64,000 nt of DNA from Indioceanicola profundi. Its GTDB lineage: Bacteria; Pseudomonadota; Alphaproteobacteria; Azospirillales; Azospirillaceae. The notes under the pieces are model-generated. The model was not told the DNA's origin. It did not search any database and saw only the letters and a program-made list of their open reading frames with translations. Within the stretch, counting starts at the first letter, position 1. Every line of letters starts with the position of its first letter. Shown here one piece after another: positions 1 to 64,000 of this stretch. The position numbers and the translations under genes are program-made. The stretch is from positions 62,001 to 126,000 of the forward strand of contig NZ_CP030126.1 in the NCBI RefSeq assembly GCF_003568845.1. Direction: 5' to 3'.

Positions 1-2
1 GC

Positions 3-521
3 CCCTCCATCCGCGCCAAGCCGGAGGGGGACGACCGCGAACGGCTGATCTGCCCGGACTGCGGCTATATCGTCTATGACAACCCCAAGATCGTCGTCGG
101 CTCCGTCGTTACAGACGAGGCCGGGCGAATCCTGCTGTGCCGCCGCGCCATCGAGCCGCGCAAGGGCTACTGGACCCTGCCCGCCGGCTATATGGAGCTG
201 AACGAGAGCACCATGGAGGGAGCCCGGCGGGAGGCGTGGGAAGAAGCCCGCGCCCGGATCGAGATCGACAGCCTGCTGGCCGTCTACAACATCCCCCGTA
301 TCAGCCAGGTGCAGCTCATCCACCGCGCGCACCTGGTCCATCCCCATATCGAGCCTGGGCTGGAAAGCCTGGAGGTGGCGATGTTCGCCTGGGATGATAT
401 CCCGTGGGCCGATCTGGCCTTTCCCAGCGTTCACTGGTCGCTCAAGGAATTCGCCAAGCGCCGGGGCGTGGCTGAATTCGCCCCGGGCGTGAATCCGACC
501 GACGCCGTGGACGGTCTCTAG
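3..521 (+). CDS. Nudix hydrolase with N-terminal zinc ribbon (5' end outside window)
   Basis: The frame is open from the window edge to a TAG at 519-521, so the start lies upstream. The visible N-terminal part carries [17 protein letters not shown], half of a zinc ribbon followed by the first strand of a Nudix fold. The Nudix box follows: G-x5-E (GYMELNE), then REAWEEA. The glycine normally found after the EE pair is Arg here, a change I associate with this zinc-ribbon subfamily. Such proteins hydrolyse nucleoside diphosphate-linked compounds (NADH or ADP-ribose type); the substrate here is not predictable. It ends 23 nt before the esterase gene and may share its transcript. Confidence 0.85.
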
Positions 522-544
522 CTCCGCAATCCAAGAAGACGAAG

Positions 545-1561
545 ATGCGCCTCCATCACGATATCCCCGCCGGCACCGTCACCCGCCTGTCGGTGCATTG
601 CCGTGCGCTGAAGGGCAACCTGCTGGGCGACCCGCATCTGCGGGCGGTGGACATCTGGACGCCGCCCGGACATGACGGGCGCGGCCTGCCGCTGCTGGTG
701 GATCTGGTCGGCTTCACCGGTTCCGGCCTGTCGCATACCAACTGGAAGAATTTCGGGGAAAATGTGCCGGAGCGGCTGGACCGGCTGACGGCGGAAGGGC
801 TGCTGCCGCCGGTGGCGGTGGCCTTCCCAGACGGATTCACCCGCCTGGGCGGCAACCAGTATGTCGACAGCCCCGTGCTGGGGAACTGGATGACCGCCAT
901 CTGCGATGAGATCGTGCCCGCGGTGGAAGCGCATATCGGCTGCGGCGGGGAGGGGCGGCGCGGCGTCTTCGGCAAGTCCAGCGGCGGTTACGGCGCCATC
1001 ATCCACGCCATGAAGCGGCCGGATGTCTGGAGTGCTGCCGCCTGCCATTCCGGCGACATGGCGTTCGAGCTGGTCTATCTGGCGGAGATGCCGGACACCC
1101 TCCGCGCACTTGCCAAGCACGGCATGTCGGTCGCCAACTTCATGGCGGCGCTGGAGCGGAGCTATGCCAGGAAGGTGGGCGGGCAGGACACCCATGTACT
1201 GATGTCCCTGGCCATGTGCGCCACCTACGACCCCGCCCCGGATGAGCCTTATGGCGTGCGCCTCCCCGTCACCTCCGACACCTGCGAGGTGATTCCGGAG
1301 CGCTGGGCCAACTGGCTGGCCTGGGACCCGACGGTGATCGCGCTCGACCATGTCGAGGCGCTGCGCAGCATGAAGGCCCTGTTCATCGATTGCGGCGATC
1401 AGGACCAGTACAATCTGGTCTATGGCGCCCGCCGCCTGCACCGGACCCTGACCCGCGCCGGCGTGCCCCACCGGTACGAGGAATTCCCGGACAATCACAG
1501 CGGCATCGACTACCGCATGGATGAGAGCCTGCCCTTCCTGGCGGCGGCGCTGTACGGCTGA
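545..1561 (+). CDS. Esterase, alpha/beta-hydrolase (esterase D / enterochelin esterase-like fold)
   Basis: The product is 338 residues with no signal peptide, so cytoplasmic. The nucleophile elbow GKSSG is at residues 143-147 (Ser145), preceded by a beta strand and followed by GYGAIIHAMKRPD. An acidic residue in DCGDQDQY and a histidine in FPDNHSGIDYR near the C-terminus complete a Ser-Asp-His triad. This order matches the putative esterase family (PF00756) that includes S-formylglutathione hydrolase and enterochelin esterases. The natural ester is not evident. It follows the Nudix gene closely and faces the DAAO-like gene, with 37 nt between their stop codons. Confidence 0.8.
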   Translation: MRLHHDIPAGTVTRLSVHCRALKGNLLGDPHLRAVDIWTPPGHDGRGLPLLVDLVGFTGSGLSHTNWKNFGENVPERLDRLTAEGLLPPVAVAFPDGFTRLGGNQYVDSPVLGNWMTAICDEIVPAVEAHIGCGGEGRRGVFGKSSGGYGAIIHAMKRPDVWSAAACHSGDMAFELVYLAEMPDTLRALAKHGMSVANFMAALERSYARKVGGQDTHVLMSLAMCATYDPAPDEPYGVRLPVTSDTCEVIPERWANWLAWDPTVIALDHVEALRSMKALFIDCGDQDQYNLVYGARRLHRTLTRAGVPHRYEEFPDNHSGIDYRMDESLPFLAAALYG

Positions 1562-1598
1562 GAGTATGGGCGGGAAGCCGGGGCCGTCGCATCTCGGC

Positions 1599-2777
1599 TC
1601 AGGCCGTCGCGAACAGCCCGGCGATGGTCCGCACCGCCAACTCCGCCTCGGCCCGGTCAGGCTCGGTGGAGGCGTCGCCATAGCCGAAGTAGTCGTCCGG
1701 GCCGACGAACTGGAACACCAGCCCGTCCTTCCGCGGCACGAAGGACACCTGTCTGTGGAACAGCCCGTAATCGACGCCGGCCTGCGGCATCATGCGGGCC
1801 AGCTGACCGCGCACGGGTACGACAGACTCGTCCCTGAACAGGGCGCGGGCGCCATAACCGGTGCAGTTCACCAAGGTCTTCTGCGGCAGCGCTGCGAAAT
1901 CTGCGGGATGGTGGAACTCCCGCACCTCCACATGGCCGCCATTGATCAGAAAGTCCGACATCAGCATCCGGAAATAGGGGGCGATGTTGAACATCATGAA
2001 GGTATTGCGCCGCACCGTGCCTTCGCCGAAGGGATGGCTGCCCGGTGCGAAATCCTGCCGGCCCGGCGACAGGTCGGGGACCAGCTCCCGACGCAGCTCT
2101 GCGAATTTCGGCCGGGCATCCGGCTCAGCGGGTGCGGACGGCCCGGACCCGTCCGGGATGTAATAGCTGTCGATCCACTCGACCGGGCTGGCCGGCAAGC
2201 CCAGCAGGCCCTGATAGGCGACGAAGGACCGCCGGCACATGCCTTCCCACAGGGATTTGAAGGCAGGGGTGGCATGCTGCTCCAGGCAGATGCGCGAGTC
2301 TGGCGACCAGACGCCGCTGGCATAGGAGGAGGCGACGCCCGGCGGCAGGTCCTTGGCATAGATTGTGACCTTCGCGCCGGCCCGCTGAAGCAGGATGGCA
2401 GTGGTCAGTCCGATGGCGCCGCAGCCGATCACGGCGATGTCGCGCTGGCCGGTCGCCATGGTCTTTTCCACGGCGACAGCGCCCGATCCCCAGGACAGGG
2501 ACCACCCGCTCCCGCCATGGCCGTAATGGTGGACGACATCCTTGTCGCCGATGCGCTCAAGCTCGATCCGGGGACCTTCGACCCGGAAGGGCCGGGTGCA
2601 GGCGGTGATATGGGTGATGCGGTCGACGCTGGCGCGCGGCGGGGTGAGCCGCAGGAGCGGCCCGCCGACTGAACCGGCGCCGCGGCCGGAAACCGCGCCG
2701 CAGCCGGCAAGCGCGCCGACACAGAAAGCCGCACCCGCTCCCGCCAACAGACGCCGCCGCGCAACCGCCAGACCCAT
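1599..2777 (-). CDS. Exported FAD-dependent D-amino-acid-oxidase-like lipoprotein, circularly permuted
   Basis: The ATG at 2777 is preceded by GAGGTTGGG and gives 392 residues starting MGLAVARRRLLAG, a twin-arginine-like signal, with an LAGC lipobox (Cys26). An upstream frame extension lacks both features and was not used. The FAD dinucleotide-binding motif VIGCGAIGLTTAI lies only after about 110 residues. The segment before it, with TRPFRVEGPRIELER and VVHHYGHGGSGWSLSWG, matches the usual C-terminal end of D-amino acid oxidases. After the Rossmann segment come the typical VNCTGYGA and VRGQLARM, and the protein then stops. It probably oxidises D-amino acids or a related amine outside the inner membrane. 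It lies downstream of the peptide-binding and FAH genes on the same strand, 152 nt away. Confidence 0.82.
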   Translation of the reverse strand: MGLAVARRRLLAGAGAAFCVGALAGCGAVSGRGAGSVGGPLLRLTPPRASVDRITHITACTRPFRVEGPRIELERIGDKDVVHHYGHGGSGWSLSWGSGAVAVEKTMATGQRDIAVIGCGAIGLTTAILLQRAGAKVTIYAKDLPPGVASSYASGVWSPDSRICLEQHATPAFKSLWEGMCRRSFVAYQGLLGLPASPVEWIDSYYIPDGSGPSAPAEPDARPKFAELRRELVPDLSPGRQDFAPGSHPFGEGTVRRNTFMMFNIAPYFRMLMSDFLINGGHVEVREFHHPADFAALPQKTLVNCTGYGARALFRDESVVPVRGQLARMMPQAGVDYGLFHRQVSFVPRKDGLVFQFVGPDDYFGYGDASTEPDRAEAELAVRTIAGLFATA

Positions 2778-2929
2778 CCCAACCTCGTCCGCTCCGGCCC
2801 CTGGGGGCGATCCTAGAATACTCCGGACGATGAGGTCACTCCCCATCCGGCAGCGCAGTGTACCCACCCTGGCATTGCCGCAGAAGGGTTATCCCATTCC
2901 GGGTGGCGGGTTGTCGGTCCCGCTGCGGC

Positions 2930-4516
2930 CTACCGCTCCACGCTCATCCAGCGGGTCAGGTGGATGTTGCGGATGTTCGGCTCCCAGCCCTTGACCTTGC
3001 GGCTCACCATGTTGGTGCTGACATAGACATAGAGCGGGATCAGCGGATGATCCTTCAGCATGATCAGCTCCGCCTCCTCCATCATGGCGCGGCGCTTGGC
3101 CGGGTCCGCCTCCACCGCCGCCCCCATGACCAGCCGGTCGAACTCCGGATTGGCGTAGCTGGAGTGGTTCTGGCCGGTATTGTCGCTTCGGAACAGGGAC
3201 AGGAAAGTGTAGGCGTCGTTGTAGTCGCCGATCCAGCCGTTGCGGACCACGTCCTTGTACCGCCGCTCCGCCCTGGTGCTCAGGAACACCTTCCATTCCT
3301 GGTTATTCAGGACCGTCTTCACCCCCAGCTTCTGCTGCCACATGGAAGCGATGGCGATGGCCGTCTTCCGGTGGTTCTCGGAGGTGTTGAACAGCAGCTC
3401 CACCGCCAGCGGCTTGCCGCCCTTGCCGTATCCATGCTTCGCCATCAGCGCGCGGGCCTTCTCGTCCCGCTGGGCCTGGGTCCAGCCGGCCCATTCGGGC
3501 TGGGGCACGCTGTAATTCTCGGTGCCCGGCGGGGTGAAGGCATAGGCGGGAATCTCGCCGGCCCCGGTGATCTTCTCCGTCAGGATGTCGCGGTCGATGG
3601 CCAGCGACAGGGCCGCGCGCAAGTCCGGGTTGGATGCCCAGGGCTCATTCTTCAGGTTGATGGAATAGAAGTAGGTGGAGAAGAAGGGAGCGACCCGGAA
3701 CTCCTCCGCCATATTGGCGCGCACCCAGGGAACCTGCCCCTCCGGCACGTCGTAGGTGATGTCCAGCTCGCCGGAGCGGAAGCGCTTCAACTCCGTCTCC
3801 CGGTTCTCCGTCGGGTAATAGAAGACCTCGTCGATTTTCACCCCGGCCGCATCGTGGAAGCGGGGATTCTTCACCAGCTTGATGTGCCCCTGCGGCACGG
3901 CCTCCGCCAGGGTATAGGCGCCGTTGGAGGCCAGATTGCCCGGCTTGATGAAGTCCGCCCCGTGCTTCTCCACACTGGCCCGCGGCAGGGCGTATGTCGC
4001 GTGGTGCTGAAGGGAAGAGACGAAGTAGCTGGTCGGCGCCTCCAGCGTGACGCGAAGGGTGCGGGCATCCACCGCCTCCACCCCCATGGCCTCCGGCGGC
4101 ATCTCACCCTTGGAGATGGCCTCGGCATTCTTCACCGGCCACAGGAAGAAGGCGTAGCGGGAGTTTGTGGCCGGATCGACCAGCCGCCGCCAGGCGAAGA
4201 CGAAATCGTCCGCCGTCACCGGCGTGCCGTCCGACCAGACATTCCCCTCCCGCAGGATGAAGCTGTAGGTCAGCCCGTCCTCGCTGACGCTCCAGTCGGT
4301 GGCGGCCCCGTCGATCAGCGTTCCCTGGGCATCCAGGGTCATCAGCCCCTCGAACAGGTCGTACTGGATCCAGGACTCGCCCTCGCCGGTGGATTTATGC
4401 GGGTCCAGCGTCTCCGGCTCGGCCCCGTTGCCCCGGTGCAGCACCATCTGCGCCTCTGCGGGCGCTGCCGCCAGCACAGCGCCTACGGCCAACGCGGCCA
4501 GCCAGTTCTTCAGCAT
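2930..4516 (-). CDS. Peptide/dipeptide ABC transporter substrate-binding protein (OppA/DppA family, SBP_bac_5)
   Basis: The product is 528 residues and begins MLKNWLAALAVGAVLAAAPAEAQ, a Sec signal peptide with AxA cleavage. The ATG at 4516 was preferred over a GTG at 4525 because GGAG sits 8 nt upstream of the ATG but directly against the GTG. The mature part has hallmarks of family 5 binding proteins: TLDPHKSTGEGESWIQYDLFEGLM near the N-terminus, the SFILREGNVWSDGTPVTADDFVFAWRR block and AALSLAIDRDIL. It delivers oligopeptides to an inner-membrane permease, but no permease or ATPase gene is adjacent. The start is 5 nt after the FAH stop, so the two are probably translationally coupled. Confidence 0.88.
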   Translation of the reverse strand: MLKNWLAALAVGAVLAAAPAEAQMVLHRGNGAEPETLDPHKSTGEGESWIQYDLFEGLMTLDAQGTLIDGAATDWSVSEDGLTYSFILREGNVWSDGTPVTADDFVFAWRRLVDPATNSRYAFFLWPVKNAEAISKGEMPPEAMGVEAVDARTLRVTLEAPTSYFVSSLQHHATYALPRASVEKHGADFIKPGNLASNGAYTLAEAVPQGHIKLVKNPRFHDAAGVKIDEVFYYPTENRETELKRFRSGELDITYDVPEGQVPWVRANMAEEFRVAPFFSTYFYSINLKNEPWASNPDLRAALSLAIDRDILTEKITGAGEIPAYAFTPPGTENYSVPQPEWAGWTQAQRDEKARALMAKHGYGKGGKPLAVELLFNTSENHRKTAIAIASMWQQKLGVKTVLNNQEWKVFLSTRAERRYKDVVRNGWIGDYNDAYTFLSLFRSDNTGQNHSSYANPEFDRLVMGAAVEADPAKRRAMMEEAELIMLKDHPLIPLYVYVSTNMVSRKVKGWEPNIRNIHLTRWMSVER

Positions 4517-4521
4517 CCGCG

Positions 4522-5208
4522 TCACTCCACTCGCGTGACCAGCCGGCCGACGCCCTCGATCTCCGCCACCATCTCGTCGCCTGCGGTCACCGCTCCGACG
4601 CCGGCCGGGGTACCGGTGAAGATCAGGTCGCCAGGGCGCAGTTCGAACAGGCGGGACAGGTGCGTGATGACCTCCGCCACGTTCCAGGTCATGTCGGACA
4701 GGTCGCCCTGCTGCCGCACCGCGCCATTGACGGACAGGCGGATGGCGCCCTTGGCCGGATGCCCGGCCTCAGCCACGGGGATCAGGGCGGAAACCGGGGC
4801 GGAATGGTCGAAGGCCTTGCCCACTTCCCAGGGCTGGCCCTTGCCCTTGGCCGCACCTTGCAGGTCGCGCCGGGTCAGGTCGTTGCCGACGGCATAGCCC
4901 CAGATATGGTCCAGCGCCCGCTCCACCGCGATGTCGCGGCCGGCCGTGCCGATGGCGGCCACCAGCTCCACCTCATGATGCAGGTTGCTGGTGCCGGGCG
5001 GGTAGGGCACCGGGGCGTCGCCGGTGACCAGCGCATAAGCCGGCTTCATGAAGAAGAAGGGCGGTTCCCGCGTCGGGTCCCCGCCCATCTCCCGCGCATG
5101 GTCGGCATAGTTGCGGCCGACGCAGAAGATGCGCCGGACGGGAAAGCGCGCCGTCGCGCCCTTCACGGGAATGCCGGGCTGCTCAGGGGCGGGAATGACG
5201 AACTGCAT
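4522..5208 (-). CDS. Fumarylacetoacetate hydrolase family protein (fumarylpyruvate/acylpyruvate hydrolase-like)
   Basis: The ATG at 5208 gives 228 residues, the usual size of short FAH proteins. Longer in-frame extensions upstream are arginine-rich and unlike the family. Visible motifs are RIFCVGRNYADHAREMG at the start of the catalytic fold, the metal ligands Glu79 and Glu81 in HHEVEL, Asp110 in GNDLTRRDLQ, and the C-terminal PGDLIFTGTPAGVGAV. Members cleave C-C bonds of acylpyruvates such as fumarylpyruvate using Mg or Mn. It is the first gene of a minus-strand group with the peptide-binding protein. The pathway link is not obvious, so the substrate is left open. Confidence 0.85.
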   Translation of the reverse strand: MQFVIPAPEQPGIPVKGATARFPVRRIFCVGRNYADHAREMGGDPTREPPFFFMKPAYALVTGDAPVPYPPGTSNLHHEVELVAAIGTAGRDIAVERALDHIWGYAVGNDLTRRDLQGAAKGKGQPWEVGKAFDHSAPVSALIPVAEAGHPAKGAIRLSVNGAVRQQGDLSDMTWNVAEVITHLSRLFELRPGDLIFTGTPAGVGAVTAGDEMVAEIEGVGRLVTRVE

Positions 5209-5369
5209 GGGCGGAGTGCCTCTATGTTCCGGGGTCCGGCGGCAGCATTCCCCAGCGGGAGCGGCGGCGCAAGCGGCAGCCGCCAGCCTTCCCGTCCGGC
5301 ACCGATTGTTCTTGAAATGTTCGCGTCGCTCGGGGACATTTGCCGACGTGTCCGAATAGCCTGATCCCC

Positions 5370-6530
5370 ATGCCCCACCGCCTGCCGACGGAAGATATCC
5401 CATTCGACCCGCCCCCGCCGGACGAGTTCGGCGCGCCCGGGCCGGACGATCTGCTGCCCGATCGGGCGGTCAAGGGGCGGGGCGCTGTCAGCAACCGCAC
5501 CGGACGGTTCGAGCGGGAGGTGCGGCAGCGCACCGATGACGGCTGGTCACGGCCGGAGGTGCTTGCGGAAGAGACACCCCCGCTCCGCACCACCCTGGCG
5601 GACGACGCCACCCGGACCATCATCGCCCGCAACGACAGCCCGGACATCCCCTTCGACCGCAGCATCAACCCCTATCGGGGCTGCGAACACGGGTGCGTCT
5701 ACTGTTTCGCCCGGCCCACCCATGCCTTCCTGGGCCTGTCGCCGGGGCTGGATTTCGAGACCCGACTGTTCCGCAAGCCGGACGCGGCGAAGCTGCTGGC
5801 GGCGGAGTTGCGTCGCAAGGGCTATGAGCCCCGGCCCATCGCGCTCGGAGCCAACACCGATCCCTACCAGCCGGTGGAGCGGGAGCAGAGGATCACCCGG
5901 GAGGTGCTGGAGGTATTGCGCGACTTCCGCCACCCGGTCGGCATCGTCACCAAGTCCCATCTGGTGACCCGCGACATCGACATACTGGCGGAGATGGCGG
6001 CGGACGGGCTGGCCATGGTCAGCACCTCCATCACCACGCTGGACCGGGATCTTGCCCGGACCATGGAGCCGCGGGCCGGCACGCCGCAGCGCAGGCTGGA
6101 CGCCATCCGGGCGCTGAGCAGCGCCGGCATCCCCACGGCCGTGCTGGCCAGCCCCATGGCGCCCGGCCTGAACGACCATGAGATGGAGTCGATCCTGGAA
6201 GCGGCGGCGGAGGCCGGTGCGACGTACGCCAGCTATATCCTGCTGCGTCTGCCGCTGGAGATATCCGGCCTGTTCGAGGAATGGCTGCACGCCCATGCCC
6301 CGAACCGGGCGGCACGGGTGCTGAAGCTGATCCGCGAGATGCGGGACGGGCAGCTCTATCAGGCTGGTTTCGGCACCCGCATGCGCGGAACCGGCCCCTA
6401 TGCCGACCTGCTGTCCCGCCGCTTCAAGCTGGCCTGCCGGCGGCTGGGGCTGAACGACCGGCGCTGGGACCTGGACTGCGGCAAGTTCCGCCCGCCCCCG
6501 GCGCCGGGCGACCAGTTGGGCCTGTTCTAG
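5370..6530 (+). CDS. Radical SAM protein of the PA0069/Rv2578c family
   Basis: The ATG at 5370 gives 386 residues. A TTG at 5340 with GGGGA upstream is a credible alternative, so the start is uncertain. The cluster motif is CEHGCVYC (Cys105, Cys109, Cys112), the C-x3-C-x2-C pattern of radical SAM enzymes, within SINPYRGCEHGC. Conserved blocks further on include GANTDPYQPVE, TKSHLVTRDIDIL and STSITTLD. The family is widespread and distantly resembles spore photoproduct lyase-type enzymes, but its substrate is not established. It is divergent from the FAH gene with 161 nt between starts, so both promoters must lie there. Confidence 0.85.
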   Translation: MPHRLPTEDIPFDPPPPDEFGAPGPDDLLPDRAVKGRGAVSNRTGRFEREVRQRTDDGWSRPEVLAEETPPLRTTLADDATRTIIARNDSPDIPFDRSINPYRGCEHGCVYCFARPTHAFLGLSPGLDFETRLFRKPDAAKLLAAELRRKGYEPRPIALGANTDPYQPVEREQRITREVLEVLRDFRHPVGIVTKSHLVTRDIDILAEMAADGLAMVSTSITTLDRDLARTMEPRAGTPQRRLDAIRALSSAGIPTAVLASPMAPGLNDHEMESILEAAAEAGATYASYILLRLPLEISGLFEEWLHAHAPNRAARVLKLIREMRDGQLYQAGFGTRMRGTGPYADLLSRRFKLACRRLGLNDRRWDLDCGKFRPPPAPGDQLGLF

Positions 6531-6540
6531 GTCCGGCCGA

Positions 6541-7395
6541 TCAGGGCAGCAGCGCATCCGTGCGCGGCTTCGGCAGCACGTCCAGCCAGGCGCCGTACAT
6601 GGGGTTGGGCAGAACCACCCAGCGCAGGTCGAACTGCGCCTGATGCTCCGCCATCAGCTCCGCCCGGCGGTCGGTGTCGTCCTTGCGGGTGACGGAGATC
6701 ATGTCGCTGAACTGGTCGCCCACGGCCATGACGATGCGGTAATCCGCGGCGGCCTTGGCACGGCGGGTGCCCTTGTCGCTGGGCCAGTCCGGCTGCTCAT
6801 TTTTCAGCATCATGTGCTCGGGCGGGATGTCCCCGAAGCCGACGGCCTTCATGTTCGCCAGCGTGTCCGCCTCCTGCGGGCAGGGGACGTCCGCGCCTGG
6901 GCGCGGTTCACATTCGCGATTGGTGACGAAGAGCGGGGTCACCCCGGCCTCGCGCAGGGCCGCTACGAACGCCACGGCTCCGGGCGTGGCCCTCGCCCGC
7001 CGGGTGGCCAGCCACTCGTCCCAGAGCTTCTGGTCGAAGCCGGGCCGGCCGCGCTGGATCATCCAGGCCTCGAACGGGCTGTTGTCCAGCACGGTCTCAT
7101 CCACGTCGAAGATCACGGCCGGGGGCTTGCCGGCCCCGCCGTCCGCCTGCTCCAGCGCTGCCGACCCTGGCTGCGCCAGCGCCTGCGGCAGGCGGATTTC
7201 GGCGAGCTGGTAGGCCTGCCGGGCCACCTGTGCGAACTCGACGGAGCGCTGCACCCACAATGTGGCATCCAGCCGCTCATCCCCGTCCGTCAGCTGCGGC
7301 GTCGGCCTGGCTTCGTCCTGCGGCGCACGCTGGGCGGACGCAGGCAGGGCAAACAGAAGGCCGAGGACAGCGGCGGCTGCGGCGGGGCGGATCAT
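6541..7395 (-). CDS. HAD-superfamily acid phosphatase (class C / e(P4)-like 5'-nucleotidase)
   Basis: This 284-residue protein begins MIRPAAAAAVLGLLFALPASAQ, a signal peptide cleaved after ASA, so it is periplasmic. The HAD motif I is VIFDVDETVLDN (Asp97, Asp99), motif II is LFVTNRECE, and motif IV is GDQFSDM. The helical region with WVQRSVEFAQVARQAYQLA before motif I is typical of e(P4) acid phosphatases. No lipobox cysteine is present, unlike the Haemophilus lipoprotein. It likely dephosphorylates nucleotides or other phosphomonoesters. It converges on the radical SAM gene, with 10 nt between their stop codons. Confidence 0.85.
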   Translation of the reverse strand: MIRPAAAAAVLGLLFALPASAQRAPQDEARPTPQLTDGDERLDATLWVQRSVEFAQVARQAYQLAEIRLPQALAQPGSAALEQADGGAGKPPAVIFDVDETVLDNSPFEAWMIQRGRPGFDQKLWDEWLATRRARATPGAVAFVAALREAGVTPLFVTNRECEPRPGADVPCPQEADTLANMKAVGFGDIPPEHMMLKNEQPDWPSDKGTRRAKAAADYRIVMAVGDQFSDMISVTRKDDTDRRAELMAEHQAQFDLRWVVLPNPMYGAWLDVLPKPRTDALLP

Positions 7396-7489
7396 GGAAA
7401 GCGCCTGTCACAAAAGTGAAACGGACCTCCCCATTAGCTGGTTCGGTCCGTTCCCGCTAGCCCCTTCGGGCAGGTTTCCGACGCCGTGT

Positions 7490-8737
7490 CTAGGCCGCAA
7501 CGGTGCGGTGCTTGCCGCGGCTGTCGTGCTTGAGGATGAAGGACCTGATCTGCGGCTCGATCTGCTCGCGCCAACGGCGGCCGTTGAAGATGCCGTAATG
7601 GCCGACGCCCTTCTGAAGCAGGTCCACCTTCATTCCGTCGGGCAGGCTGGAGCAGAGCCTGTGGGCGGCGATGGTCTGGCCGGGGGCGGAGATGTCGTCC
7701 AACTCCCCCTCCACCGTCATCAGCGCCGTCCTGGTGATGGCGGAGCAATCGACGGTGACGCCGCGGATCTTCATGGTGCCGCGGGGCAGATCGCGGTCCT
7801 GGAACACGGATTTGACCGTTTCCAGATAGAACTCCGCCGTAAGGTCCAGGACGGACAGATACTCGTCATAGAATTTGCGGTGTGCCTCCGCGCTTTCTCC
7901 GTCGCCGCGCACCAGATGGCGGAACAGGCCCAGATGCTCGCCCACATGCCGGTCCAGATTCATGGACATGAAGCCTGTGAGCTGGATGAATCCCGGATAG
8001 ACCTGCCGCATCCCGCCCGGATAATAGACCGGGACGGAGTGGATCACGTTGCGCGCGAACCACTCGATGTCGCGGGTCTCGGCAAGCTGCGTCACCACAG
8101 TGGGGGCGGCGGAGGTGTCGACCGGGCCGCCCATCAGCGTCATGGTGCGCGGCTGGCAAGGATCGTCCATCTGCGCCATCAGCGCCACCGCCGCCAGAAC
8201 CGGCACGACCGGCTGGCACACGGCGATGACGTGGACGTCGGGGCCGAGGTGACGGATGAAATCCATCACATACTCGACGTAATCCTCGAAACCGAAACGG
8301 CCGCGGGCCAGCGGCACCATCTTCGCGTCGGCCCAGTCGGTGATGTAGACGTCGTGGTTCTGCATCAACTGGGCGACCGTGCCGCGCAGCAGGGTCGCGT
8401 AATGGCCGGACAGCGGGGCCACCAGCAGCACCTTGGGATGGTCGTTGGGCACGGCGCGCTGGAAGCGCAGCAGCGTGCCGAACGGCTTCTCCAGCACCGG
8501 CACCTCGGTGACCTTCACCTCGCGCCCGTTCACCATGGTGGTGGGCAGCCCGAACTCCGGCTTGCCCCAGCGCCGGGTCGTGCGCTCCAGCAGCTCGGCT
8601 CCGGCGGCGATGGCGCGCCCGGCCTTGGTGTAGGAGCCTGGGAAGAACGGGTTCTGGAACGTGGCCTGGGTCGCCTCCGCCACAAGGCGGAGCGGAGTCA
8701 GCGCAGCATGCTGCATGTCATAGAGCTGGTAGAGCAA
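7490..8737 (-). CDS. phaZ: Intracellular polyhydroxybutyrate depolymerase
   Basis: The protein has 415 residues and no signal peptide. The N-terminus MLYQLYDMQHAALTPLR and the central blocks KVLLVAPLSGHYATLLRGTV and DVYITDWADAKMVP are typical of the Ralstonia-type intracellular PHB depolymerase. The nucleophile is a cysteine in VIAVCQP (Cys174), in place of the serine of extracellular depolymerases. The histidine of the triad is in GVGHYGIFNGRRW near the C-terminus. It mobilises native PHB granules to hydroxybutyrate oligomers or monomers. It is probably transcribed alone; the 240 nt upstream separate it from the stress-protein gene. Confidence 0.93.
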   Translation of the reverse strand: MLYQLYDMQHAALTPLRLVAEATQATFQNPFFPGSYTKAGRAIAAGAELLERTTRRWGKPEFGLPTTMVNGREVKVTEVPVLEKPFGTLLRFQRAVPNDHPKVLLVAPLSGHYATLLRGTVAQLMQNHDVYITDWADAKMVPLARGRFGFEDYVEYVMDFIRHLGPDVHVIAVCQPVVPVLAAVALMAQMDDPCQPRTMTLMGGPVDTSAAPTVVTQLAETRDIEWFARNVIHSVPVYYPGGMRQVYPGFIQLTGFMSMNLDRHVGEHLGLFRHLVRGDGESAEAHRKFYDEYLSVLDLTAEFYLETVKSVFQDRDLPRGTMKIRGVTVDCSAITRTALMTVEGELDDISAPGQTIAAHRLCSSLPDGMKVDLLQKGVGHYGIFNGRRWREQIEPQIRSFILKHDSRGKHRTVAA

Positions 8738-8924
8738 CCTTAGGCCCTCTCTTGAACGCCGGTCTGGCCGGTCAGGAAGGCGGCCCGTTCCGAATGTCCC
8801 CGCACCGCACTGATCCAGGTGCTCGCGATGGGGGCAACCGACCCGGCCGCCACGACTGTCAGACTAGGGCGGATGGATTAGTCCATGTGGTGTCCAGCCT
8901 ATATCCCGGCCGGTTTATTGCAAA

Positions 8925-8966
8925 ATGCTTTCGCGAGAAGCGGGCCGGGCCGGACGCGCCGGCCCG
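8925..8966 (-). terminator. Hairpin pair downstream of the stress-protein gene
   Basis: A perfect 8-bp stem (8946-8953 with 8959-8966, 5-nt loop) lies 12 nt past the stop of the minus-strand stress gene. A weaker stem follows in the direction of transcription, then ATTTTGC. It could terminate that transcript before phaZ. The T-run is short, so this is tentative. Confidence 0.4.
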
Positions 8967-8978
8967 GATGCTTCCAGG

Positions 8979-9638
8979 TCAGATCTGCGGCACCTCGTGC
9001 ACCTCGACGGGCTGCGACGAATGCCGGCTGAGGATTTCCACCGCCAGCTTCTCCCGCTCCGGATTCTGCACATTCACCCAGAGCAGCAGGCCGCCCTTCT
9101 CCAGGCTCTCCTGCAGCATGTTGTGACGCTGCTGGCCGAGCCAGCCGGCCAGCACGCCGCCGATGCCCGCGCCGCCGGCCCCGGCGGCGGCGGCGGCAAG
9201 AGCGGCCGCGAGCGCGGTGCCGCCGCTGGCGACCACTGCGCCGGTGGCGACAATCGCGCCCACATAGGCCGGGATGCCGATGGCAACGCCCTGCGCATCG
9301 CCCAGCTCCTCCGGAGACACGATGTTCTGCCGGTTGGTGTTCGGGCTGGTGGCCATTTCCCCGCTGTGCAGGTAGGTCTTGCCCAGCCGCTCCCGTGTCG
9401 CCTCGTCATGGGACATCAGGCTCATCTCATGGGCGCCGAAGCCGGCCATGGCCAGATCGTCCACCGCCCGCTGGAAGCTCTCCTCGCTATCGAAGATTCC
9501 GACCGCCTCGCGCACCAGGCCCTCCGGCCTTGCGGGGCTGCCTGCCGGGATCGTGCTGGGCCCCAGCGCCGGGTCCGCCTGCGGCAGTGTACGCCCGCCT
9601 TCAGCGGAACGTTCGTCTGCGCGGGGTTTCTCGGACAT
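8979..9638 (-). CDS. General stress protein-like (YflT/GSP17M-type N-terminal domain plus alanine/glycine-rich hydrophobic segment)
   Basis: The start at 9638 has GGAGG 6 nt upstream and gives 219 residues. After a disordered N-terminus (residues 1-45) comes GIFDSEESFQRAVDDLAMAGF, resembling the domain of Bacillus general stress protein 17M. A long Ala/Gly-rich hydrophobic stretch follows (about 120-165) that could insert in or associate with membrane. The tail has QNPEREKLAVEIL and a histidine-containing end. The function is unknown; a stress role is inferred from the domain. An 8-bp inverted repeat lies 18 nt upstream of the start. I found no clear EcfG-type GGAAC/CGTT promoter. Confidence 0.6.
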   Translation of the reverse strand: MSEKPRADERSAEGGRTLPQADPALGPSTIPAGSPARPEGLVREAVGIFDSEESFQRAVDDLAMAGFGAHEMSLMSHDEATRERLGKTYLHSGEMATSPNTNRQNIVSPEELGDAQGVAIGIPAYVGAIVATGAVVASGGTALAAALAAAAAGAGGAGIGGVLAGWLGQQRHNMLQESLEKGGLLLWVNVQNPEREKLAVEILSRHSSQPVEVHEVPQI

Positions 9639-9655
9639 GCTCGCCTCCGGAAATA

Positions 9656-9679
9656 CGTTGATCGTCACGGAGATCAACG
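9656..9679 (-). promoter_or_regulatory. Perfect 8-bp inverted repeat in the leader of the stress-protein gene
   Basis: Arms CGTTGATC (9656-9663) and GATCAACG (9672-9679) are separated by 8 nt and lie 18 nt upstream of the start codon. Symmetry and position suit a repressor operator or a small 5' leader hairpin. The protein that would bind it is not identifiable. Confidence 0.4.
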
Positions 9680-9775
9680 CATGCGGTGCCGGATCGTTGC
9701 GCCGCGGCGCAAATGCGCAGGATGCATGGATGTCAAGGAAAAAAGCGGGCCGGCGGCGGGAAGAGCGGCCGGAAT

Positions 9776-11068
9776 TCAGCCCCGCCCCTTTTTCCCGCTC
9801 TTGATGCCGAAGAATTCAAGCTGCCAGTTCAGCTCCTCCACCGTCATCGGGTAGTCGGTGCCGTTCTTGGCATTCAGCACGGCGGTGGGCGGAATCTGGG
9901 CGAGGCGGAGTTGCACCTGCCGGGCGAAGCGCATGGACAGGCCCGCCTTCCAGCACAGCGCCGTCACCGCCCGCGGGCTCTGGCCGGAGACGATCTTCTC
10001 GATGATGGAGAGCGGGATGCCGGATTTCAGCCCCAGCGCCGCCATCACGAACCCACGGTCGCCCTGGGTGAGCGCGAGCGATACCGTGTCCTCGTCCAGC
10101 TTGCCGGCCTTGTGCAGCGCCTCCGCGCGTTCCGACGGGCGGCCCTTGGGCGGGGCGGCATCGTCCACCGCCTCGATCCCGCCATCGGTTCTGCCCGGCG
10201 CGGTTCCGCGGTTCGCCACCGCCTCCGCCACCGCGGCGCGCGTCTCCGGCGGCAGGTCGGCCCGATCCGCCAGGACCTTCATGAGCTGGGCGTTGACGAA
10301 GGCGGCGATGCGGGCGGCGGCGGTGGGCGGCAGGGTAGGGCGGCGCACCAGGGGGCCGTGCCAGGGCTCATGCCGGGGGGCCATGTCGACGATCCGGTCC
10401 AGCGTTTCCTCCCGGATCTGGGCCGAATGGTTGGCCAGCAGCGCCGCCACGGCCCGCTCGCTCTCCGTCCTGACCACCGCATCCGTCACGGCGGGGGAGA
10501 CGCCGGCCCGCTCCGCGATGGCCACCAACTGCCCGTCCAGCGGCCGGTCCCGGATGATGTGCAGCAGATCCTCGTCGGTCAGGACCGGGCTGTGGCGCAA
10601 TACCGGGCCGCTGACCTGCAGTTCCAGATCGCGGGCAAGCTGCTGCACCAGATGGGCAGGGGCGGCCTTGCTGTGCTGGAGCGCTTCGGCGACGACCCGG
10701 CGCACCGTGACCGCCTGATCCCGCGCCAGCATCTCCAGGATCTCCAGCGTCATCTTCTCGATCTGCCCCACCCTGTCGGGGGAGAGTTCGGGCGCCAGAG
10801 CCGCGATCTTCGCGGCAAGGCCGGAGCGCACCTGCTCATCCGGGTCGGTGGAGAGCAGCAGATCCGCCTGCCGCGGGGTGGAGATGTTCCTGGCGATCTC
10901 CCGCCGGACAAGGGCGGTCTGGTCGCCGGCAAGGAAATACAGGATTTCCGGCCGCGTATCTGTGCGGCCGGCCACCTGACTGCGCTCGCCTGCATCCGGG
11001 CTTGCGGCCATGCGCTTCGCGGTCTCGTAATCGATCCCGGCGATCTTCAACCCGTTGTCGCCGCTCAT
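9776..11068 (-). CDS. DUF2336 domain-containing protein
   Basis: The product is 430 residues, cytoplasmic and mostly helical. HEAT-like repeats are visible in the N-terminal half: RPEILYFLAGDQTALVRREIARN, DEQVRSGLAAKIAAL and VTVRRVVAEAL, each pairing a short helix with an arginine-rich one. The C-terminal part, with DRGFVMAALGLKSGIPLSIIEKIVSG and ALCWKAGLSMRFA, is the signature I associate with alphaproteobacterial DUF2336 proteins. The molecular role is not established. Its start overlaps the stop of the diguanylate cyclase by ATGA, so the two are translationally coupled and likely act in one signalling pathway (inference). Confidence 0.8.
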   Translation of the reverse strand: MSGDNGLKIAGIDYETAKRMAASPDAGERSQVAGRTDTRPEILYFLAGDQTALVRREIARNISTPRQADLLLSTDPDEQVRSGLAAKIAALAPELSPDRVGQIEKMTLEILEMLARDQAVTVRRVVAEALQHSKAAPAHLVQQLARDLELQVSGPVLRHSPVLTDEDLLHIIRDRPLDGQLVAIAERAGVSPAVTDAVVRTESERAVAALLANHSAQIREETLDRIVDMAPRHEPWHGPLVRRPTLPPTAAARIAAFVNAQLMKVLADRADLPPETRAAVAEAVANRGTAPGRTDGGIEAVDDAAPPKGRPSERAEALHKAGKLDEDTVSLALTQGDRGFVMAALGLKSGIPLSIIEKIVSGQSPRAVTALCWKAGLSMRFARQVQLRLAQIPPTAVLNAKNGTDYPMTVEELNWQLEFFGIKSGKKGRG

Positions 11069-12741
11069 GCCGCGCCATCCCGCGGCTGGACCGGGATGGC
11101 GGCTGCCGGGGCCAGGGCGCGGTGGCCCTTGCCCATGCGCTTGGCCGCGTACATGGCATGGTCGCTGCGGTCGACCAGCGCCTGCGCCGGCTCGCCCCCG
11201 CCGCCCTGGTGCAGCGCGACGCCGATGGAGACGCCCAGCGGCTTGTCCGGCCCTGCCGACAGCGGGCGCAGGAACTCCGCCGCCTCATGCAGCAGCCGGT
11301 CGGCGATGCGGAGTCCGCCGGCCTCGTCCACCCGGTCCGCCCACAGCACGAATTCATCGCCGCCCAGGCGGCCGGCCAGATCGCCGGCCCTGGCCAGCCG
11401 TTCCAGCAGTGCGCCAACAGCGCGCAGCACCTCGTCGCCTGCCGTGTGGCCCTGCAGGTCGTTGACGGCCTTGAAGTTGTCCAGGTCGAAATAGAGCAGG
11501 GCGGAGTTGCCGGCCGTGTTCCGGGCCAGCCGCTGCTCCAGCTTCTCCATGAAGGTGCGGCGGTTGTAGAGGCCGGTCAGCCCGTCCCGCTCCGACAAGG
11601 TCTTCAGCCGCTCCTGATACCTTGCCTGGGCCACGGCCACGCCGACATGGTCGGCGATGGCCCGGATCATGGAGGTGTCGTCGCCGGTCCAGCGCCGCTC
11701 TCCCCGCCGCCAGACCAGCACCGCCCCGTTGACCTCGTGCCGGAACAGGGTGCGGCAGGCCAGCAGGTGCAGATCGCCCAGCACCGCTTCCGCCGGCTCC
11801 GCCTGCGAGGCAGCATGGGCCAGAAGCCGGGGCAGGGACCCGGCCAGCGCCTCCGGCGCTTCTCCCTGCCCGGCGGCCTCGGGGAAATCGTCGCCGACCT
11901 TGGCGAACAGCCGGGCGCCGTCCGCCCCGGTGGCGTTCACCGCCACGCCGGCCGCGATCTCCAGAGTCTTCGCCGGCTCCACATCGTCCCGGGTGGAGCT
12001 GACGATATAGCCGAGATACTTCTCGCGCAGGCGGACCTGCGCCAACTCCATGCCCCGCAGACGCACCTCGGTGATGTTGCGGCAGGCGCCGCGGGCGCCC
12101 ATCCAAACGCCCGCAGGCCCGGTCAGCGGCAGGGCGGAGGAGACGAGGCAGGCCGGCGTGCCGTCCTTGGCGCGCAACCACACCTCCGTCCGCCCGATGG
12201 GCGTGCGGGTGTCGAAGGGCAGCGGCTGGTCCGCGAATTCTTCCAGCACGAGTTCCGCCGGATGTCGGCCCACCAGCTCATCCGCCGTGTAGCCGATGGC
12301 TCCGGCGGGGGAGACGAAGACGAACCGCCCGTCCGGGCCTGTTTCCCAGGCGAAGTCGCTGGAGATGTCGACCAGATCCTTGTAGCGCTGCCGGCTCTCC
12401 GTCAGGGCGTTGCGCAGCCGGCGTTCCAGGGTCATGTCGCGGCCAAGGCACAGCACGTCGCCGTCCGGCAGCCGCGTGACGGCGAATTCCAGCGCGCCCG
12501 GACCATGGCCGGTCTCCACCGGGAAGCTGCGCACCGGCTCCACCGCCGGGCCACCCTCCGCCACCCAGGCGGACAGCCCGTCCAACCAGTCCCGCCCGTG
12601 GCGCTCCATCTCCCGCGCGCGGCCATTGGCGTCCCGCACCTGTCCGCCGTCCGCCAGCCGCAGCGCCGGCCCGGGCCAGCCGGAGAGGAGGGCGTCCAAC
12701 TCGGCGGATTCAGCAGGGGCGGAGGGTATGGCAGCGTCCAC
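11065..12741 (-). CDS. PAS/GAF-containing GGDEF diguanylate cyclase
   Basis: A GTG at 12741 was chosen because GGAG lies 6 nt upstream; the alternative TTG at 12753 has no ribosome site. The 558-residue protein has no membrane segment. A weak sensory region (about 10-105) is followed by a PAS domain (DISSDFAWETGPDGRFVFVSPAGAIGY, about 125-235) and a GAF-like region (about 255-400). The GGDEF domain starts at RDGLTGLYNRR and has an intact GGDEF at about 460-464. RAGD stands five residues before it, so product inhibition (I-site) is expected. It makes cyclic di-GMP. It is coupled to the downstream DUF2336 gene. Confidence 0.88.
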   Translation of the reverse strand: MDAAIPSAPAESAELDALLSGWPGPALRLADGGQVRDANGRAREMERHGRDWLDGLSAWVAEGGPAVEPVRSFPVETGHGPGALEFAVTRLPDGDVLCLGRDMTLERRLRNALTESRQRYKDLVDISSDFAWETGPDGRFVFVSPAGAIGYTADELVGRHPAELVLEEFADQPLPFDTRTPIGRTEVWLRAKDGTPACLVSSALPLTGPAGVWMGARGACRNITEVRLRGMELAQVRLREKYLGYIVSSTRDDVEPAKTLEIAAGVAVNATGADGARLFAKVGDDFPEAAGQGEAPEALAGSLPRLLAHAASQAEPAEAVLGDLHLLACRTLFRHEVNGAVLVWRRGERRWTGDDTSMIRAIADHVGVAVAQARYQERLKTLSERDGLTGLYNRRTFMEKLEQRLARNTAGNSALLYFDLDNFKAVNDLQGHTAGDEVLRAVGALLERLARAGDLAGRLGGDEFVLWADRVDEAGGLRIADRLLHEAAEFLRPLSAGPDKPLGVSIGVALHQGGGGEPAQALVDRSDHAMYAAKRMGKGHRALAPAAAIPVQPRDGAA

Positions 12742-12862
12742 GAACTGCTCCAAAGGGGAGGCTTACGACCAAAGTACTAATACAGCCCTGCGCCTACGTC
12801 CAGCGCGAGTATGGAAGCGAATTCATGCACCAGGAACGGGCCGGCCGCGCCCGTCTGCGGTC

Positions 12863-13759
12863 TCAGCCATCCAGCCGCGCCTTCAGGGTCAGCAGATCGC
12901 GCCAGGCATCCCGTTTCGCCACCGGATTGCGCAGCAGATAGGCCGGGTGCAGCATCGGCAGGGCGGGCAAGGCCTTGGAAAGGCCCGGAGCCTGGAAGTC
13001 GAACCAGCGGCCGCGCAGCCGCGTGATCCCCTCGCTCCGGGCCAGCAGGGACTTGGTGCTGATCCCGCCCAGGAAAACCAGGATGTCGGGCTTCACCAGC
13101 GATATGTGCCGCTGTACGAAGGGCAGGCAGGCCGCCACCTCCCCGTCCGTGGGGCTACGGTTTCCGGGCGGGCGCCAGGGCAGCACGTTGGTGATGTAGA
13201 CGGCCTTGGCCGGGTCCTCGGCCGTGCGTTCCAGCCCGATGCAGGCCAGCATCCGGTCCAGCAGCGCGCCAGCCGGCCCGACGAAGGGCTTGCCCTGCCG
13301 GTCCTCCTGCTCGCCCGGCGCTTCACCCACCAGCATGATGCGGGCGGCGGGATTGCCGTCGGCGAAGACCAGATTCATGGCCGTGTGCTTCAGGGCGCAA
13401 CCCTCGAACGCCGCGATGGCGGCGCGCAGCTCCTCCAGGCTGCTTGCCGCACCCGCTGCGGCCCGCGCGCTTTCCCCGGCCTCGGCGGCGCCCAGGGGCG
13501 CGCCGGGCAGCAGGCTGGCGGAGCCGCCGGGCAGGACAGGACGCGACTCGGACGCCGCGGCGGGCAGGCGCGCCTGGGCGTCGCCGCGCGCCGCGGGAGC
13601 GGCGGTAGCCTGTCCCGGCGCGGGGCCGTTTTGCTGAACCGCCGCGGTCCTGCGGGAGGCGAGCTGGGTCCAGTCGATGGGTTCCTCTCCCACCGCCTCA
13701 TCCACGCCGGCATCCAACAGGAACCGCAGGGCCGCGACGCTTTCCGTAAGGTCATTCAT
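12863..13759 (-). CDS. Uracil-DNA glycosylase, family 4 (alphaproteobacterial form)
   Basis: The protein is 298 residues. A low-complexity Ala/Pro-rich linker (about 35-105) separates a short N-terminal region from the catalytic domain. Signature motifs are [21 protein letters not shown] and [22 protein letters not shown] and the [15 protein letters not shown] strand complete the UDG fold. It removes uracil from DNA for base excision repair. Family 4 enzymes usually carry four Fe-S cysteines starting with C-x2-C; here the first site reads EGCALKHT with one cysteine and another is in AACLPF, so the cluster may be altered or absent. Transcribed from the start at 13759, near the divergent ETF-QO gene. 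Confidence 0.87.
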
Positions 13760-13878
13760 GGTTTGACCCTACCACCATACCTATGTTTCTACATGCTTTC
13801 GAGGGTCCGCCACCCGATGGCGGGACAAAATAGCCGCTCGTGACGTTCATGCAGCGGTCAAAAACAGCGGGGAAGGGC

Positions 13879-15537
13879 ATGGAACGCGAATCCATGGAAT
13901 ATGATGTCGTGATCGTCGGCGCTGGCCCCGCGGGCCTGTCCGCCGCGATCCGGCTGAAGCAGCTCTCGGCCGAACAGGGCCATGAAGTCAGCGTCTGCGT
14001 GATCGAGAAGGGGTCGGAGGTCGGCGCCCACATCCTGTCCGGCAACGTGCTCGACCCGCGCGCGCTGAACGAGCTTATCCCCGACTGGAAGGAAAAGGGC
14101 GCCCCGCTGAACGCCCCCGTGGTGGACGACCGTTTCTACGTGCTGTCCGACAAGGGCGGCATGCGCATACCGAATTTCCTGCTGCCGCCCTTGATGCACA
14201 ATAGCGGCAACTACGCCATCAGCCTGGGCAATCTCTGCCGCTGGCTGGCGACGCAGGCCGAAGAGCTGGGCGTGGAGATCTATCCCGGCTTCGCCGCCGC
14301 GGAGGTGGTCTACAACGAGGACGGCTCCGTCAAGGGTGTCGCCACTGGCGACATGGGCATCGGCAAGGATGGGGAGCCGACGGACCGCTACACCCCCGGC
14401 ATGGAGCTGCACGGCAAGTACACCTTCTTCGCCGAGGGCGTGCGCGGCAATCTGTCCAAGATGCTGATGGACCGCTTCGACCTGCGCACCGATTGCGATG
14501 TGCAGAAGTACGGCATCGGCATCAAGGAACTGTGGGAAATCCCGGCGGATAAACATAAGCAGGGCCTGGTGATGCACACCCAGGGTTGGCCGCTGGACAG
14601 CAAGACGGCTGGCGGCTCCTGGATGTACCATCTGGAGAATAATCAGGTCTCCATCGGCTTCGTGGTGAACCTGGACTACTGGAACCCGCACCTCTCCCCA
14701 TTCGAGGAGTTCCAGCGCTTCAAACAGCACCCCTTCATCCGCAAGTACCTGGAAGGCGGCAAGCGCATCGCCTATGGCGCCCGCGCCATCAATGAGGGCG
14801 GTTTCCAGTCCGTGCCGAAGCTGGCCTTCCCCGGCGGCGCGCTGATCGGCTGCTCCGCCGGCTTCGTCAACGTGCCGCGGATCAAGGGCACCCACAACGC
14901 CATGAAGACCGGCATGCTGGCGGCGGAGGCGGCTTTCGCGCAGCTCAAGTCCGGTTCGCCCAGGAATGTGCTGGACGGCTACGAGACGGCGTACAAGTCG
15001 AGCTGGGTGTATGAGGACCTTTACAAGGTCCGCAACGTGAAGCCGGGCCTGAAATGGGGTCTCGGCCTCGGCAACATCCATGGCGGCGTGCAGATGTGGC
15101 TGCACGATCTCGGGCTCGGCAAGCTGCTGCCCTACACGCTGCATTACAAGAAGGCCGATCACGAAAGTCTGGTTCCGGCGGCGCAGGCGAAGAAGATCGC
15201 CTATCCCAAGCCGGACGGCGTCATCAGCTTCGACCGTCTCTCCTCGGTGTATCTGTCGAACACCAACCATGAGGAGGACCAGCCTTCACACCTGAAGCTG
15301 AAGGACCCCTCGATCCCGATCGAGTTCAACCTGCCGGAATATGATGAACCGGCGCAACGCTACTGCCCGGCCGGGGTGTACGAGGTGATGCGGAACGACG
15401 ACGGCAGCGATCCGCGCTTCGTCATCAACTTCCAGAACTGCGTGCACTGCAAGACCTGCGACATCAAGGACCCGAAGCAGAACATCGTCTGGACCGTGCC
15501 CGAAGGCGGCGGGGGGCCGAACTATCCGAACATGTGA
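13879..15537 (+). CDS. etfD: Electron transfer flavoprotein-ubiquinone oxidoreductase
   Basis: The ATG at 13879 is preceded by GGGGAAGGG and gives 552 residues. Upstream in-frame GTG/ATG codons at 13840 and 13849 add a short basic stretch and are less likely. The FAD motif [17 protein letters not shown] is at residues 10-26. The C-terminal ferredoxin-like domain has [18 protein letters not shown] plus an earlier cysteine in RYCPAGVY, ligands for one 4Fe-4S cluster. The end [10 protein letters not shown] is typical. The enzyme passes electrons from ETF (beta-oxidation, amino acid and choline catabolism) to ubiquinone at the inner membrane. A strong terminator follows immediately. Confidence 0.96.
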
Positions 15538-15543
15538 GTGCAC

Positions 15544-15575
15544 AAGGGGCCGGTTCCGCAGGGAACCGGCCCTTT
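15544..15575 (+). terminator. Intrinsic terminator after ETF-QO
   Basis: A perfect 11-bp stem (15547-15557 with 15562-15572, loop GCAG) is followed by TTTCCC and preceded by AA. It lies 7 nt after the stop codon. Confidence 0.85.
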
Positions 15576-15611
15576 CCCATTGTGGGCGCGGCTTTCCGGC
15601 GGTGGGGCCGC

Positions 15612-15678
15612 GTCGCAATCCGGCTCTCGCGGGGAATGGTACGGCGAACGTAGGTCGGTCACGCGGAGCGTGGCCGAC
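15612..15678 (+). repeat. REP-like palindromic repeat (partial copy plus variant unit)
   Basis: GTCGCAATCCGG at 15612-15623 is the same 12-mer found at 30139 and, inverted, at 16103-16114. It is followed by GTAGGTCGG at 15650-15658, which heads an 11-bp stem (15654-15664 with 15668-15678, loop GGA). The pieces look like one decayed and one intact unit of the repeat family that recurs in this window. Confidence 0.6.
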
Positions 15679-15739
15679 ACCCGTCTGAACTATTCGACAC
15701 TGTCCTCCCCGTGGGGAGGGTTGGTTCGGGTATAGGAAA

Positions 15740-15842
15740 GGATGAATGGGATGGATAGGATGACGGAGAGCATCCTATCCGCCGGTGCGGGGAGGTGACT
15801 GAGACCTGCCTCCGCCGGTGCGGCGCGCCATCCCATTCATCC
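15740..15842. repeat. Foldback element 1: 15-bp inverted repeat with nested hairpin and direct repeats
   Basis: Outer arms GGATGAATGGGATGG (15740-15754) and its exact complement (15828-15842) enclose about 73 nt. Inside are a 10-bp hairpin (15753-15762 with 15771-15780) and two direct copies of CCGCCGGTGCGG (15779-15790 and 15812-15823). There is no coding potential. It may be a small non-autonomous repeat or a structured transcript element. Its GGATG/CATCC word use is shared with the next foldback element. Confidence 0.7.
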
Positions 15843-15910
15843 TATTCATCCTTGCCTGATAACCGATTGTCTGCCGGAGCCAGCACGGGCAGGATCGAAT
15901 GGCTGGGCTA

Positions 15911-16059
15911 GTGACATCTAGAAAGATGAAAAGGATGAAAATGATGGCGCGGGGCTATTTGACTCCGTCTTAGCTCCTGCCCGGTCTCGATCACTGCCTG
16001 CGGCGCTCCCGGTCCATCATCTTCATCCTTCCCATCCTTTTCATCTTTCAAGATGTCAC
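15911..16059. repeat. Foldback element 2: 27-bp near-perfect inverted repeat
   Basis: The left arm 15911-15937 pairs with 16033-16059: 9 bp (GTGACATCT/AGATGTCAC), one mismatch, then 17 bp. A further 7 bp (15941-15947 with 16014-16020) extend the stem inward. The remaining loop is about 66 nt. The arms are purine-rich on the left strand (AAGATGAAAAGGATG), out of character with the surrounding GC-rich DNA. No gene is present. Size and terminal symmetry resemble a miniature inverted-repeat element. Confidence 0.7.
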
Positions 16060-16079
16060 CGGCCCCGATGCTCGTGCCC

Positions 16080-16114
16080 GTAGGTCGCGAGAAGGCCGAA
16101 GGCCGGATTGCGAC
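16080..16114 (+). repeat. REP-like palindrome, GTAGGTCGC class
   Basis: The unit starts GTAGGTCGC and ends CCGGATTGCGAC. It folds through GTCGC/GCGAC and GGCC/GGCC stems. The unit at 30139-30175, read on the minus strand, is nearly identical, differing by two purine changes and one added C and G that pair with each other, which shows conservation of the fold. About 180 nt with nothing recognised separate it from the next gene. Confidence 0.7.
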
Positions 16115-16294
16115 GTCAGCGCCGGCCCGCTTCATGCCTTCTGTTACAAAATGGGTCCGGCCCCACGCACGGTTATTGATCCCTTAAAGCCTCCATGCGT
16201 ACGCTGATTGCTCGACATGACGGGCCGGCGGGAGGCCGGGCGTCGGGTGGAACGGCACCCAGCGGCTGATCACAGATAAGGACCAGGGCAGCAG

Positions 16295-18088
16295 ATGCGG
16301 GCAGTCAGCATGACCGGACAGGCACGGGCCATCACCTTGGACGCACATGCCCGGGCGCAGGCCCGCCTCAGAACCACCGCCGCGGCCCTTGGGCTGTTGG
16401 CTCTGGCCGGGGCGTTCTGGGCCGGGACGGCGAAAGCCGCCCCGGTGGAGGCGCCCGCCATCCGCATCGCCGAATTCAGCCCGGTGGGCAGCTATCTGGC
16501 CGGCCGCGTCGCCCAGAGTGCGGGCGACTGGGATCTGGCCGCGCGTCACCTGTCCCAGGCCTTGCAGGCCGATCCCGGCAATACCGGCCTGATGCGCCGC
16601 GCCTTCCTGCTGCATCTCGGCGAGGGCAACAAGGAGGAGGCTCTGCGCCTCGCCCGTCGCATCGAGGGTGCGGACGGGGAAAGCTATCTCGCTTCCGCCC
16701 TGCTGGTCGCGGACGACCTTGCCAACAACCGGGCGGATCAGGCGCTGGCCCGGTTGCCGGCATTGCCCAGCCAGGGGATGGGGCAGTTCGTGACCCCGCT
16801 GCTGACCGCCTGGGCGCAGGCGGGGGCCGGCGATTATGATGCCGCGCTGGCCGCGCTGGCACCGCTGGACCAAGCGGCGGGCTTCCGCCCGCTGAAGCTG
16901 CTGCAGGAAGCCGTGATCCAGGATCTGCGCGGCAATGCGGAGGAGGCCGGCCGGCTCTACATGGAACTGGCCCGGGGAGACGGCCAGCCGTTACGGCTGG
17001 TCCAGCTCACCGGCAATTTCCTGGAGCGGCAGGGCCGGACGGAGGAGGCGCGCGCGCTCTATGCCGCTTTTGCGGAGGGCAACGGCGCGAACCCCATCGC
17101 AGCCGACGCGCTGGAGGCCCTGGACAAGGGCAGGCCGCCGCAGCCGCTGATCGCCAATGCCCATGAGGGGCTGGCGGAGGCCATGTTCGAACTCGGCTCC
17201 GCCCTCCATCAGGAGGGAGCCGCGGAGATGGCGCTGCTCTATGGACGCATCGCCCTGATGCTGGATGGCGGGCTCGATCTCGCCCGCCTCATGGTGGGCG
17301 ACGTTCTGGCCGCCCGCGACCGCGATGCGGCGGCGCTTTCCGAGTACAAGGCCGTCTCGGGCGCGCCCGGCATCATGTGGGCCGCCCGGCTGCGTCAGGC
17401 CGACGCGCTGCGCCGGCTGGAGCGGACGGACGAGGCGACCAAGATGCTGTCCGACATGGCGGCGGAACGGCCGGAGCGCACCGATGCTCTGATCCGGCTC
17501 GGCGACATCGCCCGGATGGACGGGCGTTATGAGGAGGCCATCGCCGCCTACGACCGTGCGGTGAAGCGACAGGAGGAGGCCGGCCGGCCGGAATGGCTGG
17601 CCTATTATCTGCGCGGCCTGTCCCTGGACGGGGCGAAGCGCTGGCCGGAGGCGGAGAAGGATCTCCGCGCGGCGCTGGAGCTGAACCCCGACCATCCCTC
17701 CATCCTGAATTATCTCGGCTATTCCTATATCGACCGCGGTCAGAACCTGGAGGAGGCGCGGGATCTGGTGGCGCGGGCGGTGGCCAAACGGCCGGACGAC
17801 GGCCACATCGTGGACAGCCTGGGCTGGGCCAAGTTCAAGCTGGGCGATTACCATGGCGCCATCGAGGATCTGGAGCGCGCGGCGGAGCTGGAACCGGCGG
17901 AGCCCACGATCAACGACCATCTCGGCGACGCCTATTGGGCAGTGGGTCGCAAGCAGGAGGCCCGCTTCCAGTGGCGCCGCGCCGCCCAGCAGGAAAGCGC
18001 GGACGAGGCCCTGCGCAGTGCCGCGGAGCAAAAGCTGAAGCACGGACTGCCCCTTCCCAAGACCGCCGGCCTGCCGGAGCCCCAGTGA
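16295..18088 (+). CDS. Tetratricopeptide repeat protein, exported
   Basis: The product is 597 residues. A basic N-region is followed by TTAAALGLLALAGAFWAGTAKAA (about 27-49), a signal peptide or anchor, so the protein faces the periplasm. At least eight TPR-like helix pairs follow; the clearest are DWDLAARHLSQALQADPGN, GRYEEAIAAYDRAV, RWPEAEKDLRAALELNPDH and GDYHGAIEDLERAAELEPAEP. The architecture resembles alphaproteobacterial TPR proteins of unknown role, some thought to act in envelope assembly; that is family knowledge, not shown here. It sits alone between the repeat block and a terminator. Confidence 0.8.
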   Translation: MRAVSMTGQARAITLDAHARAQARLRTTAAALGLLALAGAFWAGTAKAAPVEAPAIRIAEFSPVGSYLAGRVAQSAGDWDLAARHLSQALQADPGNTGLMRRAFLLHLGEGNKEEALRLARRIEGADGESYLASALLVADDLANNRADQALARLPALPSQGMGQFVTPLLTAWAQAGAGDYDAALAALAPLDQAAGFRPLKLLQEAVIQDLRGNAEEAGRLYMELARGDGQPLRLVQLTGNFLERQGRTEEARALYAAFAEGNGANPIAADALEALDKGRPPQPLIANAHEGLAEAMFELGSALHQEGAAEMALLYGRIALMLDGGLDLARLMVGDVLAARDRDAAALSEYKAVSGAPGIMWAARLRQADALRRLERTDEATKMLSDMAAERPERTDALIRLGDIARMDGRYEEAIAAYDRAVKRQEEAGRPEWLAYYLRGLSLDGAKRWPEAEKDLRAALELNPDHPSILNYLGYSYIDRGQNLEEARDLVARAVAKRPDDGHIVDSLGWAKFKLGDYHGAIEDLERAAELEPAEPTINDHLGDAYWAVGRKQEARFQWRRAAQQESADEALRSAAEQKLKHGLPLPKTAGLPEPQ

Positions 18089-18178
18089 CCAGAGTGGACG
18101 GGCTGTCTCGGAAACCAACCGGTTACAAAAACACCATCTGGACTGGCGGAACGCTGCGCTATAACCCCTGAAGTCGTG

Positions 18179-18210
18179 CGGCAGGCCCCCGGATGGGGCC
18201 GCCGTCTTTT
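18179..18210 (+). terminator. Intrinsic terminator between the TPR gene and first M3 peptidase
   Basis: A 10-bp GC stem with one bulged A (18179-18189 with 18195-18204, loop CGGAT) is followed by TCTTTT. It ends only 14 nt before the peptidase start codon, so it may also act as an attenuator or leader structure for that gene. Confidence 0.6.
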
Positions 18211-18223
18211 CCAGGGGGGTAAA

Positions 18224-20140
18224 ATGGCGGACAAGGTTTCCATCCGGACCCGGTTGATCGGGGCTGCCGGCATTGCGTTGCTGATCGGAATGGCGCCTGT
18301 CGCCGGTGCGCTGGCCCAGGCGGCCCAGCCCGCCAAACCCGCCGCCGAAGCGGCCAAGACGGACCCGCGCCATGTCTGGGATCTGTCGCCGATCTTCCCG
18401 AGCGTCGAGGCGTGGGACGCCGAGCGCACGACCCTGCTGAAGGAAATTCCGGAGCTTCAGTCGCTGAAGGGCACGCTGGGCAAGGACGCCGCCACTCTGC
18501 GCGCGGCGCTGGACCGGATCAGCGCCATCAACCGGCGTGCGGAGAAGGTGCTGGTCTACGCCTATATCGACAGCACCACCAACAACCGCGACAGCTCCAA
18601 GATGGAGCGGCGCAGCCTGTCCCAGCAGCTCTTCGGTGAGCTGGGCTCCGCCACCGCCTGGCTGTCGCCGGAGGTCCAGGATGTCGGGGCGGAGAAGATC
18701 GAAAGCTTCATCAAGGCCGACAAGGGGCTGGAGAAGCACGCCTTCGACCTGCGCGACATCCTGCGCAACAAGCCGCACACCCTGACCGCCGAGGCGGAAG
18801 GCGTGCTGGCGGCCCTGTCCCCGACCCTGGGCGCTTTCAGCGACACCTACTCGCTGCTGGCCAATGCCGACATCGACTGGCCTGAGGTCAAGGTGGACGG
18901 CAAGGAGGAGACGGTGAATCAGGCCGGCTACGGCCGCCTGCGCCAGAACCCCGACCGGGCCGTCCGTAAAGAGGTCTTCGACAAGTTCTGGGCCACCTTC
19001 AGCCAGTACCGGAACAGCATGGGCGGCACGCTGGGCGCCGTGGTGCAGGCCAACGTGACCCAGGCCAAGCTGCGCAACTACCCCACCGCCGTGGCCGCCA
19101 GCCTGGCCGCCAATGACATCCCGGAGGAGGTCTACCGCACGCTGGTGGCGGAGGCGAACAAGGGCCTGCCGGCCCTGCACCGCTATTTCAAGCTGCGCCA
19201 GAAGATGCTCGGCCTGCCGGACATCCACTACTACGACATCTATCCGCCGATGGTGAAGCTGGACAAGAAGTTCGATCTCGACCAGTCCGCCGCCCTGTCG
19301 CTCGCCGCGGTGAAGCCGCTGGGCGAGGAGTATCAGAGCCTGATGAAGCAGGCGACGTCGGCCCGTTCCATGCACGTCTTCCCGGCGGAAGGAAAGGAAA
19401 GCGGGGCGTACCAGTGGGGCGTCTACGGGATCACCCCGTACGTCTTCCTGAACCACCAGAACGACTATAATTCCATGAGCACCTACATCCACGAGTGGGG
19501 CCATGGGATGCACACCATTCTGGCCGACAGGAACCAGACCTACGAGAACGCCCAGTACCCGCTGTTCGTGGCGGAGATCGCGTCCATCACCAACGAAATC
19601 CTACTCTCCGATTTCATGCTGGAGCAGGCCGGCAGCAAGGAAGAGCGCCTCTATTACCTAGGTGAGGCGCTGGAGAGCATGCGCGGCACCTTCTTCCGCC
19701 AGACCATGTTCGCCGAGTTCGAGCTGGCCACCCATGACGCCATGGAGCGCGGCGAGGCCCTGTCCGGCGACAAGATGACGGAAATCTACTGCGGTCTGCT
19801 GAAGAAGTACCATGGCGCCGAACAGGGCGTGATGCAGATCGACGACACCTACTGCGCGGAGTGGGCCTACATCCCGCACTTCTACCGGCCCTTCTACGTC
19901 TACCAGTACGCCACCTCCATCGCCGCCGCCGCCTATTGGGCGGAGCAGGTGGAGACCGGCGGGCCGGATGTGCGGGAGAAGTATCTGGACATCCTGCGTG
20001 CGGGCGGGTCCAAGTACCCCTATCCGCTGCTGAAGGAGGCCGGGCTCGACATGGCGTCGCCGGCCCCCTATCAGGCGCTGATCAAGCGCATGAACGCCAT
20101 CATGGACGAGATGGAAAAGATCCTGGCCGACAAGACCTGA
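18224..20140 (+). CDS. Exported M3-family zinc metallopeptidase (oligoendopeptidase F-like), copy 1
   Basis: The ATG at 18224 follows GGGGGG and gives 638 residues. The N-terminus MADKVSIRTRLIGAAGIALLIGM with ALAQA is a Sec signal, whereas classical PepF is cytoplasmic. The zinc site HEWGH is at 423-427 within TYIHEWGHGMHT, and the third ligand is in FVAEIASITNEILL. The C-terminal FYRPFYVYQYATS block is typical of the PepF clade. It hydrolyses short peptides, here presumably in the periplasm. The next gene is a close paralogue in tandem with the same order of motifs. It ends just before its own terminator. Confidence 0.92.
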   Translation: MADKVSIRTRLIGAAGIALLIGMAPVAGALAQAAQPAKPAAEAAKTDPRHVWDLSPIFPSVEAWDAERTTLLKEIPELQSLKGTLGKDAATLRAALDRISAINRRAEKVLVYAYIDSTTNNRDSSKMERRSLSQQLFGELGSATAWLSPEVQDVGAEKIESFIKADKGLEKHAFDLRDILRNKPHTLTAEAEGVLAALSPTLGAFSDTYSLLANADIDWPEVKVDGKEETVNQAGYGRLRQNPDRAVRKEVFDKFWATFSQYRNSMGGTLGAVVQANVTQAKLRNYPTAVAASLAANDIPEEVYRTLVAEANKGLPALHRYFKLRQKMLGLPDIHYYDIYPPMVKLDKKFDLDQSAALSLAAVKPLGEEYQSLMKQATSARSMHVFPAEGKESGAYQWGVYGITPYVFLNHQNDYNSMSTYIHEWGHGMHTILADRNQTYENAQYPLFVAEIASITNEILLSDFMLEQAGSKEERLYYLGEALESMRGTFFRQTMFAEFELATHDAMERGEALSGDKMTEIYCGLLKKYHGAEQGVMQIDDTYCAEWAYIPHFYRPFYVYQYATSIAAAAYWAEQVETGGPDVREKYLDILRAGGSKYPYPLLKEAGLDMASPAPYQALIKRMNAIMDEMEKILADKT

Positions 20141-20150
20141 TCCGGATCGG

Positions 20151-20179
20151 CGGGGCAGGGCCTCCACGGCCCCGCCCCG
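20151..20179 (+). terminator. Intrinsic terminator after M3 peptidase copy 1
   Basis: An 11-bp GC stem with a single A/C mismatch (20151-20162 with 20168-20179, loop TCCAC) lies 10 nt past the stop codon. The T-tract is poor, so efficiency is uncertain. Confidence 0.55.
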
Positions 20180-20270
20180 TCCGTCCTGCCTTTCCGGATA
20201 CCGGCTGGCCGGCATCCCAACCGCTGACTTTCAAGCCGGGCGATCCGGCCCGGCGCTTCGAGGAGACTTT

Positions 20271-22178
20271 GTGCTGATGAATTTCCGTTCGCGTATCCTG
20301 GGGACCGCCGCCCTGGCCCTGGTCGCCACCCTGGCGCCGCTCACCGCCAACGCCCAGTCCGCCAGCCCGGCGAAGCCCGCCGCAGAGGCGGCCGCGGTGG
20401 ATCAGCGTTGGGTCTGGGACCTGACCAAGCTGTTCCCCAGCGACGAAGCCTGGGATGCCGAACGCAAGGCCGTGCTGGCGGATTTGCCGGAACTGGCCGC
20501 CCTGAAGGGCACGCTGGGCAAGGACGCCAAGACCATGGCGGCAGCGTTCGAGAAGATGTCCGATGTCGGCCGCCGGCTGGAGCGGCTCTGGGTCTATGCC
20601 TCCACCCAGGCCTCCACCGACAGCCGCGACGCCCGCAACCAGGAACGCGCCAGCCTGATGCGCCAGTTGGGCGGTGAGCTGGGCTCCGCCCTCGCCTGGG
20701 TGGACCCGGAGGTCCAGGCCATCGGCAAGGAGAAGGTGGAAAGCTTCATCAAGGCCGAGCCGGCCCTGAAGAACCACGCTTTCCGCCTGCGCGACATCAT
20801 CCGCACGGCCGAGCACACGCTGACGCCGGAAGCCGAGGCCGCCCTGGCCGCTGTGTCGCCGGTGCTGACCGCGTCCGGCACCACCTACAACCTGCTGGCC
20901 ACGGTGGATGTGGACTGGCCCTCCATCCAGGTGGACGGCAAGGACGTGAAGCTGAACCAGATCGGCTACGCCAAGCTGCGCGAGCATCCGGACCGGGAGG
21001 TGCGCAAGAACGCCTTCAATACCTTCTGGACCAAGTGGAAGCAGTACGAGAACACCTTCGGCTCCACGTTGGGCACGCGGATCGAGGCCGGCGTGGCGAA
21101 CGCCAAGCTGCGCGGCTACAAGTCCGCCGTGGCCGCCAGCCTGGCCGGCAACGACATCCCGGAGGAGGTCTACCGCACGCTGGTGGCAGAGGCGAACAAC
21201 GGCCTGCCCACGCTGCACCGCTACTTCAAGCTTCGGCAGAAGATGCTGAAGCTGCCGGACCTGCATTATTACGACATCTATCCGGCGCTGGTCGAACTGG
21301 GGAAGGAATACCCGGTCGACATGGCCGGTGAGCTGACCCTGGCCGCCACCCGGCCGCTGGGCGACGAATACCAGGGCATGCTGAAGCAGGCGATCTCCGA
21401 ACGCTCGATGCATGTCTTCCCGGCGGAGGGCAAGCGCTCCGGCGCCTACCAGACCGGCGTCTACGGGGTGACCCCGTTCGTCTTCCTGAACCACCAGAAC
21501 AATTTCGACAGCGTCAGCACCTATGCCCATGAATGGGGCCACGGGATGCACACCGCGCTGGCGAACAAGAACCAGCCCTTCGAGACAGCGGATTATTCCC
21601 TGTTTGTGGCGGAGATCGCCTCCATCACCAACGAGATCCTGCTCTCCGACTTCATGCTGGAGCAGGCTGGGTCGAAGGAGGAGCGGCTCTATTATCTCGG
21701 CCACGCTCTGGAGAGCATGCGTGGCACCTTCTTCCGCCAGACCATGTTCGCCGAGTTCGAGCTGGCCACCCATGACGCGGTCCAGCAGGGCGAAGCCCTC
21801 TCCGGCAAGAAGATGACGGAGATCTATTGCGGCCTGCTGAAGAAGTATCATGGCGCCGATCAGGGCGTGATGAACATCGACCCGGCCTACTGCCAGGAAT
21901 GGGCCTACATCCCGCACTTCTACCGGCCCTTCTACGTCTACCAGTACGCTACCTCCATGGCGGCCTCGGCCTACTGGGCCGAGCAGGTGGAGACCGGCGG
22001 GGAGAAGGTACGCGAGCAGTACCTGAACATCCTGCGCGCCGGTGGCTCGCAGTACCCGTACCAGCTCCTGAAGAAGGCCGGACTCGACATGGCCACCCCG
22101 GCTCCCTATCAGGCCCTGATCAAGCGCATGAGCGCCATCATGGATGAGATGGAGAAGATCCTGAACGACAAGACCTGA
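20271..22178 (+). CDS. Exported M3-family zinc metallopeptidase (oligoendopeptidase F-like), copy 2
   Basis: A GTG at 20271 has GAGGAG 5 nt upstream and gives 635 residues; an ATG two codons later (20277) is the alternative. A signal peptide is present (RILGTAALALVATLAPLTANAQS). The zinc motif HEWGH is at 420-424 (TYAHEWGHGMHT) with the ligand region FVAEIASITNEILLSDFMLEQAG identical to copy 1 over a long stretch. The C-terminal third is nearly identical to copy 1, while the N-terminal lobe differs more. The pair is a tandem duplication that may broaden peptide specificity or expression range. Each copy has its own terminator, so they can be expressed separately. Confidence 0.92.
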   Translation: MLMNFRSRILGTAALALVATLAPLTANAQSASPAKPAAEAAAVDQRWVWDLTKLFPSDEAWDAERKAVLADLPELAALKGTLGKDAKTMAAAFEKMSDVGRRLERLWVYASTQASTDSRDARNQERASLMRQLGGELGSALAWVDPEVQAIGKEKVESFIKAEPALKNHAFRLRDIIRTAEHTLTPEAEAALAAVSPVLTASGTTYNLLATVDVDWPSIQVDGKDVKLNQIGYAKLREHPDREVRKNAFNTFWTKWKQYENTFGSTLGTRIEAGVANAKLRGYKSAVAASLAGNDIPEEVYRTLVAEANNGLPTLHRYFKLRQKMLKLPDLHYYDIYPALVELGKEYPVDMAGELTLAATRPLGDEYQGMLKQAISERSMHVFPAEGKRSGAYQTGVYGVTPFVFLNHQNNFDSVSTYAHEWGHGMHTALANKNQPFETADYSLFVAEIASITNEILLSDFMLEQAGSKEERLYYLGHALESMRGTFFRQTMFAEFELATHDAVQQGEALSGKKMTEIYCGLLKKYHGADQGVMNIDPAYCQEWAYIPHFYRPFYVYQYATSMAASAYWAEQVETGGEKVREQYLNILRAGGSQYPYQLLKKAGLDMATPAPYQALIKRMSAIMDEMEKILNDKT

Positions 22179-22234
22179 TGCGTTGCGGCTGACCGCCCGC
22201 ATTGAGGAATCGGCCGCAAACGTGTAGGACTTCC

Positions 22235-22272
22235 CGGCCCGGAGGCACACAGCCTTCGGGCCGTTCTTCTTT
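22235..22272 (+). terminator. Strong intrinsic terminator after M3 peptidase copy 2
   Basis: A continuous 12-bp stem including one G-T pair (22235-22246 with 22252-22263, loop ACACA) is followed by TTCTTCTTT. It ends 16 nt before the prmA start, insulating prmA from the peptidase genes. Confidence 0.85.
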
Positions 22273-22288
22273 GTGCGGAGCAGGTCAT

Positions 22289-23167
22289 ATGCAGCCGATG
22301 TGGCGGATCGCGTTCGAGGTGCCGGAGGCCTGTGTGCCCGCCTTCGCCGAGCTGGTGGAGCCCCATGTGGATGCCGTCTCCACCTTCGAATTGCAGGAAG
22401 GCGGGCAGTGGCTGATCGAGGGCACCAGCTACAATGAGCCTGACACCGGCCGCATCTCCACCAAGATCGCCGTCATGGCCGCCGCCATGGGCATTCCGGA
22501 GCCGGAATTCACGGCCGAGCCGCTGCCGCCCATCGACTGGGTGACCAAGACCTACCTGTCCTTCCCGCCGATCCAGGCCGGCCGCTTCTTCATCCATGGC
22601 AGCCACCACAAGAAGCCGGTGCCCGTGGGCTGCATCGGCCTCCAGATCGAGGCCGCGATGGCCTTCGGCTCGGGCGAGCATGCCACGACCCAGGGATGCC
22701 TGCGCGCCATCTCCGACCTGCGGAAGTCGCGCAAGATCGCCAACGCGCTCGACATGGGCTGCGGCTCCGGCATCCTGGCCTTCGCCATCGCCAAGCTCTG
22801 GAAAATCCCGGTGGTGGGCGTCGATATCGATGCCCTCTCCATCGAGATCGCGACGGAGAATGCCCGCCTGAACCGGGTGGACCAGTATGTGAAGCTCTTC
22901 ACCGGCAACGGCTACCGCACCAACGCGGTGCGGAAGGGCGGGCGGCATGGCGTCTATGACGTGATCGTCGCCAACATCCTGGCCCGCCCCCTGGCCCGCA
23001 TGGCCCCGGACTGCCGCCGCCATCTGAAGCGCGGCGGCCTCGCCATCTTCTCCGGCCTGCTGCACCGGCAGGAGCCGCTGGTGATCAACGCCCACCGCGC
23101 CCAGGGAATGAAGCTGGTGAAGCGCTACCGGCTCGGCGACTGGTCTACCCTGGTGATGAAGGGCTGA
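22289..23167 (+). CDS. prmA: Ribosomal protein L11 methyltransferase
   Basis: The ATG at 22289 has GGAG 8 nt upstream and gives 292 residues, the normal size. The N-terminal substrate-recognition domain starts MWRIAFEVPEACVPAFAELVEP. The SAM-binding motif is ALDMGCGSGILAFAIAKL, preceded by AFGSGEHATTQGCL. Motif IV is DVIVANILARPLARMAP. The enzyme trimethylates several amino groups of ribosomal protein L11. It stands as a single gene between terminators and is followed by a hairpin-rich spacer. Confidence 0.93.
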   Translation: MQPMWRIAFEVPEACVPAFAELVEPHVDAVSTFELQEGGQWLIEGTSYNEPDTGRISTKIAVMAAAMGIPEPEFTAEPLPPIDWVTKTYLSFPPIQAGRFFIHGSHHKKPVPVGCIGLQIEAAMAFGSGEHATTQGCLRAISDLRKSRKIANALDMGCGSGILAFAIAKLWKIPVVGVDIDALSIEIATENARLNRVDQYVKLFTGNGYRTNAVRKGGRHGVYDVIVANILARPLARMAPDCRRHLKRGGLAIFSGLLHRQEPLVINAHRAQGMKLVKRYRLGDWSTLVMKG

Positions 23168-23185
23168 GCCGGCCTTATACGCGTT

Positions 23186-23319
23186 CTCACGGATGGTGAC
23201 CCATCCGTGAGCTTCAGACGCCAGCGCCGCTCCGCGGCTCGGCTTACGCCGCAGAGGCGGCGTGGCGGTAGTAGTCGCCGATAACAGCTCTCGATGAGTT
23301 GCCTTCGTCGAGAGCTGTT
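23186..23319. repeat. Three consecutive hairpins in the prmA 3' spacer
   Basis: First: a perfect 11-bp stem (23186-23196 with 23201-23211, loop TGAC) 18 nt after prmA. Second: a long imperfect GC stem spanning 23219-23267. Third: a perfect 12-bp stem (23283-23294 with 23308-23319, 13-nt loop) directly beyond the stop of the converging minus-strand gene. The outer two can serve as terminators for the two converging genes; the middle one resembles a dispersed palindromic repeat. No clear T-tracts are present. Confidence 0.6.
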
Positions 23320-23320
23320 G

Positions 23321-23686
23321 TTACTCCCGCGGCGGCACGGTCGGTTGTTCCACCGGCTCCGGCGGCGCCCCGTCGGGCAGGAACTGCGGTTCCGTGGCGA
23401 TGCGCTCCGCTGGAAGTTCGTCGGGGGACGGCGCCTCGGCGGACTCGTCGGTCACGGGCGGCGCTTCGGCCTCGTCGGTTGCGACGGCATCGGCGGGTTC
23501 GTCCATGGCGGCGCTTTCCTCATCCGCGCCGCTGGCGACCGCGATGCCTGACTGCTCCGGCGGCAGGGCGGCATTGCTGTCCATGTTGCCCGCCGCGACA
23601 TCCTCCGGAACCGCTTCCCCGGCCCAGGCCGGAGCGGTCAGCAGGGCGGCGAGCAGGGCTAGCGTTCCAATGGTTGGCCTGTGCAT
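23321..23686 (-). CDS. Exported acidic Pro/Glu/Ala-rich protein, hypothetical
   Basis: The start at 23686 follows GAGGAG and gives 121 residues. A signal peptide MHRPTIGTLALLAALLTAPAWAGEA is followed by a low-complexity tail rich in Ala, Glu, Asp and Pro with no cysteine and no predicted fold. The mature protein is strongly acidic. Composition suggests a disordered periplasmic or secreted protein. I do not recognise a family. It is divergent from the aminopeptidase P gene and converges on prmA. Confidence 0.55.
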   Translation of the reverse strand: MHRPTIGTLALLAALLTAPAWAGEAVPEDVAAGNMDSNAALPPEQSGIAVASGADEESAAMDEPADAVATDEAEAPPVTDESAEAPSPDELPAERIATEPQFLPDGAPPEPVEQPTVPPRE

Positions 23687-23841
23687 GGGTTCTCCTCTCG
23701 TTCGGTGATCGGCTCGGTGATCGGTTGCCACTCCAACAGCCGACGGCCGATCCTGTCCGGCCCCTTGCGCCGCCAAGCGGGTGGTTCTAGCTTCCGCTCA
23801 GACCGCGCCCCTGGCGCCCCACAGACCGGTGAGTTGACCCC

Positions 23842-25863
23842 GTGGCCTCCAGCACCCCCGCCTATCGTGGCGATGCCGACCTTGCCCGCCTGCTCCAGGA
23901 GGCCGGAATCGGCCGGTCCGTGGAGGATATCCGCGACCTGATCGCCGGCGTGAATGCCGCCCCGGACGGCAGCCGCCCGGACCGCTGGCTGGAGCTGGTG
24001 GGCGTGGAGCTTCCGGCGGAGCTGGAGGCCCAGTTGCGGGCGCTGCGCGACATGGTGGCCCGACCGGTGCTGCCGCAGCAGGGCGACCATGCCGACCGGC
24101 TGGGCCGCCTCCGCGCCGAGTTGCAGCGCCGCGGCCTGCACGGATTCGTCGTTCCCCGCGCCGATGAGCATCAGGGCGAATATGTGCCGCTGCGGGCCAA
24201 CCGCATGGCCTGGCTGACCGGCTTCACCGGGTCCGCCGGCATGGTGGTGGTGACGCTCGACGCGGCCGCCATCTTCGTGGATGGCCGCTACACGCTCCAG
24301 GTCCGGCAGCAGGTGGACGCCGCCTCCTACGACTATCGCAGCCTGACCGACGAGTTCCATGGCGACTGGGCCGCCGCCAACCTGCGCGCCGGCCAGAAGC
24401 TGGGCTTCGATCCCTGGCTGGTGACCGTGGGCTGGGTAGAGCGGATGCGCGCCGCCCTGGCCCGGACAGGGGCCGAGCTGGTGGCGCTGGACAGCAACCC
24501 GGTGGATGCCGTCTGGCACGACCAGCCGCCGCCGCCCCTGGGCCTGATCGAACCGCACCCGGTGGAGTTCGCCGGCAAGTCCAGCGCCGACAAGCGGGCG
24601 GAGGTGGCGGCGGAGCTGCGGGCGCATCAGACCCGCGCCGCCATGCTGACCCAGCCGGACAGCATCGCCTGGCTGCTGAACATCCGCGGCTCCGACGTGC
24701 CCTGCACGCCGCTGCCGCTCAGCTTCGCCATTGTGCGCGACACCGGCGACGTGGACTGGTTCGTCGATGGCCGCAAGCTGGCCCCCGACCTGGCCCTCCA
24801 TCTCGGCAACCAGGTCTCCGTGCGCGCACCGGAGGAGCTGGGGCCGGCGCTGGACGCGCTGGGGGCGGAGAAGGCCGCCGTCCGCGTCGATCCGGCCACG
24901 GCCGCCGTCTCCATCTTCGACCGGCTGCATGCCGCCGGGGCCAGGGTGGAGCGGGAAGCGGACCCCTGCGTCATGCCCAAGGCCATGAAGAACCCGGTGG
25001 AGCTGGAGGGCGCCCGCGCCGCCCACCGGCGCGACGGGGCGGCCATGGTCCGCTATCTGGCCTGGCTGGACCGGGAAGCGCCGAAGGGCGGTCTGGATGA
25101 GATCGCGGCGGCCGAGCGGCTGCTGGAGACCCGCAGGCAGGTCGCCGATTTCCGCGACCAGTCCTTCGACACCATCGCCGGGGCCGGCCCGAACGGCGCC
25201 ATCGTCCACTACCACGCCCAGCCGGAGACGAACCGGAAGATCGAGCGGGACAGCCTGTTCCTGCTGGATTCGGGCGGGCAGTATCTGGACGGCACCACCG
25301 ACATCACCCGCACCATCGCCGTGGGCACGCCCTCGGCGGAGATGAAGCGGCATTTCACGCTGGTGCTGAAGGGCAATATCGCCCTGTCCGTCGCCCGTTT
25401 CCCCAAGGGCACCACCGGCTCCCAGCTCGACGCGCTGGCGCGCCAGTTCCTGTGGGCGGAGGGGCTGGATTACGATCACGGCACCGGCCATGGCGTCGGC
25501 AGCTTCCTGTCGGTGCATGAGGGGCCGGCGCGCATCGCCAAGATCCCCAGTACCGTGGCGCTCCAGCCCGGCATGATCCTGTCCAACGAGCCCGGCTACT
25601 ACAAGACCGGCGCCTACGGCATCCGGATCGAGAACCTGATCGTGGTGCAGCCGGTCGAGGTGCCGGGGGCGGAGCGGCCCATGCTGGGCTTCGAGATCAT
25701 TACCCTCTGCCCCATCGACCGCCGGCTGGTGGATGCGTCCCTGCTGACCGCGGCGGAGCGGGAGTGGCTGAACAGCTACCACGCCCGCGTCCGCGAGACC
25801 CTGTCGCCCCTGGTGGAGGGGGCGGAGCGGGACTGGCTGGTGCTGGCGACCGAGGCGGTGTGA
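23842..25863 (+). CDS. pepP: Xaa-Pro aminopeptidase (aminopeptidase P, long three-domain form)
   Basis: A GTG start gives 673 residues, the size of the long AMPP form with two creatinase-like N-terminal domains. Domain I begins DRLGRLRAELQRRGLHGFVVPRADEHQGEY. The M24B catalytic domain carries the five metal ligands in LDSGGQYLDGTTDITR (two Asp), HGTGHGVGSFL (His), SNEPGYY (Glu) and IRIENL (Glu). It removes an N-terminal residue preceding proline, probably in the cytoplasm because no signal peptide is visible. It is followed by a palindromic repeat and then hutC. Confidence 0.93.
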   Translation: MASSTPAYRGDADLARLLQEAGIGRSVEDIRDLIAGVNAAPDGSRPDRWLELVGVELPAELEAQLRALRDMVARPVLPQQGDHADRLGRLRAELQRRGLHGFVVPRADEHQGEYVPLRANRMAWLTGFTGSAGMVVVTLDAAAIFVDGRYTLQVRQQVDAASYDYRSLTDEFHGDWAAANLRAGQKLGFDPWLVTVGWVERMRAALARTGAELVALDSNPVDAVWHDQPPPPLGLIEPHPVEFAGKSSADKRAEVAAELRAHQTRAAMLTQPDSIAWLLNIRGSDVPCTPLPLSFAIVRDTGDVDWFVDGRKLAPDLALHLGNQVSVRAPEELGPALDALGAEKAAVRVDPATAAVSIFDRLHAAGARVEREADPCVMPKAMKNPVELEGARAAHRRDGAAMVRYLAWLDREAPKGGLDEIAAAERLLETRRQVADFRDQSFDTIAGAGPNGAIVHYHAQPETNRKIERDSLFLLDSGGQYLDGTTDITRTIAVGTPSAEMKRHFTLVLKGNIALSVARFPKGTTGSQLDALARQFLWAEGLDYDHGTGHGVGSFLSVHEGPARIAKIPSTVALQPGMILSNEPGYYKTGAYGIRIENLIVVQPVEVPGAERPMLGFEIITLCPIDRRLVDASLLTAAEREWLNSYHARVRETLSPLVEGAERDWLVLATEAV

Positions 25864-25892
25864 GCCGTACCATCCCCTCTCCAGGTTCTTCC

Positions 25893-25967
25893 CCGTCATC
25901 CCGGCGCAAGGCCGGACCCAGGGCCACAGGCATCGTTCTCGGGCCCCGGCCCTGTCCGGGATGACGG
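25893..25967. repeat. Palindromic intergenic repeat with CCGTCATCCCGG ends
   Basis: Perfect 12-bp inverted arms CCGTCATCCCGG (25893-25904) and CCGGGATGACGG (25956-25967) enclose GGCCGG/CCGGCC-type inner symmetry. This end sequence is a common interspersed palindrome in proteobacterial genomes (general knowledge). It lies between pepP and hutC. Confidence 0.7.
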
Positions 25968-26008
25968 AAAATCCGGGGAAGGGGCGCACGGCATGCGGCG
26001 GAGGGATC

Positions 26009-26758
26009 ATGGGGGCGGACGGGTTGGACATGGTCTCGCGTGCTGACGACGCCCCGCTTTACCAGCGGGTGAAGGCCCATGTGCTGGACCGGATCGCGGT
26101 CGGGGAGCTGAAGCCCGGCGACCGCGTGCCGTCGGAGCATGAGCTGGTCGCCGCACTGGGCGTCAGCCGCATGACCGCCAACCGGGCGCTCCGCGAACTC
26201 ACGGCGGAAGGGCGGTTGACCCGTACCGCCGGTGTGGGCACCTTCGTCGCCGCGGCCAAGCCGGTGGGCACGGTGCTGGAAATCCGCAACATCGCGGATG
26301 AGATCCGGGAGCGCGGCGGCACCCACAGCGCCGATGTGCTGCACCTGGCGGAGGAGGAGGCGCCGGCCGCCGTGGCCGCCGCCTTCGACCTCGCGCCCGG
26401 CACGCCGCTCTACCACTCGATCCTGCTGCACCGGGAGAATGGACGGCCCTTGCAGATCGAGGATCGCTGGGTCCTGCCGGCCGCGGCCCCTGGCTATCTC
26501 GCGCTGGACTTCACCCGCATCACCCCCTCCCGCCACCTGCTGGACGAGGCCCCGGTGGTGGAGGTGGAGCATCTGGTGGAAGCCATCCTGCCCGATGCCC
26601 GCACGGCCCGACTGCTGGAGATGGAGGCGGGCGAGCCCTGCCTGCGCCTTTCCCGCCGCACCTGGACGGACGGCCCCGCCGGCCGCGTCGCCTCCCTTGC
26701 CGACTTCCTCTATCCCGGCTCCCGCTACCGCCTCGGCGGACGGTTCAGGCCGGTTTAG
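26009..26758 (+). CDS. hutC: GntR-family transcriptional repressor of histidine utilization
   Basis: The ATG at 26009 is preceded by GGAGGG and gives 249 residues. The winged-helix domain is PLYQRVKAHVLDRIAVGELKPGDRVPSE with the recognition helix region VSRMTANRALRELTAEG (about 20-85). The C-terminal UTRA effector domain includes YHSILLHRENGRPLQIEDRW. HutC proteins repress hut genes and release DNA on binding urocanate. A matching palindrome stands between hutI and hutF about 2 kb away. The toxin-antitoxin pair directly downstream separates it from the enzymes it likely controls. Confidence 0.92.
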   Translation: MGADGLDMVSRADDAPLYQRVKAHVLDRIAVGELKPGDRVPSEHELVAALGVSRMTANRALRELTAEGRLTRTAGVGTFVAAAKPVGTVLEIRNIADEIRERGGTHSADVLHLAEEEAPAAVAAAFDLAPGTPLYHSILLHRENGRPLQIEDRWVLPAAAPGYLALDFTRITPSRHLLDEAPVVEVEHLVEAILPDARTARLLEMEAGEPCLRLSRRTWTDGPAGRVASLADFLYPGSRYRLGGRFRPV

Positions 26759-26817
26759 AGCGCTGCCGCTTGGGTTTCTCCGGTGTTATGATCGTGGTCC
26801 AAGAGATGGAGGCCCTC

Positions 26818-27114
26818 ATGCCGGATACCGTTGCAATCCAGGTCGACCGGGAGCTGGCCGCCTCCCTGGAAAGGCTAGCCCGTGACCAGGGCCGCCGGCT
26901 TGAGGAACTGACGGAAGATGCCATCCGCGCCCTGATCGTTCTGGATGGGCTCGAGCGGAATATCCCCGCTCCTCCTGGAATGCTGTCGGCGGCGGAACAG
27001 GAGGCGGAAACCCTGATGGCCATTGCCTCCATCGCATCCGGCCAGGGTCTTTCGGAAGAGGACATGGACAAGGTCTTCGACAGTCTCCTTGCCCAGGATG
27101 GCGCCCGTTCGTGA
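26818..27114 (+). CDS. Antitoxin of a type II toxin-antitoxin pair (ParD/RHH-like)
   Basis: The ATG at 26818 has GGAGG 6 nt upstream and gives 98 residues. The N-terminus MPDTVAIQVDRELAASLERLARDQGRRLEELTEDAIRALI has the strand-helix-helix pattern of ribbon-helix-helix antitoxins. A flexible acidic C-terminal part (about 55-98) would wrap the toxin. Its stop overlaps the start of the toxin gene (GTGA), the usual coupling in such modules. Assignment rests on this pattern plus the neighbour. Confidence 0.75.
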   Translation: MPDTVAIQVDRELAASLERLARDQGRRLEELTEDAIRALIVLDGLERNIPAPPGMLSAAEQEAETLMAIASIASGQGLSEEDMDKVFDSLLAQDGARS

Positions 27115-27386
27115 GGTTGGTCTTTTCGCAGCAGTTCGTGGATCGGCTGCACGAAATCCATGCTTATGTCAGCCAGCACAATCCGCGGGCGGCGCGCGCG
27201 CAGGTTCAGCTCCTGCGCCAAGCGGCGAAGCGCCTACGGAGCTTTCCGCATCTTGGGCATCCGGCAGCCGTCGTCGGCACGCGGGACCTGAAAGTTCCCG
27301 GAACGCCCTTCCTCCTGCGTTACCGCGTCGGAACGGATGTGATCGAGATGTTGGCGATCTTCCATGAACGGCAGCGGCGCGATTAG
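27111..27386 (+). CDS. ParE/RelE-superfamily toxin
   Basis: The product is 91 residues, starting with GTG overlapping the antitoxin stop. It reads MRLVFSQQFVDRLHEIHAYV with a later RLRSFPHLGHPAAVVGTRDLKVPGTPFLLRYRV, the ParE pattern of two helices followed by a sheet, including the LKVPGTPFLLRYRV strand pair. ParE toxins poison gyrase; related RelE proteins cut mRNA, and the two cannot be separated here. The end overlaps the hutI stop on the opposite strand by four bases, so insertion beside hutI was tight. Confidence 0.82.
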   Translation: MRLVFSQQFVDRLHEIHAYVSQHNPRAARAQVQLLRQAAKRLRSFPHLGHPAAVVGTRDLKVPGTPFLLRYRVGTDVIEMLAIFHERQRRD

Positions 27387-28624
27387 GCCGGCCATGCCGC
27401 AGGCACCCCGCCCATGACCCTTCCCACGCAGGCGCTGCCGCCCAGCCAGTAGGCCAGCTCCGCCGGGCGCTCCACCTCCCAGATGGCGAGGTCGCAGGCC
27501 TTGCCCGGTTCCAGCGTGCCGATCTCATCGGCGAGGCCCAGCGCCTTCGCGGCATTCCGGGTGGCGCCGGCCAGCGCCTCGGCAGGCGTCAGGCGGAACA
27601 GGGTGCAGGCCATGTTCAGCATCAGCAGCAGGGAGCGGGCAGGGCTGGTGCCGGGGTTCAGGTCGGTGGCGATGGCCATGGGAATGCCGCGGGCCCGCAT
27701 CTCCGCCACCGGCGGGGCCTGCGTCTCCCGCAGCAGGTAGAAGGCCCCGGGCAGCAGCACCGCCACGGTCCCCGCCCGCGCCATCGCGTCCAGCCCGGCC
27801 GCGGTCACATATTCCAGATGGTCGCAGGACAACGCCCCGTAGCGGGCGGCCAACGCCGCCCCGCCCTGGTCCGACAGTTGCTCCGCATGCAGCTTGACGG
27901 GCAGGCCATGGTCGCGGGCGGCCTGGAACACGAGCTCCGTCTCCGCCGCGGTGAAGCCGATCGTCTCGCAGAAGGCGTCCACCGCATCGGCCAGCCTCAG
28001 CCTCGCCGCCTCCGGCACGATTTTCCGGCAGACCAGCTCCAGATAGCCGGCGCGGTCCTGCCTGTATTCCGGCGGCAGGGCGTGGGCGGCCAGCAGGCTG
28101 GTCCTGACCCGGATGCCCGTCTCCGCCCCCAGCCGCCGGGCGGCGCGCAGCATCTTGAGTTCGGAGTCCAGCTCCAGCCCGTATCCGGACTTCACCTCCA
28201 GCGTCGTCACCCCCTCCGCCAGCAGCGGGGCGATGCGGCGGGCGGCGGCGGCCACCAGCTCCCCTTCCGGCGCGGCGCGGGTCAGGGCGACGCTGCGGTT
28301 GATGCCGCCGCCGGACCGGGCGATGTCGGCATAGGAGGCGCCGTTCAGCCGCATCTCCCACTCCTCCACCCGGTCGCCGCCGAACACCGCATGGGTGTGG
28401 CAGTCGATCAGGCCCGGCGTGACCCAGCGCCCTTCCAGCCCCACCACGCGCCTCGCAAGCTCCTCCGGCCGGCCGGGCAGGTCCGCCGCCGCCCCGATCC
28501 AGGCGATGCGCCCGTCCTTGGCCGCGAGCGCCCCGCCGCGGATCGTGCCATAGGGGTCCGCCCCCTCCGCCATGGTGGCCAGATGGCCGCCGAGCCAGAG
28601 CGTGTCCCAGGGTGCTGCGCTCAT
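27383..28624 (-). CDS. hutI: Imidazolonepropionase
   Basis: The ATG at 28624 has GGAG 8 nt upstream and gives 413 residues, the family length; an open frame continuing upstream is not part of the gene. The metal-binding HTH is in IDCHTHAVFGGDR. TLEVKSGYGLELDSELKML, KLHAEQLSDQGGAALAARYGALSCDHLE and ATDLNPGTSP are typical. It opens the imidazolone ring to N-formimino-glutamate, step three of histidine breakdown. It is transcribed away from hutF, and the HutC-type palindrome in the 138-nt gap can serve both. Confidence 0.95.
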   Translation of the reverse strand: MSAAPWDTLWLGGHLATMAEGADPYGTIRGGALAAKDGRIAWIGAAADLPGRPEELARRVVGLEGRWVTPGLIDCHTHAVFGGDRVEEWEMRLNGASYADIARSGGGINRSVALTRAAPEGELVAAAARRIAPLLAEGVTTLEVKSGYGLELDSELKMLRAARRLGAETGIRVRTSLLAAHALPPEYRQDRAGYLELVCRKIVPEAARLRLADAVDAFCETIGFTAAETELVFQAARDHGLPVKLHAEQLSDQGGAALAARYGALSCDHLEYVTAAGLDAMARAGTVAVLLPGAFYLLRETQAPPVAEMRARGIPMAIATDLNPGTSPARSLLLMLNMACTLFRLTPAEALAGATRNAAKALGLADEIGTLEPGKACDLAIWEVERPAELAYWLGGSACVGRVMGGVPAAWPA

Positions 28625-28724
28625 ATCACCTGCTCCATCTGCTCCCTCTCCCCGCGAGGGAAAAGGGAAACCGAAACCTATCCTGCCGGGCGGCTTGTGC
28701 GCCGTCCATGGGCGCGATAGGATG

Positions 28725-28738
28725 CCTGTATATACAGG
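28725..28738. promoter_or_regulatory. HutC-type operator palindrome between hutI and hutF
   Basis: CCTGTATATACAGG is a perfect 14-bp palindrome. HutC sites in other proteobacteria centre on TGTATATACA (established for Pseudomonas-type hut promoters). It lies 101 nt upstream of hutI and 25 nt upstream of the chosen hutF start, so one bound dimer could block both divergent promoters. Confidence 0.8.
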
Positions 28739-28762
28739 ATGCAAGCCGGAAAGGACACAGAG

Positions 28763-30133
28763 GTGCGCGCCTTTTTCGCCGACCGCGTCCGGCTGCCGGA
28801 TAGCTGGGCCGGGAATGTCAGGATCGAGGTGGATGGGGACGGCACCATCGCCGCCGTCCAGCCCGGCGGCGCGCCGGACGGGGCCGTCCGCCTGTCCGGT
28901 CCCGTGGTGCCCGGCATGGCCAATCTCCATTCCCATGCCTTCCAGCGGGCCATGGCCGGGCTGGCGGAGCGGGGGGCGGTCAGCGGGGACAGCTTCTGGT
29001 CCTGGCGGCGCACCATGTACGACTTCGTCGCCAAGCTGACGCCCGAGGATGTGGAGGCGATCTCCGCCCATCTCTATGTGGAGATGCTGAAGGGCGGCTA
29101 TACCGGCGTGGCGGAGTTCCACTATCTGCACAACGCCCCGGACGGGAAGCCCTATGCCGATGCCGCGGCCATGTCCCGCGCCGTTGTCGCGGGGGCGCGG
29201 AACGCCGGAATCGCGCTGACGCACCTGCCGGTGCTGTACATGACCGGCGGGCTGGACCAGCGGCCGCTCACCAGCGGGCAGCGCCGGTTCCAGGGCACGC
29301 CCGCCGGGATGTTTGAGCTGCTGCAGGCGCTGGAGGCGGAGCAGGGGCCGGAGCTTCGCCTCGGCCTCGCCCTGCATTCCCTGCGCGCCGTGCCCGCCCG
29401 CCCCATGCGCGAGGCGGTGGCGGAGATGGCCCGGCGGGACCCCGCCGCCCCCATCCACATCCATGTGGCCGAGCAGCTCAAGGAGGTGGAGGAGTGCCTG
29501 TCCCACCTCGGCGCGCGACCGGTGGAATTCCTGCTGGGCGAGGTGGAGGTGGACCGGCGCTGGTGCCTGGTCCACGCCACCCACATGACCGATGCGGAGG
29601 CCGTGCGCGTGGCGGAGAGCGGGGCCATCGCCGGCCTCTGCCCCACGACGGAGGCCAATCTGGGCGACGGGCTCTTCCGGTGGGAATCCTTCCGCCGCGC
29701 CCGCGGCCGGTTCGGCGTCGGCTCCGACAGCCATGTGTCGCTGGATGCGCGGGAGGAGCTGCGGCTGCTGCATTACGGCCAGCGCCTGATCTCCGGCCGC
29801 CGCGCCTACGATCTGCCGGGCCGGACCCAGCATCTGGGCGCGCGGCTGTGGCTGGACGCGGCGGAGGGCGGGGCGCAGGCGCTGGGCCGTGCCACGGGCC
29901 GGATCGAGGCCGGCTGCCGCGCCGACTGGCTGGTCCTGGATGCCGACCATCCGGCGCTGATGGAGCGGGAGGGCGACCTGCTGCTGGATGCGCTGATCTT
30001 CGTGAATGCCGGCGGCAGTCCGATCACCCACAGCTTCATCGGCGGCCGCTGCGTGATCGACCATGGCCGCCACGCCCGCGAGGAGGAGATATCCCGCCGC
30101 TACCGGCAGACGTTGCGGCGGCTTCTCGCATGA
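28763..30133 (+). CDS. hutF: Formimidoylglutamate deiminase
   Basis: A GTG at 28763 was chosen because AAGGA lies 7 nt upstream. An ATG at 28739 directly abuts the operator and has no ribosome site. The 456-residue protein is an amidohydrolase with the metal motif HSH in GMANLHSHAFQRAMAG, the SDSHVSLDAREELRLLHYGQRL block and IHIHVAEQLKEVEEC. It converts formiminoglutamate to formylglutamate and ammonia, so this organism uses the five-step pathway. It leads the hutF-U-G-H series and is followed by a REP pair. Confidence 0.94.
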   Translation: MRAFFADRVRLPDSWAGNVRIEVDGDGTIAAVQPGGAPDGAVRLSGPVVPGMANLHSHAFQRAMAGLAERGAVSGDSFWSWRRTMYDFVAKLTPEDVEAISAHLYVEMLKGGYTGVAEFHYLHNAPDGKPYADAAAMSRAVVAGARNAGIALTHLPVLYMTGGLDQRPLTSGQRRFQGTPAGMFELLQALEAEQGPELRLGLALHSLRAVPARPMREAVAEMARRDPAAPIHIHVAEQLKEVEECLSHLGARPVEFLLGEVEVDRRWCLVHATHMTDAEAVRVAESGAIAGLCPTTEANLGDGLFRWESFRRARGRFGVGSDSHVSLDAREELRLLHYGQRLISGRRAYDLPGRTQHLGARLWLDAAEGGAQALGRATGRIEAGCRADWLVLDADHPALMEREGDLLLDALIFVNAGGSPITHSFIGGRCVIDHGRHAREEEISRRYRQTLRRLLA

Positions 30134-30138
30134 GGCCT

Positions 30139-30175
30139 GTCGCAATCCGGCCCTTCGGGCCTCCTTGCGACCTAC
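30139..30175 (-). repeat. REP-like palindrome, GTAGGTCGC class, minus orientation
   Basis: The unit reads GTCGCAATCCGG ... TTGCGACCTAC. GTCGCAA/TTGCGAC arms enclose a GGCCC/GGGCC stem. It starts 6 nt past the hutF stop and is the near twin of 16080-16114. With the next unit it forms a back-to-back pair. Confidence 0.7.
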
Positions 30176-30181
30176 CGGGCC

Positions 30182-30212
30182 GTAGGTCGCATGCAGCATA
30201 GCGGAATGCGAC
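30182..30212 (+). repeat. REP-like palindrome, GTAGGTCGC class, plus orientation
   Basis: GTAGGTCGCAT (30182-30192) and ATGCGAC (30206-30212) form a 7-bp stem with a 13-nt loop. Together with 30139-30175 it makes an inverted pair whose inner ends (CCTAC...GTAGG) also pair. It lies 59 nt before hutU and could modulate read-through between hutF and hutU. Confidence 0.65.
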
Positions 30213-30271
30213 ATCCACCTTCGCCAAGCGCCCGGAATGCCCAATAAGCCCGACCAAGGACCCGAAGCCCC

Positions 30272-31947
<1,676 letters not shown>

Positions 31948-31951
<4 letters not shown>

Positions 31952-31981
31952 GTCGGATCAAGCCGGAGGCGCTGATCCGAC
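31948..31981 (+). repeat. REP-like palindrome, GTAGGTCGG class, plus orientation
   Basis: GTAGGTCGGATCA leads into a stem GTCGGATCA (31952-31960) with TGATCCGAC (31973-31981), with inner GCC/GGC pairs. It overlaps the last codons of hutU by 4 nt. It pairs in opposite orientation with 32037-32068. Confidence 0.7.
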
Positions 31982-32036
31982 GCACCCTGTCCGTTCTGCG
32001 GCGTTGTTGGATTTCGTGCTTGTCCTCGACCGCTGT

Positions 32037-32068
32037 GTCGGATCATCGCTACGCTCGATCCGACCTAC
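32037..32068 (-). repeat. REP-like palindrome, GTAGGTCGG class, minus orientation
   Basis: GTCGGATC (32037-32044) and GATCCGAC (32057-32064) form the stem, followed by CTAC, so the unit is the reverse of 31948-31981. The two units and the 55 nt between them resemble a BIME. It ends 24 nt before hutG. Confidence 0.7.
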
Positions 32069-32092
32069 GGACCACCGGAAAGGTCTTTGCCC

Positions 32093-32932
32093 ATGTCCAT
32101 CCGCCCCTACGTCTTCTCCCCCGGTTCCGTTCCGCTGCTGGTGTCCATCCCGCATGCGGGCACGGAGGTGCCGGTCTATCTGACCTCGCGGCTCAGCCAG
32201 CCGGCCCACGCGCTGCCGGACACGGACTGGCATGTGGACAAGCTGTACGACTTCCTGGGCGATCTCGGCGCGTCGGTGATCGCGGCGACGCGGAGCCGCT
32301 ACGTGGTGGACCTGAACCGGCCCAGCACGGATGAAAGCCTCTATCCCGGCCAGACCACCACCGGACTGTTCCCGCAGGAAACCTTCCTCGGCGACGCGGT
32401 CTGGTCCGCCCCGCCGCATGAGGATGAGAAGAACCGCATCATCGCGGAGATCTGGAAGCCCTATCACGACCGCATCCGGATGGAGCTGGACCGGCTGGTG
32501 GCGGAGCATGGCTTCGCCTGCCTGTGGGAGGCGCATTCCATCGCCCCCGTGCTGCCGCGCCTGTTCGAGGGCGCGCTGCCCGACCTCAATCTGGGCACCA
32601 ACGATGGCGCCGCCTGCCCGGACGAGATCGCGCAGGGCATGCTGGATGTGGTCGAGGCCGACGGGCGCTACAGCGCCGTGCTGAACGGCCGGTTCAAGGG
32701 CGGCTACATCACCCGCCATTTCGGCCAGCCGCAGAACCGCATCCTCGCCTTCCAGCTCGAGATCGCGCAGAGCGCCTACATGGCCGACGGCTCCTGGTAC
32801 GGGGAGGGCGGGATCGTCGCTCCGCCGCCGCGCCTCGACTTCGAAAAGGCGGAAACGCTGCGCCCGCTTCTGCGCCGCATGATGCAGACCTACCTGTCGG
32901 CCGCGGCCGACCATCTGGAGACCCAGGCATGA
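32093..32932 (+). CDS. hutG: N-formylglutamate deformylase (amidohydrolase)
   Basis: The ATG at 32093 follows GGAAAGG and gives 279 residues. Family features are [46 protein letters not shown] and [17 protein letters not shown]. The end [24 protein letters not shown] is the conserved substrate-binding region. It hydrolyses N-formylglutamate to glutamate and formate, the last step after HutF. Its stop overlaps the hutH start (ATGA), so hutG and hutH are translationally coupled. Confidence 0.94.
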
Positions 32933-34470
32933 GCATGCCGCTCACCCTCATTCCCGGCCACCTGACCCTGTCCAGCATGCGCGCCACCCTGTCCGGGCCG
33001 GTGCGGCTGGAGATGCGGGGCGAGGATCTTGAGTGTGCGGCCGCCAGCGCGCGCATCGTGGCGGAGGTGATCGGGGCGGGGAAGACCGTCTATGGCATCA
33101 ATACCGGCTTCGGCCTGCTGGCCAAGACCCGCATCGGCACCGACAAGCTGGCGGAGCTTCAGCGCAATCTGGTGCTGAGCCATGCCACCGGCACCGGGCC
33201 GCTGCTGGAGGACGGGGTGGTGCGGCTGATCATGGTGCTGAAGATCGCCAGCCTGCTGCGCGGCTTCTCCGGCATCCGGCCGGAGGTGATCCGCGCCCTG
33301 GCCGATCTGGTGGAGCGGGAGGTCTATCCCTGCGTGCCGGCCAAGGGCAGCGTCGGCGCCTCCGGCGACCTCGCCCCGCTGGCCCATCTGGTGGCCCCGC
33401 TGATCGGGGAGGGGGAGGTGCGCCACAGGGGCCGGGTGATGCCGGCGGCGGAGGGGCTGGCGCTGGCCGGGCTCGGCCCGGTCGAGCTGGGGCCGAAGGA
33501 AGGGCTGGCCCTGCTGAACGGCACGCAGGTGTCCACCGGCCTGGCGCTGGCCGGGCTGTTCTCGGCGGAACGGGTGTTCGACGCCGCGGTGGTGGCCGGC
33601 AGCATGAGCGTGGATGCCGCCCGCGGCAGCGACACGCCCTTCGATCCCCGCATCCATGCCGTGCGCGGCCAGCGCGGGCAGATGGATGTGGCCGCCGCCT
33701 ACCGCCGCATGCTGGCCGGCAGCGAAATCCGCGCCAGCCATATCGACTGCTCCCGCGTGCAGGACCCCTATTGCCTGCGCTGCCAGCCCCAGGTGATGGG
33801 GGCGGCGCTGGACCAGATCCGCATGGCCGCCGCCACCCTGGCGGTGGAGGCCAATGGCGTCACCGACAATCCCCTGGTCTTCCCGCCGGAGCGGGAGGGG
33901 GAGAGCGGAAGCATCCTGTCCGGCGGCAACTTCCATGCCGAGCCCGTGGCCATGGCCGCCGACCAGTTGGCGCTGGTTCTGACGGAAATCGGCAACCTGT
34001 CGGAACGGCGCAGCGCCATGCTGGTGGACCCCAACCACAATGGCGGGCTGCCGGCCTTCCTGGTGCGGGACGGCGGCGTGAACAGCGGCTTCATGATCGC
34101 CCAGGTCACGGCGGCGGCGCTGGCGTCGGAGAACAAGGGCCTGGCCCATCCCGCCAGCGTGGACAGCATCCCCACCAGCGCCAACCAGGAGGATCACGTC
34201 TCCATGGCCACCTGGGCCGCGCGCCGCCTGCTGGACATGGCCGACAATACGGTGGGCATCGTGGCGGTGGAGCTGCTGGCGGCGGCGCAGGGCGTGGATT
34301 ACCACCGGCCGCTGAACAGCAGCGCCGGGCTGGAGCGGGCGCATGCGGCCCTTCGCGCCCGAGTCGCCTTCTGGGACCGGGACCGCTACTTCGCCCCGGA
34401 CATCGCCGCGGCCAAGACGCTGATCCAGGATGGAAGCATATCTAGCGGAACGGAGTGGCTGGAGGTGTGA
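32929..34470 (+). CDS. hutH: Histidine ammonia-lyase
   Basis: The ATG at 32929 overlaps the hutG stop and gives 513 residues, the standard size. The ASG triad that forms the MIO cofactor is at 144-146 in [10 protein letters not shown]. Other family blocks are [43 protein letters not shown] and [19 protein letters not shown]. It removes ammonia from histidine to give urocanate, the committed step. No histidine transporter gene is linked, so uptake must come from elsewhere. About 140 nt of unusually AT-rich DNA follow; I see no gene or clear terminator there. Confidence 0.97.
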
Positions 34471-34612
34471 AGTAACGGGGATCTGTTTCAATTATTTCTG
34501 TCAGGATTCATTCCCGTTTCACTTGCGGTATTTTGGATAGGGACTGTGTTTATTCCTTGGTTGCGAGTGCCATTTATGTAAAGTGCCGGCCAGTCCTCGA
34601 ACCTTTCCGGTG

Positions 34613-35143
34613 ATGAACATGCGCTCCGCCTCCGCCGCCGCCCTGATCGGGCTGGCCTTCCTGTCCGCCGCCCCGGCTTCCGCCAGCGACTTCGGCGTGC
34701 CCGAGAATTACCGCCTGTCCCTGGAGACGGCGGAAACCTGCCACACCGCCATGATGGCCGTGATGACCGATGCCAAATCCGACGCCAAGCTGAAGGCCGA
34801 GCTGGCCGCCTTCGGCAAGGATGACGAGGAGGAGGAGGACGAGGACGGCGATGAGAACGGCAACACCCTGACGGTGCAGGAAGCCACCGCCCGGATGGAG
34901 GAACTCGCCCCCACCGCCGCCCGCACCATGTCCCGCAAGGGCTGCGCGCCGGAGGCCTTCTGGACCTCCATGATGGCGATGATCGAGGCCGGGATGTACA
35001 TGGCGGTCAGCCAGATGGGCGGGGAGATGGAAATCCCGGCCGTGACCAAGGAGAACATCGCCGTGCTGACCAAGCACCAGGCCCGGTTCGAGAAGATGGG
35101 GGCCGAGCAGCGGGCCGCTTCCGAGGCGCTGGGCCTGGAATAG
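34613..35143 (+). CDS. Exported acidic hypothetical protein
   Basis: The ATG at 34613 gives 176 residues; the ribosome site is weak and an ATG at 34619 is equally possible. A signal peptide (MRSASAAALIGLAFLSAAPASAS) precedes a helical region with TCHTAMMAVMTDAKSD, then an acidic run DDEEEEDEDGDENG, then a methionine-rich helix FWTSMMAMIEAGMYMAVSQMGGEME. One cysteine pair (TCHT, KGCAPE) could form a disulfide. The acidic run may bind cations such as calcium; this is inference. I do not recognise a family. It sits alone, and its stop is one base from the aldehyde dehydrogenase stop on the other strand. Confidence 0.6.
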   Translation: MNMRSASAAALIGLAFLSAAPASASDFGVPENYRLSLETAETCHTAMMAVMTDAKSDAKLKAELAAFGKDDEEEEDEDGDENGNTLTVQEATARMEELAPTAARTMSRKGCAPEAFWTSMMAMIEAGMYMAVSQMGGEMEIPAVTKENIAVLTKHQARFEKMGAEQRAASEALGLE

Positions 35144-35144
35144 C

Positions 35145-36605
35145 TCAGCGCAGCAGCATCTTCAGCAGCCGGTCGATCCGCCCGCCGAAGGGCGGGCGGG
35201 TCATGAAGCTGCCGTTCAGGCGGGGCTGGCTGAACACGCCGCGGGCGTGGCTGAAGGTGCGGAATCCCGCCTCCCCGTGATAGGCTCCGATGCCGCTGTC
35301 GCCCACCCCGCCGAAGGGCAACTCCTCCTGCACGCAATGTAGCAGGGTGTCGTTCAGCGTGACGCCGCCGGACAGCGTCCGCTCCAGCGTCCTGTCCACC
35401 ACCGACCTGTCCTCGCTGAACAGATACAGCGCCAGGGGGCGAGGGCGGTCGTTGATATAGGCGTAGGCGTCCTCCAGCGACGCATAGGGCACGATGGGAA
35501 GCAGGGGGCCGAAGATCTCCTCCTGCATCACCTCCGCCGTGTCCGGCACCTCGGCGATCAAGGCGGGGGCCATTTTGCGCCGGGCGGGGTCCAGGACTTC
35601 CCTGGCCGGGTTGATCTCCATGATCCTCGCGCCGCGTTGGCGCGCATCCTCCACCAGCGCCGCAAGCCGGCGGTGGTGGCGGTCATTGATGATGGACGAG
35701 TAGTCGGGGTTGTGGCCAAGGCTGGGATAGAGCTTGGCGACGGCGGCCTGGAAGGCGGTGGTGAACGCCTTCTCCTTGTCCCGCGGCACCAGCACATAGT
35801 CCGGGGCGATGCAGGTCTGGCCGGCATTGAACAGCTTGCCCGCCGCGATGGTCTCCGCCGCCTTCTCCACCGGATAGTCGGGAGCGACGATGGTAGGGGA
35901 CTTGCCGCCCAGCTCCAGCGTCACTGGCACCAGATTTTCCGCCGCCGCCCGCATCACGATCCGGCCCACGGCGGTCGAGCCGGTGAAGAGCAGGTGATCG
36001 AACTTCAAGCGGGAAAAGGCCTGCGCCACCTCCGGCCCGCCCTCCACCACGGATACTTCGGTGGCGTCGAACACCTCCGCCAGCAGACGCTGGATCAGGT
36101 CGCCGGTGCGCGGGGTGAATTCGGACGGCTTGATCATGGCCCGGTTGCCCGCCGCGATGGCGGCCACCAGCGGCGCCAGGGTGAGCTGGACCGGGTAGTT
36201 CCAGGGGCTGATGATGCCGACCACGCCCAGCGGCTGGTAATGCACCCTGGCCTTGCCCGGCCAGAAGGCGATGTCCACCGGCCGGCGCTTCGGCTTCATC
36301 CAGCCGCGGAAATTGCGGCGGGCGTGGCGGATGCCGGCCAGGACCGGGAAGATGTCGGCCAGCTTCGTTTCGTGGGCGGAACGGTGGCCGAAATCCTGGC
36401 GCACCGCCTCCACCAGCGGCTCCTGGTACTTCAGCAGCGCCTTGGCCAGCCCGTCCAGCGCCGCGGCGCGCCGCTCCGCCGTCAGGGGGCCTTGCTCCAG
36501 ATAGGCCTTGCGCTGGGCCGCCAGGATGCCGGCCAGCTTCTGGTCGGGGCTGCCGACCCGGTTCCGCACGTCCTGGACGGGGAACTCGATGATGGCGTCG
36601 GTCAT
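35145..36605 (-). CDS. Aldehyde dehydrogenase (coniferyl aldehyde dehydrogenase-like)
   Basis: The start at 36605 has GGAGG upstream and gives 486 residues. The NAD-dependent ALDH fold is shown by GIISPWNYPVQLTLAPLVAAIAAGN, FTGSTAVGRIVM, the general-base glutamate in LELGGKSP and the catalytic cysteine in NAGQTCIAPDY. The region EEIFGPLLPIVPY and the C-terminal GVGDSGIGAYHGEAGFRTFSHARGV place it with membrane-associated or coniferyl aldehyde dehydrogenases rather than betaine types. It oxidises aldehydes to acids; the true substrate may be a fatty or aromatic aldehyde. It is downstream of the two coiled-coil genes, 118 nt away. Confidence 0.9.
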   Translation of the reverse strand: MTDAIIEFPVQDVRNRVGSPDQKLAGILAAQRKAYLEQGPLTAERRAAALDGLAKALLKYQEPLVEAVRQDFGHRSAHETKLADIFPVLAGIRHARRNFRGWMKPKRRPVDIAFWPGKARVHYQPLGVVGIISPWNYPVQLTLAPLVAAIAAGNRAMIKPSEFTPRTGDLIQRLLAEVFDATEVSVVEGGPEVAQAFSRLKFDHLLFTGSTAVGRIVMRAAAENLVPVTLELGGKSPTIVAPDYPVEKAAETIAAGKLFNAGQTCIAPDYVLVPRDKEKAFTTAFQAAVAKLYPSLGHNPDYSSIINDRHHRRLAALVEDARQRGARIMEINPAREVLDPARRKMAPALIAEVPDTAEVMQEEIFGPLLPIVPYASLEDAYAYINDRPRPLALYLFSEDRSVVDRTLERTLSGGVTLNDTLLHCVQEELPFGGVGDSGIGAYHGEAGFRTFSHARGVFSQPRLNGSFMTRPPFGGRIDRLLKMLLR

Positions 36606-36723
36606 GGCGGCTCCTCCCCTTTGTCCGGGCCGGTGCGGCGGGCGGGTGCCTGTCAGATGATGGCACGCCCGAGTCTTGGCAATGCCCCGGCAGGGCCGGA
36701 ACACGCGGTCGGGGTTATCAACA

Positions 36724-37248
36724 TCAGCTACGGCGGAACCGCTCGACCTTGATGATGCGATAGCCCTGGGAGGAAGGAAACCGCGATTCCGCGCGATGGC
36801 GGGCGTCGCGCTCCGTGGCGCTGCCGACCAGGCAGATGCGGCCCATGGCCCATTCCTGCGCAGTCGGCGAGCCGCCGCCGGCCGTGGAGGTGAGGTCCGG
36901 ATTGGCAACCGTAACCTCCCACAGCCGGCCGTGGATGAGGGTGGATTTATCGAAGACGAACAGGCGCTGCTTCGGCACGTCCAGGGCGGTCTGCAACTGC
37001 ACCTCCGCCTCCTCCTTCTGGTCGGCCAGCCGGTCGCGTTCCAGCAGGATCGCAGCAAGCTTCGTCTCCTCCTGGCCGATCATGTCCAGCAGGGTGCCGA
37101 TGCCCCCATTCAGCTCCCCTCGCTGCCGGTCCAGCCGCTCCGCCTCGCGGCGGCTTCCGGCCATATCCGACTCCATCCGGCGCAGCCCCACGGCCAGATA
37201 GGCGAGGCAGCCCAGGAAGATCAGCAGAAAGGCGATGTTCACCAGCAT
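36724..37248 (-). CDS. Single-pass membrane protein with coiled coil, hypothetical (module gene B)
   Basis: The product is 174 residues. An N-terminal membrane helix (MLVNIAFLLIFLGCLAYLAVGL) is followed by a coiled coil of about 70 residues rich in Glu/Arg/Leu heptads (RREAERLDRQRGEL to KEEAEVQLQTAL). The C-terminal region has FVFDKSTLIHGRLWEVTV, then a glycine-rich loop and RAESRFPSSQGYRIIKVERF. The last part aligns by eye with the end of the upstream gene product, suggesting a shared domain. No family is recognised. It is 15 nt downstream of that gene and surely in one operon. The coiled coil probably faces the cytoplasm or mediates pairing with its partner. Confidence 0.65.
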   Translation of the reverse strand: MLVNIAFLLIFLGCLAYLAVGLRRMESDMAGSRREAERLDRQRGELNGGIGTLLDMIGQEETKLAAILLERDRLADQKEEAEVQLQTALDVPKQRLFVFDKSTLIHGRLWEVTVANPDLTSTAGGGSPTAQEWAMGRICLVGSATERDARHRAESRFPSSQGYRIIKVERFRRS

Positions 37249-37263
37249 GAAGGCGCGTCCGCC

Positions 37264-37950
37264 CTATTCCGCCGCGGCGCGGGACAGGGGCTTGGACCGG
37301 CCTTGCGGCCGGGCCGGGGCAGGCGCCGCCTGCTGGCCGGACGCGGGATCGAGCCCGGAAAGCTGGAAACCGCTCTCAGACGGAAAGGCGCGGCGGGCCA
37401 GCTCCGCCGCCTGTGGAGCGGTTTCGGCCCAGACCTCCAGATGGTGGCGCGCGCCGCGCAACGGCCCGTCCGTGACGGCAACCCGGTTGACGGTCAGCAT
37501 CGGCCCCAGCCCCAGGGCACTCGTGAACAGGCGGCGGTGCCCGCCCGGGTCCCCCAGTTCATGTACCACCAAATAGCTGTCGGCTTTCGCCGCTCTGATG
37601 CGCCGCTGTGCCTCCATGATCTGGGTGTGCATGGACTTCACCTCCACCTCCGCATCGCGGGCGCGGTCCTGAAGGCGGCGGAACTGGTCGGTGAGTTGAT
37701 CCTGCTGCCTGCGAAGCTGGGCGTTGCGGGCCTGCGCCGCCGCGATGCGTGTCCGCTGGGCGTGGGTCAGAACCTGCCGCGCAAGCGCCATTCCGACCGC
37801 CACCACCGCGCCCAGGACGGCGACGATGAACAGCGTTATGTCGAACGATACCGGGATCACGGGCCGGACGCTCCAGCTGGGCTCGGGTCGGCGGGACGAT
37901 GCATCAAATTGTTGGTATTTCCAACACACAAGATTGTGCGCGTCGATCAT
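37264..37950 (-). CDS. Single-pass membrane protein with coiled coil, hypothetical (module gene A)
   Basis: The ATG at 37950 has AGGA 8 nt upstream and gives 228 residues; a GTG near 37862, just before the membrane helix, is a possible later start. A hydrophobic helix FDITLFIVAVLGAVVAVGMAL (about 36-56) is followed by a coiled coil (AQARNAQLRRQQDQLTDQFRRLQ). The globular part has SYLVVHELGDPGGHRRLF and AELARRAFPSESGFQLSGLD, echoing RHRAESRFPSSQGYRI in gene B. A proline/alanine-rich tail ends the protein. The function is unknown. It is the first gene of the pair and is divergent from the SDR gene with 75 nt between starts. Confidence 0.6.
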   Translation of the reverse strand: MIDAHNLVCWKYQQFDASSRRPEPSWSVRPVIPVSFDITLFIVAVLGAVVAVGMALARQVLTHAQRTRIAAAQARNAQLRRQQDQLTDQFRRLQDRARDAEVEVKSMHTQIMEAQRRIRAAKADSYLVVHELGDPGGHRRLFTSALGLGPMLTVNRVAVTDGPLRGARHHLEVWAETAPQAAELARRAFPSESGFQLSGLDPASGQQAAPAPARPQGRSKPLSRAAAE

Positions 37951-38025
37951 GGCCGGGTCCTGCCGCGACCAAAACGCGTCCTGTCTGTTGTGCGGCACGG
38001 AAAACGAACGAATCTGGAGGACCGC

Positions 38026-39039
38026 ATGGCCCAGCGACTGAGCGGGAAAACCGTGGTGATCACCGGCGCGTCGAGCGGCATCGGCCGCGCAACCGCCATC
38101 TCATTCGCGCGGGAGGGCGCCACCGTGGTGCTTGCTGCCCGGCGGGAGCAGGCGCTGCACGAGGTGGCGACCGAAGTTCATAATGCCGGCGGCCGGGCCA
38201 TGGTCATTCCCACGGATGTGCGCGACCCCGCACAGATGCAGCGGCTGGCCGCCCGCGCCATAGACGCCTTCGACGGTATCGACATCTGGGTGAACAATGC
38301 CGGCGCATCCGCCTTCGGCAAGTTCGAGGAGATCCCGCAGGAGGCGTTCCATGCCGTCATGGACATTACCTTCTACGGCGTGGTGAACGGCATCCGCGCC
38401 GTGCTGCCCCATTTCAAGGAGCGCGGGCAGGGCACGATCATCACCACCGCCTCCGTCGTCGGGCGGGTGCCGTCGCCCTACCAGTCGCCCTATGTCGCGG
38501 CCAAGCACGCGGTCATGGGCTTCATCGAGGCCGTCCGCCAGGAGGTGGATCAGGACGGGTTCGAGGACATCTATCTCTGCGCCGTCCTGCCCGGCCCCGT
38601 CGACACCCCGTTCTGGCAGCATGCCGGCAACTACTCCGGCCGCGAAATCCAGGCGCTCCCCGGCATGGTGGAAGCGGAGAAGGTGGCTGACGCCATCCTG
38701 TCCCTGGCCTTCAAGCCGCAACGGGAGGTCGGCGTCGGCGTCTCCGCCCGGCTGCTGGAACTGGGCATGGCGGTGGCCGGCGGGCGGCTGGAGCGCTTCA
38801 TGGGCCGCATGACCCAGGACAAGCAGTTCAAGGAAGCGGCGCACGGGCGGGACAATGGCACGCTGGGCCGGCCGGACCCATTCGGCACGGGGACGTCCGG
38901 CGGCTGGATGAAGCGCAGCCGTGCGAAGAAGAAGGCCGGGCTGAAGCGGCATGCCGGCAGCATCGGGCTCGGCGGGCTACTGGCCCTGGCCGTTCCCATC
39001 GGCGCCGCCGCCTACTATGCTGCCAACCGGCGTCACTGA
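38026..39039 (+). CDS. Short-chain dehydrogenase/reductase with C-terminal membrane tail
   Basis: The ATG at 38026 follows GGAGG and gives 337 residues. The Rossmann motif TGASSGIGRA is at 13-22, NNAG at about 89-92, and the catalytic pair in SPYVAAKHAVMGF (Tyr, Lys). The serine is in TTASVVGRVPSP. After the normal SDR end (about 250), a basic linker and SIGLGGLLALAVPIGAAAYYAAN add one hydrophobic tail that would anchor it to membrane. The substrate is unknown. The last 63 nt overlap the end of the lipase gene on the opposite strand. Confidence 0.88.
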   Translation: MAQRLSGKTVVITGASSGIGRATAISFAREGATVVLAARREQALHEVATEVHNAGGRAMVIPTDVRDPAQMQRLAARAIDAFDGIDIWVNNAGASAFGKFEEIPQEAFHAVMDITFYGVVNGIRAVLPHFKERGQGTIITTASVVGRVPSPYQSPYVAAKHAVMGFIEAVRQEVDQDGFEDIYLCAVLPGPVDTPFWQHAGNYSGREIQALPGMVEAEKVADAILSLAFKPQREVGVGVSARLLELGMAVAGGRLERFMGRMTQDKQFKEAAHGRDNGTLGRPDPFGTGTSGGWMKRSRAKKKAGLKRHAGSIGLGGLLALAVPIGAAAYYAANRRH

Positions 39040-40137
39040 TCCGGCCGCGGCCGGGGGCTCGGCGCCGGCCGTCTGCTGCGGGAGGGGCGGGCGCCCCTCC
39101 CGCACCGGTATCCGTCGGGGCCGCTTGTCGGCTCCGCTGGGCAGCGGCGCGTCGCGGTCCCCGATCCAGGACAGCACGTCCCGCCAGACGACCTCCGCAT
39201 TCAGGTCGCGCAGCAGCATGTGCCAGCCCTGCGGATAGACCGCCACGTCCGGCCCGGCAGCATCGGTGCGGAAGCTGGACAGCGCCCGGTTCACCGGCTC
39301 CGCCGGCAGGATGTCCTCATTGTCGCCATACAGCACCAGCACCGGCCCCGCGACCTTCGGCACGGCCTCCATGGCCTCGTCCATCAGGTTGGTCAGGCCC
39401 CAGACGGCGTCCACGCGGGTGGCCTTTATCACCTGCGGGTCGCGGCCCATGGCGCGCAGCATCTCGATATTGTCGGAGGCATAGCGGCGCACGCCCTTGG
39501 GCGGCGTCATCTCCAGCCAAGGAACGGTCCAACTGCCCACGGTCAGCGCCGCGCGCTGATAGAAGGGCATGGTGTCCCGGCTCCAGACCGCGGGCGCGGC
39601 CAGGATCGCCCCCTCCACACCGGGCGGCAGCCCGTGCTCCGCCAGCGCCGTCATCACCACGGCCCCGCCCATGCTGTGTCCCAGCAGGAAGACCGGCACG
39701 CCGGGATGCCGTTCCCGGATCGCGGCCGCGGCATCGAACAGGTCGGCATGCATGGTGTCCATGCCCGGCCAGATGCCACGGTTCGGCGTAGCCCCGAAGC
39801 CGCGCTGGTCGAAGGCATAGGTGGCGACGCCGTGCCGCGCCCAGTACGCCCCGGCCTCGGTGAAGGTGTTGGAATAGTCGTTGAAGCCGTGCAGGCCCAG
39901 AATCGCCGCCCGCGGTCGCCCTTCGGGCAGCCAGGACCGCAGCGGCAGGACCAGCCCGTCCGCGGTGCGGAACCCGTCCGCGGCCACCGCGGGCTGGGCC
40001 ACCCGGTCGCCCATGGGCTGAAGGGCCGGGGCGCAGCCGCCCAGCGTGGCGGCGGCCAGCAGCACGGCGCCGGTCAGGATCGCCGCCGCGCGGCGGAGCT
40101 TCCGTCCCCTGCCGCGCCGGTCAGCGATACTCATCAT
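38977..40137 (-). CDS. Lysophospholipase/monoacylglycerol lipase-like alpha/beta hydrolase, lipoprotein
   Basis: The product is 386 residues. An arginine-rich start and hydrophobic segment lead to the lipobox LGGC, so the protein is lipid-anchored in the envelope. The fold shows ILGLHGFNDYSNTF (oxyanion region), the nucleophile GHSMGG and an acid in VLYGDNEDILPAE. The histidine is in PQGWHMLL. The hydrolase domain ends near SWIGDRDA; about 55 further residues are Pro/Gly-rich and coded antisense to the SDR 3' end. The start overlaps the end of the ABC ATPase gene by 17 nt, indicating coupling. It likely cleaves lipid esters. Confidence 0.85.
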   Translation of the reverse strand: MMSIADRRGRGRKLRRAAAILTGAVLLAAATLGGCAPALQPMGDRVAQPAVAADGFRTADGLVLPLRSWLPEGRPRAAILGLHGFNDYSNTFTEAGAYWARHGVATYAFDQRGFGATPNRGIWPGMDTMHADLFDAAAAIRERHPGVPVFLLGHSMGGAVVMTALAEHGLPPGVEGAILAAPAVWSRDTMPFYQRAALTVGSWTVPWLEMTPPKGVRRYASDNIEMLRAMGRDPQVIKATRVDAVWGLTNLMDEAMEAVPKVAGPVLVLYGDNEDILPAEPVNRALSSFRTDAAGPDVAVYPQGWHMLLRDLNAEVVWRDVLSWIGDRDAPLPSGADKRPRRIPVREGRPPLPQQTAGAEPPAAAGSVTPVGSIVGGGADGNGQGQ

Positions 40138-41128
40138 CCCGTGCCGGCTGGGGCGCGCGGGTGAGTTGGAGGAACAGATCCTCCAGGTCGGACTCGACCG
40201 TGGACAGGTCGATGATGCCGAGGCCGGCCCCGGTCAGGGGACCCAGCACGTCGCCGACCTTGGTGCGGCTGGGCTGGTAGCGGATCACCAGATGCCGCGG
40301 GCTCCGCAGCTCCGCATCCAGCCTGGACAGGGCGGATGGAATCGTCTCCAGGTCACGGTCCAGCGTGACCACCAGCTCCTTGCGGTCCAGCCGTTTCAGC
40401 AGGTTATCCTTGGCATCGCAGGCCACCACGGTGCCGTGGTTGACGATGGCGATGGTGTCGCAGAGTTCCTGCGCCTCTTCCAGATAGTGGGTGGTCAGCA
40501 CCACGGTGGTGCCGGCCTTGTTCAGCTCCCGCACATGCGCCCACAGGCTCTGCCGCAGTTCCACATCCACGCCGGCCGTCGGCTCGTCCAGCACCAGCAC
40601 CGGCGGGGCGTGAACCATGGCCTTGGCCACCATCAGCCGGCGGCGCATGCCGCCCGACAGGGTGCGGGCATAGGCGTTGGCCTTGTCCTTCAGCCCCACC
40701 GCCTCCAGCAGCCGTTCCGTCTGCCGCTCCGCCTTCGGCACGCCGTAGAGGCCGGCCTGGAGGTCCAGCAGCTCCCGCGGGGTGAAGAAGGGATCGAGGT
40801 TCAGCTCCTGCGGCACCACGCCGATGGCGGCGCGGGCGCTGCGGGAATGCCGCTCGATGTCGATGCCCCAGATCTTCGCCGTGCCGCTGCTCTTGTTCAC
40901 CAGCCCGGCCAGGATGTTGATGAAGGTGCTCTTGCCCGCCCCGTTGGGTCCCAGCAGCCCGTACAGGCTGCCGCGCGGAATGTTCAGGCTGATTCCCTTC
41001 AGCGCCTCCTTCGGGGGCGCGCCGCCGGCGGCCTTGTAGGTCTTGCGCAGATCGCTGACCTCGATCGCATTGACCGGAAGGGAAGCGGCGTCGGCGCTGG
41101 CGGCGGGTGCGCTGAGACTGTCGGGCAT
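40121..41128 (-). CDS. ABC transporter ATP-binding protein (ABC-2 / drug-export type)
   Basis: The ATG at 41128 has AGGA 9 nt upstream and gives 335 residues. Walker A is GLLGPNGAGKSTFIN, the Q-loop VVPQELNLD, the signature LSGGMRRRLMVAKAM, Walker B VLVLDEPTAGVD and the H-loop TTHYLEEA. The C-terminal extension (about 245-335) is typical of exporters such as NodI/CcmA-like ATPases. The matching permease normally follows, but here the next gene is a lipoprotein lipase, so the permease is elsewhere. A very stable hairpin lies 21 nt upstream of the start codon. Confidence 0.9.
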   Translation of the reverse strand: MPDSLSAPAASADAASLPVNAIEVSDLRKTYKAAGGAPPKEALKGISLNIPRGSLYGLLGPNGAGKSTFINILAGLVNKSSGTAKIWGIDIERHSRSARAAIGVVPQELNLDPFFTPRELLDLQAGLYGVPKAERQTERLLEAVGLKDKANAYARTLSGGMRRRLMVAKAMVHAPPVLVLDEPTAGVDVELRQSLWAHVRELNKAGTTVVLTTHYLEEAQELCDTIAIVNHGTVVACDAKDNLLKRLDRKELVVTLDRDLETIPSALSRLDAELRSPRHLVIRYQPSRTKVGDVLGPLTGAGLGIIDLSTVESDLEDLFLQLTRAPQPARDDEYR

Positions 41129-41149
41129 GCTGCTGGTCCTGGTATCTGG

Positions 41150-41184
41150 GCGCCGGCGGCTCCGGCAACCGGAGTCGCCGGCGC
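41150..41184. promoter_or_regulatory. Very stable 16-bp hairpin in the leader of the ABC ATPase gene
   Basis: The arm 41150-41165 pairs with 41169-41184 along all 16 positions (15 Watson-Crick plus one G-T on the plus strand; A-C on the minus strand), loop 3 nt. It lies between the peroxiredoxin-like gene and the ATPase start. It could end the upstream transcript or protect the 5' end of a processed message. There is no T-run on the minus strand. Confidence 0.65.
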
Positions 41185-41280
41185 GCCTGCCGTGGGTAAC
41201 ACCCTGCCGCATATCGGGTCAATTCCGGGCCCCGTCAACAGTGCCGGCCGCCAACCCGGCCATGCGCGGAGCGGAGCCGC

Positions 41281-41961
41281 CTATGCGGAGACCAGCTCGT
41301 CCGCTGCCTCGGTCAGCAGGCTCGAGGCGGCCATCAGCGCGTCGATCGGCTCCATCCTGTGGGAGACGTCCAGATCGGCGAAGGACGCGGCCACGCGCCC
41401 GCCGGAATCCAGTACATAGGTGGCCGGAACGGGAAGGGACCAGTTCCTGTCGCCGTTGATCCGCTCCAGGTCCACGCCGAGCTGGCGGTAGATGTGACGC
41501 AGCATGGGCGGCAGGCTGTAGGACAGCCCCCAGGCGGCTGCCACGCTGTTCCCGGCATCGTGCAGCAGGTCGAAGGACAGGTTCAGCTTGGTGCGGGTCC
41601 GGAGGTTCTCCGCCACAGTCTGCGGGCTGACCGCCAGGACGGGAATCCGCAGCGCCCTGGCATAGGGCATCATCCGCTGCCATGCCGTCAGCTCCAGCCG
41701 GCAGAAGGGTGACCAGCCGCCCTGGATGAATGTGACCACTGCCGGCCCGCGGGCGAGGAGCCGGCCGAAATCCACCTCGCCGGCGACCCCTTCCAGGACG
41801 AAGGGAGGGATTCGGTCCCCGGTCCGGCGGGCGGACGTCAGCATGCCGCTGCTCCGCAGCAGCGTCTCCGCCACGCCGATCACCGCGGCCTTGTCCTCGC
41901 TCAGCCGGGCGAGGAAGGCCCGGCGCGCATTGACCAGCTCCTGTCGCAACGGCACGGCCAT
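41281..41961 (-). CDS. Peroxiredoxin-like (AhpC/TSA fold) protein lacking the first motif cysteine
   Basis: The start at 41961 has GGGGA upstream and gives 226 residues. The protein follows the peroxiredoxin-like family through GDRIPPFVLEGVAG, VAVSPQT-like LAVSPQTVAENL, and NWSLPVPATYVLD. The active-site segment reads GGWSPFC, where relatives have GGWCPYC: Ser84 replaces the first cysteine and Cys87 is the only cysteine in the protein. Peroxidase activity is therefore doubtful or must rely on one cysteine. It is the first of three minus-strand genes with the ABC ATPase and lipase, 152 nt away. Confidence 0.82.
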   Translation of the reverse strand: MAVPLRQELVNARRAFLARLSEDKAAVIGVAETLLRSSGMLTSARRTGDRIPPFVLEGVAGEVDFGRLLARGPAVVTFIQGGWSPFCRLELTAWQRMMPYARALRIPVLAVSPQTVAENLRTRTKLNLSFDLLHDAGNSVAAAWGLSYSLPPMLRHIYRQLGVDLERINGDRNWSLPVPATYVLDSGGRVAASFADLDVSHRMEPIDALMAASSLLTEAADELVSA

Positions 41962-42195
41962 GCATCCCCGATCAGACCCGGCGGACGCATGCCGCTCCCG
42001 CCACAGGACCGGACGCGGTCTCTGCGAATTCGGGGTAGCACGGCTGTGTGAAACTTTTATGCGCGCGGGCCGGATCGGGCCGGCGGAGCACGCAAGCGTG
42101 CGGGTTGATCGCCGCGGGCAGTGCAGTATGATGCGCCCCGAATCCGACCCCGCCCAGATGGCGGGGCGCCTCCCTTTTTGAACGGGCCGACGAGC

Positions 42196-42384
42196 ATGCA
42201 GCCGGTTGAGACCATCATTGTCGACGAGGATCAGGTTGGATGCGATGGCGGCGGCGGTGCGCTGGGCCACCCGCTGATCTACCTGACCATGGGCAAGGAG
42301 GGCCGCGTGGACTGCTCCTACTGCGGTCGCCGCTTCATCCAGTCGGAAGCGGGCAAGGCGCGGGCACACGGTCACGGGCATTGA
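42196..42384 (+). CDS. Small CHCC zinc-finger protein (NDUFS6-like family)
   Basis: The ATG at 42196 gives 62 residues. Zinc ligands fit Cys16, His25, Cys40 and Cys43, in VGCDGGGGALGHPLIYLTMG and VDCSYCGRRF. The family occurs widely in alphaproteobacteria and its mitochondrial relative is a complex I subunit; whether the bacterial protein joins complex I is not shown here. A histidine-rich tail (AHGHGH) ends the protein. Its stop is 12 nt from the stop of the CAP-domain gene on the other strand. Confidence 0.85.
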   Translation: MQPVETIIVDEDQVGCDGGGGALGHPLIYLTMGKEGRVDCSYCGRRFIQSEAGKARAHGHGH

Positions 42385-42396
42385 GCGGACAGCGAC

Positions 42397-43239
42397 TCAG
42401 CCACCCACCTCGACGATCGGGCCGGGATTGACGTCGTAATCGATTCGCCGCCCCTCGGTGCTGCGCCGCATGGCATACCATAGCCGGTAAGGGCCGGGAG
42501 TCTTCGGCGCGGAAAGCCGCGCCAGAGGGCCGAGATCGGGGCCGTCGGGGTTCCGTCCCATGGGGATCAGCGCCGCCAGCTCCGCCGATCCGATTTCGAA
42601 GCGCGTCGCGGCCGTGGGCAGCGGCCGGCCGGGCTCAAGGCGCATGGGCGCATCCTCCGCAAGCAGGGCTGTCCGCCGGACGAAAAGCTGGACGACATAA
42701 AGCATTGTCCCGTCGGTGACCGCGCCCATGCCGCCATGGGTCCAGCCCTCGTTCAGTATGTTCTTCCGGTGGCCCGGGCTGTCCATCAGGCTGTCCACGC
42801 TCAGCACGGCGGCGCGTTTAGGCTCCGACCGGCGGAACAGGTTGGTCTGGAACAGATTCTCGCCATTCGGTCCGATCTGGCGGCGGTGCAGGATGGCGAT
42901 GCGCTGGTCCGGGGTCCGCCCGGCCTCATCCTCGTGGCGGATGCGGCCGACATCGACCAGGCGGTGGGTATAGAAGCGGGCCACCCAGGCCAGCTGCTCG
43001 TCGGGCTCCAAGATCGGGACGCCGGCCTCCTCTCGATGGGCGTTGGTCTCCGCCAGGATGCCGGCCTCCACATCCGGGAGATAGTCGGCGGAGGTCCGCA
43101 CCTCCTCCCGGTAGGAGGCGAACTGGCGGAGATAGCCGGACGGGCTGTCCGCCTGTGCCGCCGCGGGCCGCAGGCCGGCCGCCAGCGCCGGTAGGGCCAG
43201 CGACAAGGTCAGTACGGAGCGGCGGCTCATGCCCTGCAT
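42397..43239 (-). CDS. CAP/SCP-domain exported protein (Tat signal)
   Basis: An ATG at 43239 with GGGAG upstream gives 280 residues; an ATG at 43230 lacks spacing for a ribosome site. MSRRSVLTLSLALPALAAGL resembles a twin-arginine signal. The CAP (PR-1/SCP) domain starts AETNAHREEAGVPILEPDEQLAWVARFYTHRL. The conserved GENLF and PGHRKNILNEGWTHGGMG motifs follow, with the catalytic-like histidines. A C-terminal extension (about 190-280) is unassigned. Bacterial CAP proteins are exported and of mostly unknown function. It stands alone and is divergent from the SLC13 permease. Confidence 0.85.
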   Translation of the reverse strand: MQGMSRRSVLTLSLALPALAAGLRPAAAQADSPSGYLRQFASYREEVRTSADYLPDVEAGILAETNAHREEAGVPILEPDEQLAWVARFYTHRLVDVGRIRHEDEAGRTPDQRIAILHRRQIGPNGENLFQTNLFRRSEPKRAAVLSVDSLMDSPGHRKNILNEGWTHGGMGAVTDGTMLYVVQLFVRRTALLAEDAPMRLEPGRPLPTAATRFEIGSAELAALIPMGRNPDGPDLGPLARLSAPKTPGPYRLWYAMRRSTEGRRIDYDVNPGPIVEVGG

Positions 43240-43405
43240 CGTTCCAGTCTCCCTGCTTCCGTTCCGCGGTTTTCCAGTCATGCCGCGCCGCCGCGATTGC
43301 ACAGTGCGCTTGACCTTGGGCGGCCTGCGCCTGCAATGACAGGATGGAAGGGCGCGGCATCCCCATCCTCTGCTGGCGTTCGCGCCGGCCCGCCGCGGTG
43401 AAACG

Positions 43406-43424
43406 CCGGCCCGTGACGGGCCGG
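43406..43424. other. Short perfect hairpin upstream of the SLC13 permease
   Basis: CCGGCCCG and CGGGCCGG form a perfect 8-bp stem with a TGA loop in the 300-nt gap between divergent genes. There is no T-tract on either side. It may be a leader structure. I see no other feature in this gap. Confidence 0.35.
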
Positions 43425-43539
43425 TCCCAAGAGGATCGAGTCCGACAGGATCAAGGTTGAACGTGTCGAAGACAGGGCGACATACAGGTCCGGCGCCGGC
43501 ATGGCCGGGTCCGGAGGCGCGGCGGAGGAACCGCCGGCC

Positions 43540-45336
43540 ATGACTCTCGCCCAGTACCTGCCGGCTGCCGACCAGCTCATCATCTTCGCCATCCTGCTCG
43601 GCACCCTTGTCCTGTTCGTGTGGGATCGCTGGCGCTACGACGTGGTGGCGCTCATCGCCCTGTTCGTGTCCGTCATCACCGGCGTGGTGCCGGCCAGGGA
43701 CGCATTCCAGGGCTTCGCCGATCCCGCCGTGGTCACCGTCGCAGCCGTGCTGGTCCTCAGCGGCGCGATCCGCAGCTCCGGCCTGCTGGACGTGATCCTG
43801 CGGCCGATCCTGCCGAAGCTGAAACAGCCGGATGTCCAGGTCATCTCCCTGAGTTTCATGGTCGCAGCGCTCTCGGCCTTCATGAACAATGTGGGCGCGC
43901 TGGCCATCATGTTGCCGGTGGCGCTCCGTGTCGCCCAGCGCACCGGCCGGCCGCCGGCGGCCCTGCTGATGCCGTTGGCCTTCGCCTCGCTGCTGGGCGG
44001 GCTGGTGACCCTGATCGGCACGCCGCCGAACATCCTGATCTCCGCCATCCGCCACGACATGGTGGGGGAGGGGTTCACCATGTTCGACTTCACGCCGGTC
44101 GGTCTCGGCGTTGCGCTGGCCGGCGTGGTGGTGATCGGCTTCGGCTGGCGGCTGATCCCCATCAACCGGCGGGGGGAGCGCGCCGGCGAGGACAAGTTCC
44201 GGGTCGAGGATTACACCACCGAGGTGCGTGTGCCGCCGACCTCTCCCTATGTCGGCCGGAACATCGGTTCCCTGGAGGCGCTGGGCGGCGGCGACGTGAC
44301 GGTGGCCGCCATTTTCCGGGAGAATTACCGCCGCTATGTCCCGCACGGCCATTCCATGCTGCAGGCCGATGACATCCTGCTGCTCGAAGGCGACCCCCTG
44401 GCGGTCAAGCAGGTGGTGGATGCGGCCAAGGTGGAGCTGGTGGGCGGGGCCGAAGCGCCGCACGATCCCTCCGGCGATGGCTACGGGGTGGTGGAGGCAG
44501 TGGTCACCACCTCCTCCCCGCTGGTCGGCACCAGCCCCGCGGAGCTGGGGCTGCGCCGCCGCTTCGGGCTGAACCTGCTGGCCATCGGACGGCATGACCG
44601 ACGGGCCATCACCCGGCTGAAGAGCGTGCGGCTGCGCCCCGGCGACGTGCTGGTGCTGCAGGGCCGCCTTGCCGCCATGCCCGACACGCTGGGGGAGCTG
44701 GGCTGCCTGCCGCTGGCGGAACGGAACCTGCGCCTGGGCCGTCCGCGCTGGCTCTGGCTGCCGGCCCTGGCCATGGGCGTGGCGGTGCTGGCCTCGGCAT
44801 TGAACATTGTTCCGGTCAGCATCGCCTTCCTGGGCGCGGTGCTCGTCCTGCTGATGGCCGGGGCGCTGCCGCTGAAGGATGCCTATAGCAGCGTCGACTG
44901 GCCGGTCATCGTTCTGCTGGGCGCACTGATCCCGGTCAGCGAGGCGCTGCGGACCACCGGGGCCACGGATCTGATCGCCGGGCTGCTGGCGCAGGCGACG
45001 ACAGGGCTGCCGCCCATCGCCGCCCTGGCCCTGATCCTGGTCGCGACCATGCTGATCACGCCGGTGCTGAACAATGCCGCCACGGTGCTTGTCATGGCGC
45101 CGATCGGAGGCGGGCTGGCCCAGAATCTGGGATTGTCGCCGGACGCATTCCTGATGGCCGTCGCCATTGGCGCCTCCTGCGACTTTCTGACGCCCATCGG
45201 CCACCAGTCGAACACGCTGGTCATGGGGCCGGCGGGATATCGGTTCGGGGATTACTGGCGGCTGGGCTTGCCGCTGTCGCTGACGGTCATCGCCGTGGCG
45301 CTGCCCCTGATCGCCATATTCTGGCCCATGCGCTGA
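43540..45336 (+). CDS. SLC13/DASS-family permease with two RCK_C (TrkA-C) domains
   Basis: The ATG at 43540 lies after GGAGGA and gives 598 residues; an in-frame ATG at 43501 has no ribosome site. The first transporter half (about 10-190) has hydrophobic helices and the SALGAFMNN-like LSAFMNNVGALAIMLP plus GTPPNILIS. Two soluble TrkA-C domains follow (about 215-405; GRNIGSLEA and GDDILLLEG-like ADDILLLEGDPLAV, then PAELGLRRRFGLNLLAIGR). The second half repeats with TPVLNNAATVLVMAP and ends in DFLTPIGHQSNTLVMG. It imports an anion such as sulfate or dicarboxylate; the ion is not predictable. Confidence 0.88.
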   Translation: MTLAQYLPAADQLIIFAILLGTLVLFVWDRWRYDVVALIALFVSVITGVVPARDAFQGFADPAVVTVAAVLVLSGAIRSSGLLDVILRPILPKLKQPDVQVISLSFMVAALSAFMNNVGALAIMLPVALRVAQRTGRPPAALLMPLAFASLLGGLVTLIGTPPNILISAIRHDMVGEGFTMFDFTPVGLGVALAGVVVIGFGWRLIPINRRGERAGEDKFRVEDYTTEVRVPPTSPYVGRNIGSLEALGGGDVTVAAIFRENYRRYVPHGHSMLQADDILLLEGDPLAVKQVVDAAKVELVGGAEAPHDPSGDGYGVVEAVVTTSSPLVGTSPAELGLRRRFGLNLLAIGRHDRRAITRLKSVRLRPGDVLVLQGRLAAMPDTLGELGCLPLAERNLRLGRPRWLWLPALAMGVAVLASALNIVPVSIAFLGAVLVLLMAGALPLKDAYSSVDWPVIVLLGALIPVSEALRTTGATDLIAGLLAQATTGLPPIAALALILVATMLITPVLNNAATVLVMAPIGGGLAQNLGLSPDAFLMAVAIGASCDFLTPIGHQSNTLVMGPAGYRFGDYWRLGLPLSLTVIAVALPLIAIFWPMR

Positions 45337-45348
45337 TATTCATGCATG

Positions 45349-45376
45349 TTGCCCGGCGGATCGTGCGCTGTATACT
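45349..45376 (+). promoter_or_regulatory. Candidate sigma-70-type promoter for the orphan 114-residue gene
   Basis: TTGCCC (45349-45354) and TATACT (45371-45376) are 16 nt apart, and the start codon is 56 nt downstream. AATCAGG (45382-45388) and CCTGATT (45396-45402) form a 7-bp inverted repeat just after the likely transcription start. This is read from sequence only. Confidence 0.4.
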
Positions 45377-45432
45377 GGTGTAATCAGGCTATGTTCCTGA
45401 TTCCGCAGCATTATTAACGGTCCGTAAACATC

Positions 45433-45777
45433 ATGGCGTTTGACGGTGCGCTTTCCGTGGAGGGCAGGGCCGGCGTCCAGGACCGCCCCGGCGATCCGGT
45501 CGCCACGCGCCATGCCGCCGCGGTGCCGCTGGACCGGCTGCCCTTCGTCGGCCTGCGAGGCGATGGTCAGAAATCCTATTGGGTCATGCCGCGCCTGGCG
45601 GAAGGGGAAAGCCAGCAGCTTCGTGCCCGGACCTATGCCGCCTGGTTCCTGATCTATGCGGAAGCGAACGGTCCCGCAGCCCGCAAGTGGCTCCTCGACC
45701 GGATCGAGCGGGAGATGCCCTCCCGCTATCCCGGCCTGGACCGCATTTTCCTGTCCGAGGTCTCCGGCCGGTTCTGA
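45433..45777 (+). CDS. Hypothetical protein, 114 residues
   Basis: The protein has no signal peptide or membrane helix. After a variable start (1-35), the part DRLPFVGLRGDGQKSYWVMPRLAEGESQQLRARTYAAWFLIYAEANGPAARKWLLDRIEREMPSRYP looks like a small alpha-helical domain. No ribosome site is obvious before the ATG, and no family is recognised. It precedes the Ntn hydrolase gene on the same strand by 104 nt. Whether the two are functionally linked is unknown. Confidence 0.5.
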   Translation: MAFDGALSVEGRAGVQDRPGDPVATRHAAAVPLDRLPFVGLRGDGQKSYWVMPRLAEGESQQLRARTYAAWFLIYAEANGPAARKWLLDRIEREMPSRYPGLDRIFLSEVSGRF

Positions 45778-45881
45778 CCGCGCCCAGCCCGGAATAAGGT
45801 CCCGCGATCGTAGAACGAATCGTTAACCATACCGGGTCAAACTCGCCCCATGGTTCGGTCGTGCATCAAGGGATCAGCGCA

Positions 45882-46445
45882 ATGACCTGCATCGTGGGAC
45901 TGGTTGACGGGAACGAGGTTTGGATGGGCGGGGACAGCGCCGGCGTAGCCGGGCTGGACATCAGCCTGCGTGCCGACCCCAAGGTCTTCCACAACGGCAA
46001 TTTCCTCATCGGCTTCACCAGCTCCTTCCGCATGGGGCAACTGCTGCGGTTCCGTCTGGCGCCCCCGCCGCGCCGACCGGAGCAGGACCTTTTCCATTAC
46101 ATGGTCTGCGACTTCGTCGAGGCCGTGCGGATCTGCCTGCGCGAGGGCGGCTTCGCCCACCGCAGCAACGACGTCGAGACCGGCGGGTTCTTCCTGGTGG
46201 GGGCCGAGGGGCGGCTTTTCTCGATCCAGGATGATTATCAGGTCAGCGAGTTCAATCGGGGCTATCACGCCATCGGTTGCGGCGCGTCCTACGCGCTCGG
46301 CTCCCTCTACAGCACCCGCGACCTGCCGGCCGGCGAGCGTGTGCGTCGTGCGCTGGAAACCGCGGAGCACTTCTCCGGCGGCGTGCGCGCGCCGTTCCTG
46401 ATCGAGCGGACCGGAGCTGTCCAGCCTGCGCTGGTGGCTGCGTAA
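45882..46445 (+). CDS. Proteasome/HslV-fold Ntn-hydrolase (T1 family) without a partner ATPase
   Basis: The ATG at 45882 follows AAGGGA and gives 187 residues. The sequence starts M-TCIVGL; after methionine removal, Thr1, Asp17 (GGDSAG) and Lys33 (DPKVF) stand at exactly the positions of the catalytic triad in proteasome beta subunits and HslV. The remaining fold (FLIGFTSSFRMGQLL, GGFFLVGAEGRLFSI, AIGCGASYALGSL) is consistent with that family. Similar stand-alone proteins are found in bacteria and phages; their substrates are not known. No HslU-like gene is nearby. A strong terminator follows. Confidence 0.8.
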   Translation: MTCIVGLVDGNEVWMGGDSAGVAGLDISLRADPKVFHNGNFLIGFTSSFRMGQLLRFRLAPPPRRPEQDLFHYMVCDFVEAVRICLREGGFAHRSNDVETGGFFLVGAEGRLFSIQDDYQVSEFNRGYHAIGCGASYALGSLYSTRDLPAGERVRRALETAEHFSGGVRAPFLIERTGAVQPALVAA

Positions 46446-46480
46446 AACGCTTTTATATCGAAGTAGTATATCTGTAATTG

Positions 46481-46518
46481 AAGCGCCCCGCCCTTGGCTG
46501 GGGCGCTTTTTCTTTTTT
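46481..46518 (+). terminator. Strong intrinsic terminator after the Ntn hydrolase gene
   Basis: AAGCGCCCC (46481-46489) pairs with GGGGCGCTT (46500-46508), 10-nt loop, followed by a TTTTTCTTTTTT tract. It lies 35 nt after the stop codon. Confidence 0.92.
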
Positions 46519-46605
46519 GCTGCACGTCCGAGTATTCAGGGTCGAAAAAGTACCTCTCAACGCATATTCAATTAATCAATACAGGGCTGTTGTGCGGGTC
46601 ATACT

Positions 46606-46675
46606 AAAGGAGGTAGTGTCAAGTGTGACCCCTTTTAGCGACTTTCGAACGAAATCATGTCTTTTCATGCATTGA
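46606..46675 (+). other. Possible leader ORF behind an orphan strong ribosome-binding site
   Basis: AAAGGAGG at 46606-46613 is the best ribosome site of the area but lies about 43 nt before the annotated binding-protein start. A GTG at 46625 would start a peptide of 16 codons ending at 46675, overlapping the start of the next gene in another frame. It may be a regulatory leader peptide or chance. Confidence 0.3.
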
Positions 46676-47418
46676 AAGCCGGTATCGCTGCGGCGATCCT
46701 GGTTTTTACTCCCCTGAGAGCAGCGGGTGCGGAAGAAGCACGGACGCTGGTGATCATGTATCCGGACATGAATCCGTTCATCCAGCCGGGGGAGCGTGAA
46801 GGGGAGGCCAGCGGGCCGCTGGTCGAATGGATTTCCCGCGTCGCGGGTGAGGCTGGCGTCAGCCTTGTCTGGAAGGGGCCGGTTCCACGGGCACGCATCC
46901 TGGCGGAGCTGGAAACCGGCGTCGAGGCATGCCACCCCAATGCGCGCCTGACGGAGCAGCGCGAGGGCAAATTCAAGTTCTCGGCCCCGCTGTTTCCGCC
47001 GCCCCGGTGGCGTGTCCTGACCCGACGGGGCAGCCAGGTGGAGGCTTTTGCAAGCGCGTCCGACCTTCTGCGGGACCAGTCGCTGGTCCTTGGTCATATG
47101 CTGGGCGCCACGATGGGGCCGGAGCTGGACGATATCCTTGCCCAGCGCAAGGGGAACACCCTGGCCGTTCGCGGGTCGCCGCTGGATCTGCTGCGCCTCC
47201 TGCGCGCCGGCCGCATCGATTATCTGGTAGCCGACATGACGGCGATCCCGGCGGACAGGGGGAATGTGAGCTTCTCGACAGACGATCTGCGCGAACTGCA
47301 GTTCGCCGACCTGCCGGAAGCCGACGCGGGGCGCATCATGTGCAGCCTTTCGGTCCCGGATCAGGTGATCGAGCGGTTGAACCGCGCCATCGAGGAGGTG
47401 CAGCGGACTTCGCCGTGA
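46657..47418 (+). CDS. Periplasmic solute-binding protein, family 3-like, orphan
   Basis: The protein has 253 residues. A signal peptide (MSFHALKAGIAAAILVFTPLRAAGAEE) precedes TLVIMYPDMNPFIQPGE, the first strand and ligand loop of amino-acid-type binding proteins. SGPLVEWISRVAGEAGVSLVWKGPVPRARILAELETG and the second lobe SPLDLLRLLRAGRIDYLVAD follow the family pattern. No permease or ATPase gene is adjacent, so it may serve a distant transporter or act as a sensor for a signalling protein. The ribosome site before the ATG is weak; a strong one lies further upstream. Confidence 0.78.
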   Translation: MSFHALKAGIAAAILVFTPLRAAGAEEARTLVIMYPDMNPFIQPGEREGEASGPLVEWISRVAGEAGVSLVWKGPVPRARILAELETGVEACHPNARLTEQREGKFKFSAPLFPPPRWRVLTRRGSQVEAFASASDLLRDQSLVLGHMLGATMGPELDDILAQRKGNTLAVRGSPLDLLRLLRAGRIDYLVADMTAIPADRGNVSFSTDDLRELQFADLPEADAGRIMCSLSVPDQVIERLNRAIEEVQRTSP

Positions 47419-47440
47419 GCGGCATATTCTGCAGGGTCAG

Positions 47441-47455
47441 GGGAAATTTTTTGCC
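47441..47455. promoter_or_regulatory. Imperfect palindrome upstream of the sigma-54 promoter
   Basis: GGGAAATTTTTTGCC is symmetric apart from one position pair and lies about 80 nt upstream of the -24 element, the usual distance for an enhancer-binding activator. The activator is unknown. This is a suggestion from position and symmetry only. Confidence 0.3.
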
Positions 47456-47531
47456 GACAACAAGGAAATATTAACACCTTCGAGTGGACAGAATCCTTCG
47501 TTAACGCCCCGTTTTCCTGACTTCCCATAGT

Positions 47532-47546
47532 TGGCACATTGCTTGC
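47532..47546 (+). promoter_or_regulatory. Sigma-54 (RpoN) promoter of the small exported peptide
   Basis: TGGCACATTGCTTGC matches the -24/-12 consensus TGGCAC-N5-TTGC at every fixed base, with GG and GC exactly ten bases apart. Transcription would start near 47558, giving a 75-nt leader before the peptide start codon. Sigma-54 promoters need an ATP-dependent activator. Confidence 0.75.
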
Positions 47547-47632
47547 TCATATCCGTTCTGCGTGTGTCGCCGGCGCGTCCGACCATCCGGAAGTGCGTTG
47601 AGCCGGCGAATGCGTCACGATGGGAGATAAGC

Positions 47633-47767
47633 ATGAAGAAGTTCAAGATGTTCGCCCTCGCTGCCCTGCTCGTCGCCGGTGTCGGCGCTGCCGGCGCCCA
47701 GGCCAATTTCGGTGCGGCCGATCAGGCCATTCCGGGTCCGGGCTGCGGCGGCTGCTGGCCGGACTGA
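47633..47767 (+). CDS. Small exported peptide with C-terminal CGGC motif
   Basis: The ATG at 47633 has GGGAG 6 nt upstream, an ideal ribosome site. The 44 residues begin MKKFKMFALAALLVAGVGAAGAQA, a clear signal peptide. The mature part is about 20 residues and ends PGPGCGGCWPD, with two cysteines (38 and 41) that could form a disulfide, bind metal or heme, or be modified. No maturation enzyme or exporter of a RiPP system is adjacent. A sigma-54 promoter precedes it and a terminator follows, so it forms its own transcription unit. Its role is unknown. Confidence 0.75.
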   Translation: MKKFKMFALAALLVAGVGAAGAQANFGAADQAIPGPGCGGCWPD

Positions 47768-47827
47768 CGTTCAGGGCGTGGGCAGGCCGGGAAACCGGGC
47801 TGCCCTCCTTGGCGGACAAGGAGTACC

Positions 47828-47862
47828 GAAGGCGTCGGCGAAAGGCCGGCGCCTTCACATTT
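47828..47862 (+). terminator. Intrinsic terminator after the small peptide gene
   Basis: A continuous 12-bp stem with one T-G pair (47828-47839 with 47845-47856, loop GAAAG) is followed by ACATTTT. It lies 60 nt past the peptide stop. The remaining gap up to 48086 holds no gene I can recognise. Confidence 0.75.
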
Positions 47863-48086
47863 TCCGAGGTACGGGAAACTGTAACCCTTCCGTTACAAAA
47901 CCGACGTGGCCCTGCAAGGAACGGCGGGTTAGTGGTCCTCAATCGTGCGCGGGAAACATCACCAGAGCCAAAATTCAGGTGGGTTAAAACTTTCTCGCGT
48001 AATATAGTTGCCTTTGGCATCTTCAGCCGAGTTTCAGAGGTTGGGTCGCCCTGCCGGTGCGGCCGGATACGGTGAAAGAGCATTCC

Positions 48087-49181
48087 ATGCGGCTTGCAGC
48101 TCAGATCGGAATCGTCGCAATCCTGGCCGCAGCCGGTGCAGGCGCCTGGTACATGACGGCCGGCGGGCAGGACCAGGAGGCGGTTCAGGGCGGCGTGGCG
48201 GCGCCGCCGGTCAGCGTGGTGGCGGCTCCGGCCACACTCGGCAGCATCGAGGTCACCTTCGATGCGGTCGGCACGCTCCGTGCGAACGAGGCGGTCACCG
48301 TCACCTCCAAGCTGTCGGGGATCGTCCGCTCCATCGGATTCCAGGAAGGGCAGCATGTGGCGGCCGGCGCCATCCTGGTCGAGCTGGACGCCACCGAGGC
48401 CCAGGCCGAGCTGGCCGTGGCGGAGGCGGAGCGCCGCACCGTGGCGCAGGAGCTGGAACGCTCCATCGCGCTGCTGGGCCGGCAGGCCGTGGCCCAGGCG
48501 CGGGTGGACGATCTGCGCATCAATCTCCAGGCCGCGGAGGCGCGGGTCAACGCCGCCCGTGCCCGGTTGCAGGACCTGACCATCCGCGCGCCCTTCGCCG
48601 GCGTCGCCGGCCTGCGCCAAGTCAGCCCCGGCGCCCTGCTGCAACCGGCCGACGCCGTCACCACGCTGGACGACATCAGCGTGCTGAAGCTGGAATTCAT
48701 CGTGCCGGAAACGGCGCTGCGCAGTCTGGCCCAGGGCATGCCCATCGCCGCCACCACGCCGGTCTGGCCGGGGGAGGAGTTCCTGGGCATCGTGAGCGCG
48801 GTCAACACCCGCGTCGATCCGGTCACCCGGACCATCGCGGTGCTGGCCGACCTGCCCAATCCGGACACGCGCCTGAAGCCCGGCATGTTCATGACCGTGG
48901 GGCTGCAGTTGCAGAACCGCAGCAACGTGGTCCTGATCCCGGAGGAGGCGCTGGTGCCCATCGGGGATCGCCAGTTCGTCTTCACCATCGTGGACAGCAA
49001 GGTGGAGCGCCGTTTGGTCCAGATCGGGGCGCGCATGGGCGGCCGGGTGGAGATTGCCTCCGGCCTGTCCGCCGGCGATCTGGTGGTGACCCGCGGCACC
49101 CAGAAGGTGCGCGAGGGGCTGCCGGTCAAGGCCGAGGTGGAGCAGCCGCAGACGGCCCTTCGCCCCGATACGGAGACGTGA
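48087..49181 (+). CDS. RND efflux periplasmic adaptor (membrane fusion protein)
   Basis: The ATG at 48087 gives 364 residues. An N-terminal hydrophobic segment (QIGIVAILAAAGAGAWYM) anchors or exports it. The biotinyl-lipoyl halves are VTVTSKLSGIVRSIGFQEGQHVAAGAILVELD and LTIRAPFAGVAGLRQVSPGALLQPAD, flanking a helical hairpin (AEAERRTVAQELERSIALLGRQAV). The beta-barrel region includes RVDPVTRTIAVLADLPN and RLKPGMFMTV. It links the RND pump encoded next to an outer-membrane channel; no channel gene is in the cluster. It probably forms an operon with the pump, 117 nt downstream. Confidence 0.92.
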   Translation: MRLAAQIGIVAILAAAGAGAWYMTAGGQDQEAVQGGVAAPPVSVVAAPATLGSIEVTFDAVGTLRANEAVTVTSKLSGIVRSIGFQEGQHVAAGAILVELDATEAQAELAVAEAERRTVAQELERSIALLGRQAVAQARVDDLRINLQAAEARVNAARARLQDLTIRAPFAGVAGLRQVSPGALLQPADAVTTLDDISVLKLEFIVPETALRSLAQGMPIAATTPVWPGEEFLGIVSAVNTRVDPVTRTIAVLADLPNPDTRLKPGMFMTVGLQLQNRSNVVLIPEEALVPIGDRQFVFTIVDSKVERRLVQIGARMGGRVEIASGLSAGDLVVTRGTQKVREGLPVKAEVEQPQTALRPDTET

Positions 49182-49298
49182 CCGGCCGGGCTTCCGCCCG
49201 CCGGACATGAATGAAGGTTCGATTTTCCGCCGCGTCCTCCGCCGCGGGCCAGCCGCCCGCCCGGAGAGGCGAGGGCACAGCCCCGCGAGAGTGCAGCC

Positions 49299-52200
49299 AT
49301 GGTCCTGTCCGACCTTTCCATCCAGCGGCCCGTCATGGCCTTCGTGCTCAGCGCCCTGCTCGTCGTCTTCGGCGTGCTGGGCTACGAGCGGCTGCCGGTG
49401 CGCGAGCTGCCGCAGATCGACTATCCGATCGTCTCGGTGGAGACCTCCTATCCCGGCGCCAGCGCCGAGGTGGTGGACCGCGAGATCACCGAACGCATCG
49501 AGTCTGTGGTCAACGGCATCGAGGGCATCAAGACCATCCGCTCCGGCTCCAGCGAGGGGTCGTCCAACGTCTCCATCGAGTTCGATATCAGCCGCGACGT
49601 GGACAGCGCCGCGAACGATATCCGCGACCGGGTCAGCCGCGTCATCGACAACCTGCCTGAAGAGGCGGACCCACCGGAAATCTCCAAGGTGGACGCCGAC
49701 AGCCAGCCCATCATGTGGATCGTGCTGACCAGCGACCGCATGAACCGGCTGGAGCTGACCGACTTCGTGAAGCGCTATTACGAGGATACGCTGGGCACCA
49801 TCTCCGGCGTGGCGCGCATCCGCATCTCCGGCCAGCGCGAGTTCTCCATGCGCGTCTGGCTGGACCGAAACGCCCTGGCCGCGCGCGGCGTCACCGTCCA
49901 GGACGTGGAAAGCGCCATCCGGCGGGAGAACGCGGAGCTGCCGGCCGGCCGCATCGAATCCTCGGCCCGTGAATTCACCGTCCGCACCGATACCCGCCTG
50001 TCCACCCCGGACCAGTTCAACCGCATCGTGCTGCGCCAGGAGGGCGCCAATCTGGTGCGGCTGGGCGACGTGGCCAAGGTGGAGGTCGGCCCGCGCGACG
50101 ACCGCGGCGATTTCCAGGTGAACGGCTCCGCCGCCGTGGGCATCGGCATCATCCGCCAGTCCACCGCCAACACGGTGGATGTGGCCCAGGCCGTCCGCGC
50201 CAAGGTGGAGGAGCTGAAGCGCAACCTTCCGGCCGGCATGGTCATGGAGGTGCGGCACGACGAATCGGTCTTCATCAGCCAGTCCATCTACGAGGTGTTC
50301 CACGCCATCGCCGTGGCGGTGCTGCTGGTGATCATCGTGGTCTGGGTGTTCCTGCGCACGCTGCGCGCCACGCTGATCCCCGTGGTCGCGATCCCGGTGT
50401 CGCTCGTGGCCACCTTCGGCGTGCTCTGGGTGCTGGGCTTCTCCATCAACGTGCTGACGCTGCTGGCCTTCGTGCTGGCGGTGGGGCTGGTGGTGGACGA
50501 CGCCATCATCGTCGTCGAGAACATCTCCCGCCGGATCGAGGAGGGGGAGCCGCCGCTGCTCGCAGCCTATCGCGGCGCCCGGCAGATCGGCTTCGCCGTC
50601 ATCGCCACCACGCTGGTGCTGGTGGCGGTGATCCTGCCGCTTTCCATGCTCGAGGGAACGCAGGGCCGCCTGCTGCGGGAATTCGCCATCGCGCTCGCCG
50701 CCTCCATCGCCTTCTCCTCCATCGTGGCGCTGACCCTGTCGCCGATGCTCAGCTCCAAGCTGTTGACCGTGCCGAACCACAACAGCCGGTTCTTCCGGGT
50801 GACGGAAACGGTGTTCGAGGGGATGTCCAACGGCTATGCCCGGCTGCTGCGCTGGGCCATGGGCGCGCCGCTGGTGATCCTTGCGGCCTTCGCCGGTGTG
50901 GTCGGCATCACCTGGGTCAGCTTCCAGGGCCTGCCCAGCGAACTCGCCCCCACGGAGGACCGCGGCGTCTTCATGATCGCCCTGACCACGCCCGAAGGCT
51001 CCAGCCAGGCCTTCACCGTGCGCGAGATGGCGGAGGTGGAGCGCGTCCTGAAGCCCTATCTGGAGAATGGCGACGTCAACTTCGTGCTGTCCGTCCTGGC
51101 CCCCGGCTGGGGCGGCGCTTCCGCCGTGAACAGCGCCCGCATCGTTGTCCGCACGCCCACCTGGGCGGAGAGGGAGAACCGCAAGCCGGTGCAGGAGATC
51201 GTGGCGGAGATCCGCGGGGCCCTGATGTCGATCCCCGGCGCCCGGATCATGCCCATCATCCCCTCGGGCCTGGGCCGTGGCGGCGGGGGCGGGTCCAACC
51301 AGCTCCAGGTCGTGCTGGGCGGCAACACCTACGAGGAGCTGGCGGAGTGGCGCGACGGCCTGATCGAGGCCATGCGCGACTATCCCGGTCTGGTCGGCTG
51401 GGAGGCCGATTACGACGAGACCAAGCCGCAGCTCCGCATCCAGGTCGACCGGGAGCGCGCCTCCGACCTCGGCATCGCCATCGACGAGATCGGCGCCACA
51501 CTGGAAACCATGATGGGCGGACGCCAGGTCACCCGCTATGTGGACCGGGGCGAGGAGTACGACGTCATGCTGCGGGCGGGCGAGGCGAACCGCGCCAACC
51601 CGCGCGACCTGTCCAACATCTACATCCGCGGCTCCAAGTCGGATGAGCTGATCCCGCTGGCCAACATCATCAACGTGGTGGACGTGGCGGCGCCGACCGA
51701 GCTGAACCGCTATGACCGGATGCGCGCCATCACCCTGACCGCCAACCTCGCCGACGGCACCTCCATGTCGGAGGCGATGGCGGCGGTGGAGCGTACGGTC
51801 ATGTCCGTTCTGCCGCCCGAGGCCCGCTTCTCCTACGAGGGGGCGGCCAAGCAGCAGCAGGAGGCGTCGGCCAGCATCTTCTTCGCCTTCGGCATGGCGC
51901 TGCTGGTGGCCTTCCTGGTCCTGGCGGCCCAGTTCGAGAATTTCCGGCTGCCCATCATGATCCTGCTGGCGGTGCCGCCGGCCGTGTTCGGCGGCGTCAT
52001 GGCGATCATCGCCACCGGCATGTCCCTGAACATCTATACCCAGATCGGCCTGATCATGCTGATCGGGCTGATCGCGAAGAACGCCATCCTGATCGTGGAG
52101 TTCGCCAACCAGCTCCGCGACGAGGAGGGGATGGAGATCTTCGAGGCCACGGTGGAGGCATCGCGCCTGCGCCTGCGGCCGATCCTGATGACCAGCATCG

Positions 52201-52436
52201 CCACCGTATTCGGCGCCATGCCGCTGGCCCTGGCCCATGGCGCGGGTGCGGAATCACGCTCCGCCATCGGCTGGGTCATCGTGGGCGGGGTCACCGCCGG
52301 CACGCTGCTCTCGCTGTTCGTGACGCCGGTGCTCTACGGTATGTTCGCCCGCAACATGCAGCCGGTCGGCGCCATCCGCCGCCGCTTGCAGGAAATGGAC
52401 GCCAGCCACCGCGCGGCCGACATGCCGGCCGAGTGA
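49299..52436 (+). CDS. RND-family multidrug efflux pump, inner-membrane permease
   Basis: The product is 1045 residues, the normal size for the HAE1 family. It begins MVLSDLSIQRPVMAFVLSALLVVFGVLGYERLPVRELPQIDYP, the first helix and porter entry. TM4 carries the proton-relay pair Asp-Asp in VLAVGLVVDDAIIVVENI. The second half repeats with LLVAFLVLAAQFENFRLPIMILLAVPPA and GLIAKNAILIVEFANQLRDEEG. It exports drugs or lipophilic compounds using the proton gradient together with the adaptor upstream. A terminator follows. The antisense strand is open for a very long distance, a GC-bias artefact. Confidence 0.95.
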   Translation: MVLSDLSIQRPVMAFVLSALLVVFGVLGYERLPVRELPQIDYPIVSVETSYPGASAEVVDREITERIESVVNGIEGIKTIRSGSSEGSSNVSIEFDISRDVDSAANDIRDRVSRVIDNLPEEADPPEISKVDADSQPIMWIVLTSDRMNRLELTDFVKRYYEDTLGTISGVARIRISGQREFSMRVWLDRNALAARGVTVQDVESAIRRENAELPAGRIESSAREFTVRTDTRLSTPDQFNRIVLRQEGANLVRLGDVAKVEVGPRDDRGDFQVNGSAAVGIGIIRQSTANTVDVAQAVRAKVEELKRNLPAGMVMEVRHDESVFISQSIYEVFHAIAVAVLLVIIVVWVFLRTLRATLIPVVAIPVSLVATFGVLWVLGFSINVLTLLAFVLAVGLVVDDAIIVVENISRRIEEGEPPLLAAYRGARQIGFAVIATTLVLVAVILPLSMLEGTQGRLLREFAIALAASIAFSSIVALTLSPMLSSKLLTVPNHNSRFFRVTETVFEGMSNGYARLLRWAMGAPLVILAAFAGVVGITWVSFQGLPSELAPTEDRGVFMIALTTPEGSSQAFTVREMAEVERVLKPYLENGDVNFVLSVLAPGWGGASAVNSARIVVRTPTWAERENRKPVQEIVAEIRGALMSIPGARIMPIIPSGLGRGGGGGSNQLQVVLGGNTYEELAEWRDGLIEAMRDYPGLVGWEADYDETKPQLRIQVDRERASDLGIAIDEIGATLETMMGGRQVTRYVDRGEEYDVMLRAGEANRANPRDLSNIYIRGSKSDELIPLANIINVVDVAAPTELNRYDRMRAITLTANLADGTSMSEAMAAVERTVMSVLPPEARFSYEGAAKQQQEASASIFFAFGMALLVAFLVLAAQFENFRLPIMILLAVPPAVFGGVMAIIATGMSLNIYTQIGLIMLIGLIAKNAILIVEFANQLRDEEGMEIFEATVEASRLRLRPILMTSIATVFGAMPLALAHGAGAESRSAIGWVIVGGVTAGTLLSLFVTPVLYGMFARNMQPVGAIRRRLQEMDASHRAADMPAE

Positions 52437-52465
52437 GGATGCCGGCCCCGAACCGGATCGTGACG

Positions 52466-52493
52466 AACGCCCCGGCCGCTGCGCCGGGGCGTT
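52466..52493 (+). terminator. Terminator after the RND pump gene
   Basis: AACGCCCCGGC (52466-52476) pairs with GCCGGGGCGTT (52483-52493), 11 bp with a 6-nt loop, followed by CTGT. It lies 29 nt past the stop codon. Confidence 0.75.
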
Positions 52494-52572
52494 CTGTCAT
52501 GGGAGCGTCGCTTGTGGACCGAGCGGGGGCATGCCACCTTCGCGTCGCATCGGAAGCGGAGGGGTGACGGCA

Positions 52573-53925
52573 GTGGCGCAGGCTGGGACGGAAGGGCTGA
52601 AGGGACGGCGCAAGGCGATCCTGGGCTGGTGCCTCTATGACTGGGCCATGTCGGCCTTCAATACCGTGATCGGCACCTTTGTCTTCAGCCGCTATTTCAC
52701 GGACGCCGTTGCCGGAGATCCGGCCCAGGGCACGCAGCAGTGGGGCATGGCCCTCGGCATATCCGGCATCATCGTCGCCATCCTTTCGCCGGTGGTGGGC
52801 GCCATCGGCGACAGGGGCGGGCGGGCCAAGCCCTGGCTGGCCGTGCTGACCACGGTCTGCGTGCTGGCCACGGCGGCGCTCTACTGGGTTCGGCCGGACG
52901 CCGCCTATATCCCGCTGGCTCTGCTCGCCATGGCCGTGGCCTCCACCGCGTTCGAGCTGTCCTACGTCTTCTACAACGCCCTGCTGCCGGTCGCCGCACC
53001 GCCCGGCTATGCGGGCCGGGTCTCCGGTTGGGGCTGGGGGCTGGGCTATTTCGGCGGGCTGGGATCGCTGATCCTCTGCCTGGTGCTGCTGGTGCAGACC
53101 GACGCGCCCCTGTTCGGGCTGATCGGCAAGGAGGAGGCTGAGCATGTCCGGGCCACGGCCTTGCTGGTAGCCGTCTGGTACGCGCTGTTCGCCATACCGC
53201 TGTTCCTTCTGGCCCCCGACCGGCCGTCGGTCGACAAGCCCGCCGGTCGGATCGTGCGGGAGGGGCTGGCCGCCCTGGCCGACACCGTCCGCCATGTCCG
53301 CAGCTACGGGAACACGGTCCGTTACCTGATCGCCAGCGCCCTCTGGCGCGACGGCATCAGCACCATCACCGCCTTCGGCGGCATCATGGCGGGCAGCCTG
53401 TTCGGCATGGACACGGCCCAGATCATCCTGTTCGCGATCATGCTGAACGTGGCCGCAGGAACGGGGGCGGTCGGCTTCGCCTGGGTGGACGACCGGTTCG
53501 GGGCGAAACCAACTTTGATCATCAGCATTCTGGGCCTGATGGTCTCCGCCACCGCCCTGCTGCTGGTTGGAACGTCCTACTGGAGCTGGGCCCCCATGCT
53601 GGCCCTGCCGCTGAACTGGACTCAGGAACAGCAATGGCTGCTGCTGTTCGGGCTGGTGCTGGGAATCTTCTTCGGCCCGGCACAGGCGGCCGCCCGCACC
53701 ATGGTGGTCCGCATCTCCCCGCCGGGAATGGAGACGGAGCTGTTCGGACTCTACAATCTCACCGGCCGGGCGGTGGGCATGATCGGACCCTTCGCCTACG
53801 GCGCCGCCACGGCATATTGGGACAGCCAGCGCGCCGGCATGTCCACCGTACTGGTGCTGTTCACGGCGGGGCTGCTCCTGCTGCTGACCGTGAAGGAGCC
53901 GGCGCGGCGGGGAGAGGCGGCATAG
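52573..53925 (+). CDS. MFS transporter of the UMF1/Atg22-like family
   Basis: A GTG at 52573 is preferred because GGAGGGG lies 8-10 nt upstream; an ATG at 52531 and a GTG at 52564 are alternatives. The 450-residue protein starts with LKGRRKAILGWCLYDWAMSAFNTVIGTFVFSRYF, the hallmark WCLYDWA motif of this family. About 11-12 hydrophobic helices follow, with GDRGGRAKPWLA (loop 2-3) and FFGPAQAAARTMVVRISPPGMETELFGLYNLTGRA late in the protein. Substrates are not known; some relatives export amino acids. It is a single gene after the RND terminator. Confidence 0.88.
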   Translation: MAQAGTEGLKGRRKAILGWCLYDWAMSAFNTVIGTFVFSRYFTDAVAGDPAQGTQQWGMALGISGIIVAILSPVVGAIGDRGGRAKPWLAVLTTVCVLATAALYWVRPDAAYIPLALLAMAVASTAFELSYVFYNALLPVAAPPGYAGRVSGWGWGLGYFGGLGSLILCLVLLVQTDAPLFGLIGKEEAEHVRATALLVAVWYALFAIPLFLLAPDRPSVDKPAGRIVREGLAALADTVRHVRSYGNTVRYLIASALWRDGISTITAFGGIMAGSLFGMDTAQIILFAIMLNVAAGTGAVGFAWVDDRFGAKPTLIISILGLMVSATALLLVGTSYWSWAPMLALPLNWTQEQQWLLLFGLVLGIFFGPAQAAARTMVVRISPPGMETELFGLYNLTGRAVGMIGPFAYGAATAYWDSQRAGMSTVLVLFTAGLLLLLTVKEPARRGEAA

Positions 53926-54027
53926 GGCAGGGCCGTCCTTGTTCCGGCCCTCGCCCCGAGCTTGTCGAAGGGGGAGCGGGAAGGCGCCGCGGAAGGCGGC
54001 ATCGGCCGCCGCCCGAACCCCGCCGTT

Positions 54028-54810
54028 CTACTGTGCCTGGGCCTTTGCGAAGGCGTCCAGCGCCTCCAGGTTCCGGCGGGCCTGTTCGGCGGCGCCGCTG
54101 TCGGGCGCGGCTTCCAGCACGCGCCGCCAGTCGGACCGTGCGCCGGCATAATCCTCCCGGTCGGCCAGCAGCTCGCCCCGCAGCAGCAGGGCGTCGGGGT
54201 TGGACCCGTCCTCCGCCAGCACGGCATCCACATCCATCAGCGCCTCCCGCCCGCGGGCCAGCCGGGCCTGGGCGTCGGCGCGCAGCAGCAGGGCCTCGCG
54301 GTTTTTCGGGGCGAGTTCGATGGCGGCATCCAGATCCTCCACCACCTCCCACCAGCGCTCCTGGTCGGCGCGAGCCAGCGCGCGGTCGATCAACATCTGC
54401 GGGTCCTGGGGACGGAGCTTGATCGCCTTGGCATAGGCCGCCTCGGCCTTGTCCGCCTTTCCGGCCTCGCTCCAGGCCAGTCCGGCGCGGGTCCAGAGAT
54501 TGGCCAGCACCTCCGGCGGTTCGCCTTTCAGCTCCGCGATGGATTTCTCAAGGGCGGTGCCGGCGGCATCCCATTCCCCGCGGGTGAGCTGGGCCAGCGC
54601 CTGACAGAGCCGGGCATCGATGCCGCCGCCCTGGCGTTCCCACGCCTGGGCGTCCACCAGTGCGAAGTCGGGCGCCTCCTCCACCTTCTCCAGGCAGGCG
54701 GACCGGCTCTCGAAGATGGCCGCGTCGGCGGAACGGGGGGCGAGGGCGGCCGGGCCGAGGGCAAGCGCCAGGGCGGCCAGCATGGCGGAACGGTTGAGCA
54801 TGTGCGTCAT
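54028..54810 (-). CDS. Exported tetratricopeptide repeat protein
   Basis: The product is 260 residues. A signal peptide (MLNRSAMLAALALALGPAALAPRSADAA) precedes a short region with two cysteines (SACLEKV, RLCQAL). Four TPR units follow: EVLANLWTRAGLAWSEAGKADKAEAAYAKAI, DPQMLIDRALARADQERWWEVVEDLDAAI, NREALLLRADAQARLARGREALMDVDAV and the final SDWRRVLEAAP unit. It should bind a partner protein in the periplasm. The partner is not identifiable. It is divergent from the NAD-binding protein gene with 47 nt between starts, so they share a short promoter region. Confidence 0.82.
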   Translation of the reverse strand: MTHMLNRSAMLAALALALGPAALAPRSADAAIFESRSACLEKVEEAPDFALVDAQAWERQGGGIDARLCQALAQLTRGEWDAAGTALEKSIAELKGEPPEVLANLWTRAGLAWSEAGKADKAEAAYAKAIKLRPQDPQMLIDRALARADQERWWEVVEDLDAAIELAPKNREALLLRADAQARLARGREALMDVDAVLAEDGSNPDALLLRGELLADREDYAGARSDWRRVLEAAPDSGAAEQARRNLEALDAFAKAQAQ

Positions 54811-54857
54811 GCCGCCTAGAGTCCCGAAACCATGCCAACTGTCCAGCGGGATTCCGC

Positions 54858-55739
54858 ATGCCGAAGCAACCTTGCAGGCTTTTCATCTTCGGTCTGGGCT
54901 ACAGCGCCATGGCGCTGGCGCGCCGTCTGACGGCCCAGGGCTGGCAGGTGGCCGGCACCACCCGCAGCCCGGACAAGCTGGAAGCGCTGCGCGCCGCGGG
55001 GGTGGAGCCCTTCCTGTTCGGCCGCGGACGGCCGCTGGACAATCCCGCGGCGGCCCTGGCCGGCGTCACGCACCTGCTCTCCTCCGTTCCGCCGGACGGG
55101 GAGGGGGATGCGGTGCTGGACCTGCACGGGGCGGATATCGCCAGCATCGCCGGCCTGCGCTGGGCGGGCTATCTCTCCACCACCGGCGTCTATGGCGATG
55201 CCGGCGGGGACTGGGTGGATGAAAGCTCCCCCGTGCAGCCGATCACGGCGCGGGGCAAGGCGCGGGCAGCAGCCGAATCGGGCTGGATGGAGCTGCATGG
55301 CGGGCGCGGCGTGCCCGTCCACATCTTCCGCCTGCCCGGCATCTACGGCCCCGGCCGCAGCAGCCTGGACGCGGTCCGCGCCGACACCGCGCGCCGGATC
55401 GACAAACCGGGGCAGGTCTTCAGCCGCATCCATGTGGAGGATATCGCCGCCACGCTGGAGGCCAGCATGGCCCGGCCGAATCCGGGGGCCGTCTACAATG
55501 TCTGCGACGACGAACCGGCCCCTGGCCATGAGGTCACCGCCCATGCCGCCCGCCTGCTGGGGGTGGAGCCGCCGCCTTTGATCCCCATCGACCAGGCCGA
55601 ACTCAGTCCCATGGCCGCCAGCTTCTATGGGGAGAGCAAGCGGGTGCGGAACAGCCGGATCAAACAGGAGCTTGGCGTCGTTCTGCGTTATCCGACCTAC
55701 CGGGAGGGACTGGCGGCGCAGCTTGCGGAGGAGGGGTGA
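54858..55739 (+). CDS. NAD(P)-dependent epimerase/dehydratase-like protein (YeeZ-type atypical SDR)
   Basis: The protein is 293 residues. The Rossmann start is LFIFGLGYSAMALARRLTAQGW, GxGxxS rather than the classical GxxGxxG, as in the atypical SDR5 group. TRSPDKLEALRAAGVEPFLF, LSSVPPDGEGD and YLSTTGVYGDAGGDWVDESSPVQPITARGKAR match the YeeZ pattern (Ser-Thr-Thr-Gly-Val-Tyr). RLPGIYGPGRS and YNVCDDEPAPGHEV complete the fold. The substrate is unknown; nucleotide-sugar or quinone metabolism are options. It precedes ubiE on the same strand by 69 nt. Confidence 0.82.
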   Translation: MPKQPCRLFIFGLGYSAMALARRLTAQGWQVAGTTRSPDKLEALRAAGVEPFLFGRGRPLDNPAAALAGVTHLLSSVPPDGEGDAVLDLHGADIASIAGLRWAGYLSTTGVYGDAGGDWVDESSPVQPITARGKARAAAESGWMELHGGRGVPVHIFRLPGIYGPGRSSLDAVRADTARRIDKPGQVFSRIHVEDIAATLEASMARPNPGAVYNVCDDEPAPGHEVTAHAARLLGVEPPPLIPIDQAELSPMAASFYGESKRVRNSRIKQELGVVLRYPTYREGLAAQLAEEG

Positions 55740-55808
55740 TCCGCCCCCGTCCGGCAGCATTGCCGCAGCCGCTTCCGCCGGCCCCGCCGCTGCGCTAGGG
55801 TGCGCGCC

Positions 55809-56621
55809 ATGACCGACGACAGCTCCTCCCGCCCCGCCGATTCCGCCCGCGGCTCCGCCCCGCACCCTCCGCCCCCTCCGGGGCAGGAGGGGCGCTATTT
55901 CGGCTTCCGGGAGGTGGACCCGGCCGAGAAGTCGCATCTGGTGCATGACGTCTTCACCAACGTCGCCGCCAAATACGACCTGATGAACGACGTCATGTCC
56001 GCCGGCATCCACCGGCTCTGGAAGGACAGCTTCGTCTCCATGGTCCGCCCGCGGGACGGGGAGACCCTGCTGGACGTCGCCGGCGGCACCGGCGACATCG
56101 CCTTTCGCCTGCGCAGCGCCGCCCCCGCCGCCCGCGTCATGGTCTGCGACCTGACGGAGGGCATGGTGCGGGTGGGCCGCGACCGGGCGCTGGACCGCGG
56201 TGATCTGCACGGGGTGGAGTGGACGGTGGGCAATGCGGAGAAGCTGCCCTTCCGCAGCCGGTCGGTGGATGCCTACACCATCGCCTTCGGCCTTCGGAAC
56301 GTCACCGACATCGACGCGGCGCTGAAAGAGGCGCGGCGTGTGCTGAAACCGGGTGGACGGCTGTTCATCCTGGAGTTCAGCCATGTGGTGATCCCGCTGA
56401 TGCGCGAAGCCTACGACGCCTATTCCTTCAACCTGCTTCCCACGCTGGGCCAGCTCGTGGCCGGGGACCGGGACAGCTACCAGTATCTGGTGGAGAGCAT
56501 CCGCCGCTTCCCCGAGCAGCAGGCGCTGTGCCAGCGGATCGAGGCGGCGGGCCTCGCCCGCGCGCGCTACCGGAACCTGACCGGCGGCATCGCGGCGATC
56601 CATTCCGCTTGGCGGGTGTGA
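55809..56621 (+). CDS. ubiE: Ubiquinone/menaquinone biosynthesis C-methyltransferase
   Basis: The ATG at 55809 gives 270 residues, with a Pro-rich N-terminal extension of about 25 residues. Family motifs are the FTNVAAKYDLMNDVMSAGIHRLWK block, the SAM site LLDVAGGTGDIAFRL, the late signature AFGLRNVTDIDAAL and RRVLKPGGRLFILEFS. It methylates the ring carbon of the ubiquinone precursor using SAM. ubiB starts 10 nt after its stop, the conserved ubiE-ubiB order. The NAD-binding protein gene upstream may be in the same transcript. Confidence 0.95.
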   Translation: MTDDSSSRPADSARGSAPHPPPPPGQEGRYFGFREVDPAEKSHLVHDVFTNVAAKYDLMNDVMSAGIHRLWKDSFVSMVRPRDGETLLDVAGGTGDIAFRLRSAAPAARVMVCDLTEGMVRVGRDRALDRGDLHGVEWTVGNAEKLPFRSRSVDAYTIAFGLRNVTDIDAALKEARRVLKPGGRLFILEFSHVVIPLMREAYDAYSFNLLPTLGQLVAGDRDSYQYLVESIRRFPEQQALCQRIEAAGLARARYRNLTGGIAAIHSAWRV

Positions 56622-56631
56622 GCGCCCGGCC

Positions 56632-58179
56632 ATGATCCGATTCATTCGCAACCTGCTGCGGCTGCTCACCATCGTCCGCACGCTGGGCCGCCACGGCGCG
56701 CTGGCGACCGATGAAATCCGGGACGTAGCGCCCGGCATCGCCTGGGTACTGCGCCTTCTGAACAACCGCAATGCCACGGGCAGGCCTGGCCAGCGGCTGG
56801 CCCACGCGCTGCAGGAGCTGGGCCCCAGCTTCATCAAGCTGGGACAGGCGCTGTCCACCCGCGCCGATCTGGTGGGCGACGAGATCGCCGCCGATCTGGC
56901 GGAACTGCGCGACCGGCTGCCGCCCTTTCCCGGCACAAAGGCCCGCGCAATCATCGAGTCGGAGCTGGAGCGGCCCATCGGGCAGCTTTTCACCGCCTTC
57001 GACGATCATGCCGTGGCCGCCGCCTCCATCGCCCAGGTGCATTTCGCCGAGACGCCGGATGGCCGGCAGGTCGCGGTCAAGGTGCTGCGGCCCAACATCG
57101 AGGTGGCGTTCCGCCGGGACATCGACCTGATGTACTGGCTGGCCGATCTGGCCCTGCGCATCCAGCCGCGCCTGAAGCGGCTGAAGCCGCGGGAGGTGGT
57201 GGACACCTTCGCCGACACGGTGTCGCTGGAGATGGACCTCCGCATGGAGGCGTCGGCCGCGTCGGAGCTGGCGGAGAATTTCCGCGACGATCCCACCTTC
57301 AATGTGCCCGCCATCGACTGGGACCGCACCAACCGCCGGGTCCTGACGCTGTCCAGGGTGCAAGGCGTCCAGGTGGACCGGGTGGCCGATATCCGCGCCG
57401 CCGGCATCGACCCGGATGCCGTGCTGCAGAAGGCGGCGGACAGCTTCTTCAACCAAGTGTTCCGGGACGGCTTCTTCCACGCCGACCTGCACCCCGGCAA
57501 CATGTTCGTGGATGCCAACGGCGATCTGGTCGCCGTGGATTTCGGCATCATGGGGCGGCTGGACCGGCAGACCCGCATGTATCTGGCCGACATGCTGATC
57601 GGCTTCCTGAACCGGGATTACCGGCTGGTCGCCAAGGTGCATTTCGATGCCGGCTTCGTGCCCGCGAACCAGGACATGAACCGCTTCATGCAGGCCTGCC
57701 GCGCCATCGGCGAGCCGGTGCACAACAAGCCCCTGCATGAGATCTCGGTGGGCCGCCTGCTGGCCCAGCTCTTCGCCGTGACCGAGCAGTTCGAGATGGA
57801 GACGCAGCCCCAGCTCCTGCTGCTCCAGAAATCCATGCTGACGGCGGAAGGGGTGGGCCGCGCCCTGAATCCCGAGATCAACATGTGGGAGCTGGCCCGC
57901 CCCTTGATCGAGCAGTGGATGATCGAGAACCGCGGGCCGGATGCGCGGCTGGCGGAGACCACGGCGGCCCTGACCAAGGTGATGGTGCGGCTGCCCGACC
58001 TGCTGGCCGATGCCGAGCGGACGGTCGGCATGGTCGCCAATGGCGGCCTGCCCATCCACCCGGCCAGCATCGACGAGGTGGTCAAACGTCAGCAGGTCCG
58101 CACCGAAGCCCAGCTTCGCCCGATCTGGGCCGTCATCCTTCTGCTGGCCGCGGCCATGGTGGTGCTGGCAGTGCGGTAG
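56632..58179 (+). CDS. ubiB: Ubiquinone biosynthesis regulatory ATPase/kinase-like protein UbiB
   Basis: The product is 515 residues. The KxGQ motif is in PSFIKLGQALSTRADLVGDEIAADLAELRDRLPPFP; the A-rich loop that replaces the kinase P-loop is AAASIAQVHFAETPDGRQVAVKVLRPNI. FFHADLHPGNMFVDANGDLVAVDFGIMG is the catalytic and DFG region. The C-terminal LRPIWAVILLLAAAMVVLAV is a membrane helix. UbiB-family proteins promote ubiquinone synthesis, probably by extracting lipid intermediates. It follows ubiE closely. A small hairpin overlapping its stop codon likely ends the operon. Confidence 0.95.
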   Translation: MIRFIRNLLRLLTIVRTLGRHGALATDEIRDVAPGIAWVLRLLNNRNATGRPGQRLAHALQELGPSFIKLGQALSTRADLVGDEIAADLAELRDRLPPFPGTKARAIIESELERPIGQLFTAFDDHAVAAASIAQVHFAETPDGRQVAVKVLRPNIEVAFRRDIDLMYWLADLALRIQPRLKRLKPREVVDTFADTVSLEMDLRMEASAASELAENFRDDPTFNVPAIDWDRTNRRVLTLSRVQGVQVDRVADIRAAGIDPDAVLQKAADSFFNQVFRDGFFHADLHPGNMFVDANGDLVAVDFGIMGRLDRQTRMYLADMLIGFLNRDYRLVAKVHFDAGFVPANQDMNRFMQACRAIGEPVHNKPLHEISVGRLLAQLFAVTEQFEMETQPQLLLLQKSMLTAEGVGRALNPEINMWELARPLIEQWMIENRGPDARLAETTAALTKVMVRLPDLLADAERTVGMVANGGLPIHPASIDEVVKRQQVRTEAQLRPIWAVILLLAAAMVVLAVR

Positions 58180-58207
58180 GGAAAGAGAACCGGTTTCCCT
58201 TGTTGTT
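58178..58207 (+). terminator. Candidate terminator of the ubiEB operon
   Basis: AGGGAAA (58178-58184) pairs with TTTCCCT (58194-58200), 9-nt loop, followed by TGTTGTT. The stem starts within the ubiB stop codon. The same T-rich stretch forms the -35 region of the next promoter. Confidence 0.5.
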
Positions 58208-58241
58208 GGCGAACGTATCTCCATATGATACTTTGTTCGCC
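58200..58241 (+). promoter_or_regulatory. Promoter and operator of the higBA module
   Basis: TTGTTG (58200-58205) and TATGAT (58224-58229) are 18 nt apart. A near-perfect palindrome covers this interval: GGCGAACGTATC (58208-58219) pairs with GATAC (58227-58231) and GTTCGCC (58235-58241). Binding there would block the -10 box, as expected for autoregulation by the HigA antitoxin. Confidence 0.7.
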
Positions 58242-58257
58242 GTAGAGGGGAGCGGCG

Positions 58258-58539
58258 ATGATCGGAGGCTTCAAGGGCCGGTTGGCTGAAGCCGTCTGGC
58301 GCGGCAGAAACGGCAAGGGCTTTCCAGCCGACCTGATCCGCCCGGCGCAACGGAAACTGGCGATGCTTGCCGCTGCGGTCGATCTGAATGCTCTTCGGCA
58401 GCCGCCGGGCAACCGGCTGGAAGCATTGAAGGGAAGCCGCCAGGGCCAGCATTCAATCCGCATCAATGATCAGTGGCGGATATGTTTCGTCTGGCGGGAT
58501 AACGCTGCCCATGACGTCGAAATCGTCGATTATCATTGA
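58258..58539 (+). CDS. higB: HigB-like toxin (RelE superfamily)
   Basis: The ATG follows GGGAG at good distance. The 93-residue protein has the HigB landmarks: a helical start, FPADLIRPAQRKLAMLAAAVDLNALRQPPGNRLEALKG and QHSIRINDQWRICFVW, the central strand pair with conserved Asn/Gln and Trp, ending in VEIVDYH. HigB proteins cleave mRNA on the ribosome. The toxin gene comes before the antitoxin, the usual higBA order. It is the first gene after ubiB and has its own promoter. Confidence 0.9.
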   Translation: MIGGFKGRLAEAVWRGRNGKGFPADLIRPAQRKLAMLAAAVDLNALRQPPGNRLEALKGSRQGQHSIRINDQWRICFVWRDNAAHDVEIVDYH

Positions 58540-58550
58540 GGAGCACAGCC

Positions 58551-58844
58551 ATGATCGGCCCATATCCTCCCGTGCATCCGGGCGAAATCCTTCAGGAGGA
58601 GTTTCTCGGACCCATGGGGCTCACGCCCTATGCCGTTGCCAAGGCCTGCCGCGTGCCGCGCACCCGGATAGAACGGCTGGCCCGGTGCGAAACGCCGGTT
58701 ACGGCTGATACGGCTCTCCGGCTTGGTCGGGTGTTCAATACGGGGCCGGAGTTCTGGATGAATCTTCAGACCCTGCACGACCTTGCGACGACGGAGCTGA
58801 ACGCCAAGGATATCCGGGATATCCAGCCCTTGATCGCGGCATGA
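58551..58844 (+). CDS. higA: HigA-family antitoxin (XRE helix-turn-helix)
   Basis: The ATG at 58551 has GAGGAG upstream and gives 97 residues. The family start PVHPGEILQEEFLGPMGLTPYAVAKACRVPRTRIERLARCETPVTADTALRLGRVFNTGPEFWMNLQ is complete, with the helix-turn-helix in residues about 28-60. The loop ARCETPVTAD replaces the more common RGERGITAD. It should neutralise HigB and repress the module through the palindrome at 58208-58241. About 170 nt without a recognised gene follow. Confidence 0.9.
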   Translation: MIGPYPPVHPGEILQEEFLGPMGLTPYAVAKACRVPRTRIERLARCETPVTADTALRLGRVFNTGPEFWMNLQTLHDLATTELNAKDIRDIQPLIAA

Positions 58845-59014
58845 CGACATCAGTGCGCCCGGCTTTATTTCCATAATCGCAGCAATGACAAAGTTGCGCA
58901 CCAGCCATCCGGAATTGCTGGAAAATGTCGCCGTGCAAATGCCGTTTTCGAGCGCAATATCTATTCTCGCCAGGGGTTGACGCTCGCTGGTGAATTCGAA
59001 CCCAGGGACCTTGC

Positions 59015-59362
59015 ATGTTTCCCGCGGTGGCGACCGGAGCCCAGAATCCGGAACCCGGCATGACGGCAGCCGCAATGACCGTCGCCTCTACCCACACCAC
59101 CACGCCTTACGGCGTCCCGTCTCCCGTTGATGCACCGGCCACCGGCATCGCCGCCTCCTATGGCGCCGACAAGCTGGCGGCCCAGATCCAGGAGGCGCTT
59201 GCGCGCTGCCGCCGCCTGGGTCATCGGGAGCCGAATGTCACCCTGACCCGCCCCACCTCCGTGGTGCTGGCGGTGGAGGGGTTGCTGCAATCCGCCGGAC
59301 TGGCCGTTCGCGTCGTCCCGGCCCGGATCGGCGGCTGCTCCGTCCTGACCGTCCGGGGCTGA
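59015..59362 (+). CDS. Hypothetical protein, 115 residues
   Basis: The ATG at 59015 and ATGs at 59060 and 59075 are possible starts; no clear ribosome site decides. The first 50 residues are Thr/Ala/Pro-rich. The C-terminal half, DKLAAQIQEALARCRRLGHREPNVTLTRPTSVVLAVEGLLQSAGLAVRVVPARIGGCSVLTVRG, alternates helix and strands like a small alpha/beta domain. No family is recognised. It lies between higA and mmcB on the same strand. Confidence 0.45.
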   Translation: MFPAVATGAQNPEPGMTAAAMTVASTHTTTPYGVPSPVDAPATGIAASYGADKLAAQIQEALARCRRLGHREPNVTLTRPTSVVLAVEGLLQSAGLAVRVVPARIGGCSVLTVRG

Positions 59363-59432
59363 CGCGCGGATTGGGCGCAGGCCGGCCCTGCCTGTGGCGG
59401 GTTGGCAAGGCCCGTGGCTTTGTTCATGATAC

Positions 59433-59960
59433 GTGCTGATCGGTTTCCCCGAGTCGGCAGCACGTCATGACGGCCAGCGATACTCCTCAATCCACCGCTC
59501 CGCCCCCGCCGGGGCGGAGCCCTGGTTCGCGTCCGAAGCGGCGGCGCGCATCACGCGCGGCGTGCGCCGGGCGCTGGCCGACCGTGCCGTTCGCACGCTG
59601 CTGGAATTCAGTCTGGCCAATGGCCGGCGGGCCGACATCTTCGGCCTGTCGGAATCGGGGGAGATCACCATCGTCGAGGTGAAGAGCTGCCCGGCCGACT
59701 TCCTGTCGGATCACAAATGGCAGGACTATCTGGAGTTCTGCGACCGCTTCTACTTCGCCGTGGACCCCGACTTCCCGCAGGAGCTGATCCCGGAGGAGGT
59801 GGGGCTGATGGTGGCCGACGGTTTCGGGGCGGAGGTGCTGCGGGAGGGAACAGCCTGCGCCAAGCTGGCCCCGGCCCGCCGGAAGGCCGTCACTCTGCGC
59901 GCCACCCTGACGGCCTGCGCCCGACTGCACCGGCTGGAAGATCCCGGACGGGGAATGTAA
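59433..59960 (+). CDS. mmcB: MmcB-family DNA repair protein (endonuclease-like fold)
   Basis: The GTG at 59433 gives 175 residues. The family part begins AAARITRGVRRALADRAVRTLLEFSLANGRRADIFGL. ITIVEVKSCPADFLSDHKWQDYLEFCDRFYFAVDPDFP has the D-x(n)-E-x-K arrangement of a PD-(D/E)xK nuclease (Asp in RADI, Glu-Val-Lys). In Caulobacter MmcB contributes to mitomycin C resistance (family knowledge). The start is uncertain because no ribosome site is visible. Its stop directly abuts that of the converging gene. Confidence 0.8.
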   Translation: MLIGFPESAARHDGQRYSSIHRSAPAGAEPWFASEAAARITRGVRRALADRAVRTLLEFSLANGRRADIFGLSESGEITIVEVKSCPADFLSDHKWQDYLEFCDRFYFAVDPDFPQELIPEEVGLMVADGFGAEVLREGTACAKLAPARRKAVTLRATLTACARLHRLEDPGRGM

Positions 59961-61364
59961 TCACTGCAGCATCGGCTTGCCGGTCTCGATCTCCACCAGC
60001 GCCGCCAGGAAGGGGACGGAGACGTCGCGTCGCTCCAGCCCCAGGTTTGAGCTTTCCGCCTCGCCCAGCGCCGCCACGAAGGTCTGGCGCCAGCGCTGAT
60101 CGTCGTAGAGCAGCTTTTCGGCCCGCGCCTTCTGGACCATGACCAAAGGGTCGCGCCGCTTGGCCAGCATGGTCTCGATCCGGGCGGCGAAGCCCTCCGC
60201 CTCCCTGCGGTTGCCCGCCGCCAGCGCCCCGGCCACCAGCTCCACATAGGTTTCCGCGCGCAGCTCGGCGTCGCCGACCTGGTCGGCATAGGCGCCGGTG
60301 AGTTGGAACTCGCCGCGCGCCGCCAGCTTGCCCAGCACCTGCGGCACGGTCCACGGGCTTTCATCCTGGACCGTGCGCAGCAGGCCGAGCGCCAGATTGG
60401 GATCGCCCAGATCGCCGGCCGCCACGGCCAGCTCCGGCGGGCAGCAGGCGCCGCGCTCATCCTTGAAGCGGCTGAACTGCTCCTGCACCGTGTTCAGGAA
60501 CAGGGTGCGGGCGCGGGCCTCGTTGCCGACCTTCAGAAGGGACTGGGCCACCAGCCCGAGTTCCCAGGAGCAGGAGCGGGACCGGGCATAATCCGACGCC
60601 TCCTCCGCCAGCTGCATCGCCTGTTCCTTCTTGCCGTTCCAGACCAGGATTTCGGCCACATCGGTCAGGTTATAGATGCGGGTGGCGCAGTCATCGATGC
60701 CGCGGGTGATCTCCAGCGCCAGATCGACCTCGCCGGTCAGGGCCAGGGCGCGACCCAGGAACAGATCCTGGCTGCTGGCTCCGCTGCTCACGGCGGCCTG
60801 GGCGGTGCCCTGGCGCAGGGCTTCCAGGAAGGGGGAGATGATGCCGGGCACCGGCTCCTTGTTGCCGAACTGGTGATAGGCCACGGCCAGGGACAGCCAG
60901 TCCCAGCGCGGCGCCACCACCGGGTCCTCCAGCGGGCTCATCAGGCTGGAGATGCGGTGCAGCAGGCATTCCGTGCTTTCCGGCCTAGCGCAGGCCAGTC
61001 CCCTGACCCGGGCTTTGAAACCGACATAGTCGAAGTCGCCGATGAACTGGTTGGTGATGAGCTGCACCGCCAGCGGGCTTTCCGGCAGGCGGGTGACGAT
61101 GTCGGTCAGCAGCCTGTCCGCCTCCATCAGGTGCTTGGACTGGGTGGCGGGGTCGTAGGAGCGATCGGCCTCCCGGATGGCCTGCATGGCGGCCACGAAC
61201 TGCCGGTTCGCCTCCGCCACCGCGCTGCTGGTCTGGGCACGGGCAGGGGGCGTCCAGCCGGACAGAAGCAGCAGGGCGGCCGTGACGCACAGCAGACGCA
61301 CCGCGCCGGCCGACAGGAACCGCGTGGAAACGGCGATGGTCCGACTGCCGTCAGATCCTGACAT
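59961..61364 (-). CDS. Exported helical-repeat protein, hypothetical
   Basis: The ATG at 61364 gives 467 residues; it overlaps the end of the BON gene by 14 nt. A signal peptide-like segment (SAGAVRLLCVTAALLLLSGWTPPARAQ) is followed by mostly helical sequence with TPR-like pairs: QSKHLMEADRLLTDIVTRLPE, LFLGRALALTGEVDLALEITRGI, GKKEQAMQLAEEASDYA and GDLGDPNLALGLLRTV. Eight or so cysteines are scattered, some probably paired in the periplasm. No family is named. It is likely cotranscribed with the BON lipoprotein, so an envelope role is plausible (inference). Confidence 0.65.
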   Translation of the reverse strand: MSGSDGSRTIAVSTRFLSAGAVRLLCVTAALLLLSGWTPPARAQTSSAVAEANRQFVAAMQAIREADRSYDPATQSKHLMEADRLLTDIVTRLPESPLAVQLITNQFIGDFDYVGFKARVRGLACARPESTECLLHRISSLMSPLEDPVVAPRWDWLSLAVAYHQFGNKEPVPGIISPFLEALRQGTAQAAVSSGASSQDLFLGRALALTGEVDLALEITRGIDDCATRIYNLTDVAEILVWNGKKEQAMQLAEEASDYARSRSCSWELGLVAQSLLKVGNEARARTLFLNTVQEQFSRFKDERGACCPPELAVAAGDLGDPNLALGLLRTVQDESPWTVPQVLGKLAARGEFQLTGAYADQVGDAELRAETYVELVAGALAAGNRREAEGFAARIETMLAKRRDPLVMVQKARAEKLLYDDQRWRQTFVAALGEAESSNLGLERRDVSVPFLAALVEIETGKPMLQ

Positions 61365-61947
61365 GGCTGACCACCCGCCGAACGCGCGCCACATTGCGCG
61401 CATGCGCGACGACCCGGTCCAGTTCCTGCTGCGAGCGCGCCTTGCCCAGCAGGTAGACGGTCTGGTTCACCACATCGATGCTGAAGTTCCCGGAGGTGAT
61501 CTCCGGGTCCGTCAGCAGCTTGGTGCGGATCTGCGTGGCGATCCAGGTGTCGGTGGCGCGGTCGGTGATGCCGGACGCGTCATCGATCTGGATTTCATTG
61601 ATGATCTCCAGCACCCCGTCCGCCTGCCAAGCGAGCCGAACGGCGTCCACCCGCTCATCGGCATTGCGGGCGCGGCCCGTCAGCAGGGCGCGGCCGCGCT
61701 CCACCGTGGCGTCCAGGCGGCCGTCCAGCTTTTCGACGCTCCAGCGCGCCAGTATTCCTTCCCGGATTTTGGAGTCGGGAATCGCGGGAGCTTCAGAGGC
61801 TCCGACGGCCGTGCCGCCGCCAGGGGGCAGGCTGGCGCAGGCCGCAAGGCCGAGCAGCATCAGTCCGGATGCCAGGGCGCGGATGCCATGGGACGGCAAC
61901 CGTCCCATGGATTTGTTGGTCTTCGCCACTGCTTGCATGCGCGCCAT
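61351..61947 (-). CDS. BON-domain lipoprotein (OsmY/DolP-like)
   Basis: The ATG at 61947 has GAGGGG 8 nt upstream and gives 198 residues. A basic N-region and ALASGLMLLGLAACAS form a lipoprotein signal with an LAAC lipobox. Two BON domains follow, the first with GRALLTGRARNADERVDAVRLAWQADGVLEIINEIQ, the second with SIDVVNQTVYLLGKARSQQELDRVVAHARNVARVRRVVSHV. Such proteins bind anionic phospholipids and help keep the outer membrane intact. It is the upstream partner of the helical-repeat gene. Confidence 0.9.
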   Translation of the reverse strand: MARMQAVAKTNKSMGRLPSHGIRALASGLMLLGLAACASLPPGGGTAVGASEAPAIPDSKIREGILARWSVEKLDGRLDATVERGRALLTGRARNADERVDAVRLAWQADGVLEIINEIQIDDASGITDRATDTWIATQIRTKLLTDPEITSGNFSIDVVNQTVYLLGKARSQQELDRVVAHARNVARVRRVVSHVRI

Positions 61948-62074
61948 CGTCCATCCCCTCAAGCCGGCCGCGCGGCTCGGCGCAGCCCCGACACTCTTCC
62001 AGATTGCACTTTCAATGTGGTCATTTTCCGACCCATCCACCCTGTTATTCCAGGGAGGCGCGTCCTCCGGCCGG

Positions 62075-62887
62075 TCAGGCGGTGAAGGGCGCCGTTCGGA
62101 TCACGGACGCCAGTTCCCGCGCCAGAACCGTCGCAATGCGGCGGCGGGCGCCCGCATCCCGCAGGATCTTCTCGTCCTCGGCATTGCTGAGAAAACCGGT
62201 CTCCACCAGCACGGACGGAACGTCCGGCGCTTTCAGCACGGCGAAGTTGGCGGAGCGCATGGGGTTGTCCAGCAGCCGAAGTTCCTTGCCCGCCCCGGAC
62301 ACCAGGGTCTGCTTGGCCAGCAGGGAGGCGCGCTTCACCCGTTCCGCAGTCAGGTCGGCCAGGATATTCTGCAGCGCCGCGTCCATGTCGCTGGTATCCA
62401 CCCCCAGCGCATCGGCCAGGTTCTCCTGCTTCGCGATGGCGGCGGCGAAGGCGTCCGTCGCCTTCTCCGACAGCGTATAGGCGGACAGGCCGCGCGCCCG
62501 CGGGTCAGGCGCACTGTCGGCATGGATGGAGATGAACAGCTCTGCCCGTGCCGCCCGTGCGCGCTCCACCCGTTCCTTCAGATCCAGGAACTCGTCCGTG
62601 TCCCGGGTCAGCACGGCGGCTGTCCCGGTCTGGCGGGAGATGGCCTGGGCCATCTGCCTGGCGATGTCGAGCGTGATGTCCTTTTCCAGCGTCCCCCGCG
62701 CGCCGATGGCGCCGGGATCGCGGCCGCCATGGCCCGGATCGATGACGATCAGGCGCGGCGGGCCGGGCTTGCGGGCAGGCGCGCCGGACGCGGCGACGGA
62801 TTGCGCGGATGCCGGTCCCGCTGGCCAGCCGGTCAATCCGATGACCGGCAATCCCGAGGCAATGCGAAGAAAAGACCTGCGATCCAT
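62075..62887 (-). CDS. N-acetylmuramoyl-L-alanine amidase (Amidase_3), Tat-exported
   Basis: The protein has 270 residues. The N-terminus MDRRSFLRIASGLPVIGLTG is a twin-arginine signal (RRSFLR), as in AmiC-type amidases. Zinc ligands are His53 (DPGHGG), Glu68 (LEKD) and His122 (SIHADS), with the catalytic Glu229 in LVETGFLSN. No AMIN or LysM domain is present. It cuts the amide bond between muramic acid and the stem peptide, normally in cell separation. Transcription comes from the phyR side; the 240-nt gap has a few GC hairpins (for example 63015-63032), none with a T-tract. Confidence 0.93.
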   Translation of the reverse strand: MDRRSFLRIASGLPVIGLTGWPAGPASAQSVAASGAPARKPGPPRLIVIDPGHGGRDPGAIGARGTLEKDITLDIARQMAQAISRQTGTAAVLTRDTDEFLDLKERVERARAARAELFISIHADSAPDPRARGLSAYTLSEKATDAFAAAIAKQENLADALGVDTSDMDAALQNILADLTAERVKRASLLAKQTLVSGAGKELRLLDNPMRSANFAVLKAPDVPSVLVETGFLSNAEDEKILRDAGARRRIATVLARELASVIRTAPFTA

Positions 62888-63130
62888 GGATCAACCCGCG
62901 CGGGAAACCGGCGACGGCCGGCTCCTCTCTCCGCGGCGTATGTTCTAGTCATGCGCACAGCTTCCGCAACAGAAACCTGTGCACGGTGTGCGGTCCGGAG
63001 CGCAGTGTTGCTGGCCGGGCACGGCGGTGCCCGCAGCAGCGCGGAACGGGGCGGGCGCGCGCTCCGTACCCATCCCGTTCCACGTCCCGCGACTATGGCG
63101 GAGGAGCCTGCGGACAGGCCCCGGCCGGCG

Positions 63131-63970
63131 TCAGCGGGCGCTCTGCATGCCGTCGCGCTCCTTGCGCTGGGCAAGGGCGGCCAGGGCCGGAATTCGAGCT
63201 TCGGCGCTCGGGGCAAAGACCGCCTGGGTGATGGCCCGCTCGATCTCCTCCCGGGTGAAGGGCTTGCGGATGATCGGCCCCAGATGCTCCAGCCCGCGGC
63301 GCTGAAGCTCGTCGGCGAAGGCGGTGACGAAGATGATCGGCAGCTCCGACGTCCGGCGCAGCATCTGGGCGGTGGTGATGCCGCTGTCCCCGTGGGCGAG
63401 GCGGAGGTCCATGAGGGCGAGCGTGGGGCGGCAGGCCTTGGCGGTGGACAGGGCGGCGTCCATGGTTGCGGCGGTGCCGCACACCTTGTGGCCCATGCCG
63501 CGCACCGTCTCGGCCAGGTCATAGGCGATGATGGCGTCGTCCTCGACGATCATGATGCTGGCGATCAACGCCTCCCGCACGGCCTCCTGCGCCTCCGTCA
63601 TCCGGGTGCGCGCCTCTTCCCGGCTCAGCTCCAGGACGGAGCCGGCCTCGGCGACCGGCAGGGCCTCCAGATTGACCAGCAGGTACAGGCGGCGCTGCGT
63701 CTCGGGCAGGAGGGACAGGGCCGCCTTGATGGGATGCCCGACCTCCTCGATCTGGAAGGTCCGGCCGCTCTCATCGAACAGCCGGTTCAGCAGGGCGTAG
63801 AGCGGCAGCCGGCTGTTCCCGCCCAGCCCGGCGTCTCCGGGGGCAGCCAGGGCCGCCTCCACGGCGCGCCCGACCAGAGCGTCGCCGGCTTCCCCGTCTC
63901 CGGTCAAAGCGCGGGCATAGCGGCGCAGATACGGCAGATGGGCCAGCAACTGCTCGGCGTTGGCGTCCAT
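63131..63970 (-). CDS. phyR: PhyR-type anti-anti-sigma response regulator of the general stress response
   Basis: The product is 279 residues, with AAGGA before the start. The N-terminal sigma-like domain (1-135) includes LPYLRRYARALTGDGEAGDALV and LPETQRRLYLLVNLEALPVAEAGSVLELS, resembling ECF region 2 and 4. The receiver domain (138-260) has the acidic pair in VEDD (144-145), phospho-acceptor Asp188 in LMDLRL, Thr216 and Lys236 in IRKPF. Phosphorylated PhyR binds NepR and frees the sigma factor EcfG. nepR and ecfG are expected just beyond the window edge. Confidence 0.95.
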   Translation of the reverse strand: MDANAEQLLAHLPYLRRYARALTGDGEAGDALVGRAVEAALAAPGDAGLGGNSRLPLYALLNRLFDESGRTFQIEEVGHPIKAALSLLPETQRRLYLLVNLEALPVAEAGSVLELSREEARTRMTEAQEAVREALIASIMIVEDDAIIAYDLAETVRGMGHKVCGTAATMDAALSTAKACRPTLALMDLRLAHGDSGITTAQMLRRTSELPIIFVTAFADELQRRGLEHLGPIIRKPFTREEIERAITQAVFAPSAEARIPALAALAQRKERDGMQSAR

Positions 63971-63994
63971 AACAGTGTCCTTCTTAATTCGGCC

Positions 63995-63999
63995 GGAAC
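63995..63999 (+). promoter_or_regulatory. Possible EcfG -35 element (GGAAC) divergent from phyR
   Basis: GGAAC is the -35 core of EcfG promoters in alphaproteobacteria. It points out of the window, away from phyR, where nepR-ecfG usually lie. The -10 half (CGTT about 16 nt on) is outside, so this cannot be confirmed. Confidence 0.3.
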
Positions 64000-64000
64000 G

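Follow-up and report, generated by a model that had tools for sequence, protein, structure and literature searches.

A reading frame of 44 codons lies behind a sigma-54 element on a contig of Indioceanicola profundi, which raises the question of whether it is a gene and, if so, with what its product acts. Small exported peptides are easily overlooked by gene callers, and this one offers three handles: its sigma-54 promoter core recurs, its tail is conserved and its partner gene is always the same. The peptide gene and its partner are together referred to as the module. The window is the whole stretch of DNA analyzed here (64,000 nucleotides, contig NZ_CP030126.1, positions 62,001 to 126,000), and the features of the locus are numbered from its first base:

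46480..46509, + strand: intrinsic-terminator-like hairpin with T-run, 5' of the binding-protein gene (terminator scan)
46657..47418, + strand: SBP_bac_3-type periplasmic binding protein, 253 aa, the constant partner gene (PF00497; adjoins the peptide gene in 12/12 modules)
47532..47546, + strand: sigma-54 -24/-12 element TGGCACATTGCTTGC, 86 nt before the ATG (core before 10/12 homologous genes)
47558, + strand: expected transcription start, inferred as 12 nt after the GC at 47545-47546 (sigma-54 spacing rule)
47622..47626, + strand: Shine-Dalgarno-like GGGAG (sequence)
47633..47767, + strand: peptide gene, 44 aa, MKKFKMFALAALLVAGVGAAGAQANFGAADQAIPGPGCGGCWPD (ORF of 44 codons with ATG at 47633; homologues; dN/dS)
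47633..47704, + strand: signal-peptide-like N-terminus with basic start, hydrophobic core and AQA before the likely cut (sequence)
47744..47764, + strand: C-terminal tail CGGCWPD, i.e. CxxC plus 3 residues (alignments)
47772..47811, + strand: hairpin 3' of the stop codon (-29.7 kcal/mol, z -3.82)
47828..47856, + strand: second hairpin with 12-bp stem, followed by ACATTTT, a possible terminator (-25.8 kcal/mol, z -5.24)

Reading frame and promoter in the window

An earlier sequence-only reading of this locus described a ribosome site and a 44-codon gene, and both are present at 47622-47626 and 47633-47767. The N-terminus of the product has a best 12-residue mean hydropathy of 2.61 and, as read by eye, an AQA-N cut site; the peptide is probably exported, with a mature part of about 20 residues. 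The same reading called the -24/-12 element perfect. The element is near-consensus and does lie 86 nt from the ATG, but it has an A for the G of the sigma-54 consensus TGGCACG-N4-TTGC. As a rule, sigma-54 transcripts start about 12 nt after the GC of the -12 element. The “clear terminator” fared less well: there are indeed two strong hairpins 3' of the ORF, but the second is followed only by ACATTTT, neither has a good T-run, and neither is among the sites of the terminator scan, which listed 3 sites in the region against 2.0 expected from shuffles, the one at 46480-46509 having the longest stem (11 pairs). The imperfect palindrome seen at enhancer distance does not stand out, as its score is equalled or beaten in 72 of 100 versions of the intergenic stretch obtained by dinucleotide shuffling.

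The exact 15-mer TGGCACATTGCTTGC occurs a single time in the 5.37-Mb window genome. The pattern TGGCAYR-N4-TTGC has 25 sites there vs. 10 for a reversed-pattern control, and the 25 include those of both peptide genes of this genome; some others precede ORFs that, by eye, we take to resemble a flagellar hook gene and pspA. An RpoN gene (PF04552, 225.8 bits, cut-off 22.8; searched for in the window genome only) occupies G000:C1:55630-56109, some 6 kb ahead of where the window starts.

Strict sigma-54 sites in the window genome also precede three short ORFs of 47-65 codons (L153, L157 and L167; G000:C1 near 147231, 1072231 and 2790371). Their products have similar hydrophobic C-termini (VLCLAQLF, VLCLSQIF and VVTLNGLF) with no Pfam or NCBIfam match, and perhaps form a second family of sigma-54-linked small proteins. 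A small contig carries two further strict sites (L175 and L176; G000:C4, 835-1072) in back-to-back arrangement with about 210 nt between them, one of which precedes an ORF that looks cytochrome-c-like by eye.

The peptide family and its promoter core

The earlier reading looked to relatives for a homologous small ORF with a conserved C-terminus, and such ORFs exist: twelve peptide genes in ten genomes, distributed among Nitrospirillum, Oleisolibacter, the window genome and G027, form one family, with two copies each in the window genome and Oleisolibacter. The Nitrospirillum group comprises Nitrospirillum iridis, three strains of N. amazonense, N. viridazoti, Azospirillum sp. B4 and G019, and the Oleisolibacter genome (G032) is O. 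albus. A profile built from four peptides matched 9 of the 82 family genomes at E <= 1e-18, i.e. the window genome, all seven of genus g2 (the Nitrospirillum group) and G032, the next match having an E of 0.009; the order-level search covered the same 82 genomes. An eight-peptide profile run over 385 genomes of the class gave a best E of 1.5e-3 apart from the window and added nothing; there was no Nitrospirillum among its matches, and hence none in the sample. In the plasmid records the peptide search gave one chance match (E 2).

The peptides are 44-57 residues long, each with a basic start, a hydrophobic core and a C-terminal CxxC tail that ends 3 residues (in one case 7) after the second cysteine. 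The tails of the profile-found members include CGGCWPD, CRSCWPD, CQGCEPW, CNGCEPW, CGACQPW and CGSCGPW, and beyond the two cysteines the sole near-invariant residue is a proline (CxxCxP in 11 of 12). In the 605,050 strand-positions of the window and the retrieved loci, 12 ORFs of 35-70 codons combine a ribosome site, a signal-like hydrophobic N-terminus and CxxC near the end, and every one is a peptide of this family; the filter was set after the peptides were known. Seven of the 11 distinct peptide sequences were scanned with Pfam and NCBIfam and gave no match over cut-off; a likeness to EXPB1_D1 (Pfam; 19.1 bits, cut-off 27) was taken as chance, as were the other matches below cut-off.

The hydrophobic cores, with mean hydropathies of 1.84-2.93 over 12 residues, would also suit an uncleaved N-terminus; the product would then be a small protein of the inner membrane, with its CxxC tail in the periplasm, that modulates a partner in the membrane. 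The peptide of the first Oleisolibacter copy has no obvious A-x-A cut site by eye. This appears unlikely to us, given that the cores are short, that the window member has a clean AQA-N site (also by eye) and that no membrane-protein gene recurs beside all module lineages.

Among six equal-length Nitrospirillum-group genes (G019, one codon longer, was left out), dN/dS is 0.15-0.55 in 14 of 15 pairs, and the remaining pair has no amino-acid change. On this evidence the Nitrospirillum peptide genes are under purifying selection, and the dN/dS values thus indicate a peptide that is translated and kept. The strong hairpins 3' of the ORF could instead suggest that the region is a sigma-54-driven non-coding RNA with an incidental ORF; with selection acting on the protein, a tail kept across distant lineages and nothing in the window that matches Rfam at gathering threshold, we give that suggestion hardly any credence. 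A tRNA reading of the region was likewise tried and rejected.

Short homologues with the same promoter, anticipated by the sequence-only reading, were found as well. TGGC-N7-TTGC starts at -71 to -101 nt of the ATG in 10 of the 12 peptide genes, or in four of six lineages if Nitrospirillum is counted once, and the GG and GC doublets of -24/-12 elements are present at fixed spacing in the window and in 10/12 modules. The background is 33 occurrences in 525,450 positions, the ten peptide-gene sites included, which gives a P of about 0.003 (0.28%) per 45-nt interval, an interval picked after the sites were known. The bases between the TGGC and TTGC halves vary from lineage to lineage, and six of the seven Nitrospirillum-group copies read TGGCCC, one step from TGGCAC. 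The two modules without the core are the second of Oleisolibacter, which has none of it, and that of G027, which has the TGGCAC half only. Before the binding-protein genes the core occurs in just 1 of 12, even by a looser pattern, with the position for G027 taken from an internal Met. Homologues that share the tail and, in most cases, the core support the proposal of a small peptide, probably exported, behind a sigma-54 element; a chance promoter before a chance ORF is ruled out by these homologues, the 25 vs. 10 sites, the recurrent core and the count from the ORF filter.

Searches of 360 nt of the 12 genes with NifA, NtrC and IHF consensus patterns gave no site, nor was a candidate enhancer motif common to four lineages found. 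Non-coding blocks are conserved in the divergent intergenic region of the Nitrospirillum group (L070-L076): CTTAACGGATTAACAA and, in some strains, TTATTGCC-N4-GGCAATAA. It is possible that these are activator sites; no motif common to them and the other lineages was found.

The adjoining binding protein

A gene for an SBP_bac_3 protein lies directly beside the peptide gene in 12 of 12 modules, on the same strand in the window, in the second copy of the window genome (C3) and twice in Oleisolibacter, and divergently in Nitrospirillum and G027. The earlier view of a dedicated unit for one tiny peptide was incomplete: the peptide gene mostly has its own promoter, but a second gene belongs with it. 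In all nine profile-found genomes the gene 5' of the peptide is SBP_bac_3-like. A profile of the binding proteins, run over the family, revealed three more close relatives (E 1e-57 to 1e-79; window genome C3, Oleisolibacter C23 and G027), each with a small signal-like CxxC ORF alongside (tails CISCNPD, CRSCWPM and CPPCSVGGGAW); the sequence search had either not listed these peptides or not raised them above noise, and all three were found via the partner.

The next matches of this profile, at E of about 1e-40, are second Nitrospirillum binding proteins with no peptide. In this group (L136-L142, L151 and L152) the second binding protein is an open frame of about 305-319 aa, and no CxxC peptide was found beside it. 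At 29 more distant homologous loci (17 and a further 12) there is no signal-like CxxC ORF within 1.5 kb on each side, or less where a contig ends; some carry shapeless ORFs that contain C-x-x-C. Four weak matches of the family profile search had no locus and lie outside the loci examined. Two binding-protein motifs were scanned against 84,980 species and hit seven relatives, each belonging to a known module; the scan reaches only some close relatives, since Oleisolibacter 2, G019 and G027 were not returned. The plasmid records yielded one binding protein, at 21.5% identity.

By blastp of six module surroundings and one peptide-less locus, the binding protein is the sole gene common to all. The window has a CitMHS transporter and, downstream, an RND adaptor and permease; Nitrospirillum has an SUV3-type helicase and, on the opposite strand, an RND pump; the first Oleisolibacter copy has porin O/P and, by eye, a bacterioferritin gene, the second a dehydrogenase and a chemotaxis receptor; and G027 has OmpA-like and spore-coat-U-like genes. 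About 4 kb separate the C3 copy from what looks by eye like a TRAP-like transporter. At 45861-46445 the window encodes a 194-aa protein with sub-threshold likeness to proteasome beta and HslV. Because the other neighbours differ between modules, the unit is taken to consist of two genes; the seven Nitrospirillum modules are closely related, which leaves about six lineages. Pumps beside the module in both the window and Nitrospirillum might make the peptide an accessory of the RND efflux pump, but the two pumps are only 26-28% identical and, by blastp, the listed ORFs near the remaining four modules include no pump homologue, and we rejected this very improbable role on account of those four.

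In a tree of 32 binding proteins, all 12 that have a peptide fall on one branch, and none of the 20 others does. The support for this clade is moderate (88/85; the branch is present in 86% of 200 bootstrap trees); in 0 of 500 label shuffles was the peptide as clustered as observed, a result inflated by near-copies. The tree omits the second binding protein of G013, which is in two pieces (L142 and L147), L182, which is the same gene as L129, and the weaker loci L133, L146, L185-L189, L191 and L192. Next to the peptide clade stand the second Nitrospirillum binding proteins, again with no peptide.

The distribution bears on a further reading, in which the peptide alone serves as a periplasmic thiol or metal buffer via its CxxC, while the binding protein serves another ligand and is merely co-inherited or co-responsive. 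A tail in which little but the cysteines and one proline is kept, and a sigma-54 core that is regular before the peptide genes only, would fit such a buffer; a partnership that holds in 12/12 modules, in two gene orders and several contexts, and that among the loci examined ends at the clade border, would not be expected of it. We regard the buffer as a possible but doubtful explanation.

The window binding protein matches PF00497 at 31.0 bits (cut-off 26.4) and reaches only 28.2 bits with TIGR02285 (NCBIfam), far below the cut-off of 143.3. A structural model from eight sequences has a pLDDT of 80 (36 with no alignment) and resembles amino-acid-binding proteins, arginine and glutathione binders included, with TM-scores of 0.42-0.56 by query length among the 50 matches listed; the low scores may be due to lobe orientation. 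The conserved R102 presumably matches the ligand-binding Arg of the LAO protein. D37 and G74 are fixed in the peptide clade and occur in 1 and 0 of the 20 others, respectively. C92 and C229 are invariant in the clade, and the others have either both (15) or neither (5), a pattern suggestive of a disulfide that is structural and has nothing to do with the peptide; as 15 of 20 peptide-less relatives also have the pair, it lends no support to thiol chemistry with the peptide.

Possible function and likeness to known systems

Across differing surroundings the same combination of promoter core, selected reading frame, tail and neighbour recurs. Since an exported peptide and a periplasmic partner are both fixed, the simplest account is that the two meet, and we give an even chance to the view that the peptide acts with the adjacent binding protein, its simplest role being that of a ligand or subunit, in a two-gene module with a conditional peptide. 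The peptide would be exported and its N-terminus cleaved; the short mature tail peptide (about 20 residues for the window member) would meet the binding protein as ligand or subunit, and its CxxC may serve in thiol or metal chemistry. Through the sigma-54 promoter, the peptide would be conditional and the binding protein would not, the regulated step being the supply of ligand, not that of receptor. Adjacency and co-inheritance are no proof of binding, and a 20-residue peptide would be an unusual ligand because the relatives in sequence and fold bind amino acids and other small ligands. The twelve-fold pairing of peptide and binding protein points to a two-gene unit that is as yet undescribed; among the matches listed and in mostly open-access sources, our literature search found no account of such a module.

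The amino-acid binders of SBP_bac_3, such as the arginine-binding 4zv1 and the glutathione-binding 4eq9, share the Pfam domain, the fold and the conserved R102 with the module protein. The latter differs in its fixed peptide neighbour, in its clade-specific D37 and G74 and co-varying cysteine pair, and in its surroundings, where the 14 neighbours (5 + 9) scanned with Pfam include neither an ABC permease nor an ATPase.

Gram-positive secreted peptide pheromones are taken up through oligopeptide-binding proteins, and they resemble the module in that an exported short peptide and an extracytoplasmic binding protein form a matched pair. In contrast to these systems, the module has a Gram-negative host, a binding protein of family 3 instead of family 5, a sigma-54 element and a CxxC tail, and no receptor regulator was identified for it. 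Tentatively, the module could be a Gram-negative autocrine or metallophore-like system, in which the sigma-54-controlled CxxC peptide, free or metal-loaded, is the cognate ligand of a dedicated periplasmic family 3 binding protein and paralogous pairs within one genome have separate specificities. Should the binding protein recognise the peptide, alphaproteobacteria related to Azospirillum would have a peptide-receptor pair of a new kind.

Of the known systems found, methanobactin MbnA with MbnE comes nearest in function. Methanobactin is a short cysteine-containing peptide from a small gene (PMC3621798), and MbnE is a periplasmic protein that binds the copper-loaded form (PMC7558416), so that both systems pair a short Cys peptide with a periplasmic binding protein. 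MbnE is OppA/AppA-like, whereas the window protein is SBP_bac_3; methanobactin has no signal peptide, unlike the Sec-like N-terminus of the window peptide; and there is no MNIO enzyme (PF05114) in the window genome. Bufferins and oxazolins, as described in PMC12452194, are small exported MNIO-modified cysteine peptides with Sec-type signals, and are similar to the module peptides in these signals and in being small, exported and cysteine-containing. The module peptides are instead paired with a binding protein, and the seven scanned have no DUF2282 match.

These likenesses raise the question of whether the peptide is the precursor of a modified peptide of methanobactin, bufferin or oxazolin type, with the cysteines as the modified residues. 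Its small size and C-terminal Cys-x-x-Cys are reminiscent of the methanobactin precursor end CGSCYPCSCM (PMC3621798), and bufferins likewise have Sec signal peptides. This is nevertheless quite improbable: none of the seven peptides scanned matches a Pfam or NCBIfam precursor family, blastp of the module surroundings found no common enzyme gene, and PF05114 is absent from 3 of 10 module genomes (G032, G027 and the window genome G000), which, within the reach of PF05114, rules out modification by MNIO enzymes for the window genome. In the seven Nitrospirillum-group genomes, PF05114 lies at least 150 kb from the module or on another contig, with two or three matches per genome, some of which are fragments at contig ends.
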